From Streptomyces sp. PCS3-D2 (GTDB taxonomy: Bacteria; Actinomycetota; Actinomycetes; Streptomycetales; Streptomycetaceae): a stretch of DNA of 64,000 nucleotides. The translations under genes were made by a program, and so were the position numbers. Under the pieces are notes generated by a model. The model was not told where the DNA came from. It ran no database searches and worked only from the letters and a program-made list of their open reading frames with translations. Location: the NCBI RefSeq assembly GCF_000612545.2, contig NZ_CP097800.1, positions 5,840,501 through 5,904,500 of the forward strand. The letters run 5' to 3'. Positions 1-64,000 of the stretch are shown one piece after another (position 1 is the stretch's first letter; each line of letters begins with the position of its first letter).

Positions 1-51
1 GCGGGACACGGGCGCGGCCCCCGGGCGGGGGGTGAACGTACCGGCGCTCAT
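1..51 (-). CDS. ABC-2 type transporter permease, N-terminal fragment (cut by window edge)
   Basis: Only the first 17 codons lie inside the window. The ATG is at 51-49 on the minus strand and overlaps the TGA of the upstream ATPase gene as ATGA, so the two genes are translationally coupled. The visible residues (Met-Ser-Ala-Gly-Thr and a Pro-rich stretch) are a hydrophilic N-terminus. The permease identity is inferred from position: DrrA-like ATPase genes are normally followed by their membrane partner. No membrane segment can be seen in this fragment. Confidence 0.55.
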   Translation of the reverse strand, partial: MSAGTFTPRPGAAPVSR

Positions 52-974
52 GCGCGCAGCTCCTTACCGGTCAGTTCCAGGAAGACGTCTTCGAGGGTGT
101 GCCGCTCCACCGAGAGGCTGTCGGGCATCACGCCGTTCTGTGCGCACCAGGAGGCGACGGTGGCCAGCAGCTGCGGGTCCACCTCGCCGGTCACCCGGTA
201 GACGCCCGGGGTGACCTCGGCCGCCTGGGTGCCGTCGGGCAGCGCCTTCAGCAGAGAGGGGAGGTCCAGGGCGGGGCGACCGGTGAAACGCAGGGTGTTC
301 TCGGCGCCGCCGCGGCACAGCTGCTCGGGGCTGCCGTGGGCGATGACCCGGCCCGCGTCCACGATGGCGACCTCGTCCGCGAGCTGTTCGGCCTCGTCCA
401 TGTGGTGGGTGGTGAGGACGACGGTGACCCCGTCGGCGCGCAGCTCCCGTACGAGGTCCCAGGTGGCACGGCGGGCCTGCGGGTCCAGGCCGGCGGTGGG
501 CTCGTCGAGGAAGACCAGCTCGGGGCGGCCCACGACGGCCATGGCCAGGGCCAGGCGCTGCTGCTGGCCGCCGGAGAGCCGCCGGTAGGGGGTGCGGCCG
601 CAGCTGCCCAGGCCGAGGCGTTCCACCAGGACGTCGGGGTCGAGCGGGTGCGCGTACAGCTTGGCCATGTGGCGCAGCATCTCGACGGCGCGGGCCCCGG
701 AGTAGACGCCTCCGGACTGGAGCATCACGCCGGTCCGCGGGCGCAGCGCCTCGGCCTGGGTCACCGGGTCCAGGCCGAGGACGCGGACGGTGCCGGCGTC
801 GGGGCGGTGGTAGCCCTCGCAGGTCTCCACCGTGGTGGTCTTGCCCGCGCCGTTGGGACCGAGGACCGCGGTGACGGAGGCCCTGCGGACGGTGAGGTCC
901 AGCCCGTCCACCGCGGTCTTGGCGCCGTACCGCTTCACCAGTCCGCGGATCTCCACGGCGGGGTCGTTGCTCAT
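48..974 (-). CDS. ABC transporter ATP-binding protein, DrrA/CcmA type
   Basis: The 308-residue ATPase subunit would power a two-gene ABC-2 exporter. Visible motifs are Walker A GPNGAGKT near residue 40, signature LSGGQQQR near 132, Walker B LVFLDEPTAGLD near 152 and the switch His in TTHHMDEAE. The C-terminal ~90 residues form the extension usual in DrrA-like ATPases. The ATG at 974 fits the conserved N-terminus; the open frame continues further upstream but only as low-complexity translation of intergenic DNA. The gene is divergent from sufR and coupled to the permease. In mycobacteria, as I recall, an ABC pair also flanks sufR, so this is conserved actinobacterial synteny. The substrate is unknown. 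Confidence 0.9.
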   Translation of the reverse strand: MSNDPAVEIRGLVKRYGAKTAVDGLDLTVRRASVTAVLGPNGAGKTTTVETCEGYHRPDAGTVRVLGLDPVTQAEALRPRTGVMLQSGGVYSGARAVEMLRHMAKLYAHPLDPDVLVERLGLGSCGRTPYRRLSGGQQQRLALAMAVVGRPELVFLDEPTAGLDPQARRATWDLVRELRADGVTVVLTTHHMDEAEQLADEVAIVDAGRVIAHGSPEQLCRGGAENTLRFTGRPALDLPSLLKALPDGTQAAEVTPGVYRVTGEVDPQLLATVASWCAQNGVMPDSLSVERHTLEDVFLELTGKELRA

Positions 975-1371
975 GGTGGGTGAGTCTACGGAGCTGCGGG
1001 CAGGGCCCCGGGTGCCGGGTGGCCGGGAGCCGGGCCCCCGGGTGCCGGAGCGGTGGGGTGCCGGACGCCCGGGATGCGCGGGCAGAGCTGGCGGACACGG
1101 CTTTTTCCGGCCCGGCGGACAGGCGCGGCCGATCCGGTTTCGGTGATCTTCTCCCCGTGCCGGCGGGCCGGACGCCCGGGCCGGCCGGGGGTGCGTGCGT
1201 GCTGGTGGGAGCCGCGCTGGGGGCCCCGGAGCAACAACGGGAGCTAATCGGAATAATCTCTTCCGGATAACTCTCCGTAGATAAATAAGGTAACCCTTAG
1301 TGATGGAGGCCACCAGGCGTGGCGTCCGTCACGGCTTGTCCGAGCTCGGTTAATTACGCAACAATGGCGTT
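975..1371. other. Divergent intergenic region between ABC exporter and suf operon
   Basis: This 397-bp stretch has no credible gene. Its left part is GC-rich. The part from about 1240 to 1372 is unusually AT-rich for this genome and holds the signals: an inverted repeat CGGAA-N7-TTCCG (1249-1265), a DtxR/IdeR-like half-palindrome (1286-1304) and the SufR box at the sufR start. Promoters for both directions are expected here. Confidence 0.6.
1286..1304. promoter_or_regulatory. Candidate DtxR/DmdR-type iron box
   Basis: The 19-mer starts with TAAGGTAA and contains CTTA. By eye it matches about 14 of 19 positions of the actinobacterial iron-box consensus TWAGGTWAGSCTWACCTWA: the left half is perfect and the right half degenerate. 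It lies in the AT-rich island upstream of sufR, about 70 bp from the start codon, so it could let iron supply influence either divergent unit. The poor right half keeps confidence low. Confidence 0.35.
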
Positions 1372-1372
1372 G
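1359..1372. promoter_or_regulatory. SufR operator CAAC-N6-GTTG over the sufR start
   Basis: CAAC (1359-1362), AATGGC, GTTG (1369-1372) is a perfect 14-bp SufR palindrome of the type known from cyanobacteria and, as I recall, S. avermitilis. Its last base is the first base of the sufR GTG. No Shine-Dalgarno sequence precedes the GTG. A weak -35/-10 pair (TTGTCC at 1336-1341 and AACAAT at 1360-1365) would place the transcript start at or next to the GTG, giving a leaderless mRNA. The box would then cover the -10 and start site, suiting autorepression of the suf operon. Confidence 0.75.
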
Positions 1373-2133
1373 TGAAATACGGCGAACGGCAGAACGAGGC
1401 CCCCCAGGGGGAGCTCACCACCGGGGAGCGGTCAACCCGCAACCGGGTGGCGCGCTCGATCCTGGACCACGGCCCGTCCACCGTCGCCGACCTCGCGCAG
1501 CGCCTCGGCCTCACCCAGGCCGCCGTCCGCCGCCACCTCGACACGCTCGTCGCCGACGACGTGGTCGAAGCCCGTGAGCGGCGTGTGTACGGAGCGCGGA
1601 CCCGGGGTCGGCCCGCCAAGGTCTTCGCGCTCACCGACTGCGGCCGCGACGCCTTCGACCAGTCCTACGACACGCTCGCCGCGGACGCCCTGCGCTGGAT
1701 CGCGCAGTCCGTCGGCGGCGGCGAGCAGGGCGAGGCGGCCGTCGCCGCCTTCGCCAGGGCCCGGATGGAAGCGCAGGCGCAGACCTACCGGGAGGCCGTC
1801 GAGGCGGCCGCCCCCGGGGGTCGCGCGGAGGCCCTTGCCAAGGCGTTGACGCAGGACGGGTACGCTGCTACGGCGAAGAGCGCTCCCGGTCCGCACAGCG
1901 GTGAACAGCTCTGCCAGCACCACTGCCCGGTCGCCCACGTGGCCGAGCAGTTCCCGCAGCTCTGCGAGGCGGAGACCGAGGTCTTCTCACGCCTGCTCGG
2001 GACGCACGTGCAGCGCCTCGCCACGATCGCCCATGGCGACGGAGTGTGCACGACGTTCATTCCGCGCAGCGCGGGCACCACACAGACCGACACATCAGTA
2101 TCTGCAAGTACGGCCGGGAGGAACCCCGCATGA
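1372..2133 (+). CDS. sufR: SufR, Fe-S cluster-sensing repressor of the suf operon
   Basis: This 253-residue winged-helix regulator has its DNA-binding domain at about residues 22-90 (helix-turn-helix [20 protein letters not shown]). The cluster-binding region holds C181, C185 and C198 (CX3C then CX12C), the spacing described for Streptomyces SufR, with a further Cys at 226. The holo-protein is expected to repress its own operon and release it when clusters are scarce. The GTG start lacks a ribosome-binding site and sits inside the operator, so a leaderless message is likely. The stop overlaps the sufB ATG as ATGA, making sufR the first cistron of the operon. Confidence 0.93.
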
Positions 2134-3545
2134 CCACGGAGACCGCTCACCCTGAGCTCGATGGCCTGGGCACCTATGAATACGGCTGGGCCGACTCCGA
2201 CGCGGCCGGTGCCGCCGCCAAGCGGGGTCTGTCCGAGGACGTCGTCCGCGACATCTCGGCGAAGAAGTCCGAGCCGGAGTGGATGCTGAACCTCCGCCTC
2301 AAGGGCCTGAGGCTGTTCGACAAGAAGCCCATGCCGATGTGGGGCTCCGACCTCTCGGGCATCGACTTCGACAACATCAAGTACTTCGTGCGCTCCACCG
2401 AGAAGCAGGCCGCTTCCTGGGAGGACCTGCCCGAGGACATCAAGAACACGTACGACAAGCTCGGTATCCCGGAGGCGGAGAAGCAGCGCCTCGTCGCCGG
2501 TGTCGCGGCCCAGTACGAGTCCGAGGTCGTCTACCACCAGATCCGTGAGGACCTGGAGGAGCAGGGCGTGATCTTCCTCGACACGGACACCGCGCTCAAG
2601 GAGCACCCGGAGCTCTTCCAGGAGTACTTCGGCACGGTCATCCCGGTCGGCGACAACAAGTTCGCGTCGCTGAACACCGCGGTGTGGTCCGGCGGCTCGT
2701 TCATCTACGTCCCCAAGGGTGTCCACGTGGACATCCCGCTCCAGGCCTACTTCCGCATCAACACGGAGAACATGGGCCAGTTCGAGCGGACGCTGATCAT
2801 CGTCGACGAGGACGCCTACGTCCACTACGTCGAGGGCTGCACCGCCCCGATCTACTCCTCGGACTCCCTGCACAGCGCCGTCGTCGAGATCATCGTGAAG
2901 AAGGGCGGCCGCTGCCGCTACACGACGATCCAGAACTGGTCGAACAACGTCTACAACCTGGTCACCAAGCGCGCCGTGGCGTACGAGGGCGCGACCATGG
3001 AGTGGATCGACGGCAACATCGGTTCCAAGGTCACCATGAAGTACCCGGCCGTGTACCTGATGGGCGAGCACGCCAAGGGCGAGACCCTGTCCATCGCCTT
3101 CGCGGGCGAGGGACAGCACCAGGACGCCGGCTCCAAGATGGTCCACATGGCGCCGAACACCTCCTCGAACATCGTCTCGAAGTCGGTGGCCCGTGGCGGT
3201 GGCCGCACCTCCTACCGCGGTCTGGTCGAGATCGGCGAGGGCGCCGCCGGTTCCAAGTCCAATGTGCTGTGCGACGCGCTGCTGGTGGACACGATCTCCC
3301 GCTCGGACACGTACCCGTACGTCGACGTCCGCGAGGACGACGTGACGATGGGCCACGAGGCGACCGTCTCCAAGGTCTCCGACGACCAGCTCTTCTACCT
3401 CATGCAGCGCGGCCTCACCGAGTTCGAGGCCATGGCCATGATCGTGCGCGGCTTCGTCGAGCCGATCGCGAAGGAGCTGCCCATGGAGTACGCGCTGGAG
3501 CTCAACCGGCTGATCGAGCTGCAGATGGAGGGCTCGGTCGGCTGA
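2130..3545 (+). CDS. sufB: Fe-S cluster assembly scaffold SufB
   Basis: This is the scaffold subunit of the SufBCD complex, where Fe-S clusters are built in the cytoplasm. It has 471 residues, the usual length. The C-terminal half shows the right-handed beta-helix sequence of the family ([35 protein letters not shown] with the conserved Cys, then [14 protein letters not shown] and the GHEATVSK motif). The ATG at 2130 overlaps the sufR stop. The frame extends upstream, but that part is sufR read in another frame. It is coupled to sufR and followed 71 bp later by sufD. Confidence 0.97.
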
Positions 3546-3616
3546 CCCGCCGACCGCCCGAGCACCGCAGCACCTCGACGATTCTGTAGACGTAGGAAGA
3601 GAGCAAGACGACAGCC

Positions 3617-4828
3617 ATGGCTGAGGCTCAGAACGCCCCCAAGAACCTGACGGTTCAGGGCGGTACCCCCGCGGCGGGCTCCACCACCGCCGGCGCGATC
3701 GCGGTGGCCGCCGAATCCACCGTCGCCACCCGGATGAGCGCGCCCCCGTCCTTCGACGTGGCCGACTTCCCGGTTCCGCACGGCCGTGAGGAGGAGTGGC
3801 GGTTCACCCCGCTCGCCCGCCTCCGGGGCCTGCACGACGGCACAGCGGTCGCGGACGGCACCATGAAGGCCCAGATCGACGCCCCCGAGGGCGTCATCGT
3901 CGAGTCCGTGGAGCGCGGCGACGAGCGGATCGGCAAGGCCGGCACCCCCGTCGACCGCGTCGCCGCGCAGGCCTTCTCCTCCTTCGCCAAGGCCACGGTC
4001 GTCACCGTGCCGAAGGAGACCGTGCTCACCGAGCCGATCCGGGTCGCCCTGCACGGTGAGGGCGGCACGACCTTCGGCCACACCGTCTTCGACGTGAAGC
4101 CCTTCGCTGAGGCGATCATCGTGATCGACCACACCGGCGACGGCGTGCGCGCCGCCAACGTGGACCTCCTCGTCGGCGACGGTGCCAAGGTGACCTTCGT
4201 GTCCGTCCAGGACTGGGACGACACCGCCGTCCACACCTCGCAGCACAACGCCCTCATCGGCCGCGACGCGAGCTTCAAGTCCGTGGTCGTCACCTTCGGC
4301 GGCGACCTCGTCCGCCTGCACCCGCGCGTCACCTACGCCGGCCCCGGCGGCGAGGCCGAGATGCTCGGCCTGTACTTCACGGACGCGGGCCAGCACCAGG
4401 AGCACCGCCTCCTGGTCACGCACGACGCGCCGCACTGCACGTCGAACGTGGTCTACAAGGGCGCCCTGCAGGGGCAGGACGCCCACGCCGTCTGGATCGG
4501 CGACGTGCTCATCGAGAAGAGCGCCGAGGGCACCGACACGTACGAGATGAACCGCAACCTCGTCCTCACCGACGGCGCGCGGGTCGACTCCGTGCCGAAC
4601 CTGGAGATCGAGACCGGCGAGATCGTCGGTGCCGGACACGCCTCCGCGACCGGCCGCTTCGACGACGAGCAGCTCTTCTACCTGCAGGCCCGTGGCATCC
4701 CGGCCGACGAGGCCCGCCGCCTGGTCGTCCGCGGCTTCTTCGCCGAGCTCGTCCAGCAGATCGGTGTCGACGACATCGAGGAGCGACTGATCTCCAAGAT
4801 CGAGGCCGAGCTCCAGGGTTCCGTCTGA
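3617..4828 (+). CDS. sufD: Fe-S cluster assembly protein SufD
   Basis: SufD (403 residues) pairs with SufB and SufC in the scaffold complex and is needed for iron entry. The N-terminal part is helical and variable; the C-terminal half repeats the SufB-like beta-helix and ends with the family block GRFDDEQLFYLQARGIPADEARRLV. A ribosome-binding site (GGAAGAGAG) lies upstream of the ATG. It is the third gene of the operon, and its stop shares one base with the next start (TGATG). Confidence 0.96.
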   Translation: MAEAQNAPKNLTVQGGTPAAGSTTAGAIAVAAESTVATRMSAPPSFDVADFPVPHGREEEWRFTPLARLRGLHDGTAVADGTMKAQIDAPEGVIVESVERGDERIGKAGTPVDRVAAQAFSSFAKATVVTVPKETVLTEPIRVALHGEGGTTFGHTVFDVKPFAEAIIVIDHTGDGVRAANVDLLVGDGAKVTFVSVQDWDDTAVHTSQHNALIGRDASFKSVVVTFGGDLVRLHPRVTYAGPGGEAEMLGLYFTDAGQHQEHRLLVTHDAPHCTSNVVYKGALQGQDAHAVWIGDVLIEKSAEGTDTYEMNRNLVLTDGARVDSVPNLEIETGEIVGAGHASATGRFDDEQLFYLQARGIPADEARRLVVRGFFAELVQQIGVDDIEERLISKIEAELQGSV

Positions 4829-5145
4829 TGAACTACGTCAAGGCCTGCGCGCTGAGCGAGCTGGAGGAGAACACCCCCAAGCGGGTGGAGCTCGACGGCA
4901 CGCCGGTGTCCATCGTCTCCACCGACGGGGAGGTGTTCGCCATCAACGACATCTGCTCGCACGCGAACGTCTCGCTCTCGGAGGGCGAGGTCGAGGACTG
5001 CATGATCGAGTGCTGGCTGCACGGGTCGGCCTTCGACCTGCGCACCGGAAAGCCCTCCGGTCTGCCCGCGACGCGCCCCGTCCCCGTATACCCCGTAAAG
5101 ATCGAAGGGGACGACGTGCTCGTCTCCCTCACCCAGGAGTCCTGA
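4828..5145 (+). CDS. Rieske-type [2Fe-2S] ferredoxin of the suf operon
   Basis: This 105-residue protein has the Rieske ligands Cys-x-His (CSH near residue 41) and Cys-x2-His (CWLH near 60), separated as in NirD/bphF-type ferredoxins. The end of the domain has the usual PVYPVKIEGDDVLV strands. It is embedded in the suf operon between sufD and sufC with tight spacing (TGATG overlap in front, 7 bp behind), so it probably supplies electrons to, or is matured with, the Suf machinery. A gene at this place is common in Streptomyces suf operons; its exact role is not established as far as I know. Confidence 0.92.
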   Translation: MNYVKACALSELEENTPKRVELDGTPVSIVSTDGEVFAINDICSHANVSLSEGEVEDCMIECWLHGSAFDLRTGKPSGLPATRPVPVYPVKIEGDDVLVSLTQES

Positions 5146-5152
5146 GGTATCC

Positions 5153-5913
<761 letters not shown>

Positions 5914-5917
<4 letters not shown>

Positions 5918-7170
5918 CACAGCTGCCTGGCCTCCTCGACATCGAGGCGATCCGCAAGGACTTCCCCCTGCTGGATCGTGTGGTCCACGACGGGAAGAAG
6001 ATCGTTTACCTGGACAACGCCGCGACCTCGCAGAAGCCGCGCCAGGTGCTCGACGCGCTGAACGAGTACTACGAGCAGCACAACGCGAACGTCCACCGCG
6101 GCGTGCACGTGCTCGCAGAGGAGGCCACGGCGCTGTACGAGGGCGCCCGCGACAAGGTCGCCGCCTTCATCAACGCGCCGAGCCGCGATGAGGTGATCTT
6201 CACCAAGAACGCCTCGGAGTCGCTCAACCTGGTCGCGAACATGCTCGGCTGGGCGGACGAGCCCTACCGGGTCGACCGCGAGACCGAGATCGCCATCACG
6301 GAGATGGAGCACCACTCCAACATCGTGCCGTGGCAGCTGCTCGCGCAGCGCACCGGCGCGAAGCTGAAGTGGTTCGGCCTCACCGACGACGGCCGGCTCG
6401 ACCTGTCCGACATCGAAGAGGTCATCACGGAGAAGACGAAGATCGTCTCCTTCACGCTGGTCTCCAACATCATGGGCACGGTCAACCCGGTCGAGGCGAT
6501 CGTCCGGCGCGCCCAGGACGTGGGCGCGCTGGTGCTGATCGACGCCTCCCAGGCCGCCCCGCACATGCCGCTGGACGTGCAGGCACTCGGTGCCGACTTC
6601 GTGGCCTTCACCGGTCACAAGATGTGCGGACCGACGGGCATCGGCGTCCTGTGGGGCCGCCAGGAGCTCCTGGAGGACCTGCCTCCGTTCCTCGGCGGCG
6701 GCGAGATGATCGAGACCGTGTCGATGCACGCCTCGACCTACGCCCCCGCGCCGCACAAGTTCGAGGCGGGCACGCCCCCGATCGCCCAGGCCGTCGGCCT
6801 CGGCGCGGCCGTGGACTACCTGACCTCGATCGGCATGGACAAGATCGCCGCGCACGAGCACGCGATCACCGAGTACGCGATCAAGCGCCTCGCCGAGGTG
6901 CCCGATCTGCGGATCATCGGCCCGACCACGGCCGAGGACCGCGGAGCCGCGATCTCCTTCGTGCTCGGCGACATCCACCCGCACGACGTCGGCCAGGTCC
7001 TGGACGAGCAGGGCATCGCGGTCCGCGTGGGACACCACTGCGCGCGTCCCGTCTGCCTGCGCTACGGAATTCCGGCGACGACGCGAGCGTCTTTCTACCT
7101 GTACTCCTCTCCGGCCGACGTCGACGCGCTGGTCGACGGGCTGGAGCACGTACGGAACTTCTTCGGCTGA
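5914..7170 (+). CDS. sufS: Cysteine desulfurase SufS (class II, PLP)
   Basis: This enzyme removes sulfur from L-cysteine and passes it as persulfide to SufU. The 418-residue protein shows the PLP-binding ATSQKPRQV region, the PLP aldimine Lys in FTGHKMCGPTG and the catalytic Cys in RVGHHCARP near residue 371, on the short class II loop. It begins with GTG overlapping the sufC stop, so it is translationally coupled. SufU follows after 22 bp. Confidence 0.96.
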
Positions 7171-7192
7171 CGGACGAGGCGACGAGGACGCA

Positions 7193-7654
7193 GTGAAGCT
7201 GGATTCGATGTACCAGGAACTGATCCTGGACCACTACAAGCACCCGCACGGGCGTGGCCTGCGCGACGGCGACGCCGAGGTGCACCACGTCAACCCGACG
7301 TGCGGCGACGAGATCACGCTGCGCGTGAAGTACGACGGTGAGAAGCTGACGGATGTCAGCTACGAGGGCCAGGGCTGCTCCATCAGCCAGGCCAGCGCCT
7401 CCGTGCTGAACGAGCTGCTCGTGGGCAAGGAACTGGCCGAGGCGCAGAAGATCCAGGCCGTGTTCCTGGAGATGATGCAGTCCAAGGGCAAGATCGAGCC
7501 CGACGAGGCCATGGAGGAGGTGCTGGAGGACGCGGTCGCGTTCGTCGGCGTCTCCAAGTACCCGGCCCGTGTGAAGTGCGCCCTGCTGAGCTGGATGGCG
7601 TGGAAGGACGCGACCGCCCAGGCTCTGGGCGACGCGGAGAGGAAGACGGCATGA
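7193..7654 (+). CDS. sufU: SufU, zinc-dependent sulfurtransferase/scaffold
   Basis: SufU accepts sulfur from SufS and hands it to SufBCD. In 153 residues the metal ligands of the family are visible: Cys and Asp in PTCGDE (near residue 40), Cys in GQGCSISQAS (near 64) and Cys in VKCALL (near 128). The insertion between the last two ligands is characteristic of SufU rather than IscU. The GTG start is 22 bp after sufS; the stop overlaps the next ATG as ATGA. Confidence 0.95.
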   Translation: MKLDSMYQELILDHYKHPHGRGLRDGDAEVHHVNPTCGDEITLRVKYDGEKLTDVSYEGQGCSISQASASVLNELLVGKELAEAQKIQAVFLEMMQSKGKIEPDEAMEEVLEDAVAFVGVSKYPARVKCALLSWMAWKDATAQALGDAERKTA

Positions 7655-7995
7655 CCGAGAACGCGACGCCCGAGGCGTCGACCAAGCCGGCCACCGAGGA
7701 GGAGGTCCGTGAGGCCCTCTACGACGTCGTCGACCCCGAGCTGGGCATCGACGTCGTCAACCTGGGCCTGATCTACGGCATCCACATCGACGACGCGAAC
7801 ATCGCCACCCTCGACATGACCCTGACCTCGGCGGCCTGCCCGCTGACGGACGTCATCGAGGACCAGGCGAAGTCCGCGACGGACGGCATCGTCAACGAAC
7901 TCCGGATCAACTGGGTCTGGATGCCGCCGTGGGGCCCTGACAAGATCACGGACGATGGCCGCGAGCAGCTCCGCGCGCTCGGCTTCAACGTCTGA
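7651..7995 (+). CDS. sufT: SufT-like Fe-S assembly factor (DUF59/MIP18 family)
   Basis: This 114-residue protein has one DUF59 domain: the DPELGIDVVNLGLIY block near residue 31 and the conserved Cys in TSAACPLTD near 68, followed by WMPPWGPDKIT. Proteins of this family help mature Fe-S enzymes. It closes the suf operon; the ATG overlaps the sufU stop and a strong hairpin follows within 20 bp. The frame is open further upstream, but that is sufU sequence. Confidence 0.93.
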   Translation: MTENATPEASTKPATEEEVREALYDVVDPELGIDVVNLGLIYGIHIDDANIATLDMTLTSAACPLTDVIEDQAKSATDGIVNELRINWVWMPPWGPDKITDDGREQLRALGFNV

Positions 7996-8013
7996 ACCAC
8001 CCCGCTCGCACAG

Positions 8014-8047
8014 GAGGTCCCCCGGCACGGCCGTGCCGGGGGACCTC
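8014..8047 (+). terminator. Terminator of the suf operon
   Basis: A 34-bp perfect palindrome with 17-bp arms begins 18 bp after the sufT-like stop. The centre is CACGGCCGTG, so a few central pairs would open to form the loop. No U-tract follows, as is common in Streptomyces. Confidence 0.85.
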
Positions 8048-8155
8048 GCTGCTTTCCGGGTCCCCGGCTGTGTCCCGGCTCGAAGGGCCGTCCTCCCGGA
8101 GGGCCGTCCTTGCGGCGGTCGGTCGGGGCGTGCGGCCGCCTTCGTGTGTACGGGT

Positions 8156-8173
8156 GTACGCATCGATGTGTAC
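8156..8173. promoter_or_regulatory. Candidate operator of the SMR/TetR unit
   Basis: GTAC-G-CATCGATG-T-GTAC is an 18-bp near-perfect palindrome (one mismatched pair), within 30 bp of the SMR start. GTGTAC recurs nearby, and TGTACGCAT appears twice, the second copy running into the ATG. The downstream tetR gene is the obvious candidate ligand-responsive repressor. There is no ribosome-binding site, so the transcript may be leaderless. Confidence 0.55.
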
Positions 8174-8183
8174 CTTTGTACGC

Positions 8184-8504
8184 ATGCCCTATGTCCTGCT
8201 CGCCGCAGCCATCGCCGCCGAGGTCGCCGGCACCACCGCCATGAAGTACAGCGACGGCTTCACGAAGCTGTGGCCGTCGCTCGGCACCCTGCTGGGATAC
8301 GCCATAGCCTTCACCCTGCTCGCGCAGACGCTGAAGTCCATGTCGGTCGGCACGGCCTACGCGATATGGGCCGGCGTCGGCACCGCCGCCATCGCCGCGA
8401 TCGGCATGGTGTTCCTGGGGGAGGCGGCCACCGCGGCGAAGATCGCCGGGATTGCCCTCGTGATCGGAGGGGTGGTCCTGCTGAACCTGGGCGGGGCGCA
8501 CTGA
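8184..8504 (+). CDS. SMR-family multidrug efflux protein
   Basis: The 106-residue, four-helix inner-membrane protein exports cationic drugs in exchange for protons. The family start (MPYVLLAAAIAAEVAGTTAMK) holds the essential membrane Glu near residue 13, and the second half shows AYAIWAGVGTA and LGEAATAAKIAGIALVIGGVVLLNL. The start was chosen at this family N-terminus; the frame is open for a further ~110 bp upstream but is low complexity there. The stop shares a base with the tetR start (TGATG), so pump and regulator are one unit. Confidence 0.93.
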   Translation: MPYVLLAAAIAAEVAGTTAMKYSDGFTKLWPSLGTLLGYAIAFTLLAQTLKSMSVGTAYAIWAGVGTAAIAAIGMVFLGEAATAAKIAGIALVIGGVVLLNLGGAH

Positions 8505-9049
8505 TGCCGCGGGGCGGGCGCCGCTACGACCCGGACCGGCGGCAGCGGATCATCGACGCCGCGCTGCGGGTGGTGGGAGCCAAGGGCATCGCCGGGCTGA
8601 GCCACCGCAGTGCGGCAGCGGAGGCCGACGTGCCGCTGGGCTCGACGACGTACCACTTCAAGACGCTGGACGATCTGCTGGTCGCGGCGCTGCGGCAGGC
8701 GAACGAGGGCTTCGCGCAGGCGGTCGCCGACTCGCCCGCGCTGACCGACCCCGAGGCGGACCTCGCCGGGGCGCTGGCCCGCCTCTTGGGGGAGTTCCTG
8801 GCGGCGGACCGGGGTCGGGTCGAGTTGGAGTACGAGCTCTACCTGGCGGCGCTGCGCCGCCCGGCCCTGCGGCCGGTGGCCGCCGAGTGGTGTGCAGCAG
8901 CGTCCGAGGCGTTGACCCCGCGGACCGACCCGGTCACGGCCCGGGCGCTGGTGGCCGTGATGGACGGCGTCATCCTGCAGGTCCTGTTGGCGGATGCCGA
9001 GTACGACGAGTCGTACGCCCGCGAGGTCCTGGCCCGGGTGTTGAGCTAG
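8504..9049 (+). CDS. TetR-family regulator of the SMR pump
   Basis: The 181-residue protein has an N-terminal HTH (RQRIIDAALRVVGAKGIAGLSHRSAAAEADVPLGSTTYHFKTLDDLL, residues ~9-53) and a ligand domain. It is encoded immediately after the SMR pump in a coupled pair and probably represses the promoter at 8156-8173. Its TAG overlaps the stop of the convergent HxlR-peroxiredoxin gene by 3 bases. Confidence 0.9.
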   Translation: MPRGGRRYDPDRRQRIIDAALRVVGAKGIAGLSHRSAAAEADVPLGSTTYHFKTLDDLLVAALRQANEGFAQAVADSPALTDPEADLAGALARLLGEFLAADRGRVELEYELYLAALRRPALRPVAAEWCAAASEALTPRTDPVTARALVAVMDGVILQVLLADAEYDESYAREVLARVLS

Positions 9050-9939
9050 GTGTTCTGTCCGGGGAGGCCGGCGGCGCGGACGGCCGACAGGGCCGCCCGC
9101 ACGCTCGCCTCGATGTCGCGGATCGGGTAGATCACCTCGCGCACCGTGCGGTCGCGGTCCACGACCAGGGTCAGCCGCTTGATCCGGCTCACTCCCGCCG
9201 CGCGGAACGTCGGCAGGCGCAGCGCGGCCGTCAGGCCCAGATCGGCGTCCGAGAGGAGCGGGAAGCGCAGCAGCTCGTGCTCCGCGAACTCCCGCTGTTC
9301 GTCGGGGCGCTGCGTCGAGACCCCGTGCACGGTGGCGCCGGCGGCCGTGAACTCGGCGAGCTGGTCGCGGTACGTGCAGGACTCGAACGTGCACCCTTTG
9401 GCGCCCGGGATCCCGCCCCAGCCGGGTGGGTAGGACTCGGCCCGCGCGTAGGCGCCGGGGAAGAAGTACAGGACCGTGAACGCGGTGTCCGCCACCGGGT
9501 CGCTGAGCCCGCCGAATCGGTCCGGCAGCAGCAGCGGCGGCACGCGGGTGCCCCGCAGTGCGTGCACCCGTTCCGCCTCGTGCGATGCCTCGTCGGTCGT
9601 CGCCGTCATCTCTCCCTCTCCCAGGACCCAGGTGTCACCCCAGTCCTGGAGGGCCACCAGGACCGGCAGCAGCCCCCGCCCGCGCGGGGTCAGCCGGTAC
9701 TCGTGCCGCACCGGACGTTCCTGGTACGGCTCCCGCGACAGCACCCCGGCCTCGACGAGCAGCTTCAGCCGCTCCGCGAGCACCTTGCGGGACACGCCCA
9801 GCTCGCGCTGGAGCTCGTCGAAGCGGTGCAGGCCGCGTGCCGCGTCGCGCACGATCAGCAGCGTCCACCAGTCGCCCACCACGTCGAGGGCCTGGGCGAT
9901 GGCGCAGTCCGCGTCGCCGAGGTGTGTGCGCTGGGCCAT
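9046..9939 (-). CDS. HxlR-type regulator fused to a PrxQ/Bcp-like peroxiredoxin
   Basis: The 297-residue protein joins two domains in one open frame. Residues ~8-105 are an HxlR winged helix (CAIAQALDVVGDWWTLLIVRD, FDELQRELGVSRKVLAERLK, RHEYRLTPRG), with an N-terminal Cys at about residue 12 where HxlR redox sensors carry theirs. Residues ~130-290 are a thioredoxin-fold peroxiredoxin with GCTFESCTYRDQ, the Bcp/PrxQ peroxidatic and nearby Cys arrangement, and the strand LTLVVDRDRTVREV. An AAGGAGC site precedes the ATG. It is divergent from an MFS pump, with strong palindromes between. Inference: a one-component redox switch whose own peroxidase domain may sense or remove the oxidant. Confidence 0.85.
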   Translation of the reverse strand: MAQRTHLGDADCAIAQALDVVGDWWTLLIVRDAARGLHRFDELQRELGVSRKVLAERLKLLVEAGVLSREPYQERPVRHEYRLTPRGRGLLPVLVALQDWGDTWVLGEGEMTATTDEASHEAERVHALRGTRVPPLLLPDRFGGLSDPVADTAFTVLYFFPGAYARAESYPPGWGGIPGAKGCTFESCTYRDQLAEFTAAGATVHGVSTQRPDEQREFAEHELLRFPLLSDADLGLTAALRLPTFRAAGVSRIKRLTLVVDRDRTVREVIYPIRDIEASVRAALSAVRAAGLPGQNT

Positions 9940-9968
9940 GGGAGCTCCTTTGTCCGTTGACCCAAGGC

Positions 9969-10008
9969 TGTCATGCTGACATAGTCCGTTCCCAAAGGGA
10001 ACTTACTA
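9969..10008. promoter_or_regulatory. Paired palindromes between HxlR-Prx and MFS genes
   Basis: Two perfect inverted repeats lie side by side. TGTCA-TGC-TGACA covers 9969-9981. GTTCCC-AAA-GGGAAC covers 9988-10002 and is flanked by symmetric TAGT and ACTA at two bases distance, making a 27-bp dyad from 9982 to 10008. Dimeric HxlR proteins bind such dyads, so this is the probable operator for both divergent genes. Confidence 0.7.
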
Positions 10009-10031
10009 GTCTGAGGTGGGGGGACACGGGT

Positions 10032-11264
10032 GTGCTGCAGGGGTTCAAGGACATACCGAGGGTCGTGTGGCTGCTGGCCGCGGGGGTCTTCGTCAACGCC
10101 GTCGTCAGCTTCACCTTCGTCTTCGTCTTCCTCTACCTGACCGGCCCGCGGGGACTCGACGCCGCCCAGGCCGGCCTCGTCAGCGGCATCAGCGGGCTCG
10201 GTCTGGTCGCGGGAAACTTCAGCGGCGGCTGGTACGGGGACCGCTTCGGCCACCGCCGGGTGCTCCTCGCCGCCGCCACGCTCGGCGGACTGGCCCTCGC
10301 GGCCTTCCCGCTGCTGCCCACTCCGCTCCTCTTCCTGGCCATGCCGGTGGCCCAGTACGCCTCCGGCGTGATCCGGGCCGCCAACTCCGCACTCGTCGCG
10401 GTCGTCGTCCCGGAGGGGGGCCGCCGCCAGGCCTTCGCCCTCGTGCGCTGCGCGTCCAACGGCGGCTTCACCCTCGGGCCTCCGCTGGGCGCCCTGATCG
10501 CGACCGGACTCTCCTACGACTGGCTCTTCGTCGCCGACGGCGCCGGAACCCTGTTCTTCGCCCTGTGGACCGCCCGCGTCGTCCCGGCACGCGGCGCCGG
10601 GCGCCGGACCTCCGCGGCCCCGGACGGGGGTCGGGGCCGCGGACTCGTCGCCGAACTGCGCTCCCGGCCCGCGCTGCTGGTGCTGCTCGGCGCGATCCTG
10701 GTGACCGACGTCGTCTACCGCCAGCAGTACTCCACCTTCCCCGTCTTCCTCGCCGACCACGGCCTGGACCCGCGCGCCTTCGGCCTCGTGATCGCCCTCA
10801 ACGGCGGGGTGATCCTCCTGTTGGAGCTGCCCGCCGCCGCGGCCCTGCGCGAGCGGCCGGCGCTGCCGGTGATCGCCGCCGGGCTGGTGCTGGTCGGCGC
10901 CGGGTACGCGGCACTGCTGCTCGGCGCGGGCGTCGCGACCGCCGTGGCGATGATGGTCCTGCTGAGCCTCGGGGAGATCCTCTACAAGACGACCGCCACC
11001 GCGTACGTCGCCGACGAGTCGCCCGAGCACGCCGTCGGACGGTTCCAGAGCCTGTACGCGGGGATCTCGGTCAGCGGGGTCGTCATCGGCCCGCCGCTGG
11101 GCGGAGCGCTGTACTCGGCCGCGCCCGGGCTGCTGTGGCCGCTGTGCGCCGGGCTTGCGGGCGCGGCGGGCGCGGCGGTGCTGTACGCCTGGGCCCGTCC
11201 GCGGCGACACGAGGCCCGACCGGCACATGAGACCGGTTCGCAACCTCAGGCCGTCGCCGGTTAG
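10032..11264 (+). CDS. MFS transporter (drug efflux type)
   Basis: This 410-residue, ~12-helix membrane protein has the MFS motif A-like loop GGWYGDRFGHRRVLL after helix 2. The N-terminus VLQGFKDIPRVVWLLAAGVFVNAVVSF fits a GTG start at 10032, preceded by a GA-rich ribosome-binding site; the frame extends upstream through the divergent HxlR gene and is not used there. Its position opposite the HxlR-peroxiredoxin gene suggests export of a redox-active or toxic compound. Substrate not predictable. Confidence 0.88.
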   Translation: MLQGFKDIPRVVWLLAAGVFVNAVVSFTFVFVFLYLTGPRGLDAAQAGLVSGISGLGLVAGNFSGGWYGDRFGHRRVLLAAATLGGLALAAFPLLPTPLLFLAMPVAQYASGVIRAANSALVAVVVPEGGRRQAFALVRCASNGGFTLGPPLGALIATGLSYDWLFVADGAGTLFFALWTARVVPARGAGRRTSAAPDGGRGRGLVAELRSRPALLVLLGAILVTDVVYRQQYSTFPVFLADHGLDPRAFGLVIALNGGVILLLELPAAAALRERPALPVIAAGLVLVGAGYAALLLGAGVATAVAMMVLLSLGEILYKTTATAYVADESPEHAVGRFQSLYAGISVSGVVIGPPLGGALYSAAPGLLWPLCAGLAGAAGAAVLYAWARPRRHEARPAHETGSQPQAVAG

Positions 11265-11273
11265 GTTTCGGGC

Positions 11274-12254
11274 ATGACTGCTACGCGTACCACCGGCGCC
11301 GTCGCCGCCGGACTTGCCACCATCACCGCCGACGGCACCGTCCTCGACACCTGGTTCCCCGCCCCCGAGCTGGTCGCCGAGCCCGGCCCGGCCGGCACCG
11401 AGCGCCTCACCGCCGAGCAGGCCGTGGAGCACCTCGGCGCCGCCGCGGCCAAGGCGATCCGTACGGACGCGGTCCGCGGCGTCGAGGTCGTAGCCGTCCG
11501 CACGGTGATCGCCTCCCTTGAGGACAAGCCGCTGGACGCGCACGACGCGTACCTGCGCCTGCACCTGCTCAGCCACCGCCTGGTCAAGCCGCACGGCCAG
11601 AACCTCGACGGCGTCTTCGGCCTGCTGACCAACGTCGCCTGGACCTCTCTGGGCCCGGTCGCCGTCGACCAGGTCGAGACCGTCCGCCTCAACGCCCGCG
11701 CCGAGGGCCTGCACCTCCAGGTCACCTCGATCGACAAGTTCCCGCGGATGACCGACTACGTCGCCCCCAAGGGCGTGCGCATCGCCGACGCCGACCGCGT
11801 CCGGCTCGGCGCGCACCTCGCCGAGGGCACCACCGTCATGCACGAGGGCTTCGTCAACTTCAACGCCGGCACCCTGGGCACCTCCATGGTCGAAGGCCGC
11901 ATTTCCGCGGGCGTCGTCGTCGGCGACGGCTCCGACATCGGCGGCGGCGCCTCCACCATGGGCACCCTCTCGGGCGGCGGCAAGCAGATCATCTCGATCG
12001 GCGAGCGCACCCTGATCGGCGCCGAGGCGGGCATCGGCATCGCCCTCGGCAACGAGTGCGTGGTCGAGGCCGGCCTCTACGTCACCGCCGGCACCCGCGT
12101 CACCCTGCCGGACGGCCAGGTCGTCAAGGCCCTGGAGCTCTCCGGCGCCGACAACATCCTCTTCCGCCGCAACTCGGTGACCGGTGCCGTCGAGGCCCGC
12201 CCGTACAAGGCCAACTGGGGCGGCCTGAACGAGGTCCTGCACAGCCACAACTGA
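11274..12254 (+). CDS. dapD: Tetrahydrodipicolinate N-succinyltransferase (actinobacterial DapD)
   Basis: DapD transfers succinate from succinyl-CoA to tetrahydrodipicolinate in lysine and meso-diaminopimelate synthesis. The 326-residue length and sequence match the long actinobacterial form, with a left-handed parallel beta-helix (hexapeptide repeats such as [44 protein letters not shown]) in the C-terminal half. The ATG is 9 bp after the MFS stop with no good ribosome-binding site; a TAGGTT hexamer at 11262-11267 is correctly placed for a leaderless transcript, so dapD may have its own promoter. Confidence 0.95.
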
Positions 12255-12281
12255 TCACCGGCGGCCGTACCCGTCGCGCAG

Positions 12282-12320
12282 CGCCCTCCCCGAGCCGCCG
12301 TGGCCCGCCGGGAGGGCGCC
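12282..12320 (+). terminator. Terminator after dapD
   Basis: GCGCCCTCCC (12282-12291) and GGGAGGGCGC (12311-12320) form a 10-bp perfect stem with a 19-nt loop, 28 bp after the dapD stop, followed by TTGG. Confidence 0.7.
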
Positions 12321-12389
12321 TTGGCGTGGGCAGGGCCGGGCGGTGCGGCGCGCGGGGCGCGCGGGGTGCGGCCCGGGTGCCGCAGGCGC

Positions 12390-12644
12390 TCAGTGCAGGG
12401 GCATCCGGCGGATCAGGCCCGCGAAGGCCTGCTCCTCGGCCTCGGTCAGCTGGACCGACTCCATCGGGTGCGTGGCCGAGGTGCGCTGGGCCGGGATCAT
12501 CGGCAGTGCCTCGGCCGCGGCGGGCTCCGGCCGGTGGATGCGGCTGTCCCACAGCGTGTGGCCCAGGCCGACCACCCAGACGAGCGCTGCCGCGAACAGG
12601 ACGGCGAGACCGGTTTCCTGGGCGAGGGCGATCGAGGGGAACAC
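12390..12644 (-). CDS. Small single-pass membrane protein, unknown function
   Basis: The 84-residue protein starts at a GTG with a textbook GGAGG seven bases upstream, which decides the start against longer alternatives. It has one membrane segment (LAVLFAAALVWVVGLGHTLW, residues ~13-32) and a cytoplasmic tail rich in Ala, Pro and Glu ending LTEAEEQAFAGLIRRMPLH. No family is recognised. It stands alone between dapD and an acetyltransferase gene. Confidence 0.65.
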   Translation of the reverse strand: MFPSIALAQETGLAVLFAAALVWVVGLGHTLWDSRIHRPEPAAAEALPMIPAQRTSATHPMESVQLTEAEEQAFAGLIRRMPLH

Positions 12645-12795
12645 CAGGATCCTCCAGGGATGCGGGCGGCGCGTGCGACGGGCCGGGACAAGATCGGGCG
12701 TGCAGACACTCAACACCACAACCGGTCGATTCGGTAGGGATGTGGCGAGCGTCACGCCAGGGTCGAAAGTCCCCATCTTGCCCGGGGTCCGCCCG

Positions 12796-13281
12796 TCACG
12801 GCCGTTCCAGCGGCAGCTTGAACCCCTCGTGGCTGCGCGCGAAGCCCAGCCGCTCGTAGAAGCGGTGGGCCGCCGTGCGCCGCTTGCTGCTGGTGAGCTG
12901 GACCAGGCCGCAGCCGAGCCCGCGGGCCCGCTCGACGGCCAGCCGCATCAGCTCCGCGCCCAACCCTTCGCCCCGCCGGTCCGCGCGGACCCGTACGGCC
13001 TCCACCAGGGCACGCTCCCGACCGCCCCGGCCCAGACCCGGTATGTACGTCAGCTGCAGGCAGCCGAGGATCACCTCGCCCCTCTCCGCATCCACAGCCG
13101 TATCCGCATCCCGGTCCGTGAGGACCAGCATCTCGTTGCGGGCGTCCGACTCGATCGCGGCGAAGGCCCGCTCGTGCTCCTCGCTGACCACCGTCGCGGC
13201 CGGGTCGAGAACCCGGTCCTCGTCGGCGAGCAGGGCGAGTACGGCCGGAAGGTCACGGCGGGTGGCGACACGGAAGATCAT
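12796..13281 (-). CDS. GNAT-family N-acetyltransferase
   Basis: The 161-residue protein has the GNAT acetyl-CoA fold: VILGCLQLTYIPGLG (strand 4), ALVEAVRVRADRRGEGLGAELMR (motif A with RRGEGLG pyrophosphate loop, residues ~95-120) and HRFYERLGFARSHEGFKL at the end. The ATG at 13281 is the first Met of the family-like N-terminus MIFRVATRRDLPAVL. The substrate cannot be told from sequence. It ends 48 bp before a small minus-strand gene start. Confidence 0.87.
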   Translation of the reverse strand: MIFRVATRRDLPAVLALLADEDRVLDPAATVVSEEHERAFAAIESDARNEMLVLTDRDADTAVDAERGEVILGCLQLTYIPGLGRGGRERALVEAVRVRADRRGEGLGAELMRLAVERARGLGCGLVQLTSSKRRTAAHRFYERLGFARSHEGFKLPLERP

Positions 13282-13346
13282 GACGGGATTGTGGCAGGGG
13301 ACCGGCCGGGACGGCGGCCGGGCCCCTGGCCCTCCTGCCGTCCGGG

Positions 13347-15188
13347 TTACGGGCGGAAGCGCAGCACCTGCGGGTCGTGGTCGCTGTTCTGGGCAGCGAA
13401 CTCGGCGTTGATGTGCACGCTGTCGTACGTGAACTTCTCGATGGCCGGGCTGGTCAGGATCTGGTCCAGCACCTGCGCGTTGCCCTGGTAGACGTACGAG
13501 TAACGCTCGGACTTCGGCAGCGACTTGATGGCCGGGTACAGCGCCCCGCCGTCCGCCAGGGCCTCGGTGGTCGCGGAGAACTCGAAGTCGTTGATGTCGC
13601 CCAGGACGAGGACGTTGGCGTTCTTGTCCTCTGCCAGGATCTGCTTCACGAAGCCGTTCACGGCCTGCGCCTGGAGCAGCCGCTTGGTCTCCGAGGAACG
13701 CAGCGGCGGCTGGTGGTGCGAGGTCAGGCTCTCGTCGCCGCCCTTCGAACCGAAGTGGTTGGCGATCACGAAGACCGTCTTGCCGCGGAAGACGAACTCG
13801 CCGGCGAGCGGCTTGCGGCTGTCGGCCCACGCCGGGTTCGCCGGGTCGACGCGGCCGGGGGAGTGGGTCAGGTGGGTCTTGCCGTTCTCCTTGACCACGC
13901 CCGTCGCCGTCACCGCGTCGCCGGGGGCGCGCTCGGTGAAGGAGACCCGCGCCGGGTTGAAGAGGAACACCTGGCGGATGTTGCCGCCGGGCTCGCCGCC
14001 GTCCTTCTTGTCCTGGGGGTCGACGCTCCGCCACTGGTAGGACGGGCCGCCCGCCGCCGCGATGGCAGCGGTGAACTTCGTGAGCGTCTGCTCGGCCGAG
14101 ACCGTGCCGTCGTTCTTGGCGCCGTTGTCGTCCTGGATCTCCTCCAGGGCGAGGATGTCGGGGGAGGACAGGTTCTCGACGACGGCCTTCGCCAGCGCGT
14201 CGAACTTCTCCTGCGGGTCCGTCGGGTCGAGGTTCTCGACGTTGTAGGTGGCCACCGCGAGCTCCTGCTGGGCCTGCGGCTTGGTCTTCTCGGGGGCGAT
14301 GGGGCCCGCCTTGACGGTACCGAGGGTGCGGGCCACCAGCGTGTAGCCGCCGAACTTGTTGAAGTCCAGCGGGCCTTGCGTGGTCCCGGTCAGCTTGTCG
14401 CCCACGTTGGCCACGGGGAAGGGCTGCTCGGCGATCGGCGCGAGCTGCTGGATCTGCAGGCGCCCGGTGTTCTGGGATTCGTAGGAGCCGTAGATGGTGC
14501 CGCCGCGCCTGGCGGTGTTCTCCCAGCCCTTGACCGTGACCCAGAGCTCGGAGTACGGGTCGGTGGCGCCGACGACGCGCGAGGTGCCGATCTTGACGTT
14601 CATGCCCTCAAGGGACTCGTAGTAGTCCAGGGCGTAGCGCGAGGGCTCCAGCGTCAGGCCGTTGATGCTGCCGCCGGCGGCCGGGTCGCCGGCCGGGGTG
14701 TACTCGGCGGGCACCGTGTACTCGTTGATCGCGGTGGCCTCGGGCAACGCGTTGCCGGAGGAGACCACGGTGACCGTCGGCTTGGAGATCTGGGTCACCG
14801 ACTGGTTGCCGGAGCTCACGCCGCCGGGGATGTACTCGCCGACCGTGCCGTCGACCTTCACCGCGTCGCCCACGGCGACGGTCGGGACGGAGCTGGTGAA
14901 GACGAAGATGCCCTCACTCGTCGCGTCGTTGTCGTCGGCGTCGGGGTCCTGGATCCAGAAACCGCGCGAGCCGTAGGTCCGCACGCCCGTCACGATGCCC
15001 TCGACGCCGGCCACCTGCTGGCCGTTGAGCGGGGATATCCGGGTGGTGCCCTGGATGTCGTGGATGCGGACCGGGTCGGCGGACGCCGCGCCCTCGGCCG
15101 CGTCGGCGGAGCCCGCGAGCAGGCCGGTGGCCAGCGCGGAGGCGACGAGGGCCGCGACGGCGGCGGAGCGGGGATGCGAGGAGCGCAT
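13347..15188 (-). CDS. Secreted endonuclease/exonuclease/phosphatase-family nuclease
   Basis: The 613-residue exported protein has a Sec signal peptide (MRSS..., hydrophobic core, cleavage near SADAAEG at residue ~31). Residues ~40-160 form an OB-like or lamin-tail-like region (VAGVEGIVTGVRTYGSRGFWIQD) seen in ExeM/NucH-type nucleases. Residues ~315-610 are the EEP catalytic domain with ATYNVENLDP, ILALEEIQD (metal Glu), VIANHFGSKGGDES, VLVLGDINDFEF and the terminal SDHDPQVLRF. It probably degrades extracellular DNA or phosphodiesters for phosphate or carbon. Its strong promoter lies 100-125 bp upstream. Confidence 0.92.
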   Translation of the reverse strand: MRSSHPRSAAVAALVASALATGLLAGSADAAEGAASADPVRIHDIQGTTRISPLNGQQVAGVEGIVTGVRTYGSRGFWIQDPDADDNDATSEGIFVFTSSVPTVAVGDAVKVDGTVGEYIPGGVSSGNQSVTQISKPTVTVVSSGNALPEATAINEYTVPAEYTPAGDPAAGGSINGLTLEPSRYALDYYESLEGMNVKIGTSRVVGATDPYSELWVTVKGWENTARRGGTIYGSYESQNTGRLQIQQLAPIAEQPFPVANVGDKLTGTTQGPLDFNKFGGYTLVARTLGTVKAGPIAPEKTKPQAQQELAVATYNVENLDPTDPQEKFDALAKAVVENLSSPDILALEEIQDDNGAKNDGTVSAEQTLTKFTAAIAAAGGPSYQWRSVDPQDKKDGGEPGGNIRQVFLFNPARVSFTERAPGDAVTATGVVKENGKTHLTHSPGRVDPANPAWADSRKPLAGEFVFRGKTVFVIANHFGSKGGDESLTSHHQPPLRSSETKRLLQAQAVNGFVKQILAEDKNANVLVLGDINDFEFSATTEALADGGALYPAIKSLPKSERYSYVYQGNAQVLDQILTSPAIEKFTYDSVHINAEFAAQNSDHDPQVLRFRP

Positions 15189-15283
15189 GGTCAGGAAACT
15201 CCGGTGTGGGAGAAGGGCAGGAAGAGGCTGCGAACAGCGAAATCTGTGGGGGGTTGGTCAGCCCCCGAACGTCTACGCGCGTC

Positions 15284-15313
15284 AATTTCCTGTGTTGCCA
15301 GCAAAGTTGTCAA
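15284..15313 (-). promoter_or_regulatory. Promoter of the secreted nuclease gene
   Basis: Read leftward, a perfect TTGACA (-35, complement of 15308-15313) is followed after 18 bp by GAAATT (-10-like, complement of 15284-15289). The 15189-15565 intergenic region otherwise holds no credible gene. Confidence 0.5.
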
Positions 15314-15493
15314 GCCCTCCAGGGGAGACGGCGGCCGACTGTGGGATGAACCAACGGCGATGGCCCGCCGGGCACGCCCGATATGCGTCTACGCTGGGTC
15401 GCCGTACGACGGCCACGGCTGTCATCTGCGCCACATCCGCCATGCCCGCCCTGCCCCGTCATGTCGGCCATGTCGCCGGTAATCGGGCGCGTA

Positions 15494-15523
15494 TGACGGT
15501 TCGGCCGCCCGGCCGAACCGTCA
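15494..15523. terminator. Perfect hairpin with no assigned transcript
   Basis: TGACGGTTCGGCC (15494-15506) and its exact complement (15511-15523) form a 13-bp stem with a GCCC loop. It has the shape of a Streptomyces terminator but lies upstream of a rightward gene and behind the start of a leftward one, so no annotated gene ends here. It may close a small RNA from 15314-15490, or act in the leader of the gene at 15566. Confidence 0.55.
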
Positions 15524-15565
15524 CGGCCTGCCCTTCACCACCGCGTCCGCGAGGAGACCGTTCCC

Positions 15566-17059
15566 ATGTCCGCTGAGTCGCACCCCACACTGCCGCCGGT
15601 ACGGCTGCACTCCGATGCGGAGCTGGCGCGCGACGCCCTCGGTGCCCCGCTGTTCGCGCGAGCCGTGCGACTGGCCCGCTGGGCAGGGCCCGCCACCCGT
15701 GTCGGTGCCGCCGGCGAACTGGCGGCCGACCAGCTTCCCGGAGCCGCCGCCCACCTCGGCCTCGACGCGGCTGACGAGGACTCGGCCGGGGACGCGAGCC
15801 AGGCCTGGCGGGTGGCCGTGGACACCGGCCTGGTGGACGTGACGGAGCCGGAGGAGGACGCGGACGGTGAAGGGGTCGCCGAGGGGGAGGCGGGCGAGGG
15901 CCCGTACGGCACGGCCGTGCCCGGCGAGGACCTGGCGCTGGTCACGGGCGGGGCGCCCGGCGACGTGCTCGACCTGTGGCGGGCGGCTCTGGAGGCGGTG
16001 CTCGCCGACGCCGCCGTGCCCGACCTGGAGGACCTGGTCGACGCGGTGGACACGGACGGGGGAATCGACTTCGACCGGCTGGACTGGAACCCGGGCCGCG
16101 AGGCGGACTTCCTCGACGAGGCCCTCGCCCACCTCTACCTGCTCACCGCCGCAGAGGGCGGCACGGCGGACCGGCCAATTCCGCTTCCGGTGTTGGCCGC
16201 GTCGATGGTCGCGCCCGACGGAATGGGCGAGCCGAGCGACGCCGTCCTGGAGCAGGTCTCGGACGCGATGATGCGCCTCGACGACCAGTTCCGGCAGCTG
16301 GCACCGATCGGACTGGTGGAATTCCGCCCCGTCGACGAGGAGCTGATGGCGCAGGTCGACGAGGACGGGCCGCTCGGCGAGCCGGAGGGGGACGAGGACG
16401 TCTCCCGCTACGGCATGGTCCGCCTGACCCCGCTCGGCCTCTACGGGATCCGCGCCCGGATGCTGGAGGCGGGAGTGGCGGCCCCCGCCCTCGGTGAACT
16501 GGCCGCGAAGGGAGCCGACGCACTCCTCGACGGCGTCGCCTCCTACCCCGAGCGCACGGCGCAGGCCGAGATCGAGCAGTGGATGGCGGACCGCGAGCCC
16601 GCCGCCGCGGTCGCCGAACTGCTGGCCGCCGCACGCGGGGACGACGAGGGCGGACCGCTGCGCCGGCTGCGCTGCCAGCAGGCCCTCGCGCTGGCCGGCC
16701 CGGAGGCCGAGCCGGTGGTCCGCTCGGTCCTGGACGAGGCGGAGCTCGGCGGTCTGGCCCGGGTCTGGCTGGCGGAGCACGGGGCGGCCGACGTACCGGC
16801 GCCCGCCCCGGAGATGGTGTTCTGGCTGACCGTCGACACGATCGCGGCGCAGCTCGCAGCGGACGGCGAGACCGAGGAGCTACCCCTTCTGATGGAGACC
16901 CTGACCGCACATCACACGGGCTTCTTCGACCGGGTGTGGCGCGTCGAGCACCCCTCGACCGTACGGGTCCTGGAGGCGATGGGCCGGCTACACCCGGACC
17001 CGAAGACCGCGAAGGAGGCCCGCAGGGCCGCGTTCAAGGCGCGCTCCCGCAAGCCCTGA
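15566..17059 (+). CDS. Conserved protein of unknown function, paralogue of the 45167-46591 product
   Basis: No named family is recognised. The 497-residue soluble protein is acidic, helical and Ala/Glu-rich. Residues ~25-50 (LFARAVRLARWAGPATRVGAAGEL) look like a winged-helix-like start; the last ~150 residues show HEAT-like paired helices (EAEPVVRSVLDEAELGGLARVWLAEHG, HPSTVRVLEAMGRLHPDPKTAKEARRAAFKA). The same pattern recurs in the product of 45167-46591, so the two are paralogues. A GAGGAGACC site precedes the ATG. There are no signal or membrane segments. Guess only: a regulatory or scaffold protein. Confidence 0.85.
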   Translation: MSAESHPTLPPVRLHSDAELARDALGAPLFARAVRLARWAGPATRVGAAGELAADQLPGAAAHLGLDAADEDSAGDASQAWRVAVDTGLVDVTEPEEDADGEGVAEGEAGEGPYGTAVPGEDLALVTGGAPGDVLDLWRAALEAVLADAAVPDLEDLVDAVDTDGGIDFDRLDWNPGREADFLDEALAHLYLLTAAEGGTADRPIPLPVLAASMVAPDGMGEPSDAVLEQVSDAMMRLDDQFRQLAPIGLVEFRPVDEELMAQVDEDGPLGEPEGDEDVSRYGMVRLTPLGLYGIRARMLEAGVAAPALGELAAKGADALLDGVASYPERTAQAEIEQWMADREPAAAVAELLAAARGDDEGGPLRRLRCQQALALAGPEAEPVVRSVLDEAELGGLARVWLAEHGAADVPAPAPEMVFWLTVDTIAAQLAADGETEELPLLMETLTAHHTGFFDRVWRVEHPSTVRVLEAMGRLHPDPKTAKEARRAAFKARSRKP

Positions 17060-17222
17060 GAGCTCGGATCGTGGCCGGTCCGCGGCCGGTCCGGGGGCCG
17101 ACCCGGGTCCGGTCGTGGCCGGGTCCGGGGGCCCTCGCCGAGCGCTGGCGACAATGCGCCGTTCCTGGGCCGGAGCTGGCCATTCCGTCGACGGGCAAGG
17201 GGCCGGTATCTCTTCGTGGGTA

Positions 17223-17244
17223 ATTCAGCCGCCGTTCACGTGCG
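17223..17244 (+). promoter_or_regulatory. Candidate PHO box upstream of phoX
   Basis: Two adjacent 11-nt units, ATTCAGCCGCC and GTTCACGTGCG, resemble the PhoP direct-repeat unit (consensus beginning GTTCACC). They lie 64 bp before the phosphatase start. The second unit is good through GTTCAC; the first is weaker. The phosphatase function makes PhoP control likely. Confidence 0.5.
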
Positions 17245-17307
17245 GGCGGGAGCGTGTGCGCCGACGACCGCACGACAGGCGCACCACTCCCCACCCCTGG
17301 AGACCTG

Positions 17308-18747
17308 ATGCCGCTCAGCCGCAGAGACTTCACCGCCCGTACCGTCATCGCCGGCGCGGGAGTCGCGCTCACCGGGACCGTCGGCGCCCTCGCCACCGCA
17401 CCGGGCGCGCTCGCGGCCGAGGACGGCGCGCACCACGATCAGCACGGGCGGCCCTGTGAGCCCGGCTACGGCCCGCTGGTCCCCGACCCGGCCGGCATCC
17501 TCGCCCTCCCCGCAGGCTTCCGGTACCGCGTGATCACGCACAGCGGCGTCACCCGGCTGGAGTCCGGTGAGACCACCCCGTCCAACCACGACGGGACCGC
17601 GGCCTTCGAGGGCGGGCGGGGCGTCACCCTCCTCGTCAACAACCACGAGCTCAAGGGTCGGCGGGAGAACTGGGCCCGCCCCGTCCCGCTCGCCGAGGGC
17701 CTTGTCTACGACCCGGCCGCGGCAGGCGGATGCACCGTGGTCGAGGTCCGGCGCGGCGGCGAGGTCGCCGAGTGGGTCGGCATCGCCGGTACGTCGACCA
17801 ACTGCGCGGGCGGCGCAACGCCTTGGGGCACCTGGCTGACCTGTGAGGAGAACTCGGACCTCGCCGGCAAGAACGGCATGACCAAGGACCACGGCTACGT
17901 CTTCGAGGTGGACCCGCACGACCGCCGCGCCAACCGCGATCCCCGGCCCGTCAAGGCCTTCGGCCGCTACGACCACGAGGCCGTGGTCATCGACCCGCGC
18001 CAGGGCCACGCCTACCTGACCGAGGACGCCTCCGGGCCCAACGGGCTGCTCTACCGCTGGACCCCGCCCTACGGCTTCCGGCACGGCCGCGGCAGGCTCC
18101 GTACGCTCGCCCCCGACGCCGGTGTGCTCCAGGCCGCCAAGTGCATCGACAGCTCGGGCCGGTTCGTCGACGACTTCTCGCGCGCCACGCGGATCGGCAC
18201 CGTCTACGGCGTGGACTGGGTGGACGTGCCGGACCGCGACGCGCGCACGGTGCCGGTGCGGCGGCAGTTCGCCGACAACGTGGTGACACGCGGACGCAAG
18301 CTGGAGGGCATGTGGTGGGCCGACGGAGGCGCGTACTTCGTCTCCTCCTACGCCCGTGAGGAGAGCCCGGGCGCCGCGCACGACGGCCAGGTCTGGTTCT
18401 ACGACCCCAAGCGGCGCACGGTCCGGCTGACCGTCCTCATCGGGGTCAACGCCGACCCGGCCGCGGACGGCGGCTATGACGGCCCGGACAACATCACCGT
18501 GTCGCCGTACGGCGGGCTGGTCATCGCGGAGGACGGCTCGGGGCTGCAACACCTGTTCGGCGCGACCGAATCGGGCCGCACCTACCCGCTGGCGCGCAAC
18601 GAGCTGAACATCGGCTCGGCCGAGGAGCCCGAGTACTCCGAGTTCACCGGGGTGTGCTTCTCACCCGACGGACGCACCCTGTACGCCAACATCCAGGAGC
18701 CCGGCATCATGCTGGCCATCACCGGGCCGTGGCGGCGCGCACACTGA
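17308..18747 (+). CDS. phoX: PhoX-family phosphatase (DUF839), Tat-exported
   Basis: The 479-residue protein carries a twin-arginine signal (SRRDFTAR, then a hydrophobic stretch to AEDG near residue 40), so it is exported folded. The body matches the DUF839/PhoX fold: GYGPLVPDPAGILALPAGFRYRVI, LLVNNHEL, TPWGTWLTCEEN, HGYVFEVDP, GRYDHEAVVIDP, EGMWWADGGAYFVSS, DGPDNITVSPYGGLVIAEDG and FTGVCFSPDGRTLYANIQEPG. These enzymes release phosphate from esters using Ca/Fe. The ATG with a CTGGAGA site was preferred over an in-frame ATG 54 bp upstream that would bury the Tat motif. Confidence 0.9.
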   Translation: MPLSRRDFTARTVIAGAGVALTGTVGALATAPGALAAEDGAHHDQHGRPCEPGYGPLVPDPAGILALPAGFRYRVITHSGVTRLESGETTPSNHDGTAAFEGGRGVTLLVNNHELKGRRENWARPVPLAEGLVYDPAAAGGCTVVEVRRGGEVAEWVGIAGTSTNCAGGATPWGTWLTCEENSDLAGKNGMTKDHGYVFEVDPHDRRANRDPRPVKAFGRYDHEAVVIDPRQGHAYLTEDASGPNGLLYRWTPPYGFRHGRGRLRTLAPDAGVLQAAKCIDSSGRFVDDFSRATRIGTVYGVDWVDVPDRDARTVPVRRQFADNVVTRGRKLEGMWWADGGAYFVSSYAREESPGAAHDGQVWFYDPKRRTVRLTVLIGVNADPAADGGYDGPDNITVSPYGGLVIAEDGSGLQHLFGATESGRTYPLARNELNIGSAEEPEYSEFTGVCFSPDGRTLYANIQEPGIMLAITGPWRRAH

Positions 18748-18772
18748 CGCTCCGCCCGGCCGGATCGCGGGC

Positions 18773-18949
18773 TCAGTGGGCCGGGGAGACCTCCATACGG
18801 GAGGCCTCGGCCCACTCGGCGAGCAGGAACTCGTACGCCTCGGAGGGCCAGTCGCCGTCCACCCTGGTCTCCACGAGGTGCCGTATCGCCTCGTTCGCCT
18901 CGGCGGCGGACGGGCGGGCGGGCCCCGCGGGTGTGAGTGACTCGTGCAT
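18773..18949 (-). CDS. Small soluble protein, unknown function
   Basis: The 58-residue protein (MHESLTPAGPARPSAAEANEAI...) is acidic and helical, with a conserved-looking core AIRHLVETRVDGDWPSEAYEFLLAEWAEA. An AGGAAG site stands just before the ATG. I recognise similar small proteins from Streptomyces genomes but know no function. It converges on phoX with 25 bp between stops. Confidence 0.65.
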   Translation of the reverse strand: MHESLTPAGPARPSAAEANEAIRHLVETRVDGDWPSEAYEFLLAEWAEASRMEVSPAH

Positions 18950-19051
18950 GCTTCCTAGGCTACGGGCGGGCACTGACAGCCACTGACGGACAACGCGTGG
19001 CATCCATCACCCGCGAACCCGTCCGGTGGCGGCCTGTGCCCGCCCACCTGC

Positions 19052-20287
19052 TCAGAGTGCCTGCGCGGCGGGCTTGACCATGCCGCGCACTGTGCGCGAC
19101 TTCACAAATTCGCCCATGGCCGTCATCTCCCACTCGCCGGAGAACTGACGGATCAGCTTCGCCATCATCACGCCCGTCTGCGGCTCGGCGCCGGTGAGGT
19201 CGAAGCGCACCAGCTCCTCGCCGCTGGCCGCGTCGATCAGGCGGCAGTAGGCCTTGGCCACTTCGGTGAACTTCTGGCCGGAGAAGGAGTTGACCGTGAA
19301 GACCAGGCCGGTGGCGTCGGCGGGGAGCCGGCCGAGGTCCACGACGATGACCTCGTCGTCGCCCGCGCCCTCACCCGTGAGGTTGTCCCCCGAGTGCTTG
19401 ATGGCGCCGTTCAGGATGGACAGCTTGCCGAAGTAGCAGCTGTCGATGTGGTTGCGCTGCGGGCCGTACGCGATGACGGACGCGTCGAGGTCGATGTCCC
19501 GGCCGCGGAAGGCGGGCTCCCAGCCCAGGCCCATCTTCACCTGGGAGAGCAGCGGTCGGCCGCCCTTGACCAGGGAGACGGTCTGGTTCTTCTGGAGACT
19601 GACCCGGCCCTTGTCCAGGTTGATCTTCCCGGTGGCGGGCGGGGCGGCCGGGGGCGCGGGCGCCGGGGCGGGGGTGACCGGGGCGGGGGTGCCGACGCCG
19701 GCGGTGAGCCAGGGGGAGGGCTGGTGGCCGGCGGGCGGGGCGGGGGGCATCGCGGGTGCGGGCGGGGCGGCCGCCGGAGCCGGCTCCTCGTCCACGCTGA
19801 CCCCGAAGTCGGTGGCGATGCCGGCCAGGCCGTTGGCGTACCCCTGGCCGACCGCGCGGACCTTCCAGGCGCCGCCGCGCTGGTAGATCTCGACGACGAC
19901 GAGCGCGGTCTCGGTGGCCAGCTGCGGCGGGGTGAACGAGGCGATCACCGTGCCGCCGTCGGCATTGCGCACGGTGGCGGTGGGCTCGATGCCCTGGAAG
20001 GTCTGCCCGGCGGCGTCGGGACTGGCCGTGACCACGATCCGCTCGATGCCCTGCGGCACCGCGGAGGTGTCGACGGTGACCGAGTCCGGTGCCGCGCCCC
20101 CACCGGACCGGTAGGTGACGCCGGGCCCGGAGGGCTGGTTGAAGAAGATGAAGTCGGCGTCGGAGCGCACCTTGCCGTCCGCCGTGAGGAGCAGGGCGGA
20201 CACGTCGAGCCGCACCGGCGCAGCCACGTCGACCGTCACGCGGGCGGCGTTGAGCGGCAGATTGGATCCAGGGGTCATAGCGGTCAT
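19052..20287 (-). CDS. TerD-family protein with two TerD domains
   Basis: The 411-residue cytoplasmic protein has an N-terminal TerD domain (residues ~1-175: MTPGSNLPL start, LDVSALLLTADGKVRSDADFIFFNQP), a Pro/Ala-rich linker (~175-230) and a second TerD-like domain (~235-400: INLDKGRVSLQKNQTVSL, GWEP, IDLDASVIAYG, IKHSGDNLTGEGAGDDEVIVVDLGRLP). The Asp-rich loops DADF and GDDE are the calcium sites of the family. TerD proteins act in tellurite/stress responses. The start could also be the ATG nine bases downstream; neither has a clear ribosome-binding site. Confidence 0.88.
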   Translation of the reverse strand: MTAMTPGSNLPLNAARVTVDVAAPVRLDVSALLLTADGKVRSDADFIFFNQPSGPGVTYRSGGGAAPDSVTVDTSAVPQGIERIVVTASPDAAGQTFQGIEPTATVRNADGGTVIASFTPPQLATETALVVVEIYQRGGAWKVRAVGQGYANGLAGIATDFGVSVDEEPAPAAAPPAPAMPPAPPAGHQPSPWLTAGVGTPAPVTPAPAPAPPAAPPATGKINLDKGRVSLQKNQTVSLVKGGRPLLSQVKMGLGWEPAFRGRDIDLDASVIAYGPQRNHIDSCYFGKLSILNGAIKHSGDNLTGEGAGDDEVIVVDLGRLPADATGLVFTVNSFSGQKFTEVAKAYCRLIDAASGEELVRFDLTGAEPQTGVMMAKLIRQFSGEWEMTAMGEFVKSRTVRGMVKPAAQAL

Positions 20288-20339
20288 GCCGGGAGAACGA
20301 GCGGGGATGCTTTGCCGTTCCCTTACCTTGGCGATATTT

Positions 20340-20388
20340 CGCCGCCGGGCGCCGGGGCGGTCGCGCCGCGCCCCGGCGCCCGGCGGCG
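20340..20388 (-). terminator. Terminator of the aldehyde dehydrogenase gene
   Basis: A 20-bp perfect GC stem with a 9-nt loop (20360-20368) lies 16 bp past the aldehyde dehydrogenase stop and before the terD-like start. It separates two genes on the same strand. Confidence 0.85.
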
Positions 20389-20403
20389 CGGCGGGTGTGC
20401 TGC

Positions 20404-21927
20404 TCAGCCGCCGGTCACCCGGCGCGGCAGGCCCAGCGGATTGGCCTCGCGGAGCTCGGCCGGAAGAAGAGCATCCGGGACGGACTGGTAGGCCACCGGC
20501 CGCAGCCAGCGCTCGATCGCCGTGCCGCCCACCGAGGTGGAATGCGAGGTCGCGGCCGGGTACGGCCCGCCGTGGTGCTGGGCCGGGGCCACCGCGACCC
20601 CGGTCGGCCAGCCGTTGACCACGATCCGCCCCGCCAGCCCCGTCACCTGCCCGATCAACTCGGCGGCCGGGCCGGGGGCGCCCTCGGTCTCGGCGGCCGA
20701 CAGCTGGAGGGTGGCGCTCAGGTTTCCGCCGAGGCGCTCCAGGACCGCGCTTGCCTCGGCCTGGCCGGCGTACCGGACGACGACGGTGACCGGGCCGAAG
20801 CACTCCTCGAGGAGGACGTCGTGCCGGTCGCCCGCGAGGAGCTCCTCCGCCCGTACCGTCAGATATCCCGCTCCCACGGTGTGCTCGCCGCCGGCCCCGG
20901 GGGTGACGGGGGCGTCGACGCCGGGCAGCGCGGCCCGCTCGCGCACCCCGGTGACGAAGTTCTCCCGCATCCGGTGGTCGAGCAGCACCCCGGGTTCGGT
21001 CTCGCCGAGGGCCTTGGTGAGCTCGCCGGTGATCCGGTCGCCGTCCGTGCCGTCGGGCACCAGGACCAGGCCGGGCTTCACGCAGAACTGGCCGACCCCG
21101 AGGGTGACCGAGCCAGCGAGCCCTGCGCCGATCTCCTCGGCGCGCTCGGCGGCGGCCGCCGGGGTGACCACGACGGGGTTGAGGGAGCCCAGTTCGCCGT
21201 GGAAGGGGATCGGTACGGGCCGGGCGGCGGCCGCGTCGAACAGGGCCCTGCCGCCCCGGATGGAACCGGTGAAGCCGGCGGCGGCGACCAGCGGGTGACG
21301 GATCAGCTCCAGGCCCGCGTCGAATCCGTGGACCACGCCCACCACTTCGGGCGGGAGCCCGTTCGCGACGGCCGCCCGGCGCAGCAGCGAGGCGCACAGC
21401 TCGGAGGTGGCGGGGTGGTCGGGGTGCGCCTTGACCACGACCGGGCAGCCGGCGGCCAGTGCGCTCGCAGTGTCGCCGCCGGGGACGGAGAAGGCGAGCG
21501 GGAAGTTGGAGGCGGCATAGACGGCCACCACGCCGAGCGGGACCTTGTAGCGGCGCAGGTCGGGGCGCGGCGGAGTGCGGGAGGGATCCGCGTGGTCGAT
21601 CCGGATGTCGAGGTAGGTCCCCTCCTCGACGGCGTCGGCGAAGGCGCGCAGCTGGCCGGTGGTGCGGGACAGCTCGCCGGTCAGCCGACCCGGGCCGAGC
21701 GCGGTCTCGGCGTCGGCGGCCTCGATGACGTGGGCGGCGGCCTCGTCGAGCAGGGCGGCGGCGGTGCGCAGGAAGGCGGCGCGGGCGGCGGCGTCCGCGA
21801 GCGCGCCGCGGGCGGCGTGGGCGGCTCGCACGGCTTCGTCCACTTCGCGGGATGTGGCCTCCACCGCAACCTGCTCGCGCTGCTTCCCGGTGCGGGGGTC
21901 CACACTCCAAACTGGTGTCGCTGCCAT
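20404..21927 (-). CDS. Aldehyde dehydrogenase, alpha-ketoglutaric semialdehyde dehydrogenase-like
   Basis: The 507-residue NAD(P)-dependent enzyme oxidises an aldehyde to an acid. Visible: the cofactor region GVVAVYAASNFPLAFSVPGG and CPVVVKAHPDHPATSE, catalytic Glu in FHGELGSLNPVV (near residue 260) and catalytic Cys in GVGQFCVKPG (near 294). The FHGELGSLNP and GQFCVKPG blocks resemble ketoglutaric semialdehyde dehydrogenases of sugar-acid and hydroxyproline catabolism. A GGAGG site precedes the ATG. It is divergent from an IclR regulator with a palindrome between, a usual layout for a catabolic enzyme and its regulator. The substrate is inferred. Confidence 0.88.
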   Translation of the reverse strand: MAATPVWSVDPRTGKQREQVAVEATSREVDEAVRAAHAARGALADAAARAAFLRTAAALLDEAAAHVIEAADAETALGPGRLTGELSRTTGQLRAFADAVEEGTYLDIRIDHADPSRTPPRPDLRRYKVPLGVVAVYAASNFPLAFSVPGGDTASALAAGCPVVVKAHPDHPATSELCASLLRRAAVANGLPPEVVGVVHGFDAGLELIRHPLVAAAGFTGSIRGGRALFDAAAARPVPIPFHGELGSLNPVVVTPAAAAERAEEIGAGLAGSVTLGVGQFCVKPGLVLVPDGTDGDRITGELTKALGETEPGVLLDHRMRENFVTGVRERAALPGVDAPVTPGAGGEHTVGAGYLTVRAEELLAGDRHDVLLEECFGPVTVVVRYAGQAEASAVLERLGGNLSATLQLSAAETEGAPGPAAELIGQVTGLAGRIVVNGWPTGVAVAPAQHHGGPYPAATSHSTSVGGTAIERWLRPVAYQSVPDALLPAELREANPLGLPRRVTGG

Positions 21928-21946
21928 GGCCCACTGCCTCCTGGGT

Positions 21947-21964
21947 CGTTCAGTATTCTGAACG
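21947..21964. promoter_or_regulatory. Operator for the IclR regulator
   Basis: CGTTCAGTATTCTGAACG is an 18-bp palindrome, perfect at all pairs around TATT, 20 bp upstream of the aldehyde dehydrogenase ATG. The GTTC...GAAC form is typical of IclR-family sites. The IclR gene is divergent from here. Confidence 0.7.
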
Positions 21965-22064
21965 CGGTTCCGGTGGATGAATGATCACATCTGTTGGGGA
22001 CTCTATTTCCGGGTCCTCCGCGTGACAAGGGGCGACCCGAGGCGACCAGAGGGGAAGCAGCTGC

Positions 22065-22847
22065 ATGACGACGACCGAGTCGGGGATCCCCGCCCAGGCG
22101 GCACCGGTCAAATCGGCGGTCCGGACCGTCCTGCTGCTGGAGCACTTCGCGGCCAGCCCCGGCCTGCACAGCCTGGCCGACATCCAGAACGACCTCGCCC
22201 TGCCCAAGTCCAGCCTCTACATGCTGCTGCGAACCCTGGTGAACCTCGGCTGGGTGGAGACGGACGCGACGGGCACGCGGTACGGCATAGGGGTGCGGGC
22301 CCTGCTGGTCGGCAGTTCGTACATCGACGGCGACGAGGTGGTCGCCGCCGCCCGGCCCACCCTGGATCGGCTCTCCGACGACACGACAGAGACCATCCAC
22401 CTGGCCCGGCTCGACGGGACGAGCGTGGTCTACCTCGCCACCCGCCAGTCCCAGCACTACCTGCGGCCCTTCACCCGGGTCGGGCGGCGGCTGCCCGTGC
22501 ACTCGACGGCGCTCGGCAAGGCGCTGCTCGCCACGCACTCGGACGCGGAGGTGCGGGCGCTGCTGCCGCGGCGGCTGGAGGCGGTGACCGAGCACACCGT
22601 CACCGACCGCGAGCAGCTCATCGAGGAGCTGGAGCTGGTACGCGAGCAGGGGTACGCGCTGGACCGGGAGGAGAACACGCTCGGGCTGCGGTGTTTCGGG
22701 GTGGCCGTGCCGTACCGGACGCCGGCCCGGGACGCGGTGAGCTGCTCGGTGCCGGTGGCCCGGCTGACGCCGGGGCACGAGCAGGTCATCAAGGCGGCGC
22801 TGTTCGAGGCGCGCGACCGGCTGTCGGTGGTGACGCGCCGCATGTGA
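22065..22847 (+). CDS. IclR-family transcriptional regulator
   Basis: The 260-residue protein has an N-terminal winged helix (residues ~15-80: AVRTVLLLEHFAASPGLHSLADIQNDLALPKSSLYMLLRTLVNLGW) and the IclR effector domain (RRLPVHSTALGKALLATHSD, GYALDREENTLGLRCFGVAVPYR, ACSVPVARLTPG-like end). It probably controls the divergent aldehyde dehydrogenase in response to a small organic acid. The ATG at 22065 is the first Met before the domain. A hairpin terminator follows. Confidence 0.92.
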   Translation: MTTTESGIPAQAAPVKSAVRTVLLLEHFAASPGLHSLADIQNDLALPKSSLYMLLRTLVNLGWVETDATGTRYGIGVRALLVGSSYIDGDEVVAAARPTLDRLSDDTTETIHLARLDGTSVVYLATRQSQHYLRPFTRVGRRLPVHSTALGKALLATHSDAEVRALLPRRLEAVTEHTVTDREQLIEELELVREQGYALDREENTLGLRCFGVAVPYRTPARDAVSCSVPVARLTPGHEQVIKAALFEARDRLSVVTRRM

Positions 22848-22910
22848 CGGCGCGCGGGCCGCGGGGTGGGCCGGGTGCGCGTGACGGTGCGTGCGCCGCT
22901 GCGCCGCCCG

Positions 22911-22936
22911 CCGCCTCCCCCGCGTGGGGGAGGCGG
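22911..22936 (+). terminator. Terminator after the iclR-type gene
   Basis: CCGCCTCCCCC, a GCGT loop and its exact complement form an 11-bp perfect stem 64 bp past the stop. A second GGGGGAGGC shortly downstream could compete for pairing. Confidence 0.7.
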
Positions 22937-22987
22937 TTCCCCACTGAGGGGGAGGCGGCGGGCCGCCGCGCACGGGACTGTTGGGGC

Positions 22988-23974
22988 ATGACCGCACGAG
23001 CCGTTCACACGAGGCAGGCACCAGAGTCCTCCGCACCTGTTCCCGCGACCGGGAGGAGGCGCATCGTCACGGCAGTGGCCCTGGTGGCCCTGGTGCCGTA
23101 TCTGGCGCTCAAGGTCGCCTGGCTGTCCGGCAGCCGGATCGGGATACCGGACGGCAGCGCGCTGTTGCAGCCCGGTCCGTTCCTCACGGCGGCCAATGCC
23201 GTCACCCTGGCCATGGACGCGTGCGTGATCCCGCTCGTCCTGGTGCTCACCAGACCCTGGGGGCTGAGAACCCCCGGCTGGATGCTGACCCTTCCGGCGT
23301 TCGCCGCCACCGGCCTGCTGACCCCGATCCTCCTGGCTTTCCCGGGGCAGTTGCTCGTACGCGCCCTGGGCTTCGGATCCGGCCCCGAAGCGGCGGCCGC
23401 GCGGGAGCCCTTCCTGGACTCCTGGGTCTTCACCGTCGTGTACACGGGATTCACCGTCCAAGGACTCACCCTGGCCGCGCTGTTCGTGCCCTATGCGCGC
23501 AAGCGTTGGGGCCGGCGGTGGCAGGGCGTGGTGGGAGAGCGGCTGCCGCGACTCACGGGGGTGGTGGCGGCAGCCGCGACCTCCGGTGCCCTGGCTCTGA
23601 CGGCGCTGTTCCTCTACTGGGCCGCAGGCGGCACCGCAGGGCTGAGTGCCGAGCGGGCCGAGGCCCATACGGCGGAGAGCGCCGTCGTGTCCCTGGCCCA
23701 CGCGATGTGCGCGCTCGCCGCAGGAGCGGGGGCGCTGCTCCTGGCCCGCGGCGGAGCCCTTCGGGCGCGGTGGCCGCTCGGGCTCGCCTGGGTCGGTGCC
23801 GCCGCGACCCTGGCGTGGGGGGTCTTCACACTGGCCGTCTCATGGGGGCCGCAGGTCGACGGCGGTGAAGGCCCCTCCACCGCCGAGCAGTTGATCTACG
23901 CTGGCCAGATGGTCACGGGATCGCTCGCCACCGCCGTCCTCACCCGGTTCCTCATATCCCGACGCGAGCATTGA
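22988..23974 (+). CDS. Polytopic membrane protein in a two-component operon
   Basis: The 328-residue protein has about eight hydrophobic segments (for example TAVALVALVPYLALKVAWL, ACVIPLVLVLT, LTGVVAAAATSGALALTALFLYW, ARWPLGLAWVGAAATLAWGVFTLAVSW). No family is recognised. The N-terminal 25 residues are hydrophilic. Its stop shares a base with the kinase start (TGATG), so it belongs to the kinase-regulator operon and may be a sensor partner or a target. Function unknown. Confidence 0.8.
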   Translation: MTARAVHTRQAPESSAPVPATGRRRIVTAVALVALVPYLALKVAWLSGSRIGIPDGSALLQPGPFLTAANAVTLAMDACVIPLVLVLTRPWGLRTPGWMLTLPAFAATGLLTPILLAFPGQLLVRALGFGSGPEAAAAREPFLDSWVFTVVYTGFTVQGLTLAALFVPYARKRWGRRWQGVVGERLPRLTGVVAAAATSGALALTALFLYWAAGGTAGLSAERAEAHTAESAVVSLAHAMCALAAGAGALLLARGGALRARWPLGLAWVGAAATLAWGVFTLAVSWGPQVDGGEGPSTAEQLIYAGQMVTGSLATAVLTRFLISRREH

Positions 23975-25266
23975 TGCGCGGCGGCCTGAGCCGGCTGCTG
24001 GGCGCGCCGGCCCGGCTGCGATGGGTCCACCAGATCCTCGGCGGAGCCCTGCTGATGCCCTACTTCCTCCTGGCCACCGTGGGGGTCGGTATGGCGGCCG
24101 ACGGAGCCAACGCCCTGTCCTCCCTGCCGCTGTCCCTCGCGGCCTACGCCGCGGCTCTGCCCCTGGCCGCCGTCACGGGGGTGTACGGCCTGGTCCGGCC
24201 GCTGTCGGTGAGTGCTGTCCGGGCCATGTGCCAGGTGCCGGGGGAGCGGCTGGCCGAAGGGCCGGCGCGGTCCTGGGCCGCGCGGGGGCGCGCGTCCGCG
24301 TGGTGGACCCTGCACCTGGGGGTCGGGGCGCTCGTCAGCGGCATGACGCTGGCCGTGCCTCCCCTGGCGGTGGTGCTGCTCGTGCTGCCGTTCGTGAGCG
24401 GCCTGCGCGAAGCCCGTCTGGGGTTCGGGTGGTTCGGCACGGGCGTCGAGACGTACGCGGCTCCCCTTGTCGGGATCGGCCTGCTGGCCGCGCTCACCCT
24501 GTGCGCGGCCGCCGCCGGGGAGCTGCTGGCCAAGCTGGCACCCGTACTGCTCGGGCCCACCGCCGCGGACCGGCTCGCCGCGGCCGAGGACCGTGCCGCC
24601 GACCTGGCCGTGCGCAACCGGCTGGCCCGGGAGCTGCACGACGCCGTGGGGCACGCCCTCAGCGCCGTCACTCTCCAGGCGGCCGCCGCCCGGCGGATGC
24701 TGGAGCGCGACCCCGCCTTCGTACGGGAAGCGCTCGCCGCGATCGAGGACACCACCCGGCGGACGGTGGGGGAACTGGACGCCGTCCTGGGCCTGCTGCG
24801 CGAAGGGGAACCGGCCGGACCGGAGGGGCCGCCGGGCCGCGCCCCCACCCTCGCCGCCGACCTGGACGGGCTGCTGGACCGCACTCGTGCCGCGGGCACC
24901 GGCGTCAGCGCGCACCAGGACCCCGGTCCCGCGGGGGACTGGGCGCGGCTCCCGGAGATCACCTCGCGCGAGGCCTACCGGATCGTGCAGGAAGGCCTCA
25001 GCAACGCACTGCGCCACGGCGCCGGCCCGGTGGATCTGCGGATCCTGGTCCGGGCCGGCCAGGACACCGAACGACGAGAACTGGAGATCACCATGACCAA
25101 CCCGCCCGCCGCACCCGAGGGCAGGGAGCCCCGTACCGGCGGGGGCCGCGGGCTGCGCGGCTGCGCGGAGCGGGCCGCACTGCTCGGCGGCAGCATCGAG
25201 GCGGGCCCGTACCAGTCCCGGTGGCGGCTGCGCGCGGTCCTCCCGCTGGCCGGAGCGGACCGGTGA
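23974..25266 (+). CDS. NarL-type sensor histidine kinase
   Basis: The 430-residue kinase has several membrane segments in residues 1-180, a short coil (AAEDRAADLAVRNRLARELHD) and the HisKA_3 phosphoacceptor His in RELHDAVGHALSAVTLQ (near residue 223), then the HATPase domain with N-box EGLSNALRHG and G-box GGGRGLRGCAERAALLGGSI. An in-frame TTG one codon earlier is possible, but the ATG overlapping the previous stop is preferred. The next gene, its response regulator, starts within the stop codon (GTGA). The signal is unknown. Confidence 0.92.
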   Translation: MRGGLSRLLGAPARLRWVHQILGGALLMPYFLLATVGVGMAADGANALSSLPLSLAAYAAALPLAAVTGVYGLVRPLSVSAVRAMCQVPGERLAEGPARSWAARGRASAWWTLHLGVGALVSGMTLAVPPLAVVLLVLPFVSGLREARLGFGWFGTGVETYAAPLVGIGLLAALTLCAAAAGELLAKLAPVLLGPTAADRLAAAEDRAADLAVRNRLARELHDAVGHALSAVTLQAAAARRMLERDPAFVREALAAIEDTTRRTVGELDAVLGLLREGEPAGPEGPPGRAPTLAADLDGLLDRTRAAGTGVSAHQDPGPAGDWARLPEITSREAYRIVQEGLSNALRHGAGPVDLRILVRAGQDTERRELEITMTNPPAAPEGREPRTGGGRGLRGCAERAALLGGSIEAGPYQSRWRLRAVLPLAGADR

Positions 25267-25946
25267 CCGCGGCCGCCCCTGCGGTCCGGCCGCCCCTGCG
25301 CATCGTGCTGTGCGACGATGAGCGGATGGTCCGCACCGCCCTGCGGGTCATCCTTGAGGCCGAAGCCGATTTCGAGGTCGTCGGCGAGGCCGCCACCGGT
25401 GCCGAGGCCGTCCCGCTCGTGCGGTCACTCGCCCCCGACGTGGTGCTGATGGACGTGCGGATGCCCGAGATCGACGGAATCCGGGCCACCCAACAGATCC
25501 TCTCCACCATGCCCGAACCACCCAGGATCGTGGTCGTCACCACCTTCGAGAACGACGCCCACGTCTACGACGCGCTGCGTGCCGGAGCAGTCGGCTTCCT
25601 CCTCAAGCGGGCCGACCCCGACGAACTGATCGGGGCGGTCCGGCTCGTCGCCCGCGGGGACTCGCTGCTCTTCCCGGCCGCCGTACGGTCCCTCGCGGCC
25701 GCCCACGCGGCGGCTGCCGTCCCCGCCGCCGCTCCCTGGATCGCCACGCTGACCGGCCGCGAGGCCGACGTCCTGCGCCTGATGGCCACGGGGCTGTCCA
25801 ACCACGAGATGAGCGAGCGCCTCGGAGTGGGGCCGCAGACGGTCAAGACCCACGTCGCGTCGGTGCTCACCAAGACCGGCTCCCGTGACCGCACCCAGGC
25901 GGTCATCGCGGCCTACGAAGGAGGATTCATCATGAGGAAAGCCTGA
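25263..25946 (+). CDS. LuxR/NarL-family response regulator
   Basis: The 227-residue protein has a receiver domain (RIVLCDDERMVRTAL acidic pair; phosphoacceptor Asp in VVLMDVRMPEIDG near residue 62; VVTTFENDAHVYDALRAGAVGFLLKRAD with the conserved Lys) and a C-terminal LuxR HTH (LTGREADVLRLMATGLSNHEMSERLGVGPQTVKTHVASVLTKTGSRDRTQAVI). The GTG overlaps the kinase stop, so the pair is cotranslated. A class B PBP gene starts 62 bp later on the same strand and may be a target or operon member. Confidence 0.93.
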   Translation: MTAAAPAVRPPLRIVLCDDERMVRTALRVILEAEADFEVVGEAATGAEAVPLVRSLAPDVVLMDVRMPEIDGIRATQQILSTMPEPPRIVVVTTFENDAHVYDALRAGAVGFLLKRADPDELIGAVRLVARGDSLLFPAAVRSLAAAHAAAAVPAAAPWIATLTGREADVLRLMATGLSNHEMSERLGVGPQTVKTHVASVLTKTGSRDRTQAVIAAYEGGFIMRKA

Positions 25947-26008
25947 GAAGTCCGCCACAATCGGGGCAGAGCGGAACGCCCGAGGCCGCCGGGACGTCCT
26001 TTCGGGGG

Positions 26009-27457
26009 ATGAACAAGACGATCAGGCGTGCGTCGGTCTTCTGTCTGCTCCTGGTGCTGGCCCTGCTGGTCCGCGTCACCTGGGTGCAGGCGTACCAAGG
26101 CCAGGCCCTCGCAGACGACAAGCACAACCGCAGGAACCTCATCGGGCAGTTCGAGAACCCGCTGGGCAACATCATCGTGGGCGGGGAGGCGATCACCGGC
26201 TCGGAGAAGACCGGGGGCAAGGACTTCGGCTACAAGCGGACCTATGTCGACGGCCCCCTGTACGCGCCCGTCACCGGCTACAGCTCCCAGGCCTTCGGCA
26301 CCAGCATGCTGGAGGGCGTCTACAAGAACGTCCTCAACGGTTCCGACAGCCGGCTGAAGACCGTGATGGACACGCTCACCAACAAGCGGGCCGACCCGGG
26401 CAACGTCCTCACCACGATCGACAAGGACGTGCAGAAGGCCGCCTATGACGCGCTGCAGGGCAAGCAGGGCGCTGCCGCGGCCATCGACCCCGCCACCGGC
26501 GAGATCCTCGCCGTCGTGAACAACCCCTCCTTCGACCCCGGCAGCATCGCCGGCGCCAACGACCAGAAGGCCTGGGACGCGCTCTCCGCGGACAAGGGCA
26601 AGGCCATGGAGAACGTCGCGCTCCGCAAGCCCCAGGCGCCCGGCTCCACCTTCAAGCTCGTCACGCTCACCGCGGCGATCGAGAACGGCCTGGTCACCGA
26701 CATCGACCGGCAGACCGGCATTCCCGACCCCTACACGATCCCCGGCACCCGCACCCTGCTGCCCAGCGAGGCGGGCTCCGCGGCCTGCAACAACGTCTCG
26801 GTGCGCACCGCCCTGCGGCTGTCCTGCAACAACGTGTTCGCCGAGCTCGCCTTCAAGCTCGGTCAGGACAAGATGCTCGCGACCGCCGAGAAGCTCGGCT
26901 TCAACGCGCAGATCGACACACCGGTCCGCACCAACCCACCGAGCAGGTATCCGACGCAGAAGATGTCGGTCGACCAGGTCGCGCAGACCGGAATCGGCCA
27001 GTTCGACGTCCAGGCCACCCCGCTGCAGATGGCGATGGTCACGGCCGCGATCGAGAACGGCGGCAAGCTCGTCGCCCCGCACATGGTCTCCGAGGTCACC
27101 GACGCCAACGGCAACGTGCTGGAAAGCTTCAAGGACCCGGAGTCCCGGCAGGTCATGAAGGAGCGGACGGCCTCGATGGTCCGGGACGCCATGCGCACGG
27201 TCGCCACCGAGGGCGGCGGCAAGCCGGCCCAGGTGCCCGGCGCCGAGGTGGGCGGCAAGACCGGCACCGCGCAGCGCGGCGTGAACAACAGCCTCGCGCC
27301 GCTGGCCTGGTTCACCTCGTACGGCAAGGCCGGTGGCAAGCAGATCGCGGTGGCCGTGGTGATCGAGAACTCCGACACCGACCGCTCCGAGATCGGCGGC
27401 GGCAAGCTGGCCGCGCCGATCGCGCAGAAGATGATGCAGGCCTGGCTGAAGAAGTAG
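26009..27457 (+). CDS. pbpA: Class B penicillin-binding protein, PbpA type
   Basis: This 482-residue peptidoglycan transpeptidase is anchored by one N-terminal helix (SVFCLLLVLALLVRVTWVQAYQG). The transpeptidase motifs are PGSTFKL (SxxK Ser, near residue 213), LSCNNVF (SxN, near 270) and GGKTGTAQ (KTG, near 416). The ~110-residue non-catalytic part with NPLGNIIVGGEAITGSEKT matches actinobacterial PBPA. It lies just downstream of a two-component pair rather than beside a SEDS gene, suggesting an accessory paralogue. Start: ATG with GGGGG upstream. Confidence 0.93.
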   Translation: MNKTIRRASVFCLLLVLALLVRVTWVQAYQGQALADDKHNRRNLIGQFENPLGNIIVGGEAITGSEKTGGKDFGYKRTYVDGPLYAPVTGYSSQAFGTSMLEGVYKNVLNGSDSRLKTVMDTLTNKRADPGNVLTTIDKDVQKAAYDALQGKQGAAAAIDPATGEILAVVNNPSFDPGSIAGANDQKAWDALSADKGKAMENVALRKPQAPGSTFKLVTLTAAIENGLVTDIDRQTGIPDPYTIPGTRTLLPSEAGSAACNNVSVRTALRLSCNNVFAELAFKLGQDKMLATAEKLGFNAQIDTPVRTNPPSRYPTQKMSVDQVAQTGIGQFDVQATPLQMAMVTAAIENGGKLVAPHMVSEVTDANGNVLESFKDPESRQVMKERTASMVRDAMRTVATEGGGKPAQVPGAEVGGKTGTAQRGVNNSLAPLAWFTSYGKAGGKQIAVAVVIENSDTDRSEIGGGKLAAPIAQKMMQAWLKK

Positions 27458-27478
27458 GTGTGCGCTGGTGCGCGCCCG

Positions 27479-27511
27479 ACGCGCCGGGAACCGACGTGGT
27501 TCCCGGCGCGT
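27479..27511 (+). terminator. Terminator after the PBP gene
   Basis: A 14-bp perfect stem (27479-27492 with 27498-27511) and a GACGT loop, followed by ATCTGTCTT, 21 bp past the PBP stop. The next gene starts 10 bp later. Confidence 0.88.
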
Positions 27512-27521
27512 ATCTGTCTTC

Positions 27522-27998
27522 ATGATCAGGAATGCGCTCCCCGCCGACCTCGACGCCATCGCCGCCCTCCACACCAGGGCCCGGGCCACCTACTACCAGG
27601 GCCACATACCTGAAGAGGCCTACGCGGGCGAGGCCGAGTTGGCCCGGACCCGTGAGGGCTGGACCCTGGCCGTCGCCCGCGACGCCGCCGAGGGCGGCGT
27701 GCTGTGCGCCGAGGAGGACGGCGAGCTCACCGGGGTCGCCGCCTTCCGCACGCAGGACGGCGAGGCCACGCTCACCCAGCTCCACGTCGACCCGGTCCGC
27801 TGGCGCCGGGGCACAGGGGCGGCCCTCCACGAAGCCTGCGTGCAGGTCTGGCGCCGCGCCGGGGTCCGCCGGGTGCGCCTGGAGGTCTACGAGCACAACC
27901 AGCGGGCCCAGGCCTTCTACGCCGCCCAGGGCTGGCTGCCCGATCCTGCCGCCACCCCGTCGGGCAGCCACCGCACCCTCTGGCTGGACGTCGCCTGA
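27522..27998 (+). CDS. GNAT-family N-acetyltransferase
   Basis: The 158-residue protein shows the GNAT core: MIRNALPADLDAIAALH at the start, GVAAFRTQDGEATLTQLHVDPVRWRRGTGAALHEA (acetyl-CoA loop RRGTGA near residue 98) and VRRVRLEVYEHNQRAQAFYAAQGW. The ATG at 27522 lies right after the terminator hairpin of the PBP gene; a longer upstream reading would run through that hairpin and is rejected. The substrate is unknown. Confidence 0.9.
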   Translation: MIRNALPADLDAIAALHTRARATYYQGHIPEEAYAGEAELARTREGWTLAVARDAAEGGVLCAEEDGELTGVAAFRTQDGEATLTQLHVDPVRWRRGTGAALHEACVQVWRRAGVRRVRLEVYEHNQRAQAFYAAQGWLPDPAATPSGSHRTLWLDVA

Positions 27999-28137
27999 GG
28001 CCGAGGGGGCCCGCCCACCGCCCACCGCTCGCCGCCCGCCGCGTGTCCGGGGAATGGGGCGCGAAGGCGGATGGTTCACACCACTGATGGTTGAACAGCA
28101 AACCGTCCCCTCATCGACCCCGGAGAGAAGAAGGATC

Positions 28138-28842
28138 ATGCGCGTCGAGATCTGGAGCGACATCGCCTGCCCCTGGTGCTACATCGGCAAGGCCCGTTTC
28201 GCCAGGGGGCTGGCCGGGTTCGCGCACCGCGACGAGGTGGAGGTCGTCTTCCGGTCCTTCGAGCTCGACCCGGGCAGCCCCAAGGGTGTGACCTCCCCCG
28301 TCGTGGAGATGCTCGCCGAGAAGTACGGCCGCACCCTCGACGAGGCGCGCGGCATGGAGGAGCATGTCGCCGCGAGCGCCCGCGCCGAGGGGTTGGCGTA
28401 CCGGACGGAAGGGCGTGACCACGGCAACACCTTCGACATCCACCGGCTGCTGCACCTGGCCGGCGCGCGCGGCCGGCAGGAGGCGCTGCTCGACCTCGCC
28501 TACCGGGCCAACTTCGCCGAGGAGCGCTCCGTCTTCGACTCCGAGGTGCTGATCGCGCTCGCGGTCGAGGCCGGCCTGGACGAGGCCGAGGTCCGCGCCG
28601 TCCTCGCGGACGGTTCCGCCTATGCCGCCGAGGTCCGCGCCGACGAGCGCGAGGCCGCCGAGCTGGGTGCGAACGCGGTGCCGTTCTTCGTCCTCGACCG
28701 CCGCTACGGGATCTCCGGAGGGCAGCCGGCCGAGGTGTTCACCCGGGCCCTTGAGCAGGCGTGGGCCGGGCGTGAGGTGGAGGCGCCGGCGGAGGCTGCG
28801 GCCTGTGGGCCCGACGAGGCGTGCGCGGTCCCACAGGTATAA
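28138..28842 (+). CDS. DsbA/FrnE-family oxidoreductase
   Basis: The 234-residue thioredoxin-fold protein has the CPWC active site in SDIACPWCYIGKARF (near residue 11) and the helical insertion of FrnE-like 2-hydroxychromene-2-carboxylate isomerase/DsbA proteins, with the cis-Pro loop GANAVPFFVLDRRYGISGGQP. The C-terminus adds a second Cys pair (ACGPDEAC). There is no signal peptide, so it acts in the cytoplasm, where FrnE proteins serve in oxidative stress or polyketide tailoring. The AGGAGAGAAGAAGGATC leader decides this ATG over an in-frame ATG at 28087. Confidence 0.9.
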   Translation: MRVEIWSDIACPWCYIGKARFARGLAGFAHRDEVEVVFRSFELDPGSPKGVTSPVVEMLAEKYGRTLDEARGMEEHVAASARAEGLAYRTEGRDHGNTFDIHRLLHLAGARGRQEALLDLAYRANFAEERSVFDSEVLIALAVEAGLDEAEVRAVLADGSAYAAEVRADEREAAELGANAVPFFVLDRRYGISGGQPAEVFTRALEQAWAGREVEAPAEAAACGPDEACAVPQV

Positions 28843-28912
28843 GCAATGCTTGGAGTGGGTGCGCAAAACTCGGCAATGGACTTTGGTTCGCTCCTGGCGC
28901 AGAGTTGACGGC

Positions 28913-29974
28913 ATGGATCTTTCGATCGCCGAAGCGACCCGTGCCGAGTTCGCCCACACCACCACCTACCTCAACTCCGCCGCCTGCGGCGTCGTCCCGC
29001 GTGCCGCCGTCGCGGCGGTGAAAGAACTGTCCGAGGCGGCGGGGGCCGGGATCCCCGCCGGATTCGGCGACTTCGACCGGGTCAACCGGGCCCGTGCCTC
29101 CTTCGCCCGCCTGGTCGGGGTGGACACCGACCGGGTGGCCGTCGGCTCGGCCGTCTCCACCCATGTCGGGCTCGTCGCGGCCTCGCTCCCCTCCGGCGCC
29201 GAAGTGCTCTGTCCGGAGGACGACTTCGCCTCTGTGATCAACCCGTTTGTCGTGCGGGACGACCTCAAGGTGCGTTTCGCGCCGCTGGAGTCGCTCGCCG
29301 AGGCCGTCGGCCCGGACACCGCGCTGGTCGCACTGAGCGCCGTACAGTCCGCGGACGGGCGCCGGGCCGACCTCGCGGCGGTGCGCGCGGCGTCGGCGGC
29401 GCACGGGGCCCGGATGCTCGTGGACGCGTCCCAGGCGGCGGGCTGGCTCCCCTTCGACGCCTCGCCGTACGACTACACGGTCACCGTCGGCTTCAAGTGG
29501 CTGCTCAGCGTCCGCGGAGCCTCCTTCCTGACCGTGTCGCGGGAGGCCCAGGACGCTCTGACGCCGCTGCATGCGGGGTGGGTGGCGGCGGAGTCGATGT
29601 GGGACGCCGTCTACGGCCCGATGCCGAAACCGGCCGACTCCGCGCGGCGGTTCGACGAGTCTCCGGCCTTCCTCGCCTACCATGCGGCGGAGGTCTCGCT
29701 GGCCCTGATCGAGCGGATCGGCATCGAGGCCGTGCACGCCCACGACACCGCCCTGGCCGCCCGCTACCGCGCCGGACTCGCGCGCCTCGGCCACGAGCCC
29801 GTGCCGGGCGACGCCGCCATCGTCTCCGTCCCGGGCCTCGCCGGCCGACAGCCCGTGCTGCAGGCGGCCGGCGTCCTCACCTCGGCCCGCGCGGGCCTGC
29901 TGCGGGCCTCGTTCCACCTGTACAACACGGAGGCCGACGTGGACCGGCTCCTGGACGTGCTCTCCGCCTCCTGA
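28913..29974 (+). CDS. Class V aminotransferase-fold PLP enzyme
   Basis: The 353-residue fold-type I enzyme resembles cysteine desulfurase/isopenicillin N epimerase-like proteins: TYLNSAACGVVPRAAVAAV at the N-terminus, ALVALSAVQSADGRRADLAAV, ARMLVDASQAAGWLPFD and the PLP Lys in YTVTVGFKWLLSVRG (near residue 198). The desulfurase-specific catalytic Cys loop is absent, so desulfurase activity is unlikely. Substrate not predictable. The ATG at 28913 follows a TTGACGGC stretch. Confidence 0.87.
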   Translation: MDLSIAEATRAEFAHTTTYLNSAACGVVPRAAVAAVKELSEAAGAGIPAGFGDFDRVNRARASFARLVGVDTDRVAVGSAVSTHVGLVAASLPSGAEVLCPEDDFASVINPFVVRDDLKVRFAPLESLAEAVGPDTALVALSAVQSADGRRADLAAVRAASAAHGARMLVDASQAAGWLPFDASPYDYTVTVGFKWLLSVRGASFLTVSREAQDALTPLHAGWVAAESMWDAVYGPMPKPADSARRFDESPAFLAYHAAEVSLALIERIGIEAVHAHDTALAARYRAGLARLGHEPVPGDAAIVSVPGLAGRQPVLQAAGVLTSARAGLLRASFHLYNTEADVDRLLDVLSAS

Positions 29975-30004
29975 CGCCGCGGGGGCCGCACGTACAGTGC
30001 CGCC

Positions 30005-31108
30005 ATGAGCGATGTGAGCGATGTGAGCGACGTGCTGCACGTGAAGGGGCGGGTGCTGGTCGGGCCCGACGAGGTCCGCGACGAGCTCTGGGTGGTCGGC
30101 GGGCGCGTCTCCTACGAGCGCCCGCCCGGCGCCCGCGAGGTCACCACCGTGACCGGCTGGGTCCTGCCCGGCCTGGTCGACGCGCACTGCCACGTGGGGC
30201 TGGACGCCCACGGTCCGGTCGACGCCGCCACGGCCGAACACCAGGCCCTCACCGACCGCGACGCGGGCACCCTCCTGATCCGCGACGCCGGATCGCCCTC
30301 CGACACCCGCTGGATCGACGACCGCGAGGACCTCCCGAAGATCATCCGGGCGGGCCGGCACATCGCGCGCACCCGCCGCTACATCCGCAACTACGCCCAC
30401 GAAATCGAGCCGGCCGACCTCGTCGAGTACGTCGGCCGCGAGGCGCGGCGCGGCGACGGCTGGGTGAAGCTGGTCGGCGACTGGATCGACCGCGACGCCG
30501 GCGACCTGACGGCCTGCTGGCCGCGCGCCGAGGTCGAGGCGGCCATCGCCGAGGCGCACCGGCTGGGCGCCCGGGTCACCGCGCACTGCTTCGCCGAGGA
30601 CTCGCTGCGCGACCTCGTCGAGGCGGGCATCGACTGCATCGAGCACGCCACCGGCCTCACCGAGGACACCATCCCGCTGTTCGCGGAACGCGGGGTCGCC
30701 ATCGTCCCCACCCTCGTCAACATCGCGACCTTCCCCAAGCTGGCGGCGGGCGGCGACGCGAAGTTCCCGCGCTGGTCGGCGCACATGCGGCGGCTTCACG
30801 AGCGGCGCTACGACACCGTCCGGGCCGCCTATGACGCGGGCGTCCGGGTCTTCGTCGGCACCGACGCCGGCGGGTCGCTGCCGCACGGACTGGTCGCGGC
30901 GGAGGTCGCCGAACTGGTGAAGGCCGGGATCCCGGCACTGGACGCCCTCTCGGCGACGGCCTGGGCGGCCCGCGAGTGGCTCGGCAGGCCGGGGCTCACC
31001 GAGGGCGCACCGGCGGACCTGGTGGTCTACGACAGCGATCCGCGGGCCGACGTGGCCGTCCTGGCGCAGCCTCGACGGGTGGTCGTCGACGGCAGGGTCA
31101 GGGCCTGA
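30005..31108 (+). CDS. Amidohydrolase-superfamily metalloenzyme
   Basis: The 367-residue enzyme shows the TIM-barrel amidohydrolase ligands: HxH-like VDAHCHVGLDAHG near residue 62, His in RVTAHCFAEDS near 198, His in DCIEHATGL near 218 and Asp in FVGTDAGGSLPHG near 285. It resembles imidazolonepropionase/prolidase-like members. The start lies in a 9-bp tandem repeat (GATGTGAGC twice) encoding SDVSDVSDV, so other in-frame GTG starts are possible. It begins 30 bp after the aminotransferase and may be cotranscribed. Substrate unknown. Confidence 0.88.
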   Translation: MSDVSDVSDVLHVKGRVLVGPDEVRDELWVVGGRVSYERPPGAREVTTVTGWVLPGLVDAHCHVGLDAHGPVDAATAEHQALTDRDAGTLLIRDAGSPSDTRWIDDREDLPKIIRAGRHIARTRRYIRNYAHEIEPADLVEYVGREARRGDGWVKLVGDWIDRDAGDLTACWPRAEVEAAIAEAHRLGARVTAHCFAEDSLRDLVEAGIDCIEHATGLTEDTIPLFAERGVAIVPTLVNIATFPKLAAGGDAKFPRWSAHMRRLHERRYDTVRAAYDAGVRVFVGTDAGGSLPHGLVAAEVAELVKAGIPALDALSATAWAAREWLGRPGLTEGAPADLVVYDSDPRADVAVLAQPRRVVVDGRVRA

Positions 31109-31331
31109 ACGCGGTGCCAGGAGCGGAGTCGTGGGGGTGCGGGGAGTAACGCGGTGAGCGGGGCCGCAAATCGAAACCCCGCACGGAAACCACCCTTTGG
31201 GGTGAAGTGACCTCAGGTAGCTGCCCCGTCACCCACATTGAGTAAGGATTCCCAGGGTCGAAGCCGTCGGCGCGTGCGATGTCCCCCATTGGCCGCGCGA
31301 CGGCACCCAACTCCCCGGGGGTTCCACCACC

Positions 31332-32315
31332 TTGAACAGCAACACCTTCCGCATGCCCGCGGCCGTTCTGCTCGCCACGGGAGCGGTCGCTCTGCTCACC
31401 GCACCGCCCGCCTCCGCCACGGGAGGAACCCCCGCCGGCGGAGAGGGCAGGTCCGGCGCGGTCGTCCTGCGCACCGGACTGGACGTGGGCCTGCTCAACA
31501 AGACCGTCGACGTCCCGCTGAAGGCCACCCTCAACGAGGTCAGCGCCCCGGCGAAGGCGGAGAAGACGGCGCTGACCGTCACCCTGGACGGGGTCGAGGG
31601 GAACAAGCCGGTCAGTGTCCTGCGCGCGGACGTCGCCACCTCCAGGGCCACCGCGGACAAGAAGAAGGCGGAGGCCGAGGCGAACCTGGCCAAGGCCCGT
31701 GTGCACGTGCCCGGGCTGCCGCTGCTCTCGCTGATCGAGGTGGAGAAGGTCACCTCCAAGGCCGTCTGTGAAGCCGGGAAGAAGCCCGTGGCCAGCGCGA
31801 ACGTCCTGGGCACGGTGACCGCGCTCGGCAAGAGGGTCACCCTGTCGGCGGGCGGCCCCACCAAGGTCGAAGTCCCGGGGGTCGGCATGGTCAGCCTGGA
31901 GCTGTCCGGCACCGAGACCACCTCCACCACGGCCGCCGCCGCCGCACTCCGGCTGAAGGTGGCCGTGAACCCGCTGAACCTGAACGTGGCGCAGGTGGAC
32001 GGCGAGATCGTGCTGGCCGAGGCGCACTGCGAGTCCCCGAAGGGCGCGGCCACGACGGCGAAGGAGCCCAAGCAGCCCGAGCAGCCCGAGCAGCCCGACA
32101 TCAAGACCCAGACCGGGACGAACACCGGTGGCACCACGGGAGGTTCGGGTACCACCGCCGGTTCCGGCGGCAGCGGTTCGGGCGCCACCACCGATGCCAA
32201 CCTGGCCGAGACCGGCGGCGGTTCGCTCACCCCCTACATCACGGGCGGCGCGCTGACCCTGCTGGCGCTCGGCGGCGGTGCGCTCTTCCTGACCCGCCGG
32301 AGCAGGACCCAGTAG
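31332..32315 (+). CDS. SCO1860-family LAETG-anchored cell-wall protein
   Basis: The 327-residue secreted protein has a Sec signal (AAVLLATGAVALLTAPPASATGG, cleavage near residue 30), a ~200-residue beta-rich region with two Cys (VTSKAVCEAG, AEAHCESP), a Gln/Pro/Glu repeat (QPEQPEQP) and a Gly/Ser/Thr-rich stalk, then LAETGGGS, a hydrophobic helix and RRSRTQ. LAETG is the sorting motif of the sortase E class, so the mature protein is wall-linked. The TTG start has GGGGG nine bases upstream; an ATG at 31353 is the alternative. Function unknown. Confidence 0.9.
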   Translation: MNSNTFRMPAAVLLATGAVALLTAPPASATGGTPAGGEGRSGAVVLRTGLDVGLLNKTVDVPLKATLNEVSAPAKAEKTALTVTLDGVEGNKPVSVLRADVATSRATADKKKAEAEANLAKARVHVPGLPLLSLIEVEKVTSKAVCEAGKKPVASANVLGTVTALGKRVTLSAGGPTKVEVPGVGMVSLELSGTETTSTTAAAAALRLKVAVNPLNLNVAQVDGEIVLAEAHCESPKGAATTAKEPKQPEQPEQPDIKTQTGTNTGGTTGGSGTTAGSGGSGSGATTDANLAETGGGSLTPYITGGALTLLALGGGALFLTRRSRTQ

Positions 32316-32331
32316 AACTGCCGGGCGACCC

Positions 32332-32379
32332 CGGTCCGTGTCCCGGCCCGCCGCACGGTGTGGCCGGGGTACGGGACCG
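32332..32379 (+). terminator. Terminator after the LAETG protein gene
   Basis: Nested arms CGGTCC/GGACCG (outer) and CCCGGCC/GGCCGGG (inner) form one long hairpin with an internal loop, 16 bp past the stop. Confidence 0.6.
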
Positions 32380-32649
32380 CGCCACCCGGCGAGCACATCG
32401 GAGGGGAGTGCTCAACGGGTGGCGTGGGCCAGATCCTGCCCCCCGCGCCCCGCGCCGTCACGGCCTCGGTGACCTGCCGGTCGATCCGCGCGTACGCGTC
32501 GCGCCCGGCGGCGGGAAGCGCCCCGTCGAGGGCCGCGCAGGAGGCGCAGAGGACGCGAACGGCGGCCCCGTGTCCGAGTGATGCGTGAGGCAGTCGGCCC
32601 GCATCACCTCCCAGCGGCCCGGACGGTCCGCCCCCGGAGAAGCGGGAGG
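32380..32649 (-). pseudogene. Coding-like stretch without a start codon, possible gene remnant
   Basis: Between the LAETG gene and cobC no complete gene is obvious, but the minus strand from about 32585 down to 32420 keeps strong G/C third positions in one frame (AVRVLCASCAALDGALPAAG, then DAYARIDRQVTEAVTARG). This frame has no ATG, GTG or TTG near its beginning. A good ribosome-binding site (GGGAGGTG) followed by ATG lies at about 32610-32600 in a different frame. It could be a frameshifted small gene or remnant with a CxxC motif. No homologue is recognised. Confidence 0.35.
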
Positions 32650-34119
32650 TCAGCGGGAGGTCAGGGCCAGGGCCCGGTCCAGGGCCTGCAGCAGGCGGCC
32701 CGTCGTCGCCCGGTCGCGCACCGCCAGCCGGAGCCAGGTCCGGTCCAGTCCGGGGAAGGTGTCCCCGCGCCGCACGGCGAAGCCCAGGGCCCGCAGCCGG
32801 GTGCGGACCTCCGCACCGTCCGCCAGCTGGATCAGAACGAACGGCCCCTCCGCCACGCCCGCCACCTTCACCTCGTCGAACTCCGCGAGCCCGGCCAACA
32901 GATGGGCCCGGTCCACGGCGATCCGCCGTGCGGCCTCCTCCGCCTCGGTCAGCGCGGCCGGAGCCACGCAGGCCTCGGCCGCCACCAGAGCGGGCGTCGA
33001 CACCGGCCAGAGCGGCTGCGCGGCCGCCAGCTTCGCGATCACCTCGGGCTCGGCCAGCACGTAACCGATCCGCAGCCCCGCCAGACCCCACGTCTTCGTC
33101 AGGCTCCGCAGCACGACCAGCCCCGGCAGGTCCGTCCGGCCCGCGAGGGCCTCACGCTCGCCCGGGACGGCGTCCATGAACGCCTCGTCCACCACCAGGA
33201 CCCGGCCCGGACGGGCCAGTTGGGCCAGGGCCGCCGCTGGGTGCAGCACGGACGTCGGGTTGGTCGGATTGCCGACGACCACCAGGTCCGCGTCCTGCGG
33301 CACCGCTGCCGGATCGAGCCGGAACCCGTCCGAGGCCCGCAGCACCACCCGCTCGACCCGGTGGCCGGCATCCCGCAGGGCCGCCTCGGGCTCGGTGAAC
33401 TGAGGATGCACCACGACCGGCCGCCGGGCGCCCAGGGCCCGCGCGATCAGCACGAAGGCCTCCGCGGCCCCCGCCGTCAGCAGCACCCGCTCGACCGGCA
33501 GCCCGTGCCGCGCCGCCACTGCCGCGCGGGCGGCCCGCCCGTCGGGGTACGCGGCGAGGTCCCCGAGGGAGGCGGCGATCCGCCGCTTGAGCCACTCCGG
33601 CGGCGTGTGCGCCCGTACGTTGACCGCGAGGTCCTCCAGCGCGGAGCCCGCGTCCGCCACCTCGGCGTCCCCGTGGTGGCGCAGGTCGTGCGCTTCGGCC
33701 GTGGCCACCGCGCAGGTCGCCGACAGCGAACGCCGCTTGGGTACGAGGAGTTCTCCGCCCGCGACGAGGGCGGCGGCCTCCGCCACCGAGGGGGTCCCGG
33801 TCGCGTCCCGCACCGCCTCCGAGGGGTGCGGGACGGTGACGGCGGCCAGGCGGGCCGCGGGATAGCCCAGAACGGGCACGCCGAAACGTTCCGCCGCACC
33901 GGTGATCCCCGCCTCGGCCGCCTTCGAGTCCACGGTGGCCAGCGCCGTCACGGCCGCCTCGGCCAGCCCGGCGCCCCGCAGCGTCTCCTCGACCAGTGCG
34001 CAGACCTCCTCCACGGAGACCCCCGCACGGCCACCGACCCCGACCACCAGCCGCGTCGTGTACTCGCCCACCGCGGGGCCTCCCTCCGTCGTCACGGTCA
34101 CCGGCACCTCACCGGACAC
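32650..34119 (-). CDS. cobC: CbiG-like domain fused to CobC-type aminotransferase (Rv2231c type)
   Basis: The 489-residue protein fuses two cobalamin-related domains. Residues ~15-125 are a CobE/CbiG C-terminal domain (RLVVGVGGRAGVSVEEVCALVEETL, ALATVDSKAAEAGITGAAERFG). Residues ~140-489 are a fold-type I PLP protein of the CobC/CobD_St threonine-phosphate decarboxylase group: DLAVNVRAHTPPEWL, DLVVVGNPTNPTSV, VLVVDEAFMD and the PLP Lys in LRSLTKTWGLAGLRIG. The second part would make the aminopropanol arm of B12. It starts with GTG, divergent from a ZIP transporter. M. tuberculosis Rv2231c is, as I recall, related. Confidence 0.87.
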   Translation of the reverse strand: MSGEVPVTVTTEGGPAVGEYTTRLVVGVGGRAGVSVEEVCALVEETLRGAGLAEAAVTALATVDSKAAEAGITGAAERFGVPVLGYPAARLAAVTVPHPSEAVRDATGTPSVAEAAALVAGGELLVPKRRSLSATCAVATAEAHDLRHHGDAEVADAGSALEDLAVNVRAHTPPEWLKRRIAASLGDLAAYPDGRAARAAVAARHGLPVERVLLTAGAAEAFVLIARALGARRPVVVHPQFTEPEAALRDAGHRVERVVLRASDGFRLDPAAVPQDADLVVVGNPTNPTSVLHPAAALAQLARPGRVLVVDEAFMDAVPGEREALAGRTDLPGLVVLRSLTKTWGLAGLRIGYVLAEPEVIAKLAAAQPLWPVSTPALVAAEACVAPAALTEAEEAARRIAVDRAHLLAGLAEFDEVKVAGVAEGPFVLIQLADGAEVRTRLRALGFAVRRGDTFPGLDRTWLRLAVRDRATTGRLLQALDRALALTSR

Positions 34120-34199
34120 CCGTCCATCGTCAACACCGCGACACCCGCCACCCGCGCGCGGACGTGCGCGCGGGCCGCGGAGTCTGTATTCAGGGGCAC

Positions 34200-34925
34200 A
34201 TGGCCGTGATCGTGGCGTTGGGCGCGTTCCTGATGACCCTGTTGGGCGGTTGGACGGCGCAGCGCGTCACCGACCGCCGCCACCTCGTGCTGGGCCTGGC
34301 CGGCGGACTGATGCTCGGCGTCGTCGGCCTCGACCTGCTCCCCGAAGCCCTGCACGCGGCCGGCCGGGAGGTCTTCGGCGTCCCGCTCGCCCTGCTGCTC
34401 TTCGTGGCCGGCTTCCTGGTCGCCCACGTCGTCGAACGCCTGCTGGCCGTGCGCCGGGCCGCGCACGGCGCCGACAACGGCGGGCGCGTCCCGCAGGTGG
34501 GGCTCACCGCGGCCGCCGCGATGGTCGGCCACAGCCTCGCCGACGGGGTGGCGCTGGGCGCGGCCTTCCAGGTCGGTGGCGGGATGGGGGTGGCCGTGGC
34601 ACTCGCCGTGATCACCCACGACTTCGCCGACGGGTTCAACACCTACACCCTCACCAGCCTCTACGGGAACGACCGCCGCAAGGCCCTGATGATGCTCTTC
34701 GCGGACGCCGTCGCACCCGTCGCGGGCGCCGCGTCCACACTGCTGTTCACCCTTCCGGAGGAACCCCTCGGCGCGTACCTCGGGTTCTTCGGAGGCCTCC
34801 TGCTGTACCTCGCGGCCGCCGAGATCCTGCCCGAGGCGCACCACGAGCACCCCGCCCTGTCCACGCTGATGTGCACGGTGGGCGGGGTGGCCGGGATCTG
34901 GCTCGTGGTGGGCATCGCGGAGTGA
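34200..34925 (+). CDS. ZIP-family metal transporter
   Basis: The 241-residue protein has about seven to eight membrane helices. The ZIP metal-binding helices are seen as GHSLADGVALGAAF (near residue 113) and THDFADGFNTYTL (near 140), with later AAEILPEAHHEHPAL adding a His-rich loop. It probably imports zinc, cobalt or iron. Lying between cobC and the cobB end, it may supply cobalt, but its strand is opposite to both, and the ATG with CAGGGG upstream indicates a separate promoter. Confidence 0.85.
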   Translation: MAVIVALGAFLMTLLGGWTAQRVTDRRHLVLGLAGGLMLGVVGLDLLPEALHAAGREVFGVPLALLLFVAGFLVAHVVERLLAVRRAAHGADNGGRVPQVGLTAAAAMVGHSLADGVALGAAFQVGGGMGVAVALAVITHDFADGFNTYTLTSLYGNDRRKALMMLFADAVAPVAGAASTLLFTLPEEPLGAYLGFFGGLLLYLAAAEILPEAHHEHPALSTLMCTVGGVAGIWLVVGIAE

Positions 34926-34936
34926 GCCGGCAGGGT

Positions 34937-36385
34937 TCACGGCCGTGCTGCCGCGGCTTCCCGCACGGTCGCGGTCCACGCGGCCGCGGCCCCGGCGAAA
35001 CGGCGGGCCACGGACGGCTCCGCCGCCCAGTGCGTGTGCAGATAGCTGGCGTGCACACCGCCCTGCACGAAGCCCTCGACGCGGCGCTCCGGGTGCGTCA
35101 GCCCCCATGCGGGAGTCTCCCCGGCGCCCGGCTCGACGACCGTCCGGTGGAACTCGTGCCCGCGCAGCCGGGTACCGGCCGCCGCGAGCGAGCTGTCGGA
35201 CACCGCCACCGCCTCGCGGTAGCCGAGGGTCAGCCGCTCCGACATCCGCGCGTCCGCGTCGAGCACCCCGCACATGGGCTTCCCGTCCAGCGACCGGGCC
35301 AGGTACAGCAGCCCGGCGCACTCGGCCGCCACCGGACCGCCGGCCGCGGCGAACGCGGAGACGGCCTCGCGCAGCGCCTGGTTGGCGGACAGCTCGGGCG
35401 CGTACACCTCGGGGAAGCCGCCGCCGATCACCAGGCCGCCGGTCCCCTCGGGCAGGGCCTCGTCCCGCAGCGGGTCGAAGGTGACGACCTCCGCGCCCGC
35501 CGCCCGCAGGAGCTCCGTGTGCTCGGCGTAGGAGAACGTGAACGCGGGCCCGCCGGCGACGGCGACGACGGGGCGGCCGTACCGCCCGGCGTCGCTCCTG
35601 GGGCCCGGAGCGGTGTCCCCCCGGGCGGACACCGGTGCCGGCTCGGAAGGCCCCGCCGCCGACCACGGGGCGCAGGACAGCGGCGGGGCCGTCCGCGCCA
35701 GCGCCATCAGCGCGTCCAGGTCGCAGCCCGCTCGGACCTGCTCGGCGAGTGCGGCCACGGCGGCCAGCGCCTCGGCGCGCCGCTCGGCCACCGGCACCAA
35801 CCCCAGGTGGCGCGAGGGCGTGGCCACCTGAGGAGCCCGCCGCAGGACGCCGAGCACCGGCATGCCCGCCTCCTCCAGGGCCTCCCGCAGCATCACCTCG
35901 TGGCGGTCGGAGCCGACCTTGTTGAGGATCACCCCGCCGAGGCGCACCTGCGGGTCGAAGGACGCGAAGCCGTGCACCAGCGCCGCCACCGACCGCGACT
36001 GCGAGGAGGCGTCGACCACCAGCACCACCGGCGCCCGCAGCAGCTTCGCCACCTGCGCCGTCGACGCCAGCTCGCCCCGGCCCGCGGCCCCGTCGTAGAG
36101 CCCCATCACTCCCTCGACCACGGCCAGGTCGCACCCGGCCGCCCCGTGCGCGAACAGCGGAGCGACCAGCTCCGGCCCGCACATGAAGGCGTCGAGGTTG
36201 CGTCCCGGCCGCCCGGTGGCCAGCGCGTGGTACCCGGGGTCGATGTAGTCGGGCCCGGCCTTGTGCGGGGACACGGCGAGGCCGCGCTCCGCGAAGGCCG
36301 CCATCAGGCCCGTGGCCACGGTGGTCTTGCCGCTGCCGGACGACGGCGCGGCGACGACCAGCCGGGGGATGTCGGACGGGATCAC
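34937..36385 (-). CDS. cobB: Cobyrinic acid a,c-diamide synthase (CobB/CbiA)
   Basis: The enzyme amidates the a and c side chains of cobyrinate or hydrogenobyrinate using glutamine and ATP. The 482-residue protein has an N-terminal P-loop domain (APSSGSGKTTVATGL near residue 12; HKAGPDYIDPGYH; VEGVMGLYDG) and a C-terminal class I-like glutaminase domain with the Cys in AAECAGLLYL (near 358) and FHRTVVEPG. The GTG start overlaps the cobO stop (GTGA). It is the last gene of the riboswitch-led operon and converges on the ZIP gene with 11 bp between stops. Confidence 0.95.
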   Translation of the reverse strand: MIPSDIPRLVVAAPSSGSGKTTVATGLMAAFAERGLAVSPHKAGPDYIDPGYHALATGRPGRNLDAFMCGPELVAPLFAHGAAGCDLAVVEGVMGLYDGAAGRGELASTAQVAKLLRAPVVLVVDASSQSRSVAALVHGFASFDPQVRLGGVILNKVGSDRHEVMLREALEEAGMPVLGVLRRAPQVATPSRHLGLVPVAERRAEALAAVAALAEQVRAGCDLDALMALARTAPPLSCAPWSAAGPSEPAPVSARGDTAPGPRSDAGRYGRPVVAVAGGPAFTFSYAEHTELLRAAGAEVVTFDPLRDEALPEGTGGLVIGGGFPEVYAPELSANQALREAVSAFAAAGGPVAAECAGLLYLARSLDGKPMCGVLDADARMSERLTLGYREAVAVSDSSLAAAGTRLRGHEFHRTVVEPGAGETPAWGLTHPERRVEGFVQGGVHASYLHTHWAAEPSVARRFAGAAAAWTATVREAAAARP

Positions 36386-36981
36386 CACTCGATGCCCTTC
36401 TGGCCCTTCTGGCCGGCGTCCATCGGGTGCTTGACCTTCGTCATTTCGGTGACGAGGTCCGCGAACTCCACCAGCTTCTCCGGCGCGTTGCGGCCCGTGA
36501 TCACCACGTGCTGGGCGCCGGGGCGGTTCCGCAGCACCTCGATGACCTCGTCGACGTCGATCCAGCCCCAGTGCATCGGGTACGCGAACTCGTCGAGCAC
36601 GTACAGCTTGTGCGTCTCGGCGGCCAGATCCCGCTTGACCTGCTCCCAGCCCTCCTTGGCCGCCTGCTCGTTGTCGAGCTGCGCGTCCCGCTGCACCCAG
36701 GACCAGCCCTCGCCCATCTTGTGCCAGACGACGGTGCCGCCCTCGCCGGAGGCGCCGAGGACCTTCAGCGCGTTCTCCTCGCCGACCTTCCACTTCGCCG
36801 ACTTCACGAACTGGAACACCCCGATCGGCCAGCCCTGGTTCCAGGCGCGCAGCGCCAGCCCGAAGGCCGCCGTGGACTTGCCCTTGCCGGGGCCGGTGTG
36901 GACGAAGACGAGCGGGCGGTTGCGGCGCTGGCGGGTGGTGAGTCCGTCGTCGGGAACGACGGACGGCTGTCCCTGCGGCAT
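36382..36981 (-). CDS. cobO: Cob(I)yrinic acid a,c-diamide adenosyltransferase (CobO)
   Basis: CobO/BtuR transfers the adenosyl group of ATP to the reduced corrinoid cobalt. The 199-residue protein shows the P-loop VHTGPGKGKSTAAFGLALRAWNQG (near residue 28), VWHKMGEGWSW, YVLDEFAYPMHWGWID (Walker B) and VVITGRNAPEKLVEFADLVTEM. Its ATG overlaps the chelatase stop (TAATG) and its own stop overlaps the cobB GTG, so the three genes are coupled. Confidence 0.96.
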   Translation of the reverse strand: MPQGQPSVVPDDGLTTRQRRNRPLVFVHTGPGKGKSTAAFGLALRAWNQGWPIGVFQFVKSAKWKVGEENALKVLGASGEGGTVVWHKMGEGWSWVQRDAQLDNEQAAKEGWEQVKRDLAAETHKLYVLDEFAYPMHWGWIDVDEVIEVLRNRPGAQHVVITGRNAPEKLVEFADLVTEMTKVKHPMDAGQKGQKGIEW

Positions 36982-39119
36982 TACGCGGCCCTCCTGGTGG
37001 TGTTGGGGGAAGCGGGAGTTGTCACTGCGGTACGTACGTCCTTCACGAGCCCGGCCAACGAGTCGGCCCGCAGCCCGTCGAGGGTGACGGCCGGCCCGCC
37101 GAGTTCGGCGGCCAGCGCCCCGGCCAGTCCCAGCCGGACCGGCCCCGACTCGCAGTCCACGACGACGGAGGCGACCCCGTCGGCGGCCAGCAGGCGGGCA
37201 CTGCGCGCCGTCAGCTCGCGCGGGTCGCCGCCGGCGGAACCGGCCGAGGTGGCCCGCCCGTCGGTGACCACGACCAGCAGCGGCCTGCGGCTGGGATCCC
37301 GCAGCCGCTCGATCCGCAGCACCTCGTGGGCCTTCAGCAGTCCGGGCCCCAGCGGGGTCCGGCCGCCGGTGGGCAGCTTCTCCAGCCGGGCGGCGGCCGC
37401 GTCCACCGAGGAGGTGGGCGGCAGCGCCAACTCCGCGGCGGCGCCGCGGAAGGTGACCAGGCCGACCTTGTCCCGGCGCTGGTAGGCGTCGAGCAGCAGC
37501 GACAGCACGGCGCCCTTGACCGCGCTCATCCGCTGCCGGGCGGCCATGGAACCGGAGGCGTCGACCACGAAGAGGACGAGGTTGCCCTCGCGGCCCTCGC
37601 GGGTGGCCTGCCGCAGGTCGTCCTTGCGGATCAGCAGGCCGCGCCCGGAACGGCCGCGCGCCTTCTGGTGCGGGGCGGCCGCGTGCACGGTGGCCGCCAG
37701 GTGCAGCTTCGTGAGCTGCCCGCGTGGGCGCTGGGCGCCGGTGGTCCGACCGTGGGCGGTACGGGCGCGCGAACGCCGCCCGGCGGCGCCCTCCCCGAGC
37801 CCCGGGACGCTCAGCATCCTGGTCCGGAACGGCTCGGCAGCGCGTACGGCGGCCTGCTCGGGCCCGCCGGCCTCCCCGGCGGGAGGCTGCGGGGCGGCCT
37901 CCGGTGGGGCCGCGGGGGCCTCGGCGGGCTGCTGCGCCGGGGGCTGGGCGTCCTGGGGACCGCCGCCCTGCGGGGGAACTCCGCCACCGTCGGGGCCGCC
38001 GCCGTCGTCCGGGCCCTGCGGGTTCTCCGGGCCGCCGTCCGGGCCGGGTTCCGGCTCCGGCTCCGGCTCCGGCTCCGGATCCGGATCCGGGTCGTCCTGG
38101 GGGTCCTCGTCGGGGAACTGGTCGAGGATCTCGTCCAGCCTGTCCTCGTCCAGGCCCGGTGCGTCGAAGGGGTTGCGGCGCCGCCGGTGGGGGAGGGCGA
38201 GCAGGGCGGCCTGCCGTATGTCCTCCTTGAGTACGGCCGTCCGCCCCGCCCAGGCCGCCAGTGCGGTCGCGGTCCTCGCCATCACGATGTCGGCCCGCAT
38301 GCCGTCGACCTCGAAGCCGGCGCAGGTCGCGGCGATCTGCAGGAGCGCGTTGTCCCCCAGGCGGACCTGCGGCAGCAGTGCCCGCGCGGCGGTGACCCGG
38401 GCGCGGACCTGCTCCTCGTCCCCCGACCAGCGGGCGGCGAAGCCCGCGGGATCGTCCTCGTAGGCGAGCCGTCGGCGGACGACCTCCACCCGCTGGGCGG
38501 GCTCGCGGGAGGCGGCGACCTCCACGGTCAGTCCGAAGCGGTCGAGGAGCTGCGGCCGCAGCTCGCCCTCCTCCGGGTTCATGGTGCCGACGAGCAGGAA
38601 CCGGGCCGCGTGCCGGACGGAGACACCCTCGCGCTCCACGTACGAGGCGCCCATCGCGGCGGCGTCCAGCAGCAGGTCGATCAAGTGGTCGTGGAGGAGG
38701 TTGACCTCGTCCACGTACAGGATCCCGCGGTGGGCGTCGGCGAGCAGGCCGGGCTCGAAGGCCTTCACGCCCTCGGCGAGGGCCCGCTCGATGTCGAGGG
38801 CGCCGACGAGTCGGTCCTCGGAGGCGCCGACGGGCAGCTCCACCATGCGGGCCGGGCGGGCGCCGCCGGGGCCGGTGCCGTGCGGGCCGTCGGGGCAGTC
38901 CGGGTCGGGTGCGACGGGCGCGCACGAGAACCGGCAGCCGGGCACGACGTCCACGGCCGGCAGCAGTGCCGACAGCGCGCGCACGGCGGTGGACTTGGCG
39001 GTCCCCTTTTCGCCGCGTACGAGCACACCGCCGACCGCCGGGCTCACGGCGTTCAGCAGGAGCGCCAGCCGCAGGTCGGTCTGGCCGACGACCGCGGTGA
39101 ACGGGTAGGGCGTGCTCAT
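36981..39119 (-). CDS. BchI/BchD-fused Mg/Co chelatase ATPase subunit with VWA domain
   Basis: The 712-residue protein has an N-terminal AAA+ domain (FTAVVGQTDLRLALLLNAV, Walker A GEKGTAKST near residue 37, Walker B GILYVDEVNLL near 132, LVGTMNPEEGELRPQLLDRFGL), an acidic/Pro-rich linker (~335-430, with a DP then EP repeat and many PQ/PP pairs) and a C-terminal VWA domain with MIDAS DASGSMAARQRMSAVKG (near 528). It combines roles of ChlI and ChlD, or CobS and CobT, and probably energises cobalt insertion with a CobN-type subunit encoded elsewhere. Confidence 0.92.
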   Translation of the reverse strand: MSTPYPFTAVVGQTDLRLALLLNAVSPAVGGVLVRGEKGTAKSTAVRALSALLPAVDVVPGCRFSCAPVAPDPDCPDGPHGTGPGGARPARMVELPVGASEDRLVGALDIERALAEGVKAFEPGLLADAHRGILYVDEVNLLHDHLIDLLLDAAAMGASYVEREGVSVRHAARFLLVGTMNPEEGELRPQLLDRFGLTVEVAASREPAQRVEVVRRRLAYEDDPAGFAARWSGDEEQVRARVTAARALLPQVRLGDNALLQIAATCAGFEVDGMRADIVMARTATALAAWAGRTAVLKEDIRQAALLALPHRRRRNPFDAPGLDEDRLDEILDQFPDEDPQDDPDPDPEPEPEPEPEPGPDGGPENPQGPDDGGGPDGGGVPPQGGGPQDAQPPAQQPAEAPAAPPEAAPQPPAGEAGGPEQAAVRAAEPFRTRMLSVPGLGEGAAGRRSRARTAHGRTTGAQRPRGQLTKLHLAATVHAAAPHQKARGRSGRGLLIRKDDLRQATREGREGNLVLFVVDASGSMAARQRMSAVKGAVLSLLLDAYQRRDKVGLVTFRGAAAELALPPTSSVDAAAARLEKLPTGGRTPLGPGLLKAHEVLRIERLRDPSRRPLLVVVTDGRATSAGSAGGDPRELTARSARLLAADGVASVVVDCESGPVRLGLAGALAAELGGPAVTLDGLRADSLAGLVKDVRTAVTTPASPNTTRRAA

Positions 39120-39297
39120 GCGATGCCTTTCTCTGGGCGGATGTGTGTCTGCGTGCAGGTGCCGGCGCGGAGGTGCGGGGCGGCCGCGGGCCGTGGGCGG
39201 GCCGCAGCCGTGCGGGACCGTCCCCCGTAGGTCCTCCGTCCCTGCACCGGGGCTCCGTTGCGCACTCCGCTCCTCGGCGGCCGCGGGGCCCCGCCGG

Positions 39298-40818
39298 TCA
39301 CGGGGCGCCCGGCGGGAGGAAGGGGAGGCCCGCCGGCGCGCCCGCTTCGATCAGGTCCAGCAGTGCACGGGTGTCGGCGTGCTCCTCGATCAGGTCGCCC
39401 AACAGGTCGAGCTGTTCCTCGCGCAGCGCGGCGAAGGAGGTGTCCGGGGCCGGTACGAACCGCCGTCCGGCGGCCGCCGCCACCTCGCGCAGGAACGCCC
39501 GGCGGAAGCCGTCCGACTCCAGCGAGCCGTGCCAGTGCGTGCCCCACACCGCCCCCACCCGGCATCCGTCCAGGAACGCTTCCCCACCCAGGACCTCGGC
39601 CACCCCGTGGTGGATCTCGTACCCGTCCACCGGCTCGCCGAGCGCGGTTCCGGTGGGCCGGGCCAGGGTCTTCTCGCGCTCGAAGCGGACGCGCACCGGA
39701 AGCAGCCCGAGGCCCTCCACCGAGCCGGCCTTCGACTCCACGTCGTCCTCGATGCGCTCGCCCAGGGCCTGGAAACCGCCGCAGATGCCCAGCACCGGGC
39801 GGCCCTCGGCGGCCCGCCGGACCAGCGCGTCCGCCAGTCCGCGTGCACGCAGCCACGCCAAAGCCTTCACCGTGCCCCGGGTGCCCGGGACGACGACCAG
39901 GTCGGCGTCGGCCAGTTCCTCGGCGCGGTCCACGAAGCGCACCACGACCCCCGGCTCGGCGGCGAGCGCGTCGACGTCCGTGAAGTTCGACATCAGCGGC
40001 ACCGCGCAGACGGCGACCCGCAGCACGTCCTCGCCCACGGGCGGTGCCACCACGGACTCGCGGACCGCGCCCCGCAGCGAGACGCGCAGGCCGTCCTCCT
40101 CGTCGATGCCCAGCCCGTGCCGGAAGGGCAGCACACCGTAGGTCGCCCGGCCGGTCAGCCCGCGGAGCATCTCCATGCCCGGCTCCAGCAGCGACACATC
40201 GCCGCGGAACTTGTTGACCAGGTATCCGGCGATCAACGTCTGGTCCTCGGGGGAGAGCAGCGCCGTTGTCCCGAAGAAGGACGCGAAGACCCCGCCGCGG
40301 TCGATGTCGCCGACCACGACCACCGGGAAGCGCGCGGCCCGCGCGATGCCCATGTTCACGATGTCGGTCCGGCGCAGGTTGATCTCCGCCGGGCTACCGG
40401 CCCCCTCGCAGATCACGGCGTCATACGTGCCCCGAAGCTGCTCCAGACAGTCCGTGACGATGCCGAGCAGCTGCTCCTGCCGCCCGCCGTGGTAGCCGCG
40501 GGCGCTCATCTCGCCCACCGGCTTCCCCAGCAGCACCACCTGGCTGCTGCGGTCGCTGCCGGGCTTGAGGAGCACCGGGTTCATCAGCGCGGTCGGCTCC
40601 ACCCGGGCCGCCTGGGCCTGCATCGCCTGGGCGCGCCCGATCTCGGCGCCCTCCCGGGTGACGAAGGAGTTCAGCGACATGTTCTGCGCCTTGAAGGGCG
40701 CCACCTTCACGCCCTGCCGGGCCAGCCAGCGGCAGATGCCTGCCGTGACCACGCTCTTGCCCGCGTCGGACGTCGTACCGGCGACCAGCAGTCCGCCGCC
40801 GCGCTGCGCGCCGCTCAT
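39298..40818 (-). CDS. cobQ: Cobyric acid synthase CobQ
   Basis: CobQ amidates side chains b, d, e and g of the corrin ring. The 506-residue protein begins with the P-loop-like [23 protein letters not shown] and [30 protein letters not shown], then [25 protein letters not shown] and the glutaminase domain with Cys in [12 protein letters not shown] (near residue 345) and EIHHGVAE. The ATG overlaps the cobD stop (ATGA). A 178-bp GC-rich gap before the chelatase gene shows no clear terminator or second riboswitch. Confidence 0.96.
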
Positions 40819-41771
40819 GCGCGTCCCCCTCGTACTCGTGCCGCCAGCGTCCGGGCGGCCACGCAGGCGCCCAGGGCCAGCCACGTCACCTGTCGCGACA
40901 GCCGTACCGCCCGTTCGATGTCCGCGACCTCCACCGGGCGCCCGGCCCCGCCGTTCAGGACGGCCCGGTGCTCGACCCGGCCGCCGTAGGCCAGGGTCCC
41001 GCCCAGTCTGACGCCGAGCGCCCCGGCGAAGGAGGCCTCGACGGGACCGGCGTTCGGGCTCGGGTGCGCGGCGGCGTCCGCGCGCCAGGCGCGCACGGCT
41101 CCGCGCCGGTCGGGGCCGGCCACCACGGCGGCCAGGGCGGTCAGCCGGGCGCCGGGCCAGCCGGCGAGGTCGTCGAGGCGGGCGGAGGCCCAGCCGTAGC
41201 GCAGGTGGCGGGGGGACTTGTGGCCGACCATCGCGTCCAGCGTGTTGACGGCGCGGAACGCCAGCAGTCCGGGGACTCCGGCGGCGGCGCCCCACACCAG
41301 GGCCCCGACCACGGCGTCGGAGGTGTTCTCGGCCACGGACTCCACCACGGCCCGGGCCAGCTGCTGCCCGTCCAGGGCCTGCGGGTCGCGGCCGCACAGG
41401 TGGGGCAGGCGCTCACGGGCCACTTCGATGTCCCCGGCGGCGAGCGCGCCCCCGATGGCACGGGCCTCACGGCCCAGCGAGGTGCCGCCCACGACGGCCC
41501 AGGTGGCGGCGGCGGTCAGGGCGATACGGGCGGCCGCGGGCCGGGAGCGCACGACGCGGGCGCCCAGCGCGCCGACGGCGGCCGCGCCCCCGGCGCACAG
41601 CAGGGTGTGCAGGACGCCCCGGCCGCGGTCGTCACGCCACAGGGAGCGCTCGACTGCGGCGGCGGCTCGTCCGAAGGCGGCCACGGGGTGCCCTCGGCGG
41701 GGATCACCGAGGATCCGGTCGCCGATCAGGCCCGCCGTGGCGCCGTACGCGAAGACGCGATCGGCACGCAT
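40815..41771 (-). CDS. cobD: Adenosylcobinamide-phosphate synthase CobD (CbiB)
   Basis: CobD/CbiB attaches aminopropanol (or its phosphate) to adenosylcobyric acid. The 318-residue membrane protein shows [35 protein letters not shown] at the N-terminus, [64 protein letters not shown] in the centre and several hydrophobic segments. It is the first gene of the operon, 47 bp after the cobalamin riboswitch. The ATG at 41771 is at the family N-terminus; the ribosome-binding site is weak (GAGGACATACC), fitting riboswitch control of translation. Confidence 0.94.
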
Positions 41772-41817
41772 GGTGGCAGGTATGTCCTCACTCAGGGTCC
41801 GCGCCCTGGTTCGACGT

Positions 41818-41975
41818 GTCCGGCGGCGAGAGTTCCTGGCTCCCGGGGCGCACGCGCGGCGTGCGCTCTCCGGTGACAGTGGCGGGACCGCGCCGGATTC
41901 GCACCGGACTTCCTCTCCATGCCGCCGTATTGGCTCGGGCAGTCCACCACGCACCCGGAAGGCCCGTCAACTCGC
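41818..41975 (-). ncRNA. Cobalamin (B12) riboswitch upstream of cobD
   Basis: On the minus strand the class features read in order: GGGTGC and its arm near 41956, GAGGAAGTCCGGTGCGAATC, CGGCGCGGTCCC, the B12 box core GCCACTG (complement of 41877-41883), a GC hairpin with CGCACGCCGCGCGTGCG and the closing GAGCCAGGAACTC near 41842-41825. A small hairpin CAGGG/CCCTG (41793-41808) between it and the cobD start may be the expression platform. High cobalamin should turn off cobD-cobQ-chelatase-cobO-cobB. Outer boundaries are approximate. Confidence 0.93.
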
Positions 41976-42025
41976 CGTTGACCTGCGGTGCGGCAGGGCG
42001 GGGAGCGGGGAAAGCCGGATTGGGG

Positions 42026-42060
42026 AAAGCCCCCTCCGGGACGAACCCGGAGGGGGCTTT
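42026..42060 (-). terminator. Terminator after the PiT operon
   Basis: AAAGCCCCCTCCGGG, a 5-nt loop and the exact complement make a 15-bp stem. Read leftward it follows the small membrane protein gene by 28 bp. A/T ends on both sides allow bidirectional action and insulate the riboswitch transcript. Confidence 0.9.
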
Positions 42061-42088
42061 CACGTCTGGCTCGCGCTGGCGCGGGGGA

Positions 42089-42310
42089 TCAGACGACGAT
42101 CAGGTAGATCCCGTACGTCACGGCCGCCGCGACGAGCGCGAAGCACAGGTACGCGCCGCTGCGGGCCAGGGTGGCGGTGCCGCCCTGTTCGGTGGCGGCC
42201 TCGTGCTTGGACAGGCCCACCAGGCCCAGGGTGAAGAGGGCCACGAGGGCGACGGTGGCGAAGAGGCTGACCCCGAAGACGGAGCCGAGCGCTTCCCAGT
42301 CGATCTTCAT
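42089..42310 (-). CDS. Small two-helix membrane protein of the PiT operon
   Basis: The 73-residue protein has two predicted membrane helices (SVFGVSLFATVALVALFTLGLVGL and GAYLCFALVAAAVTYGIYLIVV) joined by a short charged loop (SKHEAATEQGG). It starts 30 bp after the phosphate transporter stop and shares its terminator, so it is probably an accessory of the transporter. I recall a similar small gene next to pitH2 in S. coelicolor; no function is known to me. Confidence 0.8.
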   Translation of the reverse strand: MKIDWEALGSVFGVSLFATVALVALFTLGLVGLSKHEAATEQGGTATLARSGAYLCFALVAAAVTYGIYLIVV

Positions 42311-42340
42311 ACTGCCGATTCCTCTGTGTCTCTGTCTCGG

Positions 42341-43609
<1,269 letters not shown>

Positions 43610-43656
43610 TTACCCAGGCTTCTGTTTGGCGTCAGTGGCTCGGCGAACGTAGGCAA

Positions 43657-43678
43657 CCTGGATGAACGGAAGGTGAAC
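43657..43678 (-). promoter_or_regulatory. PHO box (PhoP binding site) of the PiT gene
   Basis: Read leftward, two adjacent 11-nt units GTTCACCTTCC and GTTCATCCAGG match the Streptomyces PhoP direct-repeat consensus very well; a weaker third unit follows (TTGCCTACGTT). The site is 48 bp upstream of the ATG. Confidence 0.85.
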
Positions 43679-43873
43679 TGACTCCGGCGGAGCGGTGTAC
43701 GGGCACAGGGCGCGATCGAGACATTCGTCCTGATTGTTGCGCTGATTTCAGCATTAATGCACGTCAAAGCCGGGTGAACGAACCCCTCCGCATGTCCCCG
43801 ACGGCGCCCGCGGCCACCCCGGCCGCCCCCGGAATGAGACCCGGATCACTCTCCCCGCGTAGACCCGGAAGGT

Positions 43874-45049
43874 GTGCCTCCGGTGGCTCGCCGGACTCTG
43901 CGCGACCACACTGGAACGGTGCGTACCGTGACAGCGACGGCAGCGGCCGTCACGACGACCCTCCTCGGGGCGGGCGCGGCCGCCGTGGCGGCCGGCCGGT
44001 ACGCCGCCGATGCCGCCCTGCGCCCCCGGCCCGGCGTACCGCTCCCCGGCGGACCGCGGCTGAGCGTCCATTCCGCAGGCGACGGCAGGATCGCACTGAC
44101 CCGCTCGCTGGCCTCCCTGCGCCCCGGCGTGTACGGCCTGGCCGCGCCCGGTGTGCACGCCGTCGTCGGCCCCGTGCTCCCGGACGCGGCCCACGACCCG
44201 GACACCGTCGTGCGCCGGCTCCTCTCCGTCACCCACGGCAGCCTGGACCCCGGCACCAGGGTCACCCTCACCCCCCAGGTGCACATCGGCGATCCGCGCA
44301 CCGCACTCGGGCTCGACCACGCCGACGTGGACGTCCCCGGCGAGCTCGGCGCGCTGCCCGCCTGGTTCGTGCCCGCCGCCCGGGACACCTGGGTGATCAC
44401 CGTGCACGGACTCGGCGCGGGCCGCGAGCACCCGATGGTCGTCATGCCCTTCCTGCACCGCCACCGGCTGCCCGTCCTGGACCTCGGCTACCGCGGCGAC
44501 CTCGGCGCCCCCGAACCCCCCGACGGCCTCGGCCACCTCGGCGAGTCCGAGTGGCGGGACCTGGACGCTGCCATCCGCTACGCCCTGCGCTACGGCGCCC
44601 GCCGCGTGGTCCTGCACGGCTGGTCCACCGGCGCCACCATGGCCCTGCACGCCGTCGAGCGGTCGGCGCTCGCCGAACGGATCGCCGGACTCGTGCTGGA
44701 CTCGCCCGTGCTCGACTGGCACACCACCCTGCGCGCGCTCGCCGCGGCGCGCCGCACCCCGGCTGCGCTGCTGCCGCTGGCGGTGCGGGCCGCCGAGGGC
44801 CGCGCCGGGCTGCGTGCCGACCGCCTCCCACCGGGCTCCGACCCCGCAGCGCTGAAGGTCCCCGTACTGATCTTCCACGGCCCGGACGACACGCTCGCCC
44901 CCTGGGAGCCCTCCCGAAGGCTCGCCGCCGCCCGCCCCGACCTGATCACCCTGCACACGGTGCGCGAGGCCGGGCACGGCGCGATGTGGAACGCCGATCC
45001 GGCCGGCTACGAGGAAGCCCTGCGCCGCTTCCTCACTCCTCTGATGTGA
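43874..45049 (+). CDS. Membrane-anchored alpha/beta hydrolase
   Basis: The 391-residue protein has an N-terminal hydrophobic segment (VTATAAAVTTTLLGAGAAAVAAG), suggesting a membrane anchor, and an alpha/beta-hydrolase domain: VITVHGLGAGREHP (oxyanion region), VVLHGWSTGATMAL with the nucleophile Ser (near residue 258), Asp in LIFHGPDDTLAPW (near 340) and His in VREAGHGAMWN (near 372). An esterase or peptidase is likely; the substrate is unknown. The GTG start at 43874 is uncertain; a GTG ~45 bp downstream is also possible. Confidence 0.83.
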   Translation: MPPVARRTLRDHTGTVRTVTATAAAVTTTLLGAGAAAVAAGRYAADAALRPRPGVPLPGGPRLSVHSAGDGRIALTRSLASLRPGVYGLAAPGVHAVVGPVLPDAAHDPDTVVRRLLSVTHGSLDPGTRVTLTPQVHIGDPRTALGLDHADVDVPGELGALPAWFVPAARDTWVITVHGLGAGREHPMVVMPFLHRHRLPVLDLGYRGDLGAPEPPDGLGHLGESEWRDLDAAIRYALRYGARRVVLHGWSTGATMALHAVERSALAERIAGLVLDSPVLDWHTTLRALAAARRTPAALLPLAVRAAEGRAGLRADRLPPGSDPAALKVPVLIFHGPDDTLAPWEPSRRLAAARPDLITLHTVREAGHGAMWNADPAGYEEALRRFLTPLM

Positions 45050-45166
45050 AGGCCGTGTGACGGGCCGGGCCCTGCGGGCGGCTTGTCCCGGTCTGCACCC
45101 GGGGTAGTTGGTGGAAGGAGCCGCTTCCGTTTGGGCTTTCGGCCAGTGACGGGCGAGACTGCTTCC

Positions 45167-46591
45167 GTGACGTCCCGAAAGCCTGATGAGCAGTTGGCTC
45201 GCGACTCCAGACTCCGACTCGTCTCCCCGCGCTCCGTCGCCGCGGCACGCAAGGCGGTGACCGACCGCCGCACCCGCCCGGCCGCGCGCCCCCCGGCGGG
45301 TACCCCGGCCACCGCCGACCTCGCGAACCGGGCCCGGGCCTCACTCGCGGACGCCGTGCGCCTGACCCGCTGGGCGGAACGCAACCTCGGCGCGGTGGAC
45401 GGCGGCCGGCCCGCCCCCACGGGAGCCCTGGCCGCCGCCGACGTCGAACGCGCCGCCGACGAGCTGGGCCTGACGCACGGCCAGATCCGGGTCGGCTGGG
45501 ACCGCGCCCGCCTCGCCGGCCTGGTCGAGGTGCACGGCGGCCACGCCCGGCCCGGCTGGCGGCTGCGCGCCTGGGACCGCGACGACACCGCGGTGCTGCG
45601 CGGCTGGGTCGCGCTCTTCGACGCCTGGTCACTCGTCCACCCGGCCCCCGCCGACATCGCCCCCGCGGCCGTCGCCGAGGTCGTCGAGGCCATGCCCCAA
45701 CTGCTCTCCCTGCTCCAGCTGTCCGCCGGCCCGGTGACCGTCCCCGACCTGCTCGACCTGCTCGGACAGCGCGTCACCGAACTGCGCGACGAGCGCTGCG
45801 AGATCCCCTACGAGGCCGAGCCCGCGACGGCACTGACCTCCGCGGCCGGCTCCGCCGAAGCACGCCCCGTCCCGCTCGCCCGGCTGCTGCGCTGGGCGCT
45901 CGGCGGGCTCGCCGCCGTGGACGCCGTCACCCTCGGACCCGCCCGGGCCGCCCTCACTCCGCTCGGCAGCTGGGCCGTCTGGGTCAAACTGGAACAGATC
46001 TGCGTCGCGGCGCAGAGCCCGGCCGGGAACATCGAGCAGTCCGCCGCAGCCATGCTGCACGGCTGTGCGCGGCTCACTCCCGGACCGGCCCGCGCCGAAT
46101 ACCGGGCCTGGCTCGCCGCCCGCCCCGTCGGCCACGCCGTCGCCGAACTCCTCCAGGCCGCCCGCGGCGAGGACGCCCTGCTGCGCGGCCTGGCCTTCGA
46201 GGCGCTGCGCGTGGTCGGCGCCCCGGCGGAGCCCGAGGTGCGCGCCACCGTGCGCGAGCCCGCGCTGCGCCCGTACGCGCTGCTCTGGCTCGCCGAGCAC
46301 GACGGCATCGACCCCGACGAGGCGCAGGACGTGCTCACCGCGGAGGAGTCGACCTGGCTCTGGGTCGACACCGCCGCAGCCATCGCCGACCACGGTGAGG
46401 CCGAGCTGCTGGCCCGCCACCTGGACTCGGCCGTCCGCACCACCGTCCCCCGGCTGCTGGACGAGGTCCGCGCGGTCGGCCACCCGCGCACGGTGCAGGT
46501 CCTGGTCGCGCTGGCCGCCGCCCATCCGGACCCGGCCCTGGCCAAGGCGGTCCGCCGGGCCGCCTTCCAGGTCCACACCGGCGGCGCCTGA
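45167..46591 (+). CDS. Conserved protein of unknown function, paralogue of the 15566-17059 product
   Basis: The 474-residue soluble, Ala/Glu-rich protein shares its plan with the product at 15566: an N-terminal AVRLTRWAERNL block, a winged-helix-like segment (VERAADELGLTHGQIRVGWDRARLAGLVEV), an all-helical middle and a C-terminal HEAT-like part (GHAVAELLQAARGEDALLRGLAFEAL, PYALLWLAEHDGI, LVALAAAHPDPALAKAVRRAAFQVH). No named family is recognised. A GTG with a GGGCGAGA site was chosen; another in-frame GTG lies 21 bp upstream. It ends at a convergent terminator. Confidence 0.82.
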   Translation: MTSRKPDEQLARDSRLRLVSPRSVAAARKAVTDRRTRPAARPPAGTPATADLANRARASLADAVRLTRWAERNLGAVDGGRPAPTGALAAADVERAADELGLTHGQIRVGWDRARLAGLVEVHGGHARPGWRLRAWDRDDTAVLRGWVALFDAWSLVHPAPADIAPAAVAEVVEAMPQLLSLLQLSAGPVTVPDLLDLLGQRVTELRDERCEIPYEAEPATALTSAAGSAEARPVPLARLLRWALGGLAAVDAVTLGPARAALTPLGSWAVWVKLEQICVAAQSPAGNIEQSAAAMLHGCARLTPGPARAEYRAWLAARPVGHAVAELLQAARGEDALLRGLAFEALRVVGAPAEPEVRATVREPALRPYALLWLAEHDGIDPDEAQDVLTAEESTWLWVDTAAAIADHGEAELLARHLDSAVRTTVPRLLDEVRAVGHPRTVQVLVALAAAHPDPALAKAVRRAAFQVHTGGA

Positions 46592-46607
46592 CTCCCGCGC
46601 TACGCGC

Positions 46608-46646
46608 GTACGCGCCGTGGGCCCGACCGGACCCCGCGGCGCGTAC
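46608..46646. terminator. Convergent terminator
   Basis: GTACGCGCCG (46608-46617) and CGGCGCGTAC (46637-46646) form a 10-bp perfect stem around a 19-nt loop that can itself pair (GGGCCC region). It lies between two stops on opposite strands. Confidence 0.7.
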
Positions 46647-46658
46647 CTCCCGCGGCCC

Positions 46659-47054
46659 TCAGGCCTGCGGCGCGTACGTACCGAAGCTCCAGATGTTGCC
46701 CTCGCCGTCCCGCGCCATGTAGTCGCGGGAGCCGTAGTCCTGGTCGGTGGGTCCCATCACGATCTCCACGCCGTGCTCGACCGCCCGCCGGTGGTGGGCG
46801 TCCACGTCGTCGACCACGACGTAGACCCCCGAGGGGCCGGCGCCCTCCATGGCCTTGTCGAAGGCCCCGCCGGTGCCCTTGCTGCCCAGCATCACCACAC
46901 CGTTGCCGTAGGACAGCTCCGCGTGCACCACCGCGCCGTCGTCCCCTTCGTACACGGCGACCTGGCTGAAGCCGAAGGCCTCCGTCAGCAGCTTGATCGC
47001 CGCCTTGGCGTCGCGGTAGACCAGCGTGGGACAGATGGACGGAACGCCTGCCAT
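46659..47054 (-). CDS. Glyoxalase/bleomycin-resistance (VOC) family protein
   Basis: The 131-residue protein has the VOC double-beta-alpha-beta fold, PhnB/YdfO-like: CPTLVYRDAKAAIKLLTEAFGF, VVHAELSYGNGVVMLG, GVYVVVDDVDAHHRRAVEHGVEIVMGPTDQDYGSRDYMARDGEGNIWSFGTY. Such proteins bind a metal or small ligand, and several give antibiotic resistance; the precise role is unknown. The ATG at 47054 is supported by AGGGAG eight bases upstream rather than the GTG nine bases earlier. Confidence 0.88.
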   Translation of the reverse strand: MAGVPSICPTLVYRDAKAAIKLLTEAFGFSQVAVYEGDDGAVVHAELSYGNGVVMLGSKGTGGAFDKAMEGAGPSGVYVVVDDVDAHHRRAVEHGVEIVMGPTDQDYGSRDYMARDGEGNIWSFGTYAPQA

Positions 47055-47116
47055 GACGATCACTCCCTCTCGTGACGGTGACCCGCGTCACACAGCATGG
47101 CAGGCGCCGCCGACGC

Positions 47117-48007
47117 TCAGCGGAAGGTGTTGCACTGGGTCATGTCGCCGGTCCGGAAGCCCTGGTAGAACCACTGCTGGCGCTGTTCGGACGAGCCGTG
47201 CGTCCACGACTCCGGCGTCACCCGGCCCTGGAACATCTCCTGGATCCGGTCGTCGCCGACCGCGGCCGCCGCGTCCAGCCCGTCCCTGATGTCCCGGTCG
47301 GTCAGCGTGGTGATCAGGGGCCGCCCCGTGGACTCGTCCGGAGTCCGCGTCGCGTGGTGCGCCCACACGCCCGCGTAGCAGTCCGCCTGCAGTTCGACCC
47401 TGACCGCGTTGCTGTCCGCGCCCTGTCGCCCGTCCTGGGCCCGCTGGAGCGTGCCCGTCAGGTTCTGGATGTGGTGCCCGTACTCATGGGCCACCACGTA
47501 CGCCTGCGCGAAGGGGCCGCCGCTCGCGCCGAACTTCGTCCGCAGCTCCTCGAAGAAGCCCAGGTCCAAATAGACCTGCCGGTCCGCAGGACAGTAGAAC
47601 GGGCCCACGGCCGAGGTCGCCGCCCCGCACGCGGTGCTCACCCGGCCGGTGAAGAAGACCGTCGACGCCGGGGCGTACCGGCCGTTGCGGCGCGTGAACT
47701 CCTGCCGCCAGAAGTCCTGGGTGCTGTTGACCACCGCCACGAGCCGGCAGTCCTCGCGCGCGTTCGCGTCCCGCCCCGTCCGGCACGCCTGCTGCACCTG
47801 GCTGACGGAGGACGCGGCCGGAGCGGGCTCCTCGTCCCCGGAGGACAGCCCCAGCTGCTCCGGTCCGACACCGAAGAGCAGGGCGACGACGAGCGCGACG
47901 AGGCCGACGAGCCCGCCGCCGATGGTGGCCCTCCCGCCCGGGACGCGACGTCCACGCAGATCCTTGACCTCGGACGTGTCCAGATCGGCGTCGTCGTCGA
48001 ACTGCAT
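47117..48007 (-). CDS. Membrane-anchored neutral zinc metallopeptidase (YpfJ family)
   Basis: The 296-residue protein has an acidic cytoplasmic N-terminus ([21 protein letters not shown]), one membrane helix ([20 protein letters not shown]) and an extracellular YpfJ/KPN_02809-type peptidase domain with zinc motif HEYGHH (near residue 170) and the downstream [14 protein letters not shown] ligand helix. Several Cys suggest disulfides outside the membrane. It probably takes part in cell-surface protein turnover. The ATG at 48007 is the first in frame. Confidence 0.9.
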
Positions 48008-48139
48008 CCCGCACCGTCCTCCATCCGTGAGGCGGGCGCGGCCGCGCGGCCGCCCCTGCGGCGAGTATCGACCCGTTCACCCCGGCCTGCGCCCCGGCTC
48101 GCCCGGCCGCCGCCCCGGAAACCAGTTGCACACCCCCGG

Positions 48140-48145
48140 TAGAAT
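48140..48145 (+). promoter_or_regulatory. -10 element TAGAAT for the ABC-F transcript
   Basis: TAGAAT ends seven bases before the ATG of a 7-codon ORF, so transcription should start at or next to that ATG. No good -35 is seen at 17 bp. Confidence 0.5.
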
Positions 48146-48152
48146 GCCTCTC

Positions 48153-48176
48153 ATGGCAAATCTCCTTGCGGATTAG
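48153..48176 (+). CDS. Putative 7-residue leader peptide of the ABC-F gene (MANLLAD)
   Basis: ATG GCA AAT CTC CTT GCG GAT TAG lies 61 bp before the ABC-F start and immediately after a -10 hexamer, so it is probably translated from a leaderless transcript. Short upstream ORFs of this kind regulate ABC-F antibiotic-resistance genes through ribosome stalling. Its translation and role are inferred; a 7-codon ORF can occur by chance. Confidence 0.5.
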   Translation: MANLLAD

Positions 48177-48237
48177 CGGCGTCGAAGCCTCGCGTCCTGC
48201 CCCCTTCCGCCGTCCCGACCCGCCCTGGAGTATTTCC

Positions 48238-49836
48238 GTGATCACCGCCACCGGCATCGAGCTGCGCGCCGGCGCCCGCGTCCTCATCGAGTCCGCCTCT
48301 TTCCGCATCGCCAAGGGCGACCGCATCGGCCTGGTGGGCCGCAACGGAGCCGGCAAGACCACCCTCACCAAGTGCCTCGCGGGAGAGGGCCAGCCCGCCG
48401 GCGGCACCATCACCCGTTCGGGCGAGGTGGGCTACCTCCCGCAGGACCCTCGGACCGGTGACCTCGACGTGCTGGCGCGCGACCGGATCCTGTCCGCCCG
48501 CGGTCTCGACGTCCTCATCAAGAAGATGCGGATGAACGAGGAGCGCATCGCCACCGGATCCGGCGCCACCCGCGAGAAGGCGCTCAAGCAGTACGAGCGC
48601 CAGGAGACCGAGTTCCTCACCAAGGGCGGCTACGCCGCCGAGTCCGAGGCCGCGACCATCTCGGCCGCCCTCAGCCTGCCGGACCGGGTCCTCGGCCAGC
48701 CCCTGCACACCCTCTCCGGCGGTCAGCGCCGACGCGTCGAGCTCGCCCGCATCCTCTTCTCGGACGCCGACACCCTGCTCCTCGACGAGCCGACCAACCA
48801 CCTCGACGCCGACTCGATCGTCTGGCTGCGCGACTACCTGAAGAACTACCGCGGCGGCTTCGTCGTGATCTCCCACGACGTCGACCTCGTCGAGACCGTC
48901 GTGAACAAGGTGTTCTACCTCGACGCCAACCGGTCCGCGATCGATGTCTACAACATGGGCTGGAAGCTCTACCAGCAGCAGCGCGAGGCCGACGAGAAGC
49001 GCCGCAAGCGCGAGCGCCAGAACGCCGAGAAGAAGGCCGCGGCCCTGAACTCCCAGGCCGACAAGATGCGCGCCAAGGCCACCAAGACGGTCGCCGCGCA
49101 GAACATGGCCAAGCGGGCCGAGCGGCTGCTGTCCGGCCTGGAGGCCGTCCGCGTCTCCGACAAGGTCGCCAAGCTGCGCTTCCCGGACCCGGCGCCCTGC
49201 GGCAAGACCCCGCTGACCGCCGAGGGCCTGTCGAAGTCCTACGGTTCCCTGGAGATCTTCACCGACGTCGACCTGGCCATCGACAAGGGCTCCCGCGTGG
49301 TCATCCTCGGCCTCAACGGAGCCGGCAAGACCACCCTGCTGCGCCTGCTCGCGGGCGCCGAGCAGCCCGACACCGGCCAGGTCACGCCCGGCCACGGCCT
49401 CAAGCTCGGCTACTACGCCCAGGAGCACGAGACGCTGGACCCGGACCGCACGGTCCTGGAGAACATGCGCTCCTCCGCGCCCGACCTGGACCTGGTCGAC
49501 GTGCGCAAGACGCTCGGCTCCTTCCTGTTCTCCGGGGACGACGTCGACAAGCCCGCGGGCGTGCTCTCCGGCGGCGAGAAGACCCGGCTGGCCCTGGCCA
49601 CGCTGGTCGTCTCCTCGGCGAACGTACTGCTGCTCGACGAGCCCACGAACAACCTCGACCCGGCCAGCCGCGAGGAGATCCTGGGCGCGCTGCGCACGTA
49701 CAAGGGCGCGGTCATCCTCGTCACGCACGACGAGGGCGCCGTGGAGGCGCTGGAGCCGGAGCGCATCATCCTGCTCCCGGACGGTGTCGAGGACCTGTGG
49801 GGACCGGACTACCGGGACCTGGTGGCCCTCGCCTGA
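48238..49836 (+). CDS. ABC-F family ATPase (Rv1473-like)
   Basis: The 532-residue protein has two ABC domains and no membrane segments, so it acts on ribosomes rather than in transport. Domain 1: Walker A VGRNGAGKTT near residue 36, LSGGQRRRVELAR, LLLDEPTNHLD. A Lys/Arg-rich linker follows (QREADEKRRKRERQ to KTVAAQNMAKRAERLLSG). Domain 2: LNGAGKTTLL near 360, LSGGEKTRLALA, LLLDEPTNNLD. It resembles mycobacterial Rv1473, which as I recall also neighbours a small HTH gene and an echA gene. GTG start with CTGGAG eight bases upstream. Likely role: ribosome protection or translation factor. Confidence 0.9.
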   Translation: MITATGIELRAGARVLIESASFRIAKGDRIGLVGRNGAGKTTLTKCLAGEGQPAGGTITRSGEVGYLPQDPRTGDLDVLARDRILSARGLDVLIKKMRMNEERIATGSGATREKALKQYERQETEFLTKGGYAAESEAATISAALSLPDRVLGQPLHTLSGGQRRRVELARILFSDADTLLLDEPTNHLDADSIVWLRDYLKNYRGGFVVISHDVDLVETVVNKVFYLDANRSAIDVYNMGWKLYQQQREADEKRRKRERQNAEKKAAALNSQADKMRAKATKTVAAQNMAKRAERLLSGLEAVRVSDKVAKLRFPDPAPCGKTPLTAEGLSKSYGSLEIFTDVDLAIDKGSRVVILGLNGAGKTTLLRLLAGAEQPDTGQVTPGHGLKLGYYAQEHETLDPDRTVLENMRSSAPDLDLVDVRKTLGSFLFSGDDVDKPAGVLSGGEKTRLALATLVVSSANVLLLDEPTNNLDPASREEILGALRTYKGAVILVTHDEGAVEALEPERIILLPDGVEDLWGPDYRDLVALA

Positions 49837-49852
49837 CCCCCGCCCCGGACGT

Positions 49853-49881
49853 GCCGGGAGGCGCCGGGACGCCCTCCCGGC
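49853..49881 (+). terminator. Terminator after the ABC-F gene
   Basis: A 9-bp perfect stem (GCCGGGAGG with CCTCCCGGC-type partner ending 49881) around an 11-nt loop, 17 bp past the stop, followed by TCTGATCC. Confidence 0.7.
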
Positions 49882-49883
49882 TC

Positions 49884-49926
49884 TGATCCAGTTCCTTATG
49901 GATCATTCGGCTCAGGGGTGATCCAT
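49884..49926. repeat. Array of three TGATCCA motifs in alternating orientation
   Basis: TGATCCA occurs at 49884-49890, inverted as TGGATCA at 49899-49905 and again direct at 49919-49925. Together they form two overlapping dyads (7-bp arms, 8-bp gap; ATGGATCA and TGATCCAT, 13-bp gap). The following 49927-50221 holds no gene but has further dyads: CTCAG/CTGAG (49911/49930), GAGAC-G-GTCTC (49936-49946) and CGTCGTACGACG (49958-49969). Likely a control region for the small HTH gene. Confidence 0.5.
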
Positions 49927-50221
49927 CATCTGAGTGAGACGGTCTCGTACCGTTGCGCGTCGTACGACGGCCCCGGCCGCGCCCTCGCGGGGGTGTGACC
50001 GGGGTCTTCGCGCTTCCGCGCTCCGGCCCCTGACCTGGTGATTTTCCGGTCGGCGGGCGAAGTGTGACGGAAGTCATGCAACGGAAGAGTCGATTCCGGT
50101 CTGCTCGGGTGTCCACCGCGCGGGAAATGCCGCCGTACCGACCTTGCTGAATGGGTGGCCAGGAAGCCGGGGAGGGGTGATCATGAGAAGTCCAGAGCGC
50201 ACTTCCCATGAGGAGGCACGG

Positions 50222-50443
50222 GTGGCCGAGACTCTGAAGAAGGGCAGCCGGGTTACCGGCGCCGCGCGCGACAAGCTCGCGGCAGACCTGAAGAAGAAGT
50301 ACGACTCCGGTGCGAGTATCCGGGCGCTGGCCGAAGAGACCGGCCGGTCCTACGGATTCGTGCACCGGATGCTCAGTGAGTCCGGGGTCTCGCTGCGTGG
50401 CCGCGGTGGCGCGACACGTGGCAAGAAGGCCGCTACGGCCTGA
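50222..50443 (+). CDS. Small helix-turn-helix protein (Rv1473A-like)
   Basis: The 73-residue protein, starting METLKKG-like (VAETLKKGSRVTGAARDKLA), has one HTH of the resolvase/transposase-like type (LKKKYDSGASIRALAEETGRSYGFVHRMLSESGVSL, residues ~24-60) and a basic tail RGRGGATRGKKAATA. The AGGAGG site six bases before the GTG at 50222 decides the start over an upstream ATG. The type is very common in Streptomyces; mycobacteria carry a counterpart beside the Rv1473 ABC-F gene, as I recall. It probably binds DNA; targets unknown. Confidence 0.85.
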   Translation: MAETLKKGSRVTGAARDKLAADLKKKYDSGASIRALAEETGRSYGFVHRMLSESGVSLRGRGGATRGKKAATA

Positions 50444-50549
50444 CCCCGGTCCATCGGATCCAGACGCTCCAACGGCTTCAAGGCTCACACATGAACCGAC
50501 GTCCCCTTCGGTGACCCCCGGTCGGCCCTCCGGTCGACTGGGTGGTTAC

Positions 50550-50588
50550 TGTGCAGTCACTTAGGCCGGGCTTGCGGCCGACTGCACA
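50550..50588 (+). promoter_or_regulatory. Stem-loop just upstream of the enoyl-CoA hydratase ribosome-binding site
   Basis: TGTGCAGTC (50550-50558) pairs exactly with GACTGCACA (50580-50588), with GGCC/GGCC pairing inside the 21-nt loop. The GGAGG ribosome-binding site begins two bases later. It could be an operator dyad or an RNA structure controlling translation. Confidence 0.45.
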
Positions 50589-50602
50589 CCGGAGGCATAC
50601 GG

Positions 50603-51382
50603 ATGGCTCTGCTCGACAAGGACGGCGTACGACTCACCGTCGACGACACGGTCGCCACGGTGACACTGACCAATCCGGCCAAGCGAAACGCCCAATCCCC
50701 CGCGCTCTGGCGGGCTTTGGCCGAGGCGGGCAGGTCGTTGCCGGGTACTGTCCGGGTCGTCGTGCTGCGCGGCGAGGGCAAGTCCTTCTCCGCCGGGCTC
50801 GACCGGCAGGCGTTCACCCCCGAAGGCTTCGAGGGCGAGCCGTCCTTCCTCGACCTGGCGCGCGGTTCCGAGGAACTGCTCGACGCCACGATCTCCGAGT
50901 ACCAGGAGGCGTTCACCTGGTGGAGGCGTAACGACATCATCTCCGTCGCCGCCGTGCAGGGGCACGCGATCGGCGCCGGCTTCCAGCTCGCGCTCGCGTG
51001 TGATCTGCGCGTGGTAGCCGACGACGTGCAGTTCGCCATGCGCGAGACGAGCCTGGGCCTGGTCCCCGACCTGGCCGGCACCCAGCCGCTGGCCTCCCTG
51101 GTCGGCTACGCCCGCGCGCTGGAGATCTGCGCGACGGGCCGCTTCGTGCACGCCGAAGAGGCGGAGCGCGTCGGCCTCGCCAACCTGGTGGTCCCGGCGG
51201 GCGAGCTCGACGCCGCCGTCCGCGACCTGAGCGCCGCCCTGCTCGCCCCGCCCCGGGACGCCGTGATCGAGACCAAGACCCTGCTGCGCGGGGCGCTGGC
51301 CCGCCCGTACGACGAGCAGCGCGCCGCTGAGCGCGCCGCCCAGGCGCGTCGCCTGCGGGACCTGGCGGGCCTCTCGGACTGA
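50603..51382 (+). CDS. Enoyl-CoA hydratase/isomerase family protein (EchA12-like)
   Basis: The 259-residue crotonase-fold protein shows RVVVLRGEGKSFSAGLDRQAF (oxyanion-hole segment near residue 62), VAAVQGHAIGAGFQLALACDLRVVADDVQFAMRETSLGLVPDLAGTQPL (second oxyanion Gly and the catalytic-Glu region near 130) and an C-terminal helix. It acts on an acyl-CoA, probably in fatty-acid breakdown. GGAGG lies before the ATG. Neighbourhood with an ABC-F gene and small HTH gene parallels Rv1472-Rv1473-Rv1473A, as I recall it. Confidence 0.9.
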   Translation: MALLDKDGVRLTVDDTVATVTLTNPAKRNAQSPALWRALAEAGRSLPGTVRVVVLRGEGKSFSAGLDRQAFTPEGFEGEPSFLDLARGSEELLDATISEYQEAFTWWRRNDIISVAAVQGHAIGAGFQLALACDLRVVADDVQFAMRETSLGLVPDLAGTQPLASLVGYARALEICATGRFVHAEEAERVGLANLVVPAGELDAAVRDLSAALLAPPRDAVIETKTLLRGALARPYDEQRAAERAAQARRLRDLAGLSD

Positions 51383-51412
51383 CCCGTCGCGCGCCGCCCC
51401 CGGACCGGAAAC

Positions 51413-51450
51413 CGCCCCGGGACGACGCCGACCGGCGTAGTCCCGGGGCG
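51413..51450 (+). terminator. Terminator after the enoyl-CoA hydratase gene
   Basis: An 11-bp outer stem (51413-51423 with 51440-51450), one G-A mismatch, then an inner ACGCC/GGCGT stem with a small loop, 31 bp past the stop. Confidence 0.85.
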
Positions 51451-51511
51451 TCCGGGCGCCCGGGCGCCTACCGTGGAGCGGAGTGAGTCCGTACACGTGG
51501 AGGGACACGCG

Positions 51512-51937
51512 ATGACCGAAAACGCATCAGGGGGCTCCCACAAGGCTCCCGGCGACCGGGGGCGCACGACCATCGCGGACGGGGTGGTCGAGAAGATCGC
51601 CGGACTGGCCGCCCGTGAAGTGGTCGGCGTGCACGCCCTGGGCAGCGGCCTCTCCCGCACCTTCGGCGCCGTCCGGGACCGGGTTCCCGGTGGCGGGAAG
51701 GCAGCGGTCAGCCGCGGGGTCAAGGCCGAGGTCGGCGAGGTCCAGACCGCCCTCGACCTGGAGATCGTCGTCGACTACGGCGTGTCGATCCGTGACGTGG
51801 CCCGGGCGGTCCGTGAGAACGTCGTCTCCGCGGTCGAGCGGATGACGGGCCTGGAGGTCGTCGAGGTCAACATCGCCGTGAGCGACGTCAAACTGCCCGA
51901 CGAGCCCGACGAGGAGCCGGAGCCCCGACTCCAGTAG
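51512..51937 (+). CDS. Asp23/Gls24-family envelope stress protein
   Basis: The 141-residue protein has one Asp23 domain (TTIADGVVEKIAGLAAREVVGVHALGSGLSRTFGAV; ALDLEIVVDYGVSIRDVARAVRENVVSAVERMTGLEVVEVNIAVSDVKLPDE). In Firmicutes, Asp23 forms a membrane-proximal meshwork anchored by AmaP. It is first in a five-gene unit that also encodes a second Asp23 domain and an AmaP-like anchor. A GGAGGG site precedes the ATG at 51512. Confidence 0.9.
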   Translation: MTENASGGSHKAPGDRGRTTIADGVVEKIAGLAAREVVGVHALGSGLSRTFGAVRDRVPGGGKAAVSRGVKAEVGEVQTALDLEIVVDYGVSIRDVARAVRENVVSAVERMTGLEVVEVNIAVSDVKLPDEPDEEPEPRLQ

Positions 51938-51954
51938 CCGAGAGGAGCCCGTAC

Positions 51955-52140
51955 ATGAGTATGGCGGTCGCCGGCATGTTGGCCGGCATGGCCCTGGGGT
52001 TCGCCGGCTATTTCGGTGGATTCGGCGCCTTCCTGCTGGTGGCGGCCCTCGGAGCCGTGGGCTTCGTCGCCGGCCGCTTCCTCGACGGGGACCTGGATCC
52101 CGGGGACCTGTTCCGCCGCCGCGACGACCGGCGCAGGTGA
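51955..52140 (+). CDS. Small membrane protein of the Asp23 cluster
   Basis: The 61-residue protein is Gly/Ala-rich and hydrophobic over residues 1-42 (MLAGMALGFAGYFGGFGAFLLVAALGAVGFVAGRF) and ends in a charged tail (DLDPGDLFRRRDDRRR). It resembles the small DUF2273-like proteins found with Asp23/AmaP genes and may form a membrane platform. AGAGGAG lies upstream of the ATG; the next gene starts 6 bp after the stop. Confidence 0.82.
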   Translation: MSMAVAGMLAGMALGFAGYFGGFGAFLLVAALGAVGFVAGRFLDGDLDPGDLFRRRDDRRR

Positions 52141-52146
52141 GGCGCG

Positions 52147-52554
52147 ATGGACACCCCGCCGCAGGACGCGCCGCCGGGCCCCGCAGCGCCGCGGAGCACC
52201 GCACGGGCCACCCCGCACGCGGTGGCCGCCGCCGACCGCGGGGCCACCCGGATCGCCGACCGGGTCGTCGCCAAGATCGCCGCACAGGCCGCCCGGGAAG
52301 CGGTCGCCACCGGCTCCGGCGCGCCCCCGCAGGCCACCGTCACCGTGCACCACGACATCGCCCGGGTCAGGATCAGCCTGGAGCTCGACTACCCCGGTGA
52401 CCTCGCCGCCCAGTGCGCGGCCGTGCGCAGCCGGGTCACCCGCCGTGTCGAGGAGTGTGCGCAGATGTCCGTACCCGAGGTCGACATCGACATCGAGCGC
52501 CTGCACTCGGCGCACACCCGAACCGCCGCCGGGCGGGACCGGCGGCTGCGGTGA
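52147..52554 (+). CDS. Second Asp23/Gls24-like protein
   Basis: The 135-residue protein has a Pro/Ala-rich N-terminus and a diverged Asp23 domain (GATRIADRVVAKIAAQAAREAV; ATVTVHHDIARVRISLELDYPGDLAAQCAAVRSRVTRRVEECAQMSVPEVDIDIERLH). The central beta-strand pattern and the RVRISLELDYP segment match the family. Its stop overlaps the next GTG start. Presumed partner of the first Asp23 protein. Confidence 0.85.
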   Translation: MDTPPQDAPPGPAAPRSTARATPHAVAAADRGATRIADRVVAKIAAQAAREAVATGSGAPPQATVTVHHDIARVRISLELDYPGDLAAQCAAVRSRVTRRVEECAQMSVPEVDIDIERLHSAHTRTAAGRDRRLR

Positions 52555-53111
52555 CGGCCACCCGGTTCAGATCCGCCCGCCGCATCCCCGCCGCACTCGT
52601 CGCCCTGCTCGTGCTCGCGGTGGCGGGCCTCTTCCTGTACGACCTGGCCGCCGTACGGGCCGACCGGCCCGCCATGGCCTGGCGCCGCGAGCTCGCCCAC
52701 CAGCTGGAGGTCCACACCCCGGCGGACCTGCCCGTACAGCTGGCCGGTGGGGCGCTGGCCCTGGTCGGGGCGGTACTCCTGCTGTTGGCCGTCACTCCCG
52801 GGGTCCGCAGGATCCTGCCCATGCTGGGCCCCGACCCGAGCGGGGACGCGGTAGCGGGCGCGGGCCCGCCCCTGCGCGCCGGCATCGGCCGGCGGGACGC
52901 GGCCCAGGTCCTGCGGGACCGGGCCATGGAAGTGCCGGGCGTGCGGTCGGCGCGGGTCCGGGTGGGCCGCTCCCGCGTCCGGGTGCGGGCCAGGTCGCAC
53001 TTCCGCGAGCTGGACGAGGTGCGGGCCGACCTCGACGCGGTACTGGCCGTCGGCATCGAAGAGCTGGGCCTGGTGCACCCGCCGCGGCGGCGCGTACGGG
53101 TCAGGAGGTGA
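52551..53111 (+). CDS. DUF6286-like membrane protein of the Asp23 cluster
   Basis: The 186-residue protein has two membrane helices (IPAALVALLVLAVAGLFLYDLAAV, residues ~11-34; LAGGALALVGAVLLLLAVTPG, ~63-83) and a C-terminal basic domain (DAAQVLRDRAMEVPGVRSARVRVGRSRVRVRARSHFRELDEVRADLDAVLAVGIEELGL) whose fold resembles the Asp23/AmaP extracytoplasmic-type domain. The GTG overlaps the previous stop and its own stop overlaps the next GTG, so four genes are coupled. The family name is from memory. Confidence 0.8.
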   Translation: MTATRFRSARRIPAALVALLVLAVAGLFLYDLAAVRADRPAMAWRRELAHQLEVHTPADLPVQLAGGALALVGAVLLLLAVTPGVRRILPMLGPDPSGDAVAGAGPPLRAGIGRRDAAQVLRDRAMEVPGVRSARVRVGRSRVRVRARSHFRELDEVRADLDAVLAVGIEELGLVHPPRRRVRVRR

Positions 53112-53674
53112 GCGGGGTGCTCGGTACGGTGAACCGGATCCTGCTGGCGGTGGCCGGAGCCGTCCTGCTGGCGGCCGGGATCGTGCTGCTGACGGGGGTG
53201 CGCCCGCTGCGGGGCCGTACGGCGCCGCTGCTGAGCGCCGAGGATCGGCACCGGTACCTGCACGCCGAGGGCTGGGCCTGGTGGGCGCTGTGCGCGGTCC
53301 TCGCCCTGTGCCTGGTGCTGGCACTGTGGTGGCTGCTGTCGCAGCTGCGGCGATCGAGGCTGCGGGAGGTCGCCGTGGACACCGGGGACGGCGCCTTCGC
53401 CGTGCTGCGCGGGCGCGCCCTGTCCGACGCCGTCGCCGCGGAGGCCCGCGCCCTGGACGGGGTCGCCGGCTGCCGGGTCGTCCTGCGCGGGCGGCGCGGG
53501 GCGCCCGCCCTGCGGGTGGCGGTCGAGCTGGAGCCCCACGCGGTCCCCGCGGACGCCCTGGCGGGGCTGGCCGGACCGGTCCTCACCCACGCCCGGACCT
53601 CGGCGGGCCTGGCGGAACTGCCGGCGGAGGCCCGCTTCCGGGTGACGTCGCACCGGGCCCGGCGCGTCAGCTGA
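53108..53674 (+). CDS. amaP: AmaP-like membrane anchor for Asp23
   Basis: The 188-residue protein has two N-terminal membrane helices (NRILLAVAGAVLLAAGIVLLTG and WWALCAVLALCLVLALWWLLSQL) and a cytoplasmic domain with the AmaP-like pattern GRALSDAVAAEARALDGVAGCRVVLRGRRGAPALRVAVELEPHAVPADAL. AmaP tethers Asp23 to the membrane in staphylococci. A GTG nine bases downstream is an alternative start. It ends the cluster, converging on an SDR gene. Confidence 0.82.
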   Translation: MSGVLGTVNRILLAVAGAVLLAAGIVLLTGVRPLRGRTAPLLSAEDRHRYLHAEGWAWWALCAVLALCLVLALWWLLSQLRRSRLREVAVDTGDGAFAVLRGRALSDAVAAEARALDGVAGCRVVLRGRRGAPALRVAVELEPHAVPADALAGLAGPVLTHARTSAGLAELPAEARFRVTSHRARRVS

Positions 53675-53721
53675 GGGTGCGCCGGGCCCGCTGTGCGCCG
53701 GGCGGGGGTGGCGACGTGCGG

Positions 53722-54477
53722 TCAGAAGCCGTGCCGGGAGCCGCCGTCGACCGGGAGCATCACACCCGTCAGGTACGAGGCGGCCGGCGACAGCAGGAAC
53801 GCGGCCGTGCGGCCGAATTCCTGCGGGGAGCCGTAGCGGCGCAGCGGGATACGGGACTCGTTGCTCGCGCGGGAGGCGGCGGCGTCGCCCGACAGCGCGT
53901 CGAGCTCCCGCACCCGGTCGGTGTCGATGCGGGCCGGCAGGAGGCCGACGACGCGGATGCCGCGCGGACCGAGCTCCACCGAGAGGGACTTGGCGAAGCC
54001 GGCCAGACCGGGGCGCAGGCCGTTGGAGATGGTCAGGCCGGGAATCGGCTCGTGGACCGAGCCCGACAGGACGAAGCCGATGACCCCGCCCTCGCCCAGC
54101 ACCGCGGCGGACGCCCGGGCGAGGCGCACCGCACCGAGGAAGACCGATTCGAAGGCGTCCGACCACTGCGCGTCGGTGCTGTCGACGGCGAAGCCCGGCA
54201 CGGGCCCGCCGACGCTGATGAGGATGCCGTCGAAACGGCCGAAGCGCTCGCGCGCGGTGGCGATGAGCCGCCCGGCCGCCGCCGGATCCGCGTTGTCCGC
54301 GGCCGCTCCCACGGCATTGGGGCCGAGTTCCGCGGCGGCTTCGGCCGTCCGCTTCTCGTCGCGACCCGTCACGAGGACCTTCGCGCCGTCGGCGACCAGT
54401 TCCCGGGCGGAGGCGAAGCCGAGGCCGCGCGTGGCCCCGGTGACGATGTAGACACGGTCTTTCAGTCCAAGATCCAT
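53722..54477 (-). CDS. Atypical short-chain dehydrogenase/reductase-like protein
   Basis: The 251-residue Rossmann protein keeps the cofactor loop (VYIVTGATRGLGFASARELV near residue 10) and the C-terminal VDGGSRHG. The catalytic Tyr-xxx-Lys is missing: the segment reads SGSVHEPIPGLTISNGLRPGLAGF, with Ser/Asn and Arg/Pro where Tyr and Lys belong. It matches a subgroup of BKR-like SDRs known to lack the active site, so it may be a different oxidoreductase or a binding protein. The ATG at 54477 fits the family N-terminus better than a GTG nine bases upstream. It follows SURF1 on the same strand. Confidence 0.87.
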   Translation of the reverse strand: MDLGLKDRVYIVTGATRGLGFASARELVADGAKVLVTGRDEKRTAEAAAELGPNAVGAAADNADPAAAGRLIATARERFGRFDGILISVGGPVPGFAVDSTDAQWSDAFESVFLGAVRLARASAAVLGEGGVIGFVLSGSVHEPIPGLTISNGLRPGLAGFAKSLSVELGPRGIRVVGLLPARIDTDRVRELDALSGDAAASRASNESRIPLRRYGSPQEFGRTAAFLLSPAASYLTGVMLPVDGGSRHGF

Positions 54478-54487
54478 GCCCGACACG

Positions 54488-55279
54488 CTACGCCGTCGCG
54501 GGCTCCTGTTCGGCGGCTTCGGCCCGGGCCGCGGCCTCCTCGCGATCGCGCCTCTCGCGCCGTACGAGGACCAGCCAGCCCACCGGTACCGCGGAGGCGA
54601 ACAGCCACCACTGGACCGCGTAGGCCATGTGCGCGCCGATCGAGTCGTGGTCGGGGTCGGCGACGGTCTCGGGGCCGCCCTCCGCCGGAGCCGGATCGGT
54701 CAGCTCCAGGTACCCGCCGAGCACGGGCCGGCCCAGGGACTCGGCCTGCTGCTCGCTGTTGATGAGCATCACCTGCCGGTCGGGCAGGCCCTTGCGGTCC
54801 TTGATGCCGCTGCCGCCGCTCGTCTCGTCGGCCTTCAGCCGGCCGGTGACCGTGACCTCGCCCGCGGGCGCGGCCGGCACCGGTGGGTAGGCGCGCGGGT
54901 CGTCCCCGCCCGCCACCCAGCCGCGGTTGACCAGCACCACCCGGCCGTCGGCGAGGACGAGCGGGGTCAGGACGTGGAAGCCGACCCTGTCGTCGTTCGA
55001 GGTCCGCATCCGTACGACCACCTCGTGCGCGGAGTCGTACGTGCCGGTGGCGGTGACCGCGCGCCAGAAGTCGGCGCGGGGAACCTTGTGTCCGGGGGAG
55101 GTGACCTCCGCCACCGGGACCGGCTCCGCCCGCAGGTTCGCCTCGATCAGTTGGTTCTGTGCGACCCGGTGCACATGGCGGTGGTACTGCCAGAACCCGA
55201 GCTTGATCATCACGGGGATGAGGACGAGGGCGATGAGGGTGAGGCACACCCACTGCCGGGTCAGCACAAAGCGGTACAC
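54488..55279 (-). CDS. SURF1-family cytochrome oxidase assembly protein
   Basis: The 263-residue membrane protein has the SURF1 layout: an N-terminal helix (WVCLTLIALVLIPVMIKLGFWQYHRH, where GFWQYHR matches the family LGxWQ block), a ~170-residue periplasmic-type domain with VTATGTYD, RVGFHVLTPLVLADGRVVLVNRGWV (VNRGWV motif) and a second helix HMAYAVQWWLFASAVPVGWLVLV. It helps assemble heme-copper oxidases. The GTG at 55279 places the first helix correctly; longer starts are Pro-rich and unlikely. Confidence 0.9.
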   Translation of the reverse strand: MYRFVLTRQWVCLTLIALVLIPVMIKLGFWQYHRHVHRVAQNQLIEANLRAEPVPVAEVTSPGHKVPRADFWRAVTATGTYDSAHEVVVRMRTSNDDRVGFHVLTPLVLADGRVVLVNRGWVAGGDDPRAYPPVPAAPAGEVTVTGRLKADETSGGSGIKDRKGLPDRQVMLINSEQQAESLGRPVLGGYLELTDPAPAEGGPETVADPDHDSIGAHMAYAVQWWLFASAVPVGWLVLVRRERRDREEAAARAEAAEQEPATA

Positions 55280-55359
55280 GCCCACGACGGTACCCCGGCG
55301 GACGGTGACCCCGGCGGCCGGGTGGCCTTCCGGGGTCGCGGCAGGAGGCGGAGCGGCGC

Positions 55360-55593
55360 TCAGACGTGGTCGACGATGCCCACCTTCCCTTCCGCACGGG
55401 CGCAGTGCCCTCCGCAGAACCACTGGCCCTCGACCTCGACGCCCTGTCCGATGATCTGGACCCGGCAGTGCTCGCAGATGGGCGCCATGCGGTGGATGGC
55501 GCAGGAGAAGCAGTCGAAGACGTGCACGGCGCCCTGCGCGTGCACCTCGAAGGACATGCCGTAATCGTTTCCGCAGACCTCACAACGTGCCAT
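55360..55593 (-). CDS. Small Cys-rich zinc-binding protein
   Basis: The 77-residue protein has several metal-binding pairs: CEVCGNDY near residue 4, CFSCAIHRMAPICEHC near 28 and CGGHC near 60. The layout resembles small treble-clef or rubredoxin-like proteins of Streptomyces; no function is recognised. The ATG at 55593 starts just before the first CxxC. It lies 80 bp upstream of surf1 on the same strand. Confidence 0.8.
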   Translation of the reverse strand: MARCEVCGNDYGMSFEVHAQGAVHVFDCFSCAIHRMAPICEHCRVQIIGQGVEVEGQWFCGGHCARAEGKVGIVDHV

Positions 55594-55703
55594 GCGCCGC
55601 ATGGTGCGCACGGCGCAGCGGTGGAACAAGATCCACCCTGGTGAGTCGCCGCGCGGACACCCGGCCGGCCCAACAGGCCTCGGCCGGTCCGCTCACCGCC
55701 CGG

Positions 55704-56675
55704 TCATTCCCCGGCCGGGGCCACGTCCCGCAGCAGCTGCGTGAAGGCGGCCTCGTCGACCACCGGGGTGCCGAACGACTTCGCCTTGACCGTCTTCGAG
55801 GTCGCCGAGTCGGGGTCGTTCGTCACCAGGAGGCTGGTGAGCCGCGACACGCTCGTCGCGACGTGCAGGCCCGCCTCGACCGTCCGGTCCTCCAGCAGCT
55901 CCCGCTCCACCGAGGTGTCACCGGAGAAGGCGATCCGCATGCCCTGCTTCAGCGGCTTGCCGTCCTCGAACCGCCCCGGGTTGGGGTGCGGGCACGGCGG
56001 CCGCCTGCGCGAGGGCCGCCAGCTGCTTCCCCGGTAGGACGTCTGGTGGCCCACGCGGGGGGTGGCGGCCGAGTCCGACCACTCGGTCAGCGGCCGGCAC
56101 TCCAGCAGGGGCAGCCGTACGCCGCCCCGCGCCGCGGCGTGCAGCGACGGACGGAAGGCCTCCGCCAGCACCCGGGCGTCGTCGAGGGCGTGGTGCGCGC
56201 GCTGCTGGACCACGCCGAAGTGCGCGGCGAGCGACTCCAGCTTGTGGTTGGGCAGCGGGAGGTCCAGCTCCTTCGACAGGGCGATGGTGCACAACCGCTG
56301 ACGGACCGGCGCGGCAGCCTCGGCGCGCGCGTACTCCCGGGCGATCATCTGCCAGTCGAAGATGGCGTTGTGCGCCACCAGCACCCGGTCCGCGAGCCGG
56401 TCGGCGAGCTCCTCGGCGACATCCCGGAAGAGCGGCGCCCCGTCGAGCACGTCGCTCGTCAGACCGTGGATCCACACCGGCCCCGGGTCCCGCTGCGGGT
56501 TGACCAAGGTGTACCAGTGGTCCTCCACGTTGCCCTGGGCGTCGAGCCGGTAGACGGCCGCGGAGACTATCCGGTCGTCGCGAGCGAGCCCGGTGGTCTC
56601 CACGTCGACGACCGCGTACCCCTGTGGGTAGGCGGTCGGCCACGTCGTCTCTGCGGTCGTACGGTCGTCGAGCAT
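55704..56675 (-). CDS. DEDDh exonuclease with C-terminal BRCT domain
   Basis: The 323-residue protein joins a DnaQ-like 3'-5' exonuclease (residues ~20-185: YAVVDVETTGL ExoI with the DE pair, WIHGLTSDVL, VLVAHNAIFDWQMI ExoII, AHHALDDARVLAEAF ExoIII with His and Asp) to a BRCT domain (residues ~235-320: GMRIAFSGDTSVERELLEDRTVEAGLHVATSVSRLTSLLVTND, ATSKTVKAKSFGTPVVDEAAFTQLL). Similar fusions in actinobacteria act in DNA repair or proofreading. The ATG at 56675 precedes the domain closely; no strong ribosome-binding site is seen. Confidence 0.9.
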   Translation of the reverse strand: MLDDRTTAETTWPTAYPQGYAVVDVETTGLARDDRIVSAAVYRLDAQGNVEDHWYTLVNPQRDPGPVWIHGLTSDVLDGAPLFRDVAEELADRLADRVLVAHNAIFDWQMIAREYARAEAAAPVRQRLCTIALSKELDLPLPNHKLESLAAHFGVVQQRAHHALDDARVLAEAFRPSLHAAARGGVRLPLLECRPLTEWSDSAATPRVGHQTSYRGSSWRPSRRRPPCPHPNPGRFEDGKPLKQGMRIAFSGDTSVERELLEDRTVEAGLHVATSVSRLTSLLVTNDPDSATSKTVKAKSFGTPVVDEAAFTQLLRDVAPAGE

Positions 56676-56803
56676 GGTCACAGAGGATATCGGCACGGAC
56701 CGACACCGCAGCCCCACCCTGGGTCAGCCCAGGGCCGAGACCAGGTCCGCGGCGGCCAGCTGTTCGAGCCCGCAGCCGTCAACGGGTCCCGGCGCAAACC
56801 GGC

Positions 56804-57448
56804 TCACGGACCGCTCCTGCGGTCCTGCGGCGGCGCCATCAGCAGGGCGGTCACCAGGGCCCGCACGGACAGCAGGAAGAGCCGCTCCGGATCCGCGGGC
56901 CGGGCCAGCGCGCGGGCCAGGGCGGGGTCGTGGGAGGCCGTGGCCGGGTCCCAGAGCTCGCTCTCGGCCGGGGACTGGGCGGGGGCGCGTTCACGGTTGC
57001 GCTCCACGAGCAGGAACCCGACGATCTGGAACTGCACGGCGCGCACCGCGTCGGCCGCCCGGGCGCCGTGCAGGCCCGCGGCGTGCACCTCGCGGACGAG
57101 GGCCTGCTGGGCGGGCAGGAACATCCGCTCCGTGAGGCCGCGTTCGTGGACCATCGCGATGAGGTGCGGGCGCTCGCGCAGTTCGCGGCGCAGGATCCGG
57201 GCCACCGAGACCATCCGCTCGGCCGGGGTGCGGCCGGCCGGGAGGATTGCGCCCATCTCCTGAACCGTCCGCTCCACGAGGGCGTCGAGCAGCGATTCGC
57301 GGTTGCCGACGTGCCAGTAGATCGACGTCACGGCGGTGCCCAGCTCGGCGGCGAGTCCCCGCATCGTGAGGGCGGCCGGACCGCGTCGTCGAACCAGGGA
57401 CGCGGCGGCGTCGAGCACCTCGTCACGGGTCAGCGAGGATCTTGCCAT
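56804..57448 (-). CDS. TetR-family regulator of the decarboxylase/amidohydrolase cluster
   Basis: The 214-residue protein has an HTH (RDEVLDAAASLVRRRGPAALTMRGLAAELGTAVTSIYWHVGNRESLLDALVER, residues ~8-60) followed by a TetR_C-type ligand domain. A GGGGGA site precedes the ATG at 57448. It is divergent from the acetoacetate-decarboxylase-like gene, with a perfect palindrome at 57520-57534 between them, so it probably represses that cluster until a pathway metabolite binds. Confidence 0.9.
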   Translation of the reverse strand: MARSSLTRDEVLDAAASLVRRRGPAALTMRGLAAELGTAVTSIYWHVGNRESLLDALVERTVQEMGAILPAGRTPAERMVSVARILRRELRERPHLIAMVHERGLTERMFLPAQQALVREVHAAGLHGARAADAVRAVQFQIVGFLLVERNRERAPAQSPAESELWDPATASHDPALARALARPADPERLFLLSVRALVTALLMAPPQDRRSGP

Positions 57449-57519
57449 GGCAGCCGTCCCCCGATCTGTTGCCGCGTCAGTTCTGGTGTGCACGGGTCTT
57501 TACCCTTCATCGGCAGCGG

Positions 57520-57534
57520 TGTAACTGTGTTACA
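57520..57534. promoter_or_regulatory. TetR operator of the decarboxylase cluster
   Basis: TGTAAC-TGT-GTTACA is a perfect 15-bp dyad in the 113-bp divergent gap, 27 bp upstream of the decarboxylase start and AT-richer than its surroundings. Confidence 0.75.
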
Positions 57535-57561
57535 GAACCGAACCGAGAGGTGGTGCGAGAG

Positions 57562-58359
57562 ATGGCACGCGTACGGTACGGAGCGCGCACCGAGGTCGAG
57601 ATCGCCGCGTCGCGCGAGAAGAGTTCCCGGCTCCCCGACATCTGGTCCACCGGCGTGGTGGCCGTCTGGGAGACCGATCCCGACGTGGTCGCCGCGGTCC
57701 TGCCGCCGCCGCTCAAGCCGACCGGACAGGCCCTGGTGCGGGCGAACATCAGCAAGGTCGACCTGCCCGGCTACCCGCTCGGCGCCGGCTCGGTGGCCGT
57801 CGCCGCCCGGCACGACGGCGTGGAGGGCTGGTACCCCCTGGTCATGCCGATGACCCACGAGCGCGCCCTGACCGGCGGCCGCGAGGTCTTCGGCGAACCG
57901 AAGAAGCTGGGCGAGGTCACCGTCGAGCGGGACGGCCTCGTCGTACGCGCAGCCCTCGCCCGGCACGGGATCGCCTTCGTCGAGGTGCGCGGCGCCGTGG
58001 ACCGCCCGCTCCCACTGCCCGAGCCCACCCGGAAGACCGACTTCTACTTCAAGTTCCTTCCTTCCGTGGACGGTTCGGGCTTCGACGGGGACCCGGTCCT
58101 GGTGCACTGCGTGCGCAACGAGAAGGTCCGCAGGCTGGAGCACGTCACCGGTGACGTCGTCCTGCGCGAGTCGATGTTCGATCCGGTCGCCGACCTCCCG
58201 GTCCGCCGGATCGTGGAGATCACCATCGGCGAGAAGACCACCGACCAGAGGGGCCGGGTCGTCGAGCGGGTCAGTGCCCGGTCCCTGCTCCCGTACGTCC
58301 ACCAGCGCTACGACGACCCCCTCCAGCTCCTCGACGGCCCGCCGGAAGGGAGCCTGTGA
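57562..58359 (+). CDS. Acetoacetate decarboxylase-family protein
   Basis: The 265-residue protein has the ADC fold and the Schiff-base Lys region GGREVFGEPKKLGEVTVERDG (near residue 118), corresponding to the paired lysines of clostridial acetoacetate decarboxylase, with YPLVMPMTHERA before it and KTDFYFKFLPSVDGSGFDGDPVLVHC after. Many relatives are not true decarboxylases but act on other keto or enol substrates as hydratases/aldolases. It is the first gene of the TetR-controlled set. ATG with GAGAGAT upstream. Confidence 0.88.
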   Translation: MARVRYGARTEVEIAASREKSSRLPDIWSTGVVAVWETDPDVVAAVLPPPLKPTGQALVRANISKVDLPGYPLGAGSVAVAARHDGVEGWYPLVMPMTHERALTGGREVFGEPKKLGEVTVERDGLVVRAALARHGIAFVEVRGAVDRPLPLPEPTRKTDFYFKFLPSVDGSGFDGDPVLVHCVRNEKVRRLEHVTGDVVLRESMFDPVADLPVRRIVEITIGEKTTDQRGRVVERVSARSLLPYVHQRYDDPLQLLDGPPEGSL

Positions 58360-58360
58360 G

Positions 58361-59246
58361 ATGCGGCTCGAACCGGGACAGACGGCCGTCGTCACCGGCG
58401 CGGCGAGCGGCATCGGCCTCGCCATGGCCCGCCGCTTCGCCGCCGAGGGGCTGCAGGTGGTCCTCGCCGACGTCGAGGAGGGCGCCCTGCGCAAGGCCGC
58501 CGGCGAACTCACCGCGGACGGTGCGCAGGTGCTCGCCCGGGCCGTCGACGTCGGCGACCGCGAGTCCGTGCTCGCCCTTGCCGACGCGGCCTACGACGCC
58601 TTCGGCGCCGTCCACGTCCTGTGCAACAACGCGGGCGTCGGCTCCGGCGCGGAGGGCCGGATGTGGGAACACGAGCCCAACGACTGGAAGTGGGCCTTCT
58701 CCGTCAACGTGTGGGGCGTCTTCCACGGCATCCAGGCCTTCGTCCCCCGCATGATCGCCGGCGGCGCCCCCGGCCACGTCGTCAACACCTCCTCCGGTGA
58801 CGGCGGCATCGCCCCGCTGCCCACCGCCTCCGTGTACGCCGTCACCAAGGCCGCCGTGGTCACCATGACCGAGTCCCTCTACGCGCACCTCAAGGCGGAA
58901 GGCGCGTCGGTCGGCGCCTCCGTGCTCTTCCCCGGCCCGCACATGCTGCGCACCGGACTGTGGGAGTCCCACCGCAACCGGCCCGAGCGGTACGCCAAGC
59001 AGCGCCCGCGCCGGACCCCGTACCGCAGCCTCGACCAGTACGAGGCCGCGATGAAGCAGGCCGGCCGCGAGGTGGACTTCACCCCGGTCGAGGAGGTCGC
59101 GGAGCACGTCGTCGACGGCATCCGCGCCGGCCGCTTCTGGATGCTGTCCGCCGAGCGAGCACAGCGACCGGCAGATCCGCGCTCGGTCGCAGTCGATGCT
59201 CGACCGCGCCGACCCCGCCTACCTGGAGAGCTTCATCCTCGACTGA
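58361..59246 (+). CDS. Short-chain dehydrogenase with an apparent +1 frameshift near its end
   Basis: The classical SDR domain has TGAASGIG (near residue 12), NNAGVG (near 88), Ser in NTSSGDGG and the YAVTK catalytic pair (near 162). Read straight, the frame runs to 59266, overlaps the next gene and ends in a Pro/Arg-rich tail unlike an SDR. Removing one base in 59150-59153 restores a natural ending (SEHSDRQIRARSQS then LDRADPAYLESFILD) with stop at 59244-59246, 12 bp before the next start. A sequencing error or a real recent mutation is likely. The corrected length is 294 residues. Confidence 0.85.
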
Positions 59247-59258
59247 GGAGCGACCGCA

Positions 59259-60551
59259 GTGAGTGACACACCGTACGAGGACCCGTACCTGATCATCTCC
59301 TCCGACTGCCACGCGGGCCTGCCCACCGAGCAGTACCGCCCCTATCTCGACTCCCGTCACCACCGCCGGTTCGACGAGTTCCTCGGCCAGCGCGACGCCC
59401 GCCGCGCCGAGGCCACCCGGCTGGGCATCCGCAACGAGGCCTTCGCCGAGAAGTGGTTCCACGACCACGAGGAAGGGCTGCGGGGCGGCTGGGACACCGG
59501 TCAGCGGCTCAAGGAGCTCGACGGCGACGGCGTGGCCGGTGAGGTCGTCTTCCCCGACGCGGACGCCGTCGACAGCCAGACCGCGGCCCCCTTCGGAGTG
59601 GGCCTCGGGCTCTCCGGCGACCAGGACCCCGAGCTCGGTATGGCGGGCGCGCAGGCGCACAACCGCTGGCTGGCCGAGTTCGTCTCGCAGACCCCGGAAC
59701 GCCATTGCGGTGTCGCCCTGCTGCCCGTCACGGGCGATCCGGACAAGGTCGTCGCCGAGGTGCACCGGGCCAAGGAGTCCGGGCTGGGCGCGCTGATGAT
59801 CCCCGCCATGTGGGTGGACCAGGCGCCCTACCACGACCGCCGCTACGACCCCGTCTGGGCGGCGGCGGCCGAGACGCGGATGCCCATCGTCACCCATTCC
59901 GGGGCCTCGCCGCGCCACGAGTACGGCGACCACCTGGGCATCTTCGTCTCCGAGGTCACCTGGTGGCCGGCCCGCCCGCTCTGGTTCCTGCTCTGGTCGG
60001 GGGTGTTCGAGCGGCACCCGGGCCTGAGGTTCGGCGTCGCCGAGTCGGGCTGCTGGTGGCTGCCGAACCAGCTGTGGTTCATGGACCGGCTCTACCTCGG
60101 CGCGCACGGCGGCAAGAAGCTCTCGCCCTTCGAGGAGCTGAAGCGGCCGCCGAGCGAGTACCTGGACCGCCAGGTGTTCGTCTGCGCGACGAACACCAAG
60201 CGGCGGGAACTGGCCCAGCGCTACGAGATCGGCGTGGACAACATCCTGTGGGGTTCGGACTTCCCGCACCCCGAGGGCACCTGGCCGAACACCCGGACCT
60301 GGCTGAAGAACACCTTCCACGACATCCCCGTCGACGAGAGCCGCCGGATCCTCGGCCTCGCAGCGGCGGAGGTCTTCGGCTTCGACACCGCGAAGCTGGC
60401 CCCGCTCGCCCGCCGGATCGGCCCCACCCCGGCCGAGCTGGGCCAGTCCCCGGACCAGGCGGCGGTGACGGCCTCCTGGGCGCGCTCGCGCGAGGTGGGC
60501 CGGCACTGGCTGACCGGCCACGACTTCCCGGTACTGGGGGTCGCGCAGTGA
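59259..60551 (+). CDS. Amidohydrolase-2 family protein (ACMSD-like), first of a tandem pair
   Basis: The 430-residue protein belongs to the amidohydrolase-2 group that includes ACMSD-type metal-dependent decarboxylases. Visible: IISSDCHAGLP (DxH at the first strand), VTHSGASPRHEYGDHLG, RHPGLRFGVAESGCWWLPN and ILWGSDFPHPEGTWPN (catalytic Asp). The GTG start has GAGGAGCG upstream, and its stop overlaps the next GTG start. The next gene is a paralogue with the same motifs (about 410 residues). Substrate unknown; a carboxylated pathway intermediate is plausible. Confidence 0.9.
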   Translation: MSDTPYEDPYLIISSDCHAGLPTEQYRPYLDSRHHRRFDEFLGQRDARRAEATRLGIRNEAFAEKWFHDHEEGLRGGWDTGQRLKELDGDGVAGEVVFPDADAVDSQTAAPFGVGLGLSGDQDPELGMAGAQAHNRWLAEFVSQTPERHCGVALLPVTGDPDKVVAEVHRAKESGLGALMIPAMWVDQAPYHDRRYDPVWAAAAETRMPIVTHSGASPRHEYGDHLGIFVSEVTWWPARPLWFLLWSGVFERHPGLRFGVAESGCWWLPNQLWFMDRLYLGAHGGKKLSPFEELKRPPSEYLDRQVFVCATNTKRRELAQRYEIGVDNILWGSDFPHPEGTWPNTRTWLKNTFHDIPVDESRRILGLAAAEVFGFDTAKLAPLARRIGPTPAELGQSPDQAAVTASWARSREVGRHWLTGHDFPVLGVAQ

Positions 60552-61771
60552 CCGGCGGCGACCGCTACACGGTGATCTCGGCGGACTGCCACGCGGGCGC
60601 CGACCTCCTGGACTACAAGCCGTACCTGGAGAAGCGCCACCACGACGACTTCGACGCCTGGGCCGCCGGCTACGTGAACCCGTACGAGGACCTCCTCGCG
60701 GACACCGCGGACCGCAACTGGAACTCGGCGCGGCGCCTGGCGGAGCTGGAGGCCGACGGCATCGTCGCCGAGGTCGTCTTCCCCAACACCATCCCGCCGT
60801 TCTTCCCCAAGGCCTCCCTGATGGCGCAGCCGCCGACGGCCGCGGAGTACGCGATGCGCTGGGCCGGCCTGCAGGCCCACAACCGCTGGCTGGCGGACTT
60901 CTGCGCGGACGCCCCGGGCCGGCGGGCGGGCGTCGCGCAGATCCTCCTCAACGACGTGGACGCGGCGGTGCGGGAGGTCCGCCGCACGAAGGAGGCAGGC
61001 CTGACGGGCGGCATCCTGCTGCCCGGCGTACCGCCCGGTTCCACGGTCCCCGAGCTGTACTCGGAGGTCTACGACCCCCTCTGGGCGGTGTGCGACGAGC
61101 TGGACGTCCCGGTCAACCACCACGGCGGCTCGGCCTCGCCGCCGCTCGGCGACGAACCGGCGGCCCGGGCCGTCTTCATGGTGGAGACCACCTGGTTCTC
61201 GCACCGCGCCCTGTGGCACCTCGTCTTCGGCGGGGCGTTTCGACGCCATCCGGGCCTCAGACTGGTCCTGACCGAGCAGGGCTCCGGCTGGATCCCCGGC
61301 GTGCTGGAGATGCTGGACTACTACCACGGCCGCCTGGTCGCGGCCTCGGCCACGGCCGAGTCCAAGTTCGGGGCGGGCCTCGCCGAGGCGATGGGCAGGG
61401 GCCCGAGCGAGGTCTGGCGGGACAACTGCTTCGTGGGGGCCAGCTTCATGCGTCCCCACGAGGTGCCGCTGCGGGACCGGATCGGCCTCGACAAGATCAT
61501 GTGGGGCAGCGACTACCCCCACGACGAGGGCACGACCCCCTTCTCCCGCGAAGGCCTCCGCATCGCCTACGCGGGCCTCCCGCGGGACGAGGTCGCCGCG
61601 ATGGCCGGCGGCAACGCGGCCCGCGTGTACGGCTTCGACCTGACGCGGCTGGACGCCCTGGCCGCGCAGCACGGCCCCCTGGTCTCGGAGATCGCCGAAC
61701 CCCTGGCGCACGTCCCGCCCGAGGCCACCAGCCCGGCCTTCGCCCGCGGCGGCTCGGTCCGGGTCTGGTAG
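60548..61771 (+). CDS. Amidohydrolase-2 family protein, second of a tandem pair
   Basis: The 407-residue paralogue of the preceding protein shows VISADCHAGADLLDYKPYLE, AHNRWLADFCADAPGRRAGVAQI, VNHHGGSASPPLGD, FRRHPGLRLVLTEQGSGWIPG and IMWGSDYPHDEGTTPF. The paired THSG of the first copy is replaced by NHHGG. The GTG overlaps the previous stop (GTGA). Two paralogues in tandem may form a heteromer or act on successive intermediates. A strong terminator follows. Confidence 0.9.
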   Translation: MTGGDRYTVISADCHAGADLLDYKPYLEKRHHDDFDAWAAGYVNPYEDLLADTADRNWNSARRLAELEADGIVAEVVFPNTIPPFFPKASLMAQPPTAAEYAMRWAGLQAHNRWLADFCADAPGRRAGVAQILLNDVDAAVREVRRTKEAGLTGGILLPGVPPGSTVPELYSEVYDPLWAVCDELDVPVNHHGGSASPPLGDEPAARAVFMVETTWFSHRALWHLVFGGAFRRHPGLRLVLTEQGSGWIPGVLEMLDYYHGRLVAASATAESKFGAGLAEAMGRGPSEVWRDNCFVGASFMRPHEVPLRDRIGLDKIMWGSDYPHDEGTTPFSREGLRIAYAGLPRDEVAAMAGGNAARVYGFDLTRLDALAAQHGPLVSEIAEPLAHVPPEATSPAFARGGSVRVW

Positions 61772-61785
61772 CGCCCCGCGCGGCA

Positions 61786-61826
61786 CGCCGGGGCGGCTCG
61801 GTTCCGGCGGACGAGCCGCCCCGGCG
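61786..61826 (+). terminator. Terminator of the decarboxylase/amidohydrolase operon
   Basis: A 15-bp perfect stem (61786-61800 with 61812-61826) and 11-nt loop, 14 bp past the stop. Confidence 0.88.
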
Positions 61827-61918
61827 GGCGACCGCCGCCGTCCCCGGCGCCGGTCGGGAGGACCCCCGTGCAGCACGCCGCGCCCCACCCCGGCCGAACC
61901 GACGGTAACCTCGATGGA

Positions 61919-61930
61919 TACCGATCGGTA
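61919..61930. promoter_or_regulatory. Palindromic operator upstream of the hydroxylase operon
   Basis: TACCGATCGGTA is a perfect 12-bp palindrome 44 bp before the hydroxylase ATG, with a related GGTAACC at 61904-61910. The form is common for TetR-family sites. No regulator gene lies alongside. Confidence 0.5.
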
Positions 61931-61974
61931 ACAACCTCTAGCGGCACCCCCGAAGGCGCCTCTATGGTGCGGAC

Positions 61975-62934
61975 ATGCCGAACCTGCCCGATGTCGTGCT
62001 GTGGTCCATACCCGCCTTCGTGCTGCTCACCGTCATCGAGCTGGTGAGCTACCGGCTCCATCCCGACGAGGACGCGGCCGGGTACGACACCAAGGACGCC
62101 GCCACCAGCATCGGCATGGGGCTCGGCAGCATCGGCTTCGACCTCCTGTGGAAGATCCCGGTGGTCGCGGTCTTCACCGCCGTCTACGAACTCACCCCGC
62201 TGCGGGTTCCGTTGCTCTGGTGGACCGTCCCGCTGATGCTGCTCGCCCAGGACTTCCTCTACTACTGGCAGCACCGCAGCCACCACGTCATCCGCATCCT
62301 GTGGGCCTGCCACGTGGTCCACCACAGCAGCCGGAAGTTCAACCTCACCACCGCGCTGCGGCAGCCCTGGACCAGTGCCACGACCTACTGGTTCTACCTG
62401 CCGATGGTGGCGGTCGGGGTGCACCCCGCCGTGATCCCGTTCTGCTACGGCATCAACCTGCTCTACCAGTTCTGGGTCCACACCGAGCGCATCGGGAAGC
62501 TGCCCCGGGCCTACGAGTACGTCTTCAACACCCCGTCGCACCACCGCGTCCACCACGCGTCCCAGGGCGGCTACCTGGACCGCAACTACGGCGGCATCCT
62601 GATCGTCTGGGACCGGATGTTCGGCTCCTGGGTGGGGGAGACCGACCGGCCCGTATACGGGCTCACCAAGAACATCGACACCTACAACCCGCTGCGCGTG
62701 GCCACTCACGAGTACGCCGCCATCGCCCGGGACGTGCGCGCCGCCCGGAGCTGGAGCGAGCGGGCCGGCCGGGTCTTCCGCGGCCCCGGCTGGCAGCCCG
62801 CGGCATCGGTCCAGGCGGCCCCGGCCGCCCAGGCCGCCGCACCCGCGGCGCAGGCCGCCGTGGCCGCGCCCGCTGCCCCCACCGCACCCGCCCCCACCAC
62901 CGACCCGGCCGCCGTACAGGAGGCCACCGCGTGA
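61975..62934 (+). CDS. Alkylglycerol monooxygenase-like membrane hydroxylase (fatty acid hydroxylase superfamily)
   Basis: The 319-residue integral membrane di-iron protein has the eight-His array: YYWQHRSHH (near residue 96), HVVHHSSRKFN, FWVHTERIG and NTPSHHRVHHASQGG. Beyond the generic motifs, NLTTALRQ, NLLYQFWVHTE, DRNYGGILIVWDRMFG and VYGLTKNIDTYNP closely resemble animal AGMO (TMEM195), which cleaves alkylglycerol ethers. A ~55-residue Ala/Pro-rich tail follows. The ATG with a GCGGAC leader starts a two-gene operon with a YhhN protein. Ether-lipid cleavage is inferred; the electron donor is unknown. Confidence 0.88.
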   Translation: MPNLPDVVLWSIPAFVLLTVIELVSYRLHPDEDAAGYDTKDAATSIGMGLGSIGFDLLWKIPVVAVFTAVYELTPLRVPLLWWTVPLMLLAQDFLYYWQHRSHHVIRILWACHVVHHSSRKFNLTTALRQPWTSATTYWFYLPMVAVGVHPAVIPFCYGINLLYQFWVHTERIGKLPRAYEYVFNTPSHHRVHHASQGGYLDRNYGGILIVWDRMFGSWVGETDRPVYGLTKNIDTYNPLRVATHEYAAIARDVRAARSWSERAGRVFRGPGWQPAASVQAAPAAQAAAPAAQAAVAAPAAPTAPAPTTDPAAVQEATA

Positions 62935-63617
62935 GCACCGCTGAGTCCACCGGCCGCCCCGGCCCCTCCTGGGCCGCCGAGCGGGCGGTGCCCGGCAGGG
63001 AGCGGCTCGGCCGCGCCGCCCTCGTGTGCCTGGCCGTGGCCGCCGCCGCCGACCTCGGGGCGCTGCTCGCCGACTGGCACCTCGGGCACGTCATCGCCAA
63101 GCCGCTCCTGATGCCGCTGCTGGTGGTCCACGTGATCACGCGCGGCGCGCCCCGCCTGTTGGCCGCCGCCCTGCTCTTCGGCTGGGGCGGGGACCTGGCC
63201 CTGCTCTTCGACGCCGAGGCGGCCTTCCTGGTCGGCATGGGATCCTTCGCCGTCGGGCACGTCTGCTACCTCGTCCTGTTCGGCAAGCGGCCCGCGAACC
63301 CCCTGCTGGGGGGCGCCTACGCGCTGGCCCTGCTGGGCACCGTCGCCCTGCTGTGGCCCGACCTGCCCGCTGACCTGCGCATCCCCGTGGCCGGCTACAG
63401 CCTGCTGCTGACCGCCATGGCCTTCCGCTCCAGCGCCCTCGGCCTACGGGCCGGCATCGGCGGCGCGCTGTTCCTGCTGTCCGACACCCTCATCGCCACC
63501 GGTGTCGCCGAGTGGCCCCAGCTGCCCCGCCCCGACTTCTGGATCATGGCCACCTATCTGGCCGCCCAGTACCTGCTGGCCACCGGAGCGACCATGCGCG
63601 AAGCAGGCGTACGGTAG
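62931..63617 (+). CDS. YhhN/TMEM86-family lysoplasmalogenase-like protein
   Basis: The 228-residue membrane protein with about eight helices has the YhhN signature: LFGWGGDLALLF (conserved Asp near residue 85), FLVGMGSFAVGHVCYLVLFGKRP and LFLLSDTLIA (second conserved Asp near 188). TMEM86B of this family hydrolyses the vinyl-ether bond of lysoplasmalogens. The GTG overlaps the stop of the AGMO-like gene, so both proteins are made together and probably share a substrate class. Confidence 0.88.
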   Translation: MSTAESTGRPGPSWAAERAVPGRERLGRAALVCLAVAAAADLGALLADWHLGHVIAKPLLMPLLVVHVITRGAPRLLAAALLFGWGGDLALLFDAEAAFLVGMGSFAVGHVCYLVLFGKRPANPLLGGAYALALLGTVALLWPDLPADLRIPVAGYSLLLTAMAFRSSALGLRAGIGGALFLLSDTLIATGVAEWPQLPRPDFWIMATYLAAQYLLATGATMREAGVR

Positions 63618-63673
63618 GACGGTTCCACAGTCGTACAAGACTGAACGATCTCGAACCGGAGGACTGCACCACC

Positions 63674-64000
63674 ATGCGCGCCACCGTCATCCACGCCCCG
63701 CACGACATCCGCGTGGAGGAGGTGCCCGACGCTGCGATCCAGCGCCCCGAGGACGCCGTCGTCCGCGTCCTGCGTGCCTGCATCTGCGGCAGCGACCTGT
63801 GGGCCTACCGGGGCGAGGCCGCGCGCCGGCCCGGCCAGCGCATCGGCCACGAGTTCCTGGGCGTCGTGGAGGAGACCGGCCCGGCGGTGTCGGGCCTGCG
63901 CGCCGGCGACCTGGTCGTCGCGCCCTTCATGTGGTCGGACGGTACCTGCGAGTACTGCAAGGAGGGCCTCTACACCTCCTGCGACCACGGCGGGTTCTGG
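63674..64000 (+). CDS. Zinc-dependent alcohol dehydrogenase, N-terminal part (cut by window edge)
   Basis: The first 109 residues are visible: MRATVIHAPHDIRVEEVP start, catalytic zinc ligands Cys in RACICGSDLWAY and GHEFLGVVEETG (His-Glu), and the structural-zinc Cys set CEYCKEGLYTSC. This is the medium-chain dehydrogenase family. It starts 56 bp after the YhhN gene on the same strand and could oxidise or reduce an aldehyde released by the ether-lipid enzymes, but has space for its own promoter. Confidence 0.9.
   Translation, partial: MRATVIHAPHDIRVEEVPDAAIQRPEDAVVRVLRACICGSDLWAYRGEAARRPGQRIGHEFLGVVEETGPAVSGLRAGDLVVAPFMWSDGTCEYCKEGLYTSCDHGGFW

Follow-up and report, generated by a model that had tools for sequence, protein, structure and literature searches.

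AGMO (TMEM195; EC 1.14.16.5) and the proteins of the YhhN/TMEM86 family are the closest described counterparts of the locus analyzed here. AGMO has been called the sole known alkylglycerol-degrading enzyme; the human protein is described as having nine membrane helices, with helices 6–9 at residues 334–433, and attempts to reproduce the purification of AGMO are reported to have failed (PMC7911779). Mammalian YhhN-family proteins, as well as the YhhN protein of Mycobacterium tuberculosis, are described as lysoplasmalogenases (PMC11994398, PMC9052158), and the latter is reported to have shielded M. smegmatis spheroplasts from lysolipid (PMC9052158). An AGMO-like protein of Pseudoalteromonas rubra, PRUB680, is described as cyclising prodigiosin by C–H activation (PMC6667630, PMC7484904), and actinomycetes are reported to have a lysoplasmalogen-specific phospholipase D and plasmalogen-acting phospholipases (PMC5095149). 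In the literature that we searched, no work was found that treats the AGMO-like and YhhN families as a single bacterial unit.

The analyzed stretch of the Streptomyces sp. PCS3-D2 genome (64,000 nucleotides; hereafter, the window) carries an AGMO-like membrane hydroxylase gene at 61975–62934 on the + strand. The encoded protein (319 aa) matches the Pfam domain FA_hydroxylase with 100.6 bits (cut-off 31), and the Pfam scan gave no domain match beyond this one, so that a CarF-type identity was dropped; in a search of the whole genome, PF04116 was found at one place, the window hydroxylase. The blocks from which a sequence-only reading of this DNA had recognized an AGMO-like protein are present in the ORF, together with 15/15 of the residues that human AGMO is reported to require (H100, H104, H113, H116, H117, Q130, H169, H190, H193, H194, D202, N204, Y205, W212 and D213 of the window protein). 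All nine catalytic histidines are in register, with a single one-residue shift between AGMO residues H201 and H221.

The nine histidines were also present in 11/11 other FA_hydroxylases of related genomes. The further AGMO-essential residues (human Q162, D233, N235, Y236, W243 and D244) are all kept in the window protein (6/6). One of them, Q162, separates the AGMO-like group, being present in 136 of 137 AGMO-like sequences vs none of the 11 other hydroxylases, where 80 of the 137 were drawn from a two-pattern scan in which one pattern itself includes Q162. At Y236 the bacterial group varies, with Y in 49/137 sequences and H or F in the others. Against a provisional version of the human AGMO core sequence, the window protein showed 43% identity over 177 aa, compared with 24–39% for the 11 other hydroxylases. 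These comparisons support a closer resemblance of the window hydroxylase to AGMO than is seen for the other FA_hydroxylases of related genomes.

Phylogenetic trees of the hydroxylases were built with this provisional human sequence, which forms a long branch, the outside references being other FA_hydroxylases of related genomes rather than sterol desaturases or carotenoid hydroxylases. In these trees a single branch (95/93.9 support; SH-aLRT of 95 in a second tree) sets the AGMO-like sequences and the human core apart from the other hydroxylases; in the AU test, a placement of the human core outside the bacterial sequences, with the other hydroxylases, was not rejected (p 0.574). The window protein ends where helix 6 of AGMO would lie (near residue 303 of 319), and it has no counterpart of helices 6–9. 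Its tail after residue 275 is Ala/Pro-rich (A or P at 30 of the last 44 positions).

The second gene, located at 62931–63617 (+ strand, GTG start), encodes a putative lysoplasmalogenase of the YhhN/TMEM86 family (228 aa). The match to the Pfam YhhN domain reached 125.9 bits (cut-off 25.6), and PF07947 was found at one place in the genome, this gene. The eight proposed lysoplasmalogenase residues are present (K57, G87, D88, H110, G177, S184, D185 and Y209, for K43, G81, D82, H104, G182, S189, D190 and Y213 of TMEM86A); the matching relies on reported TMEM86A positions, the D–H spacing of 22 and the G–S–D spacing of 7 and 1 agreeing and the rest being placed by eye from order and motif. K57, D88, G177, S184, D185 and Y209 were invariant in 19/19 aligned YhhN sequences, the window's own included. 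G87 is not conserved in locus L028, and the H110 position varies among the hydroxylase partners; the matching histidine of TMEM86A/B is reported to be dispensable (PMC11994398). Searches of solved structures, performed with single sequences or profiles, gave no credible match to either the hydroxylase or the YhhN protein.

The stop codon of the hydroxylase overlaps the start codon of the YhhN gene, as the sequence-only reading had noted. The hydroxylase gene, ending in the TGA at 62932–62934, and the YhhN gene, beginning with the GTG at 62931, share four bases (GTGA, 62931–62934, + strand), an arrangement that suggests translational coupling. An RBS-like hexamer, AGGAGG (62918–62923, + strand), lies inside the hydroxylase frame, 7 bases upstream of the GTG. 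Forty-four distinct paired loci, none of them near-copies and some from Kitasatospora, Streptacidiphilus and Micromonospora, were compared; 42 show this four-base overlap, which persists despite the variable length of the hydroxylase tail.

The pair was also found to be conserved at the level of genomes. Among 61 genomes of the genus, the hydroxylase occurs in 47 and YhhN in 42; both genes are present in 41, the hydroxylase only in 6, YhhN only in 1 and neither in 13 (raw counts, in which kinship is ignored). Where both are present they are adjacent on one strand in 37 of the 41 genomes, which makes chance adjacency untenable. These data support the view of the two genes as a conserved, overlapping pair in Streptomyces and some of its relatives. 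YhhN-paired hydroxylases fall into two subclades of the tree; the sequence placed closest to the paired subclade of the window type, from Micromonospora deserti (L131), has no YhhN partner. Coupling to YhhN is not general among bacterial AGMO-like genes: in a cross-phylum scan YhhN was nearby in 16 of 80 AGMO-like loci and absent in 64, some of these having short flanks, and the profile used was built from Streptomyces, so that remote YhhN proteins of other phyla may be missed. Other actinobacterial lineages contribute 16 loci in which the AGMO-like gene adjoins a GntR-type regulator (GntR and FCD domains confirmed in 5/5 of those scanned), which would fit an inducible catabolic gene.

The third gene of the run, which follows the pair, encodes a zinc-dependent alcohol dehydrogenase; its 5′ part lies in the window (63674–64000, + strand, ATG start) and its ORF exceeds the window end. 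Its domains were scanned on the intact copy of a relative. The sequence-only reading suggested that this gene could process the released aldehyde. Its place as third gene is recurrent, such a gene directly following the pair in 21 of the 44 paired loci, but the suggestion is weakened for the present strain. Beyond the window, the match to the relative's gene ends after approximately codon 251 (L002:3674–4426), and the last approx. 101 codons are located approx. 39.4 kb downstream, behind a large serine integrase. The dehydrogenase gene is thus split by a prophage of approx. 39 kb; a comparison of its two ends showed no attachment-site repeat exceeding 6 bases.

What was observed (the families to which the two proteins belong, their essential residues, the order and overlap of the genes and their co-occurrence) suggests, short of proof, that the overlapping AGMO-like and YhhN genes constitute an ether-lipid breakdown unit in these soil bacteria. 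Our best reading, to which we assign a probability of about one half, is a translationally coupled operon that would release fatty aldehydes from alkyl- and alkenyl-ether lysolipids. The hydroxylase is a predicted di-iron, O2-dependent membrane enzyme; its target would be carbon 1 of a 1-O-alkyl glycerol or lyso-alkyl-glycerophospholipid, and by analogy with animal AGMO the hemiacetal formed by hydroxylation would break down into a glycerol derivative and a fatty aldehyde. On 1-O-alkenyl lysolipids (lysoplasmalogens) the YhhN protein would act by hydrolysis of the vinyl-ether bond, producing the same kind of aldehyde, and the zinc dehydrogenase, where present and whole, might oxidize or reduce it.

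A homologue of the plasmalogen desaturase CarF/PEDS1 (TMEM189; PF10520, Lipid_desat) was found in none of the 61 genomes of the genus, using a search that does give matches elsewhere (2/37 other genomes), and there is thus no sign that these bacteria make their own plasmalogens by the CarF/PEDS1 route. A role in scavenging or detoxifying ether lysolipids that stem from other organisms is more likely than turnover of own plasmalogens. As for the cofactor, we obtained no match to PTPS (biopterin synthesis) in the present genome; in all, PTPS was unmatched in 22 of the 61 genomes, this one included, and in 18 of the 37 with an adjacent pair. If anything, it is rarer with the hydroxylase (26/47 genomes) than without it (13/14), and the idea that biopterin supply tracks the hydroxylase was rejected. 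Pterin-4a-carbinolamine dehydratase is present in 59 of the 61 genomes, that of the present strain included. Of the ether-lipid degradation operon initially proposed, the AGMO-like hydroxylase and the conserved pair have stood, while the missing PTPS match, CarF/PEDS1 and C-terminal helices count against it.

The alternative that survives best, although we consider it rather unlikely, is that the hydroxylase resembles AGMO in its fold but oxidizes a different hydrophobic substrate, for instance an isoprenoid, pigment or secondary metabolite, YhhN handling a toxic lysolipid or a product that resembles an aldehyde or a vinyl ether. The wealth of hydrophobic metabolites in streptomycetes counts for this view, as does the absence of a PTPS match in the present genome. 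It is further favoured by PRUB680, the one enzymatically tested AGMO-like protein of bacteria in the literature consulted, whose described substrate is prodigiosin and not an ether lipid (PMC6667630, PMC7484904); this also weighs against the main reading. However, in the loci inspected the neighbours of the pair are ordinary chromosomal genes, with an RNase_T/BRCT exonuclease to one side in several Streptomyces and a subtilase to the other, no biosynthetic cluster was noticed there by eye, and a lysoplasmalogenase-family partner with an intact active site is difficult to reconcile with a pigment. Five genes located 5′ of the hydroxylase (TetR, ADC, SDR and two Amidohydro_2) were dropped as operon members: some of them occur upstream in 5 of 19 paired loci checked (a few others being short-flanked) and in near relatives, other genes occupy this position in the remaining paired loci inspected, and in the present genome a gap of 203 bases separates the set from the hydroxylase.

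We regard it as unlikely that the pair remodels or protects the bacterium's own membrane, with the hydroxylase acting on ordinary lipids (as OlsE acts on ornithine lipid) and YhhN clearing toxic lysolipids. The protection of M. smegmatis spheroplasts against lysolipid by the M. tuberculosis protein (PMC9052158) speaks for such a role, and a housekeeping membrane function would agree with genes so widespread in the genus and with a YhhN that is single-copy in every genome having it (81/121 genomes). Nevertheless, 13 of the 61 genomes have neither gene, from which it follows that the pair is dispensable, and an OlsE identity of the hydroxylase was dropped, the score with the OlsE model being 37.5 bits (cut-off 475) compared with 66–108 bits for four other actinobacterial hydroxylases and 52–69 bits for three other AGMO-like proteins.

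It is very unlikely that two membrane-protein genes lacking a common function are co-transcribed by chance in an old syntenic block. Overlapping start and stop codons are common in Streptomyces operons, and synteny alone may last among relatives, to which the co-occurrence counts are blind; yet the genes are present or absent jointly (41/6/1/13), one genome (G012) retains both although they are placed apart, and pairs are found in two hydroxylase subclades and in Micromonospora. Least probable of all is a two-step route in which the hydroxylase acts as a desaturase, converting an alkyl ether to a vinyl ether for hydrolysis by YhhN: it would account for the encoding of both as one unit, and the wider superfamily includes desaturases, but 6 of the 47 hydroxylase-bearing genomes have no YhhN, and direct hydroxylation is the simpler reading because all AGMO-essential residues, including Q162, are kept.

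If the ether-lipid reading is true, aerobic breakdown of these lipids extends to common soil bacteria, and the question arises of what substitutes for tetrahydrobiopterin. A small bacterial AGMO relative paired with a lysoplasmalogenase-family protein would offer an experimental handle on ether-bond oxygenation. More tentatively, it is possible that streptomycetes and micromonosporas share an operon dedicated to the opening of ether lipids. Its AGMO-type oxygenase would rely on some electron donor that is not biopterin made via PTPS, and would take in both alkyl and alkenyl ether lysolipids jointly with a TMEM86-type hydrolase; many streptomycetes would hand the resulting aldehydes on to a dehydrogenase encoded alongside.

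Compared with the known systems, the window hydroxylase has the full set of 15 essential residues of AGMO, nine of which are the catalytic histidines. It differs from animal AGMO in its length of 319 aa, its Ala/Pro-rich tail, its lack of a counterpart of helices 6–9, its overlap with a YhhN gene and its genome devoid of a PTPS match. The OlsE family (ornithine lipid hydroxylase, NF052566) belongs to the same hydroxylase superfamily; however, the window protein falls far short of the cut-off of this model, and among 8 proteins scored with it none had a lower value. PRUB680 is likewise described as a bacterial AGMO-like oxidase; unlike the enzyme proposed here it acts on prodigiosin, and the portions of the descriptions consulted mention no YhhN partner (PMC6667630, PMC7484904). 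The YhhN protein of the window resembles TMEM86A/B and the YhhN proteins of Legionella and M. tuberculosis in a domain match far above the cut-off and in the eight proposed residues, and is distinguished from them by the varying H110 position among hydroxylase partners and by being encoded with an AGMO-like gene.

The two genes are arranged in tandem on the forward strand. The first encodes an AGMO-like hydroxylase of 319 aa (AGMO, animal alkylglycerol monooxygenase; window positions 61975-62934; Pfam FA_hydroxylase, 100.6 bits against a cut-off of 31), and the second a 228-aa member of the lysoplasmalogenase family YhhN/TMEM86 with a GTG start (62931-63617; Pfam YhhN, 125.9 bits against a cut-off of 25.6). 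The sequence-only reading had proposed that they form, with an alcohol dehydrogenase gene, a candidate operon for ether-lipid degradation. The AGMO-like motifs that it quoted are present in the 319-aa frame, and the overlap between the hydroxylase stop codon (TGA, 62932-62934) and the YhhN start codon (GTG, 62931-62933) was confirmed; direct reading of the sequence placed an AGGAGG 7 bases 5′ of this GTG. Searched across the strain's entire 7.6-Mb genome (3 contigs; completeness 100), each of the two families occurs at a single place, the window pair. The named hydroxylases nearest to that of the window come from Streptomyces.

The coupling of the two genes proved to be much stronger than was visible from the window alone. 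Comparison of gene positions in 61 genomes of the genus (the strain's own included) revealed both genes in 41, the hydroxylase alone in 6, YhhN alone in 1 and neither in 13, with the hydroxylase counted at E < 1e-70 and two genomes with weak matches scored as lacking it; the co-occurrence has a Fisher p of 5e-8, not corrected for kinship. Of the 41 genomes having both genes, 37 carry YhhN immediately after the hydroxylase in the same orientation. The four exceptions are G362, in which the two genes lie near contig ends, G008, where the YhhN copy is a fragment bordering a contig edge, and the pair G003 and G012, in which the genes are apart; in G012 YhhN still adjoins the dehydrogenase, though separated from the hydroxylase. 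The sole genome with YhhN but without an AGMO-like hydroxylase is G363 (locus L171). A second AGMO-like gene (42% identical) was observed on contig C12 of G358 (locus L169), where the surrounding 9 kb gave no YhhN match; this genome also has the pair.

YhhN was found just downstream in 48 of the 147 hydroxylase loci compared; four of these 48 duplicate a place already counted, leaving 44 distinct paired loci with no near-copies among them. A 4-base RTGA overlap is present in 42 of these pairs and a one-base gap in the other two. The loci include Kitasatospora, Streptacidiphilus and two Micromonospora, and the 15 placed in a tree fall into two hydroxylase subclades. The partner is doubtful in two of the 44: in L021 it is a 24-bit remnant (the genome, G022, was scored as hydroxylase-only in the 61-genome count), and in L146 the YhhN gene downstream of the hydroxylase is interrupted. 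YhhN lies nearby in 16 of the best 80 cross-phylum AGMO-like loci, and each of the 16 is actinobacterial; no YhhN was seen in the Bacteroidota, Myxococcota, Proteobacteria and Acidimicrobiia loci of this set, where some flanks are short and detection is limited by a neighbour profile built from Streptomyces sequences. Micromonospora deserti (L131), a tree neighbour of the window-type pairs, has no YhhN nearby. A hydroxylase match at E 1e-3 or better, not always AGMO-like, occurs in 29 of 296 Actinomycetota genomes drawn.

Fifteen residues are described as essential in human AGMO, namely nine histidines plus Q162, D233, N235, Y236, W243 and D244 (PMC7911779, in excerpt). When these positions were slid along the window hydroxylase, 15 of 15 matched with one 1-residue shift, the first seven (up to H201) being offset by -32 and the other eight (H221 onward) by -31. 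The nine histidines are non-discriminating, because all are also kept in 11 of 11 other FA_hydroxylases of related genomes. The equivalent of Q162 does discriminate (136 of 137 AGMO-like rows versus 0 of 11), with a separation that is partly circular, since 80 of the 137 rows were the best of a two-pattern scan in which one pattern contains that Q; the remaining 57 came from protein searches, with one place counted twice (L034 = L055). The Y236 equivalent is not general among the AGMO-like rows: 49 of 137 have the tyrosine, and H or F takes its place in the others.

The human AGMO core used for comparison was a non-database sequence that carries the published residue at each of the 15 positions. 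Identity to this core is 43% over 177 aa for the window hydroxylase, 46-52% for the best other bacterial AGMO-like rows among the matches listed, and 24-39% over 104-156 aa for the 11 other FA_hydroxylases. The core fell on the AGMO-like side of the branch in a 68-row tree (SH-aLRT 95) and in a 38-row tree (support 95/93.9), both read against actinobacterial hydroxylases of unknown function. The sequence-only reading named grouping with sterol or carotenoid hydroxylases as its refutation, and this was judged against that actinobacterial set only. Constraining it with nine other hydroxylases gave p 0.574 in the AU test, and placements inside and outside the bacterial group were compatible. Identity as the ornithine lipid hydroxylase OlsE was rejected (37.5 bits against a cut-off of 475).

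For TMEM86A/B, eight residues have been proposed as catalytic, and their substitution lowers activity to below 10% except at H104 and G182 (TMEM86A) or H108 and S182 (TMEM86B) (PMC11994398, in excerpt). The window YhhN has K57, G87, D88, H110, G177, S184, D185 and Y209 in TMEM86 order, as placed by eye without a TMEM86 alignment, and its D-H and G-S-D spacings are those of TMEM86A. In 19 aligned YhhN sequences, including that of the window, K57, D88, G177, S184, D185 and Y209 are invariant; the H110 position differs in two Micromonospora and in L028, in which the G87 position is also altered. The variable H110 corresponds to the histidine described in that excerpt as dispensable. A mycobacterial YhhN is reported as a demonstrated lysoplasmalogenase (PMC9052158). 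Both family assignments hold on these residue tests.

The dehydrogenase proposed to process the released aldehyde is a recurrent neighbour. A zinc-dependent alcohol dehydrogenase gene follows YhhN in 21 of the 44 distinct pairs (the split copy of the window included), a relative's copy carries ADH_N and ADH_zinc_N domains, and the gene is whole (347 aa) at the same place in four close relatives. In this strain, however, it is split, because phage genes separate its 251-codon 5′ piece (L002:3674-4426, from window position 63674 onward) from the 101-codon 3′ piece (L158:9834-10136), approx. 39.4 kb beyond. The genes of this prophage (approx. 39.4 kb) include those for an endolysin and a tail-fibre-like protein; the far piece is adjoined by a gene for a large serine integrase.

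Upstream of the pair lie an RNase_T/BRCT exonuclease gene (55704-56717) and a block (56804-61771) in which a TetR gene is divergent from an acetoacetate-decarboxylase-like (ADC-like) gene, an SDR gene and two Amidohydro_2 genes. This block recurs in near relatives; of 19 other paired loci, 5 have part of it, and it is absent from the upstream flank, sometimes short, in 14; given this limited recurrence, we rejected the five upstream genes as members of the unit. Two Streptomyces loci have a VIT1-family gene upstream of the hydroxylase (L141:4842-5564 and L148:4300-5013). Of 167 loci searched, 16, belonging to several other lineages of actinobacteria, have a GntR-type regulator gene close to the AGMO-like one, in differing orientations (L028, L030, L031, L170, L024-L026, L033, L102, L103, L117, L132, L133, L140, L050 and L151); the window-type loci among the 167 are without it. 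GntR and FCD domains were found in 5 of 5 regulators scanned, and such a neighbour would suit an inducible catabolic gene.

The biopterin-synthesis enzyme PTPS (PF01242) has no match in the genome of the strain and is absent from 18 of the 37 adjacent-pair genomes. Nor does its presence track the hydroxylase (26 of 47 genomes with the hydroxylase versus 13 of 14 without), and pterin-4a-carbinolamine dehydratase, being nearly universal (59 of 61 genomes), is little informative. None of the 61 genomes gave a match to the plasmalogen desaturase PEDS1/CarF (PF10520) in a search able to detect it, since 2 of 37 other genomes (one Myxococcales, one deltaproteobacterial) were positive. Judged from the PEDS1/CarF route alone, the substrate is more likely to be foreign than home-made.

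Actinomycete enzymes acting on plasmalogens and lysoplasmalogens are documented (PMC5095149, in excerpt). We do not claim an ether-lipid substrate, mainly because, in the literature consulted, the one AGMO-like enzyme from bacteria whose reaction has been assayed cyclises prodigiosin (PMC6667630, PMC7484904; work also cited by PMC12680612 and PMC8960859; all in excerpt). An ether-lipid function of the pair is a good hypothesis, to which we give about even odds. The titles and abstract openings of the matches listed for bacterial AGMO, YhhN/lysoplasmalogenase and Streptomyces plasmalogens contain no account of the pair.

The component families are known, and what is new is their conserved coupling as one overlapping unit, in a set of genomes where the usual biopterin enzyme is often missing. 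Judged from the sequence alignment, helices 6-9 of human AGMO (334-433) have no counterpart in the window hydroxylase, because the protein, which finishes in a tail rich in A and P (30 of 44 residues), stops at about position 350 of the human enzyme.
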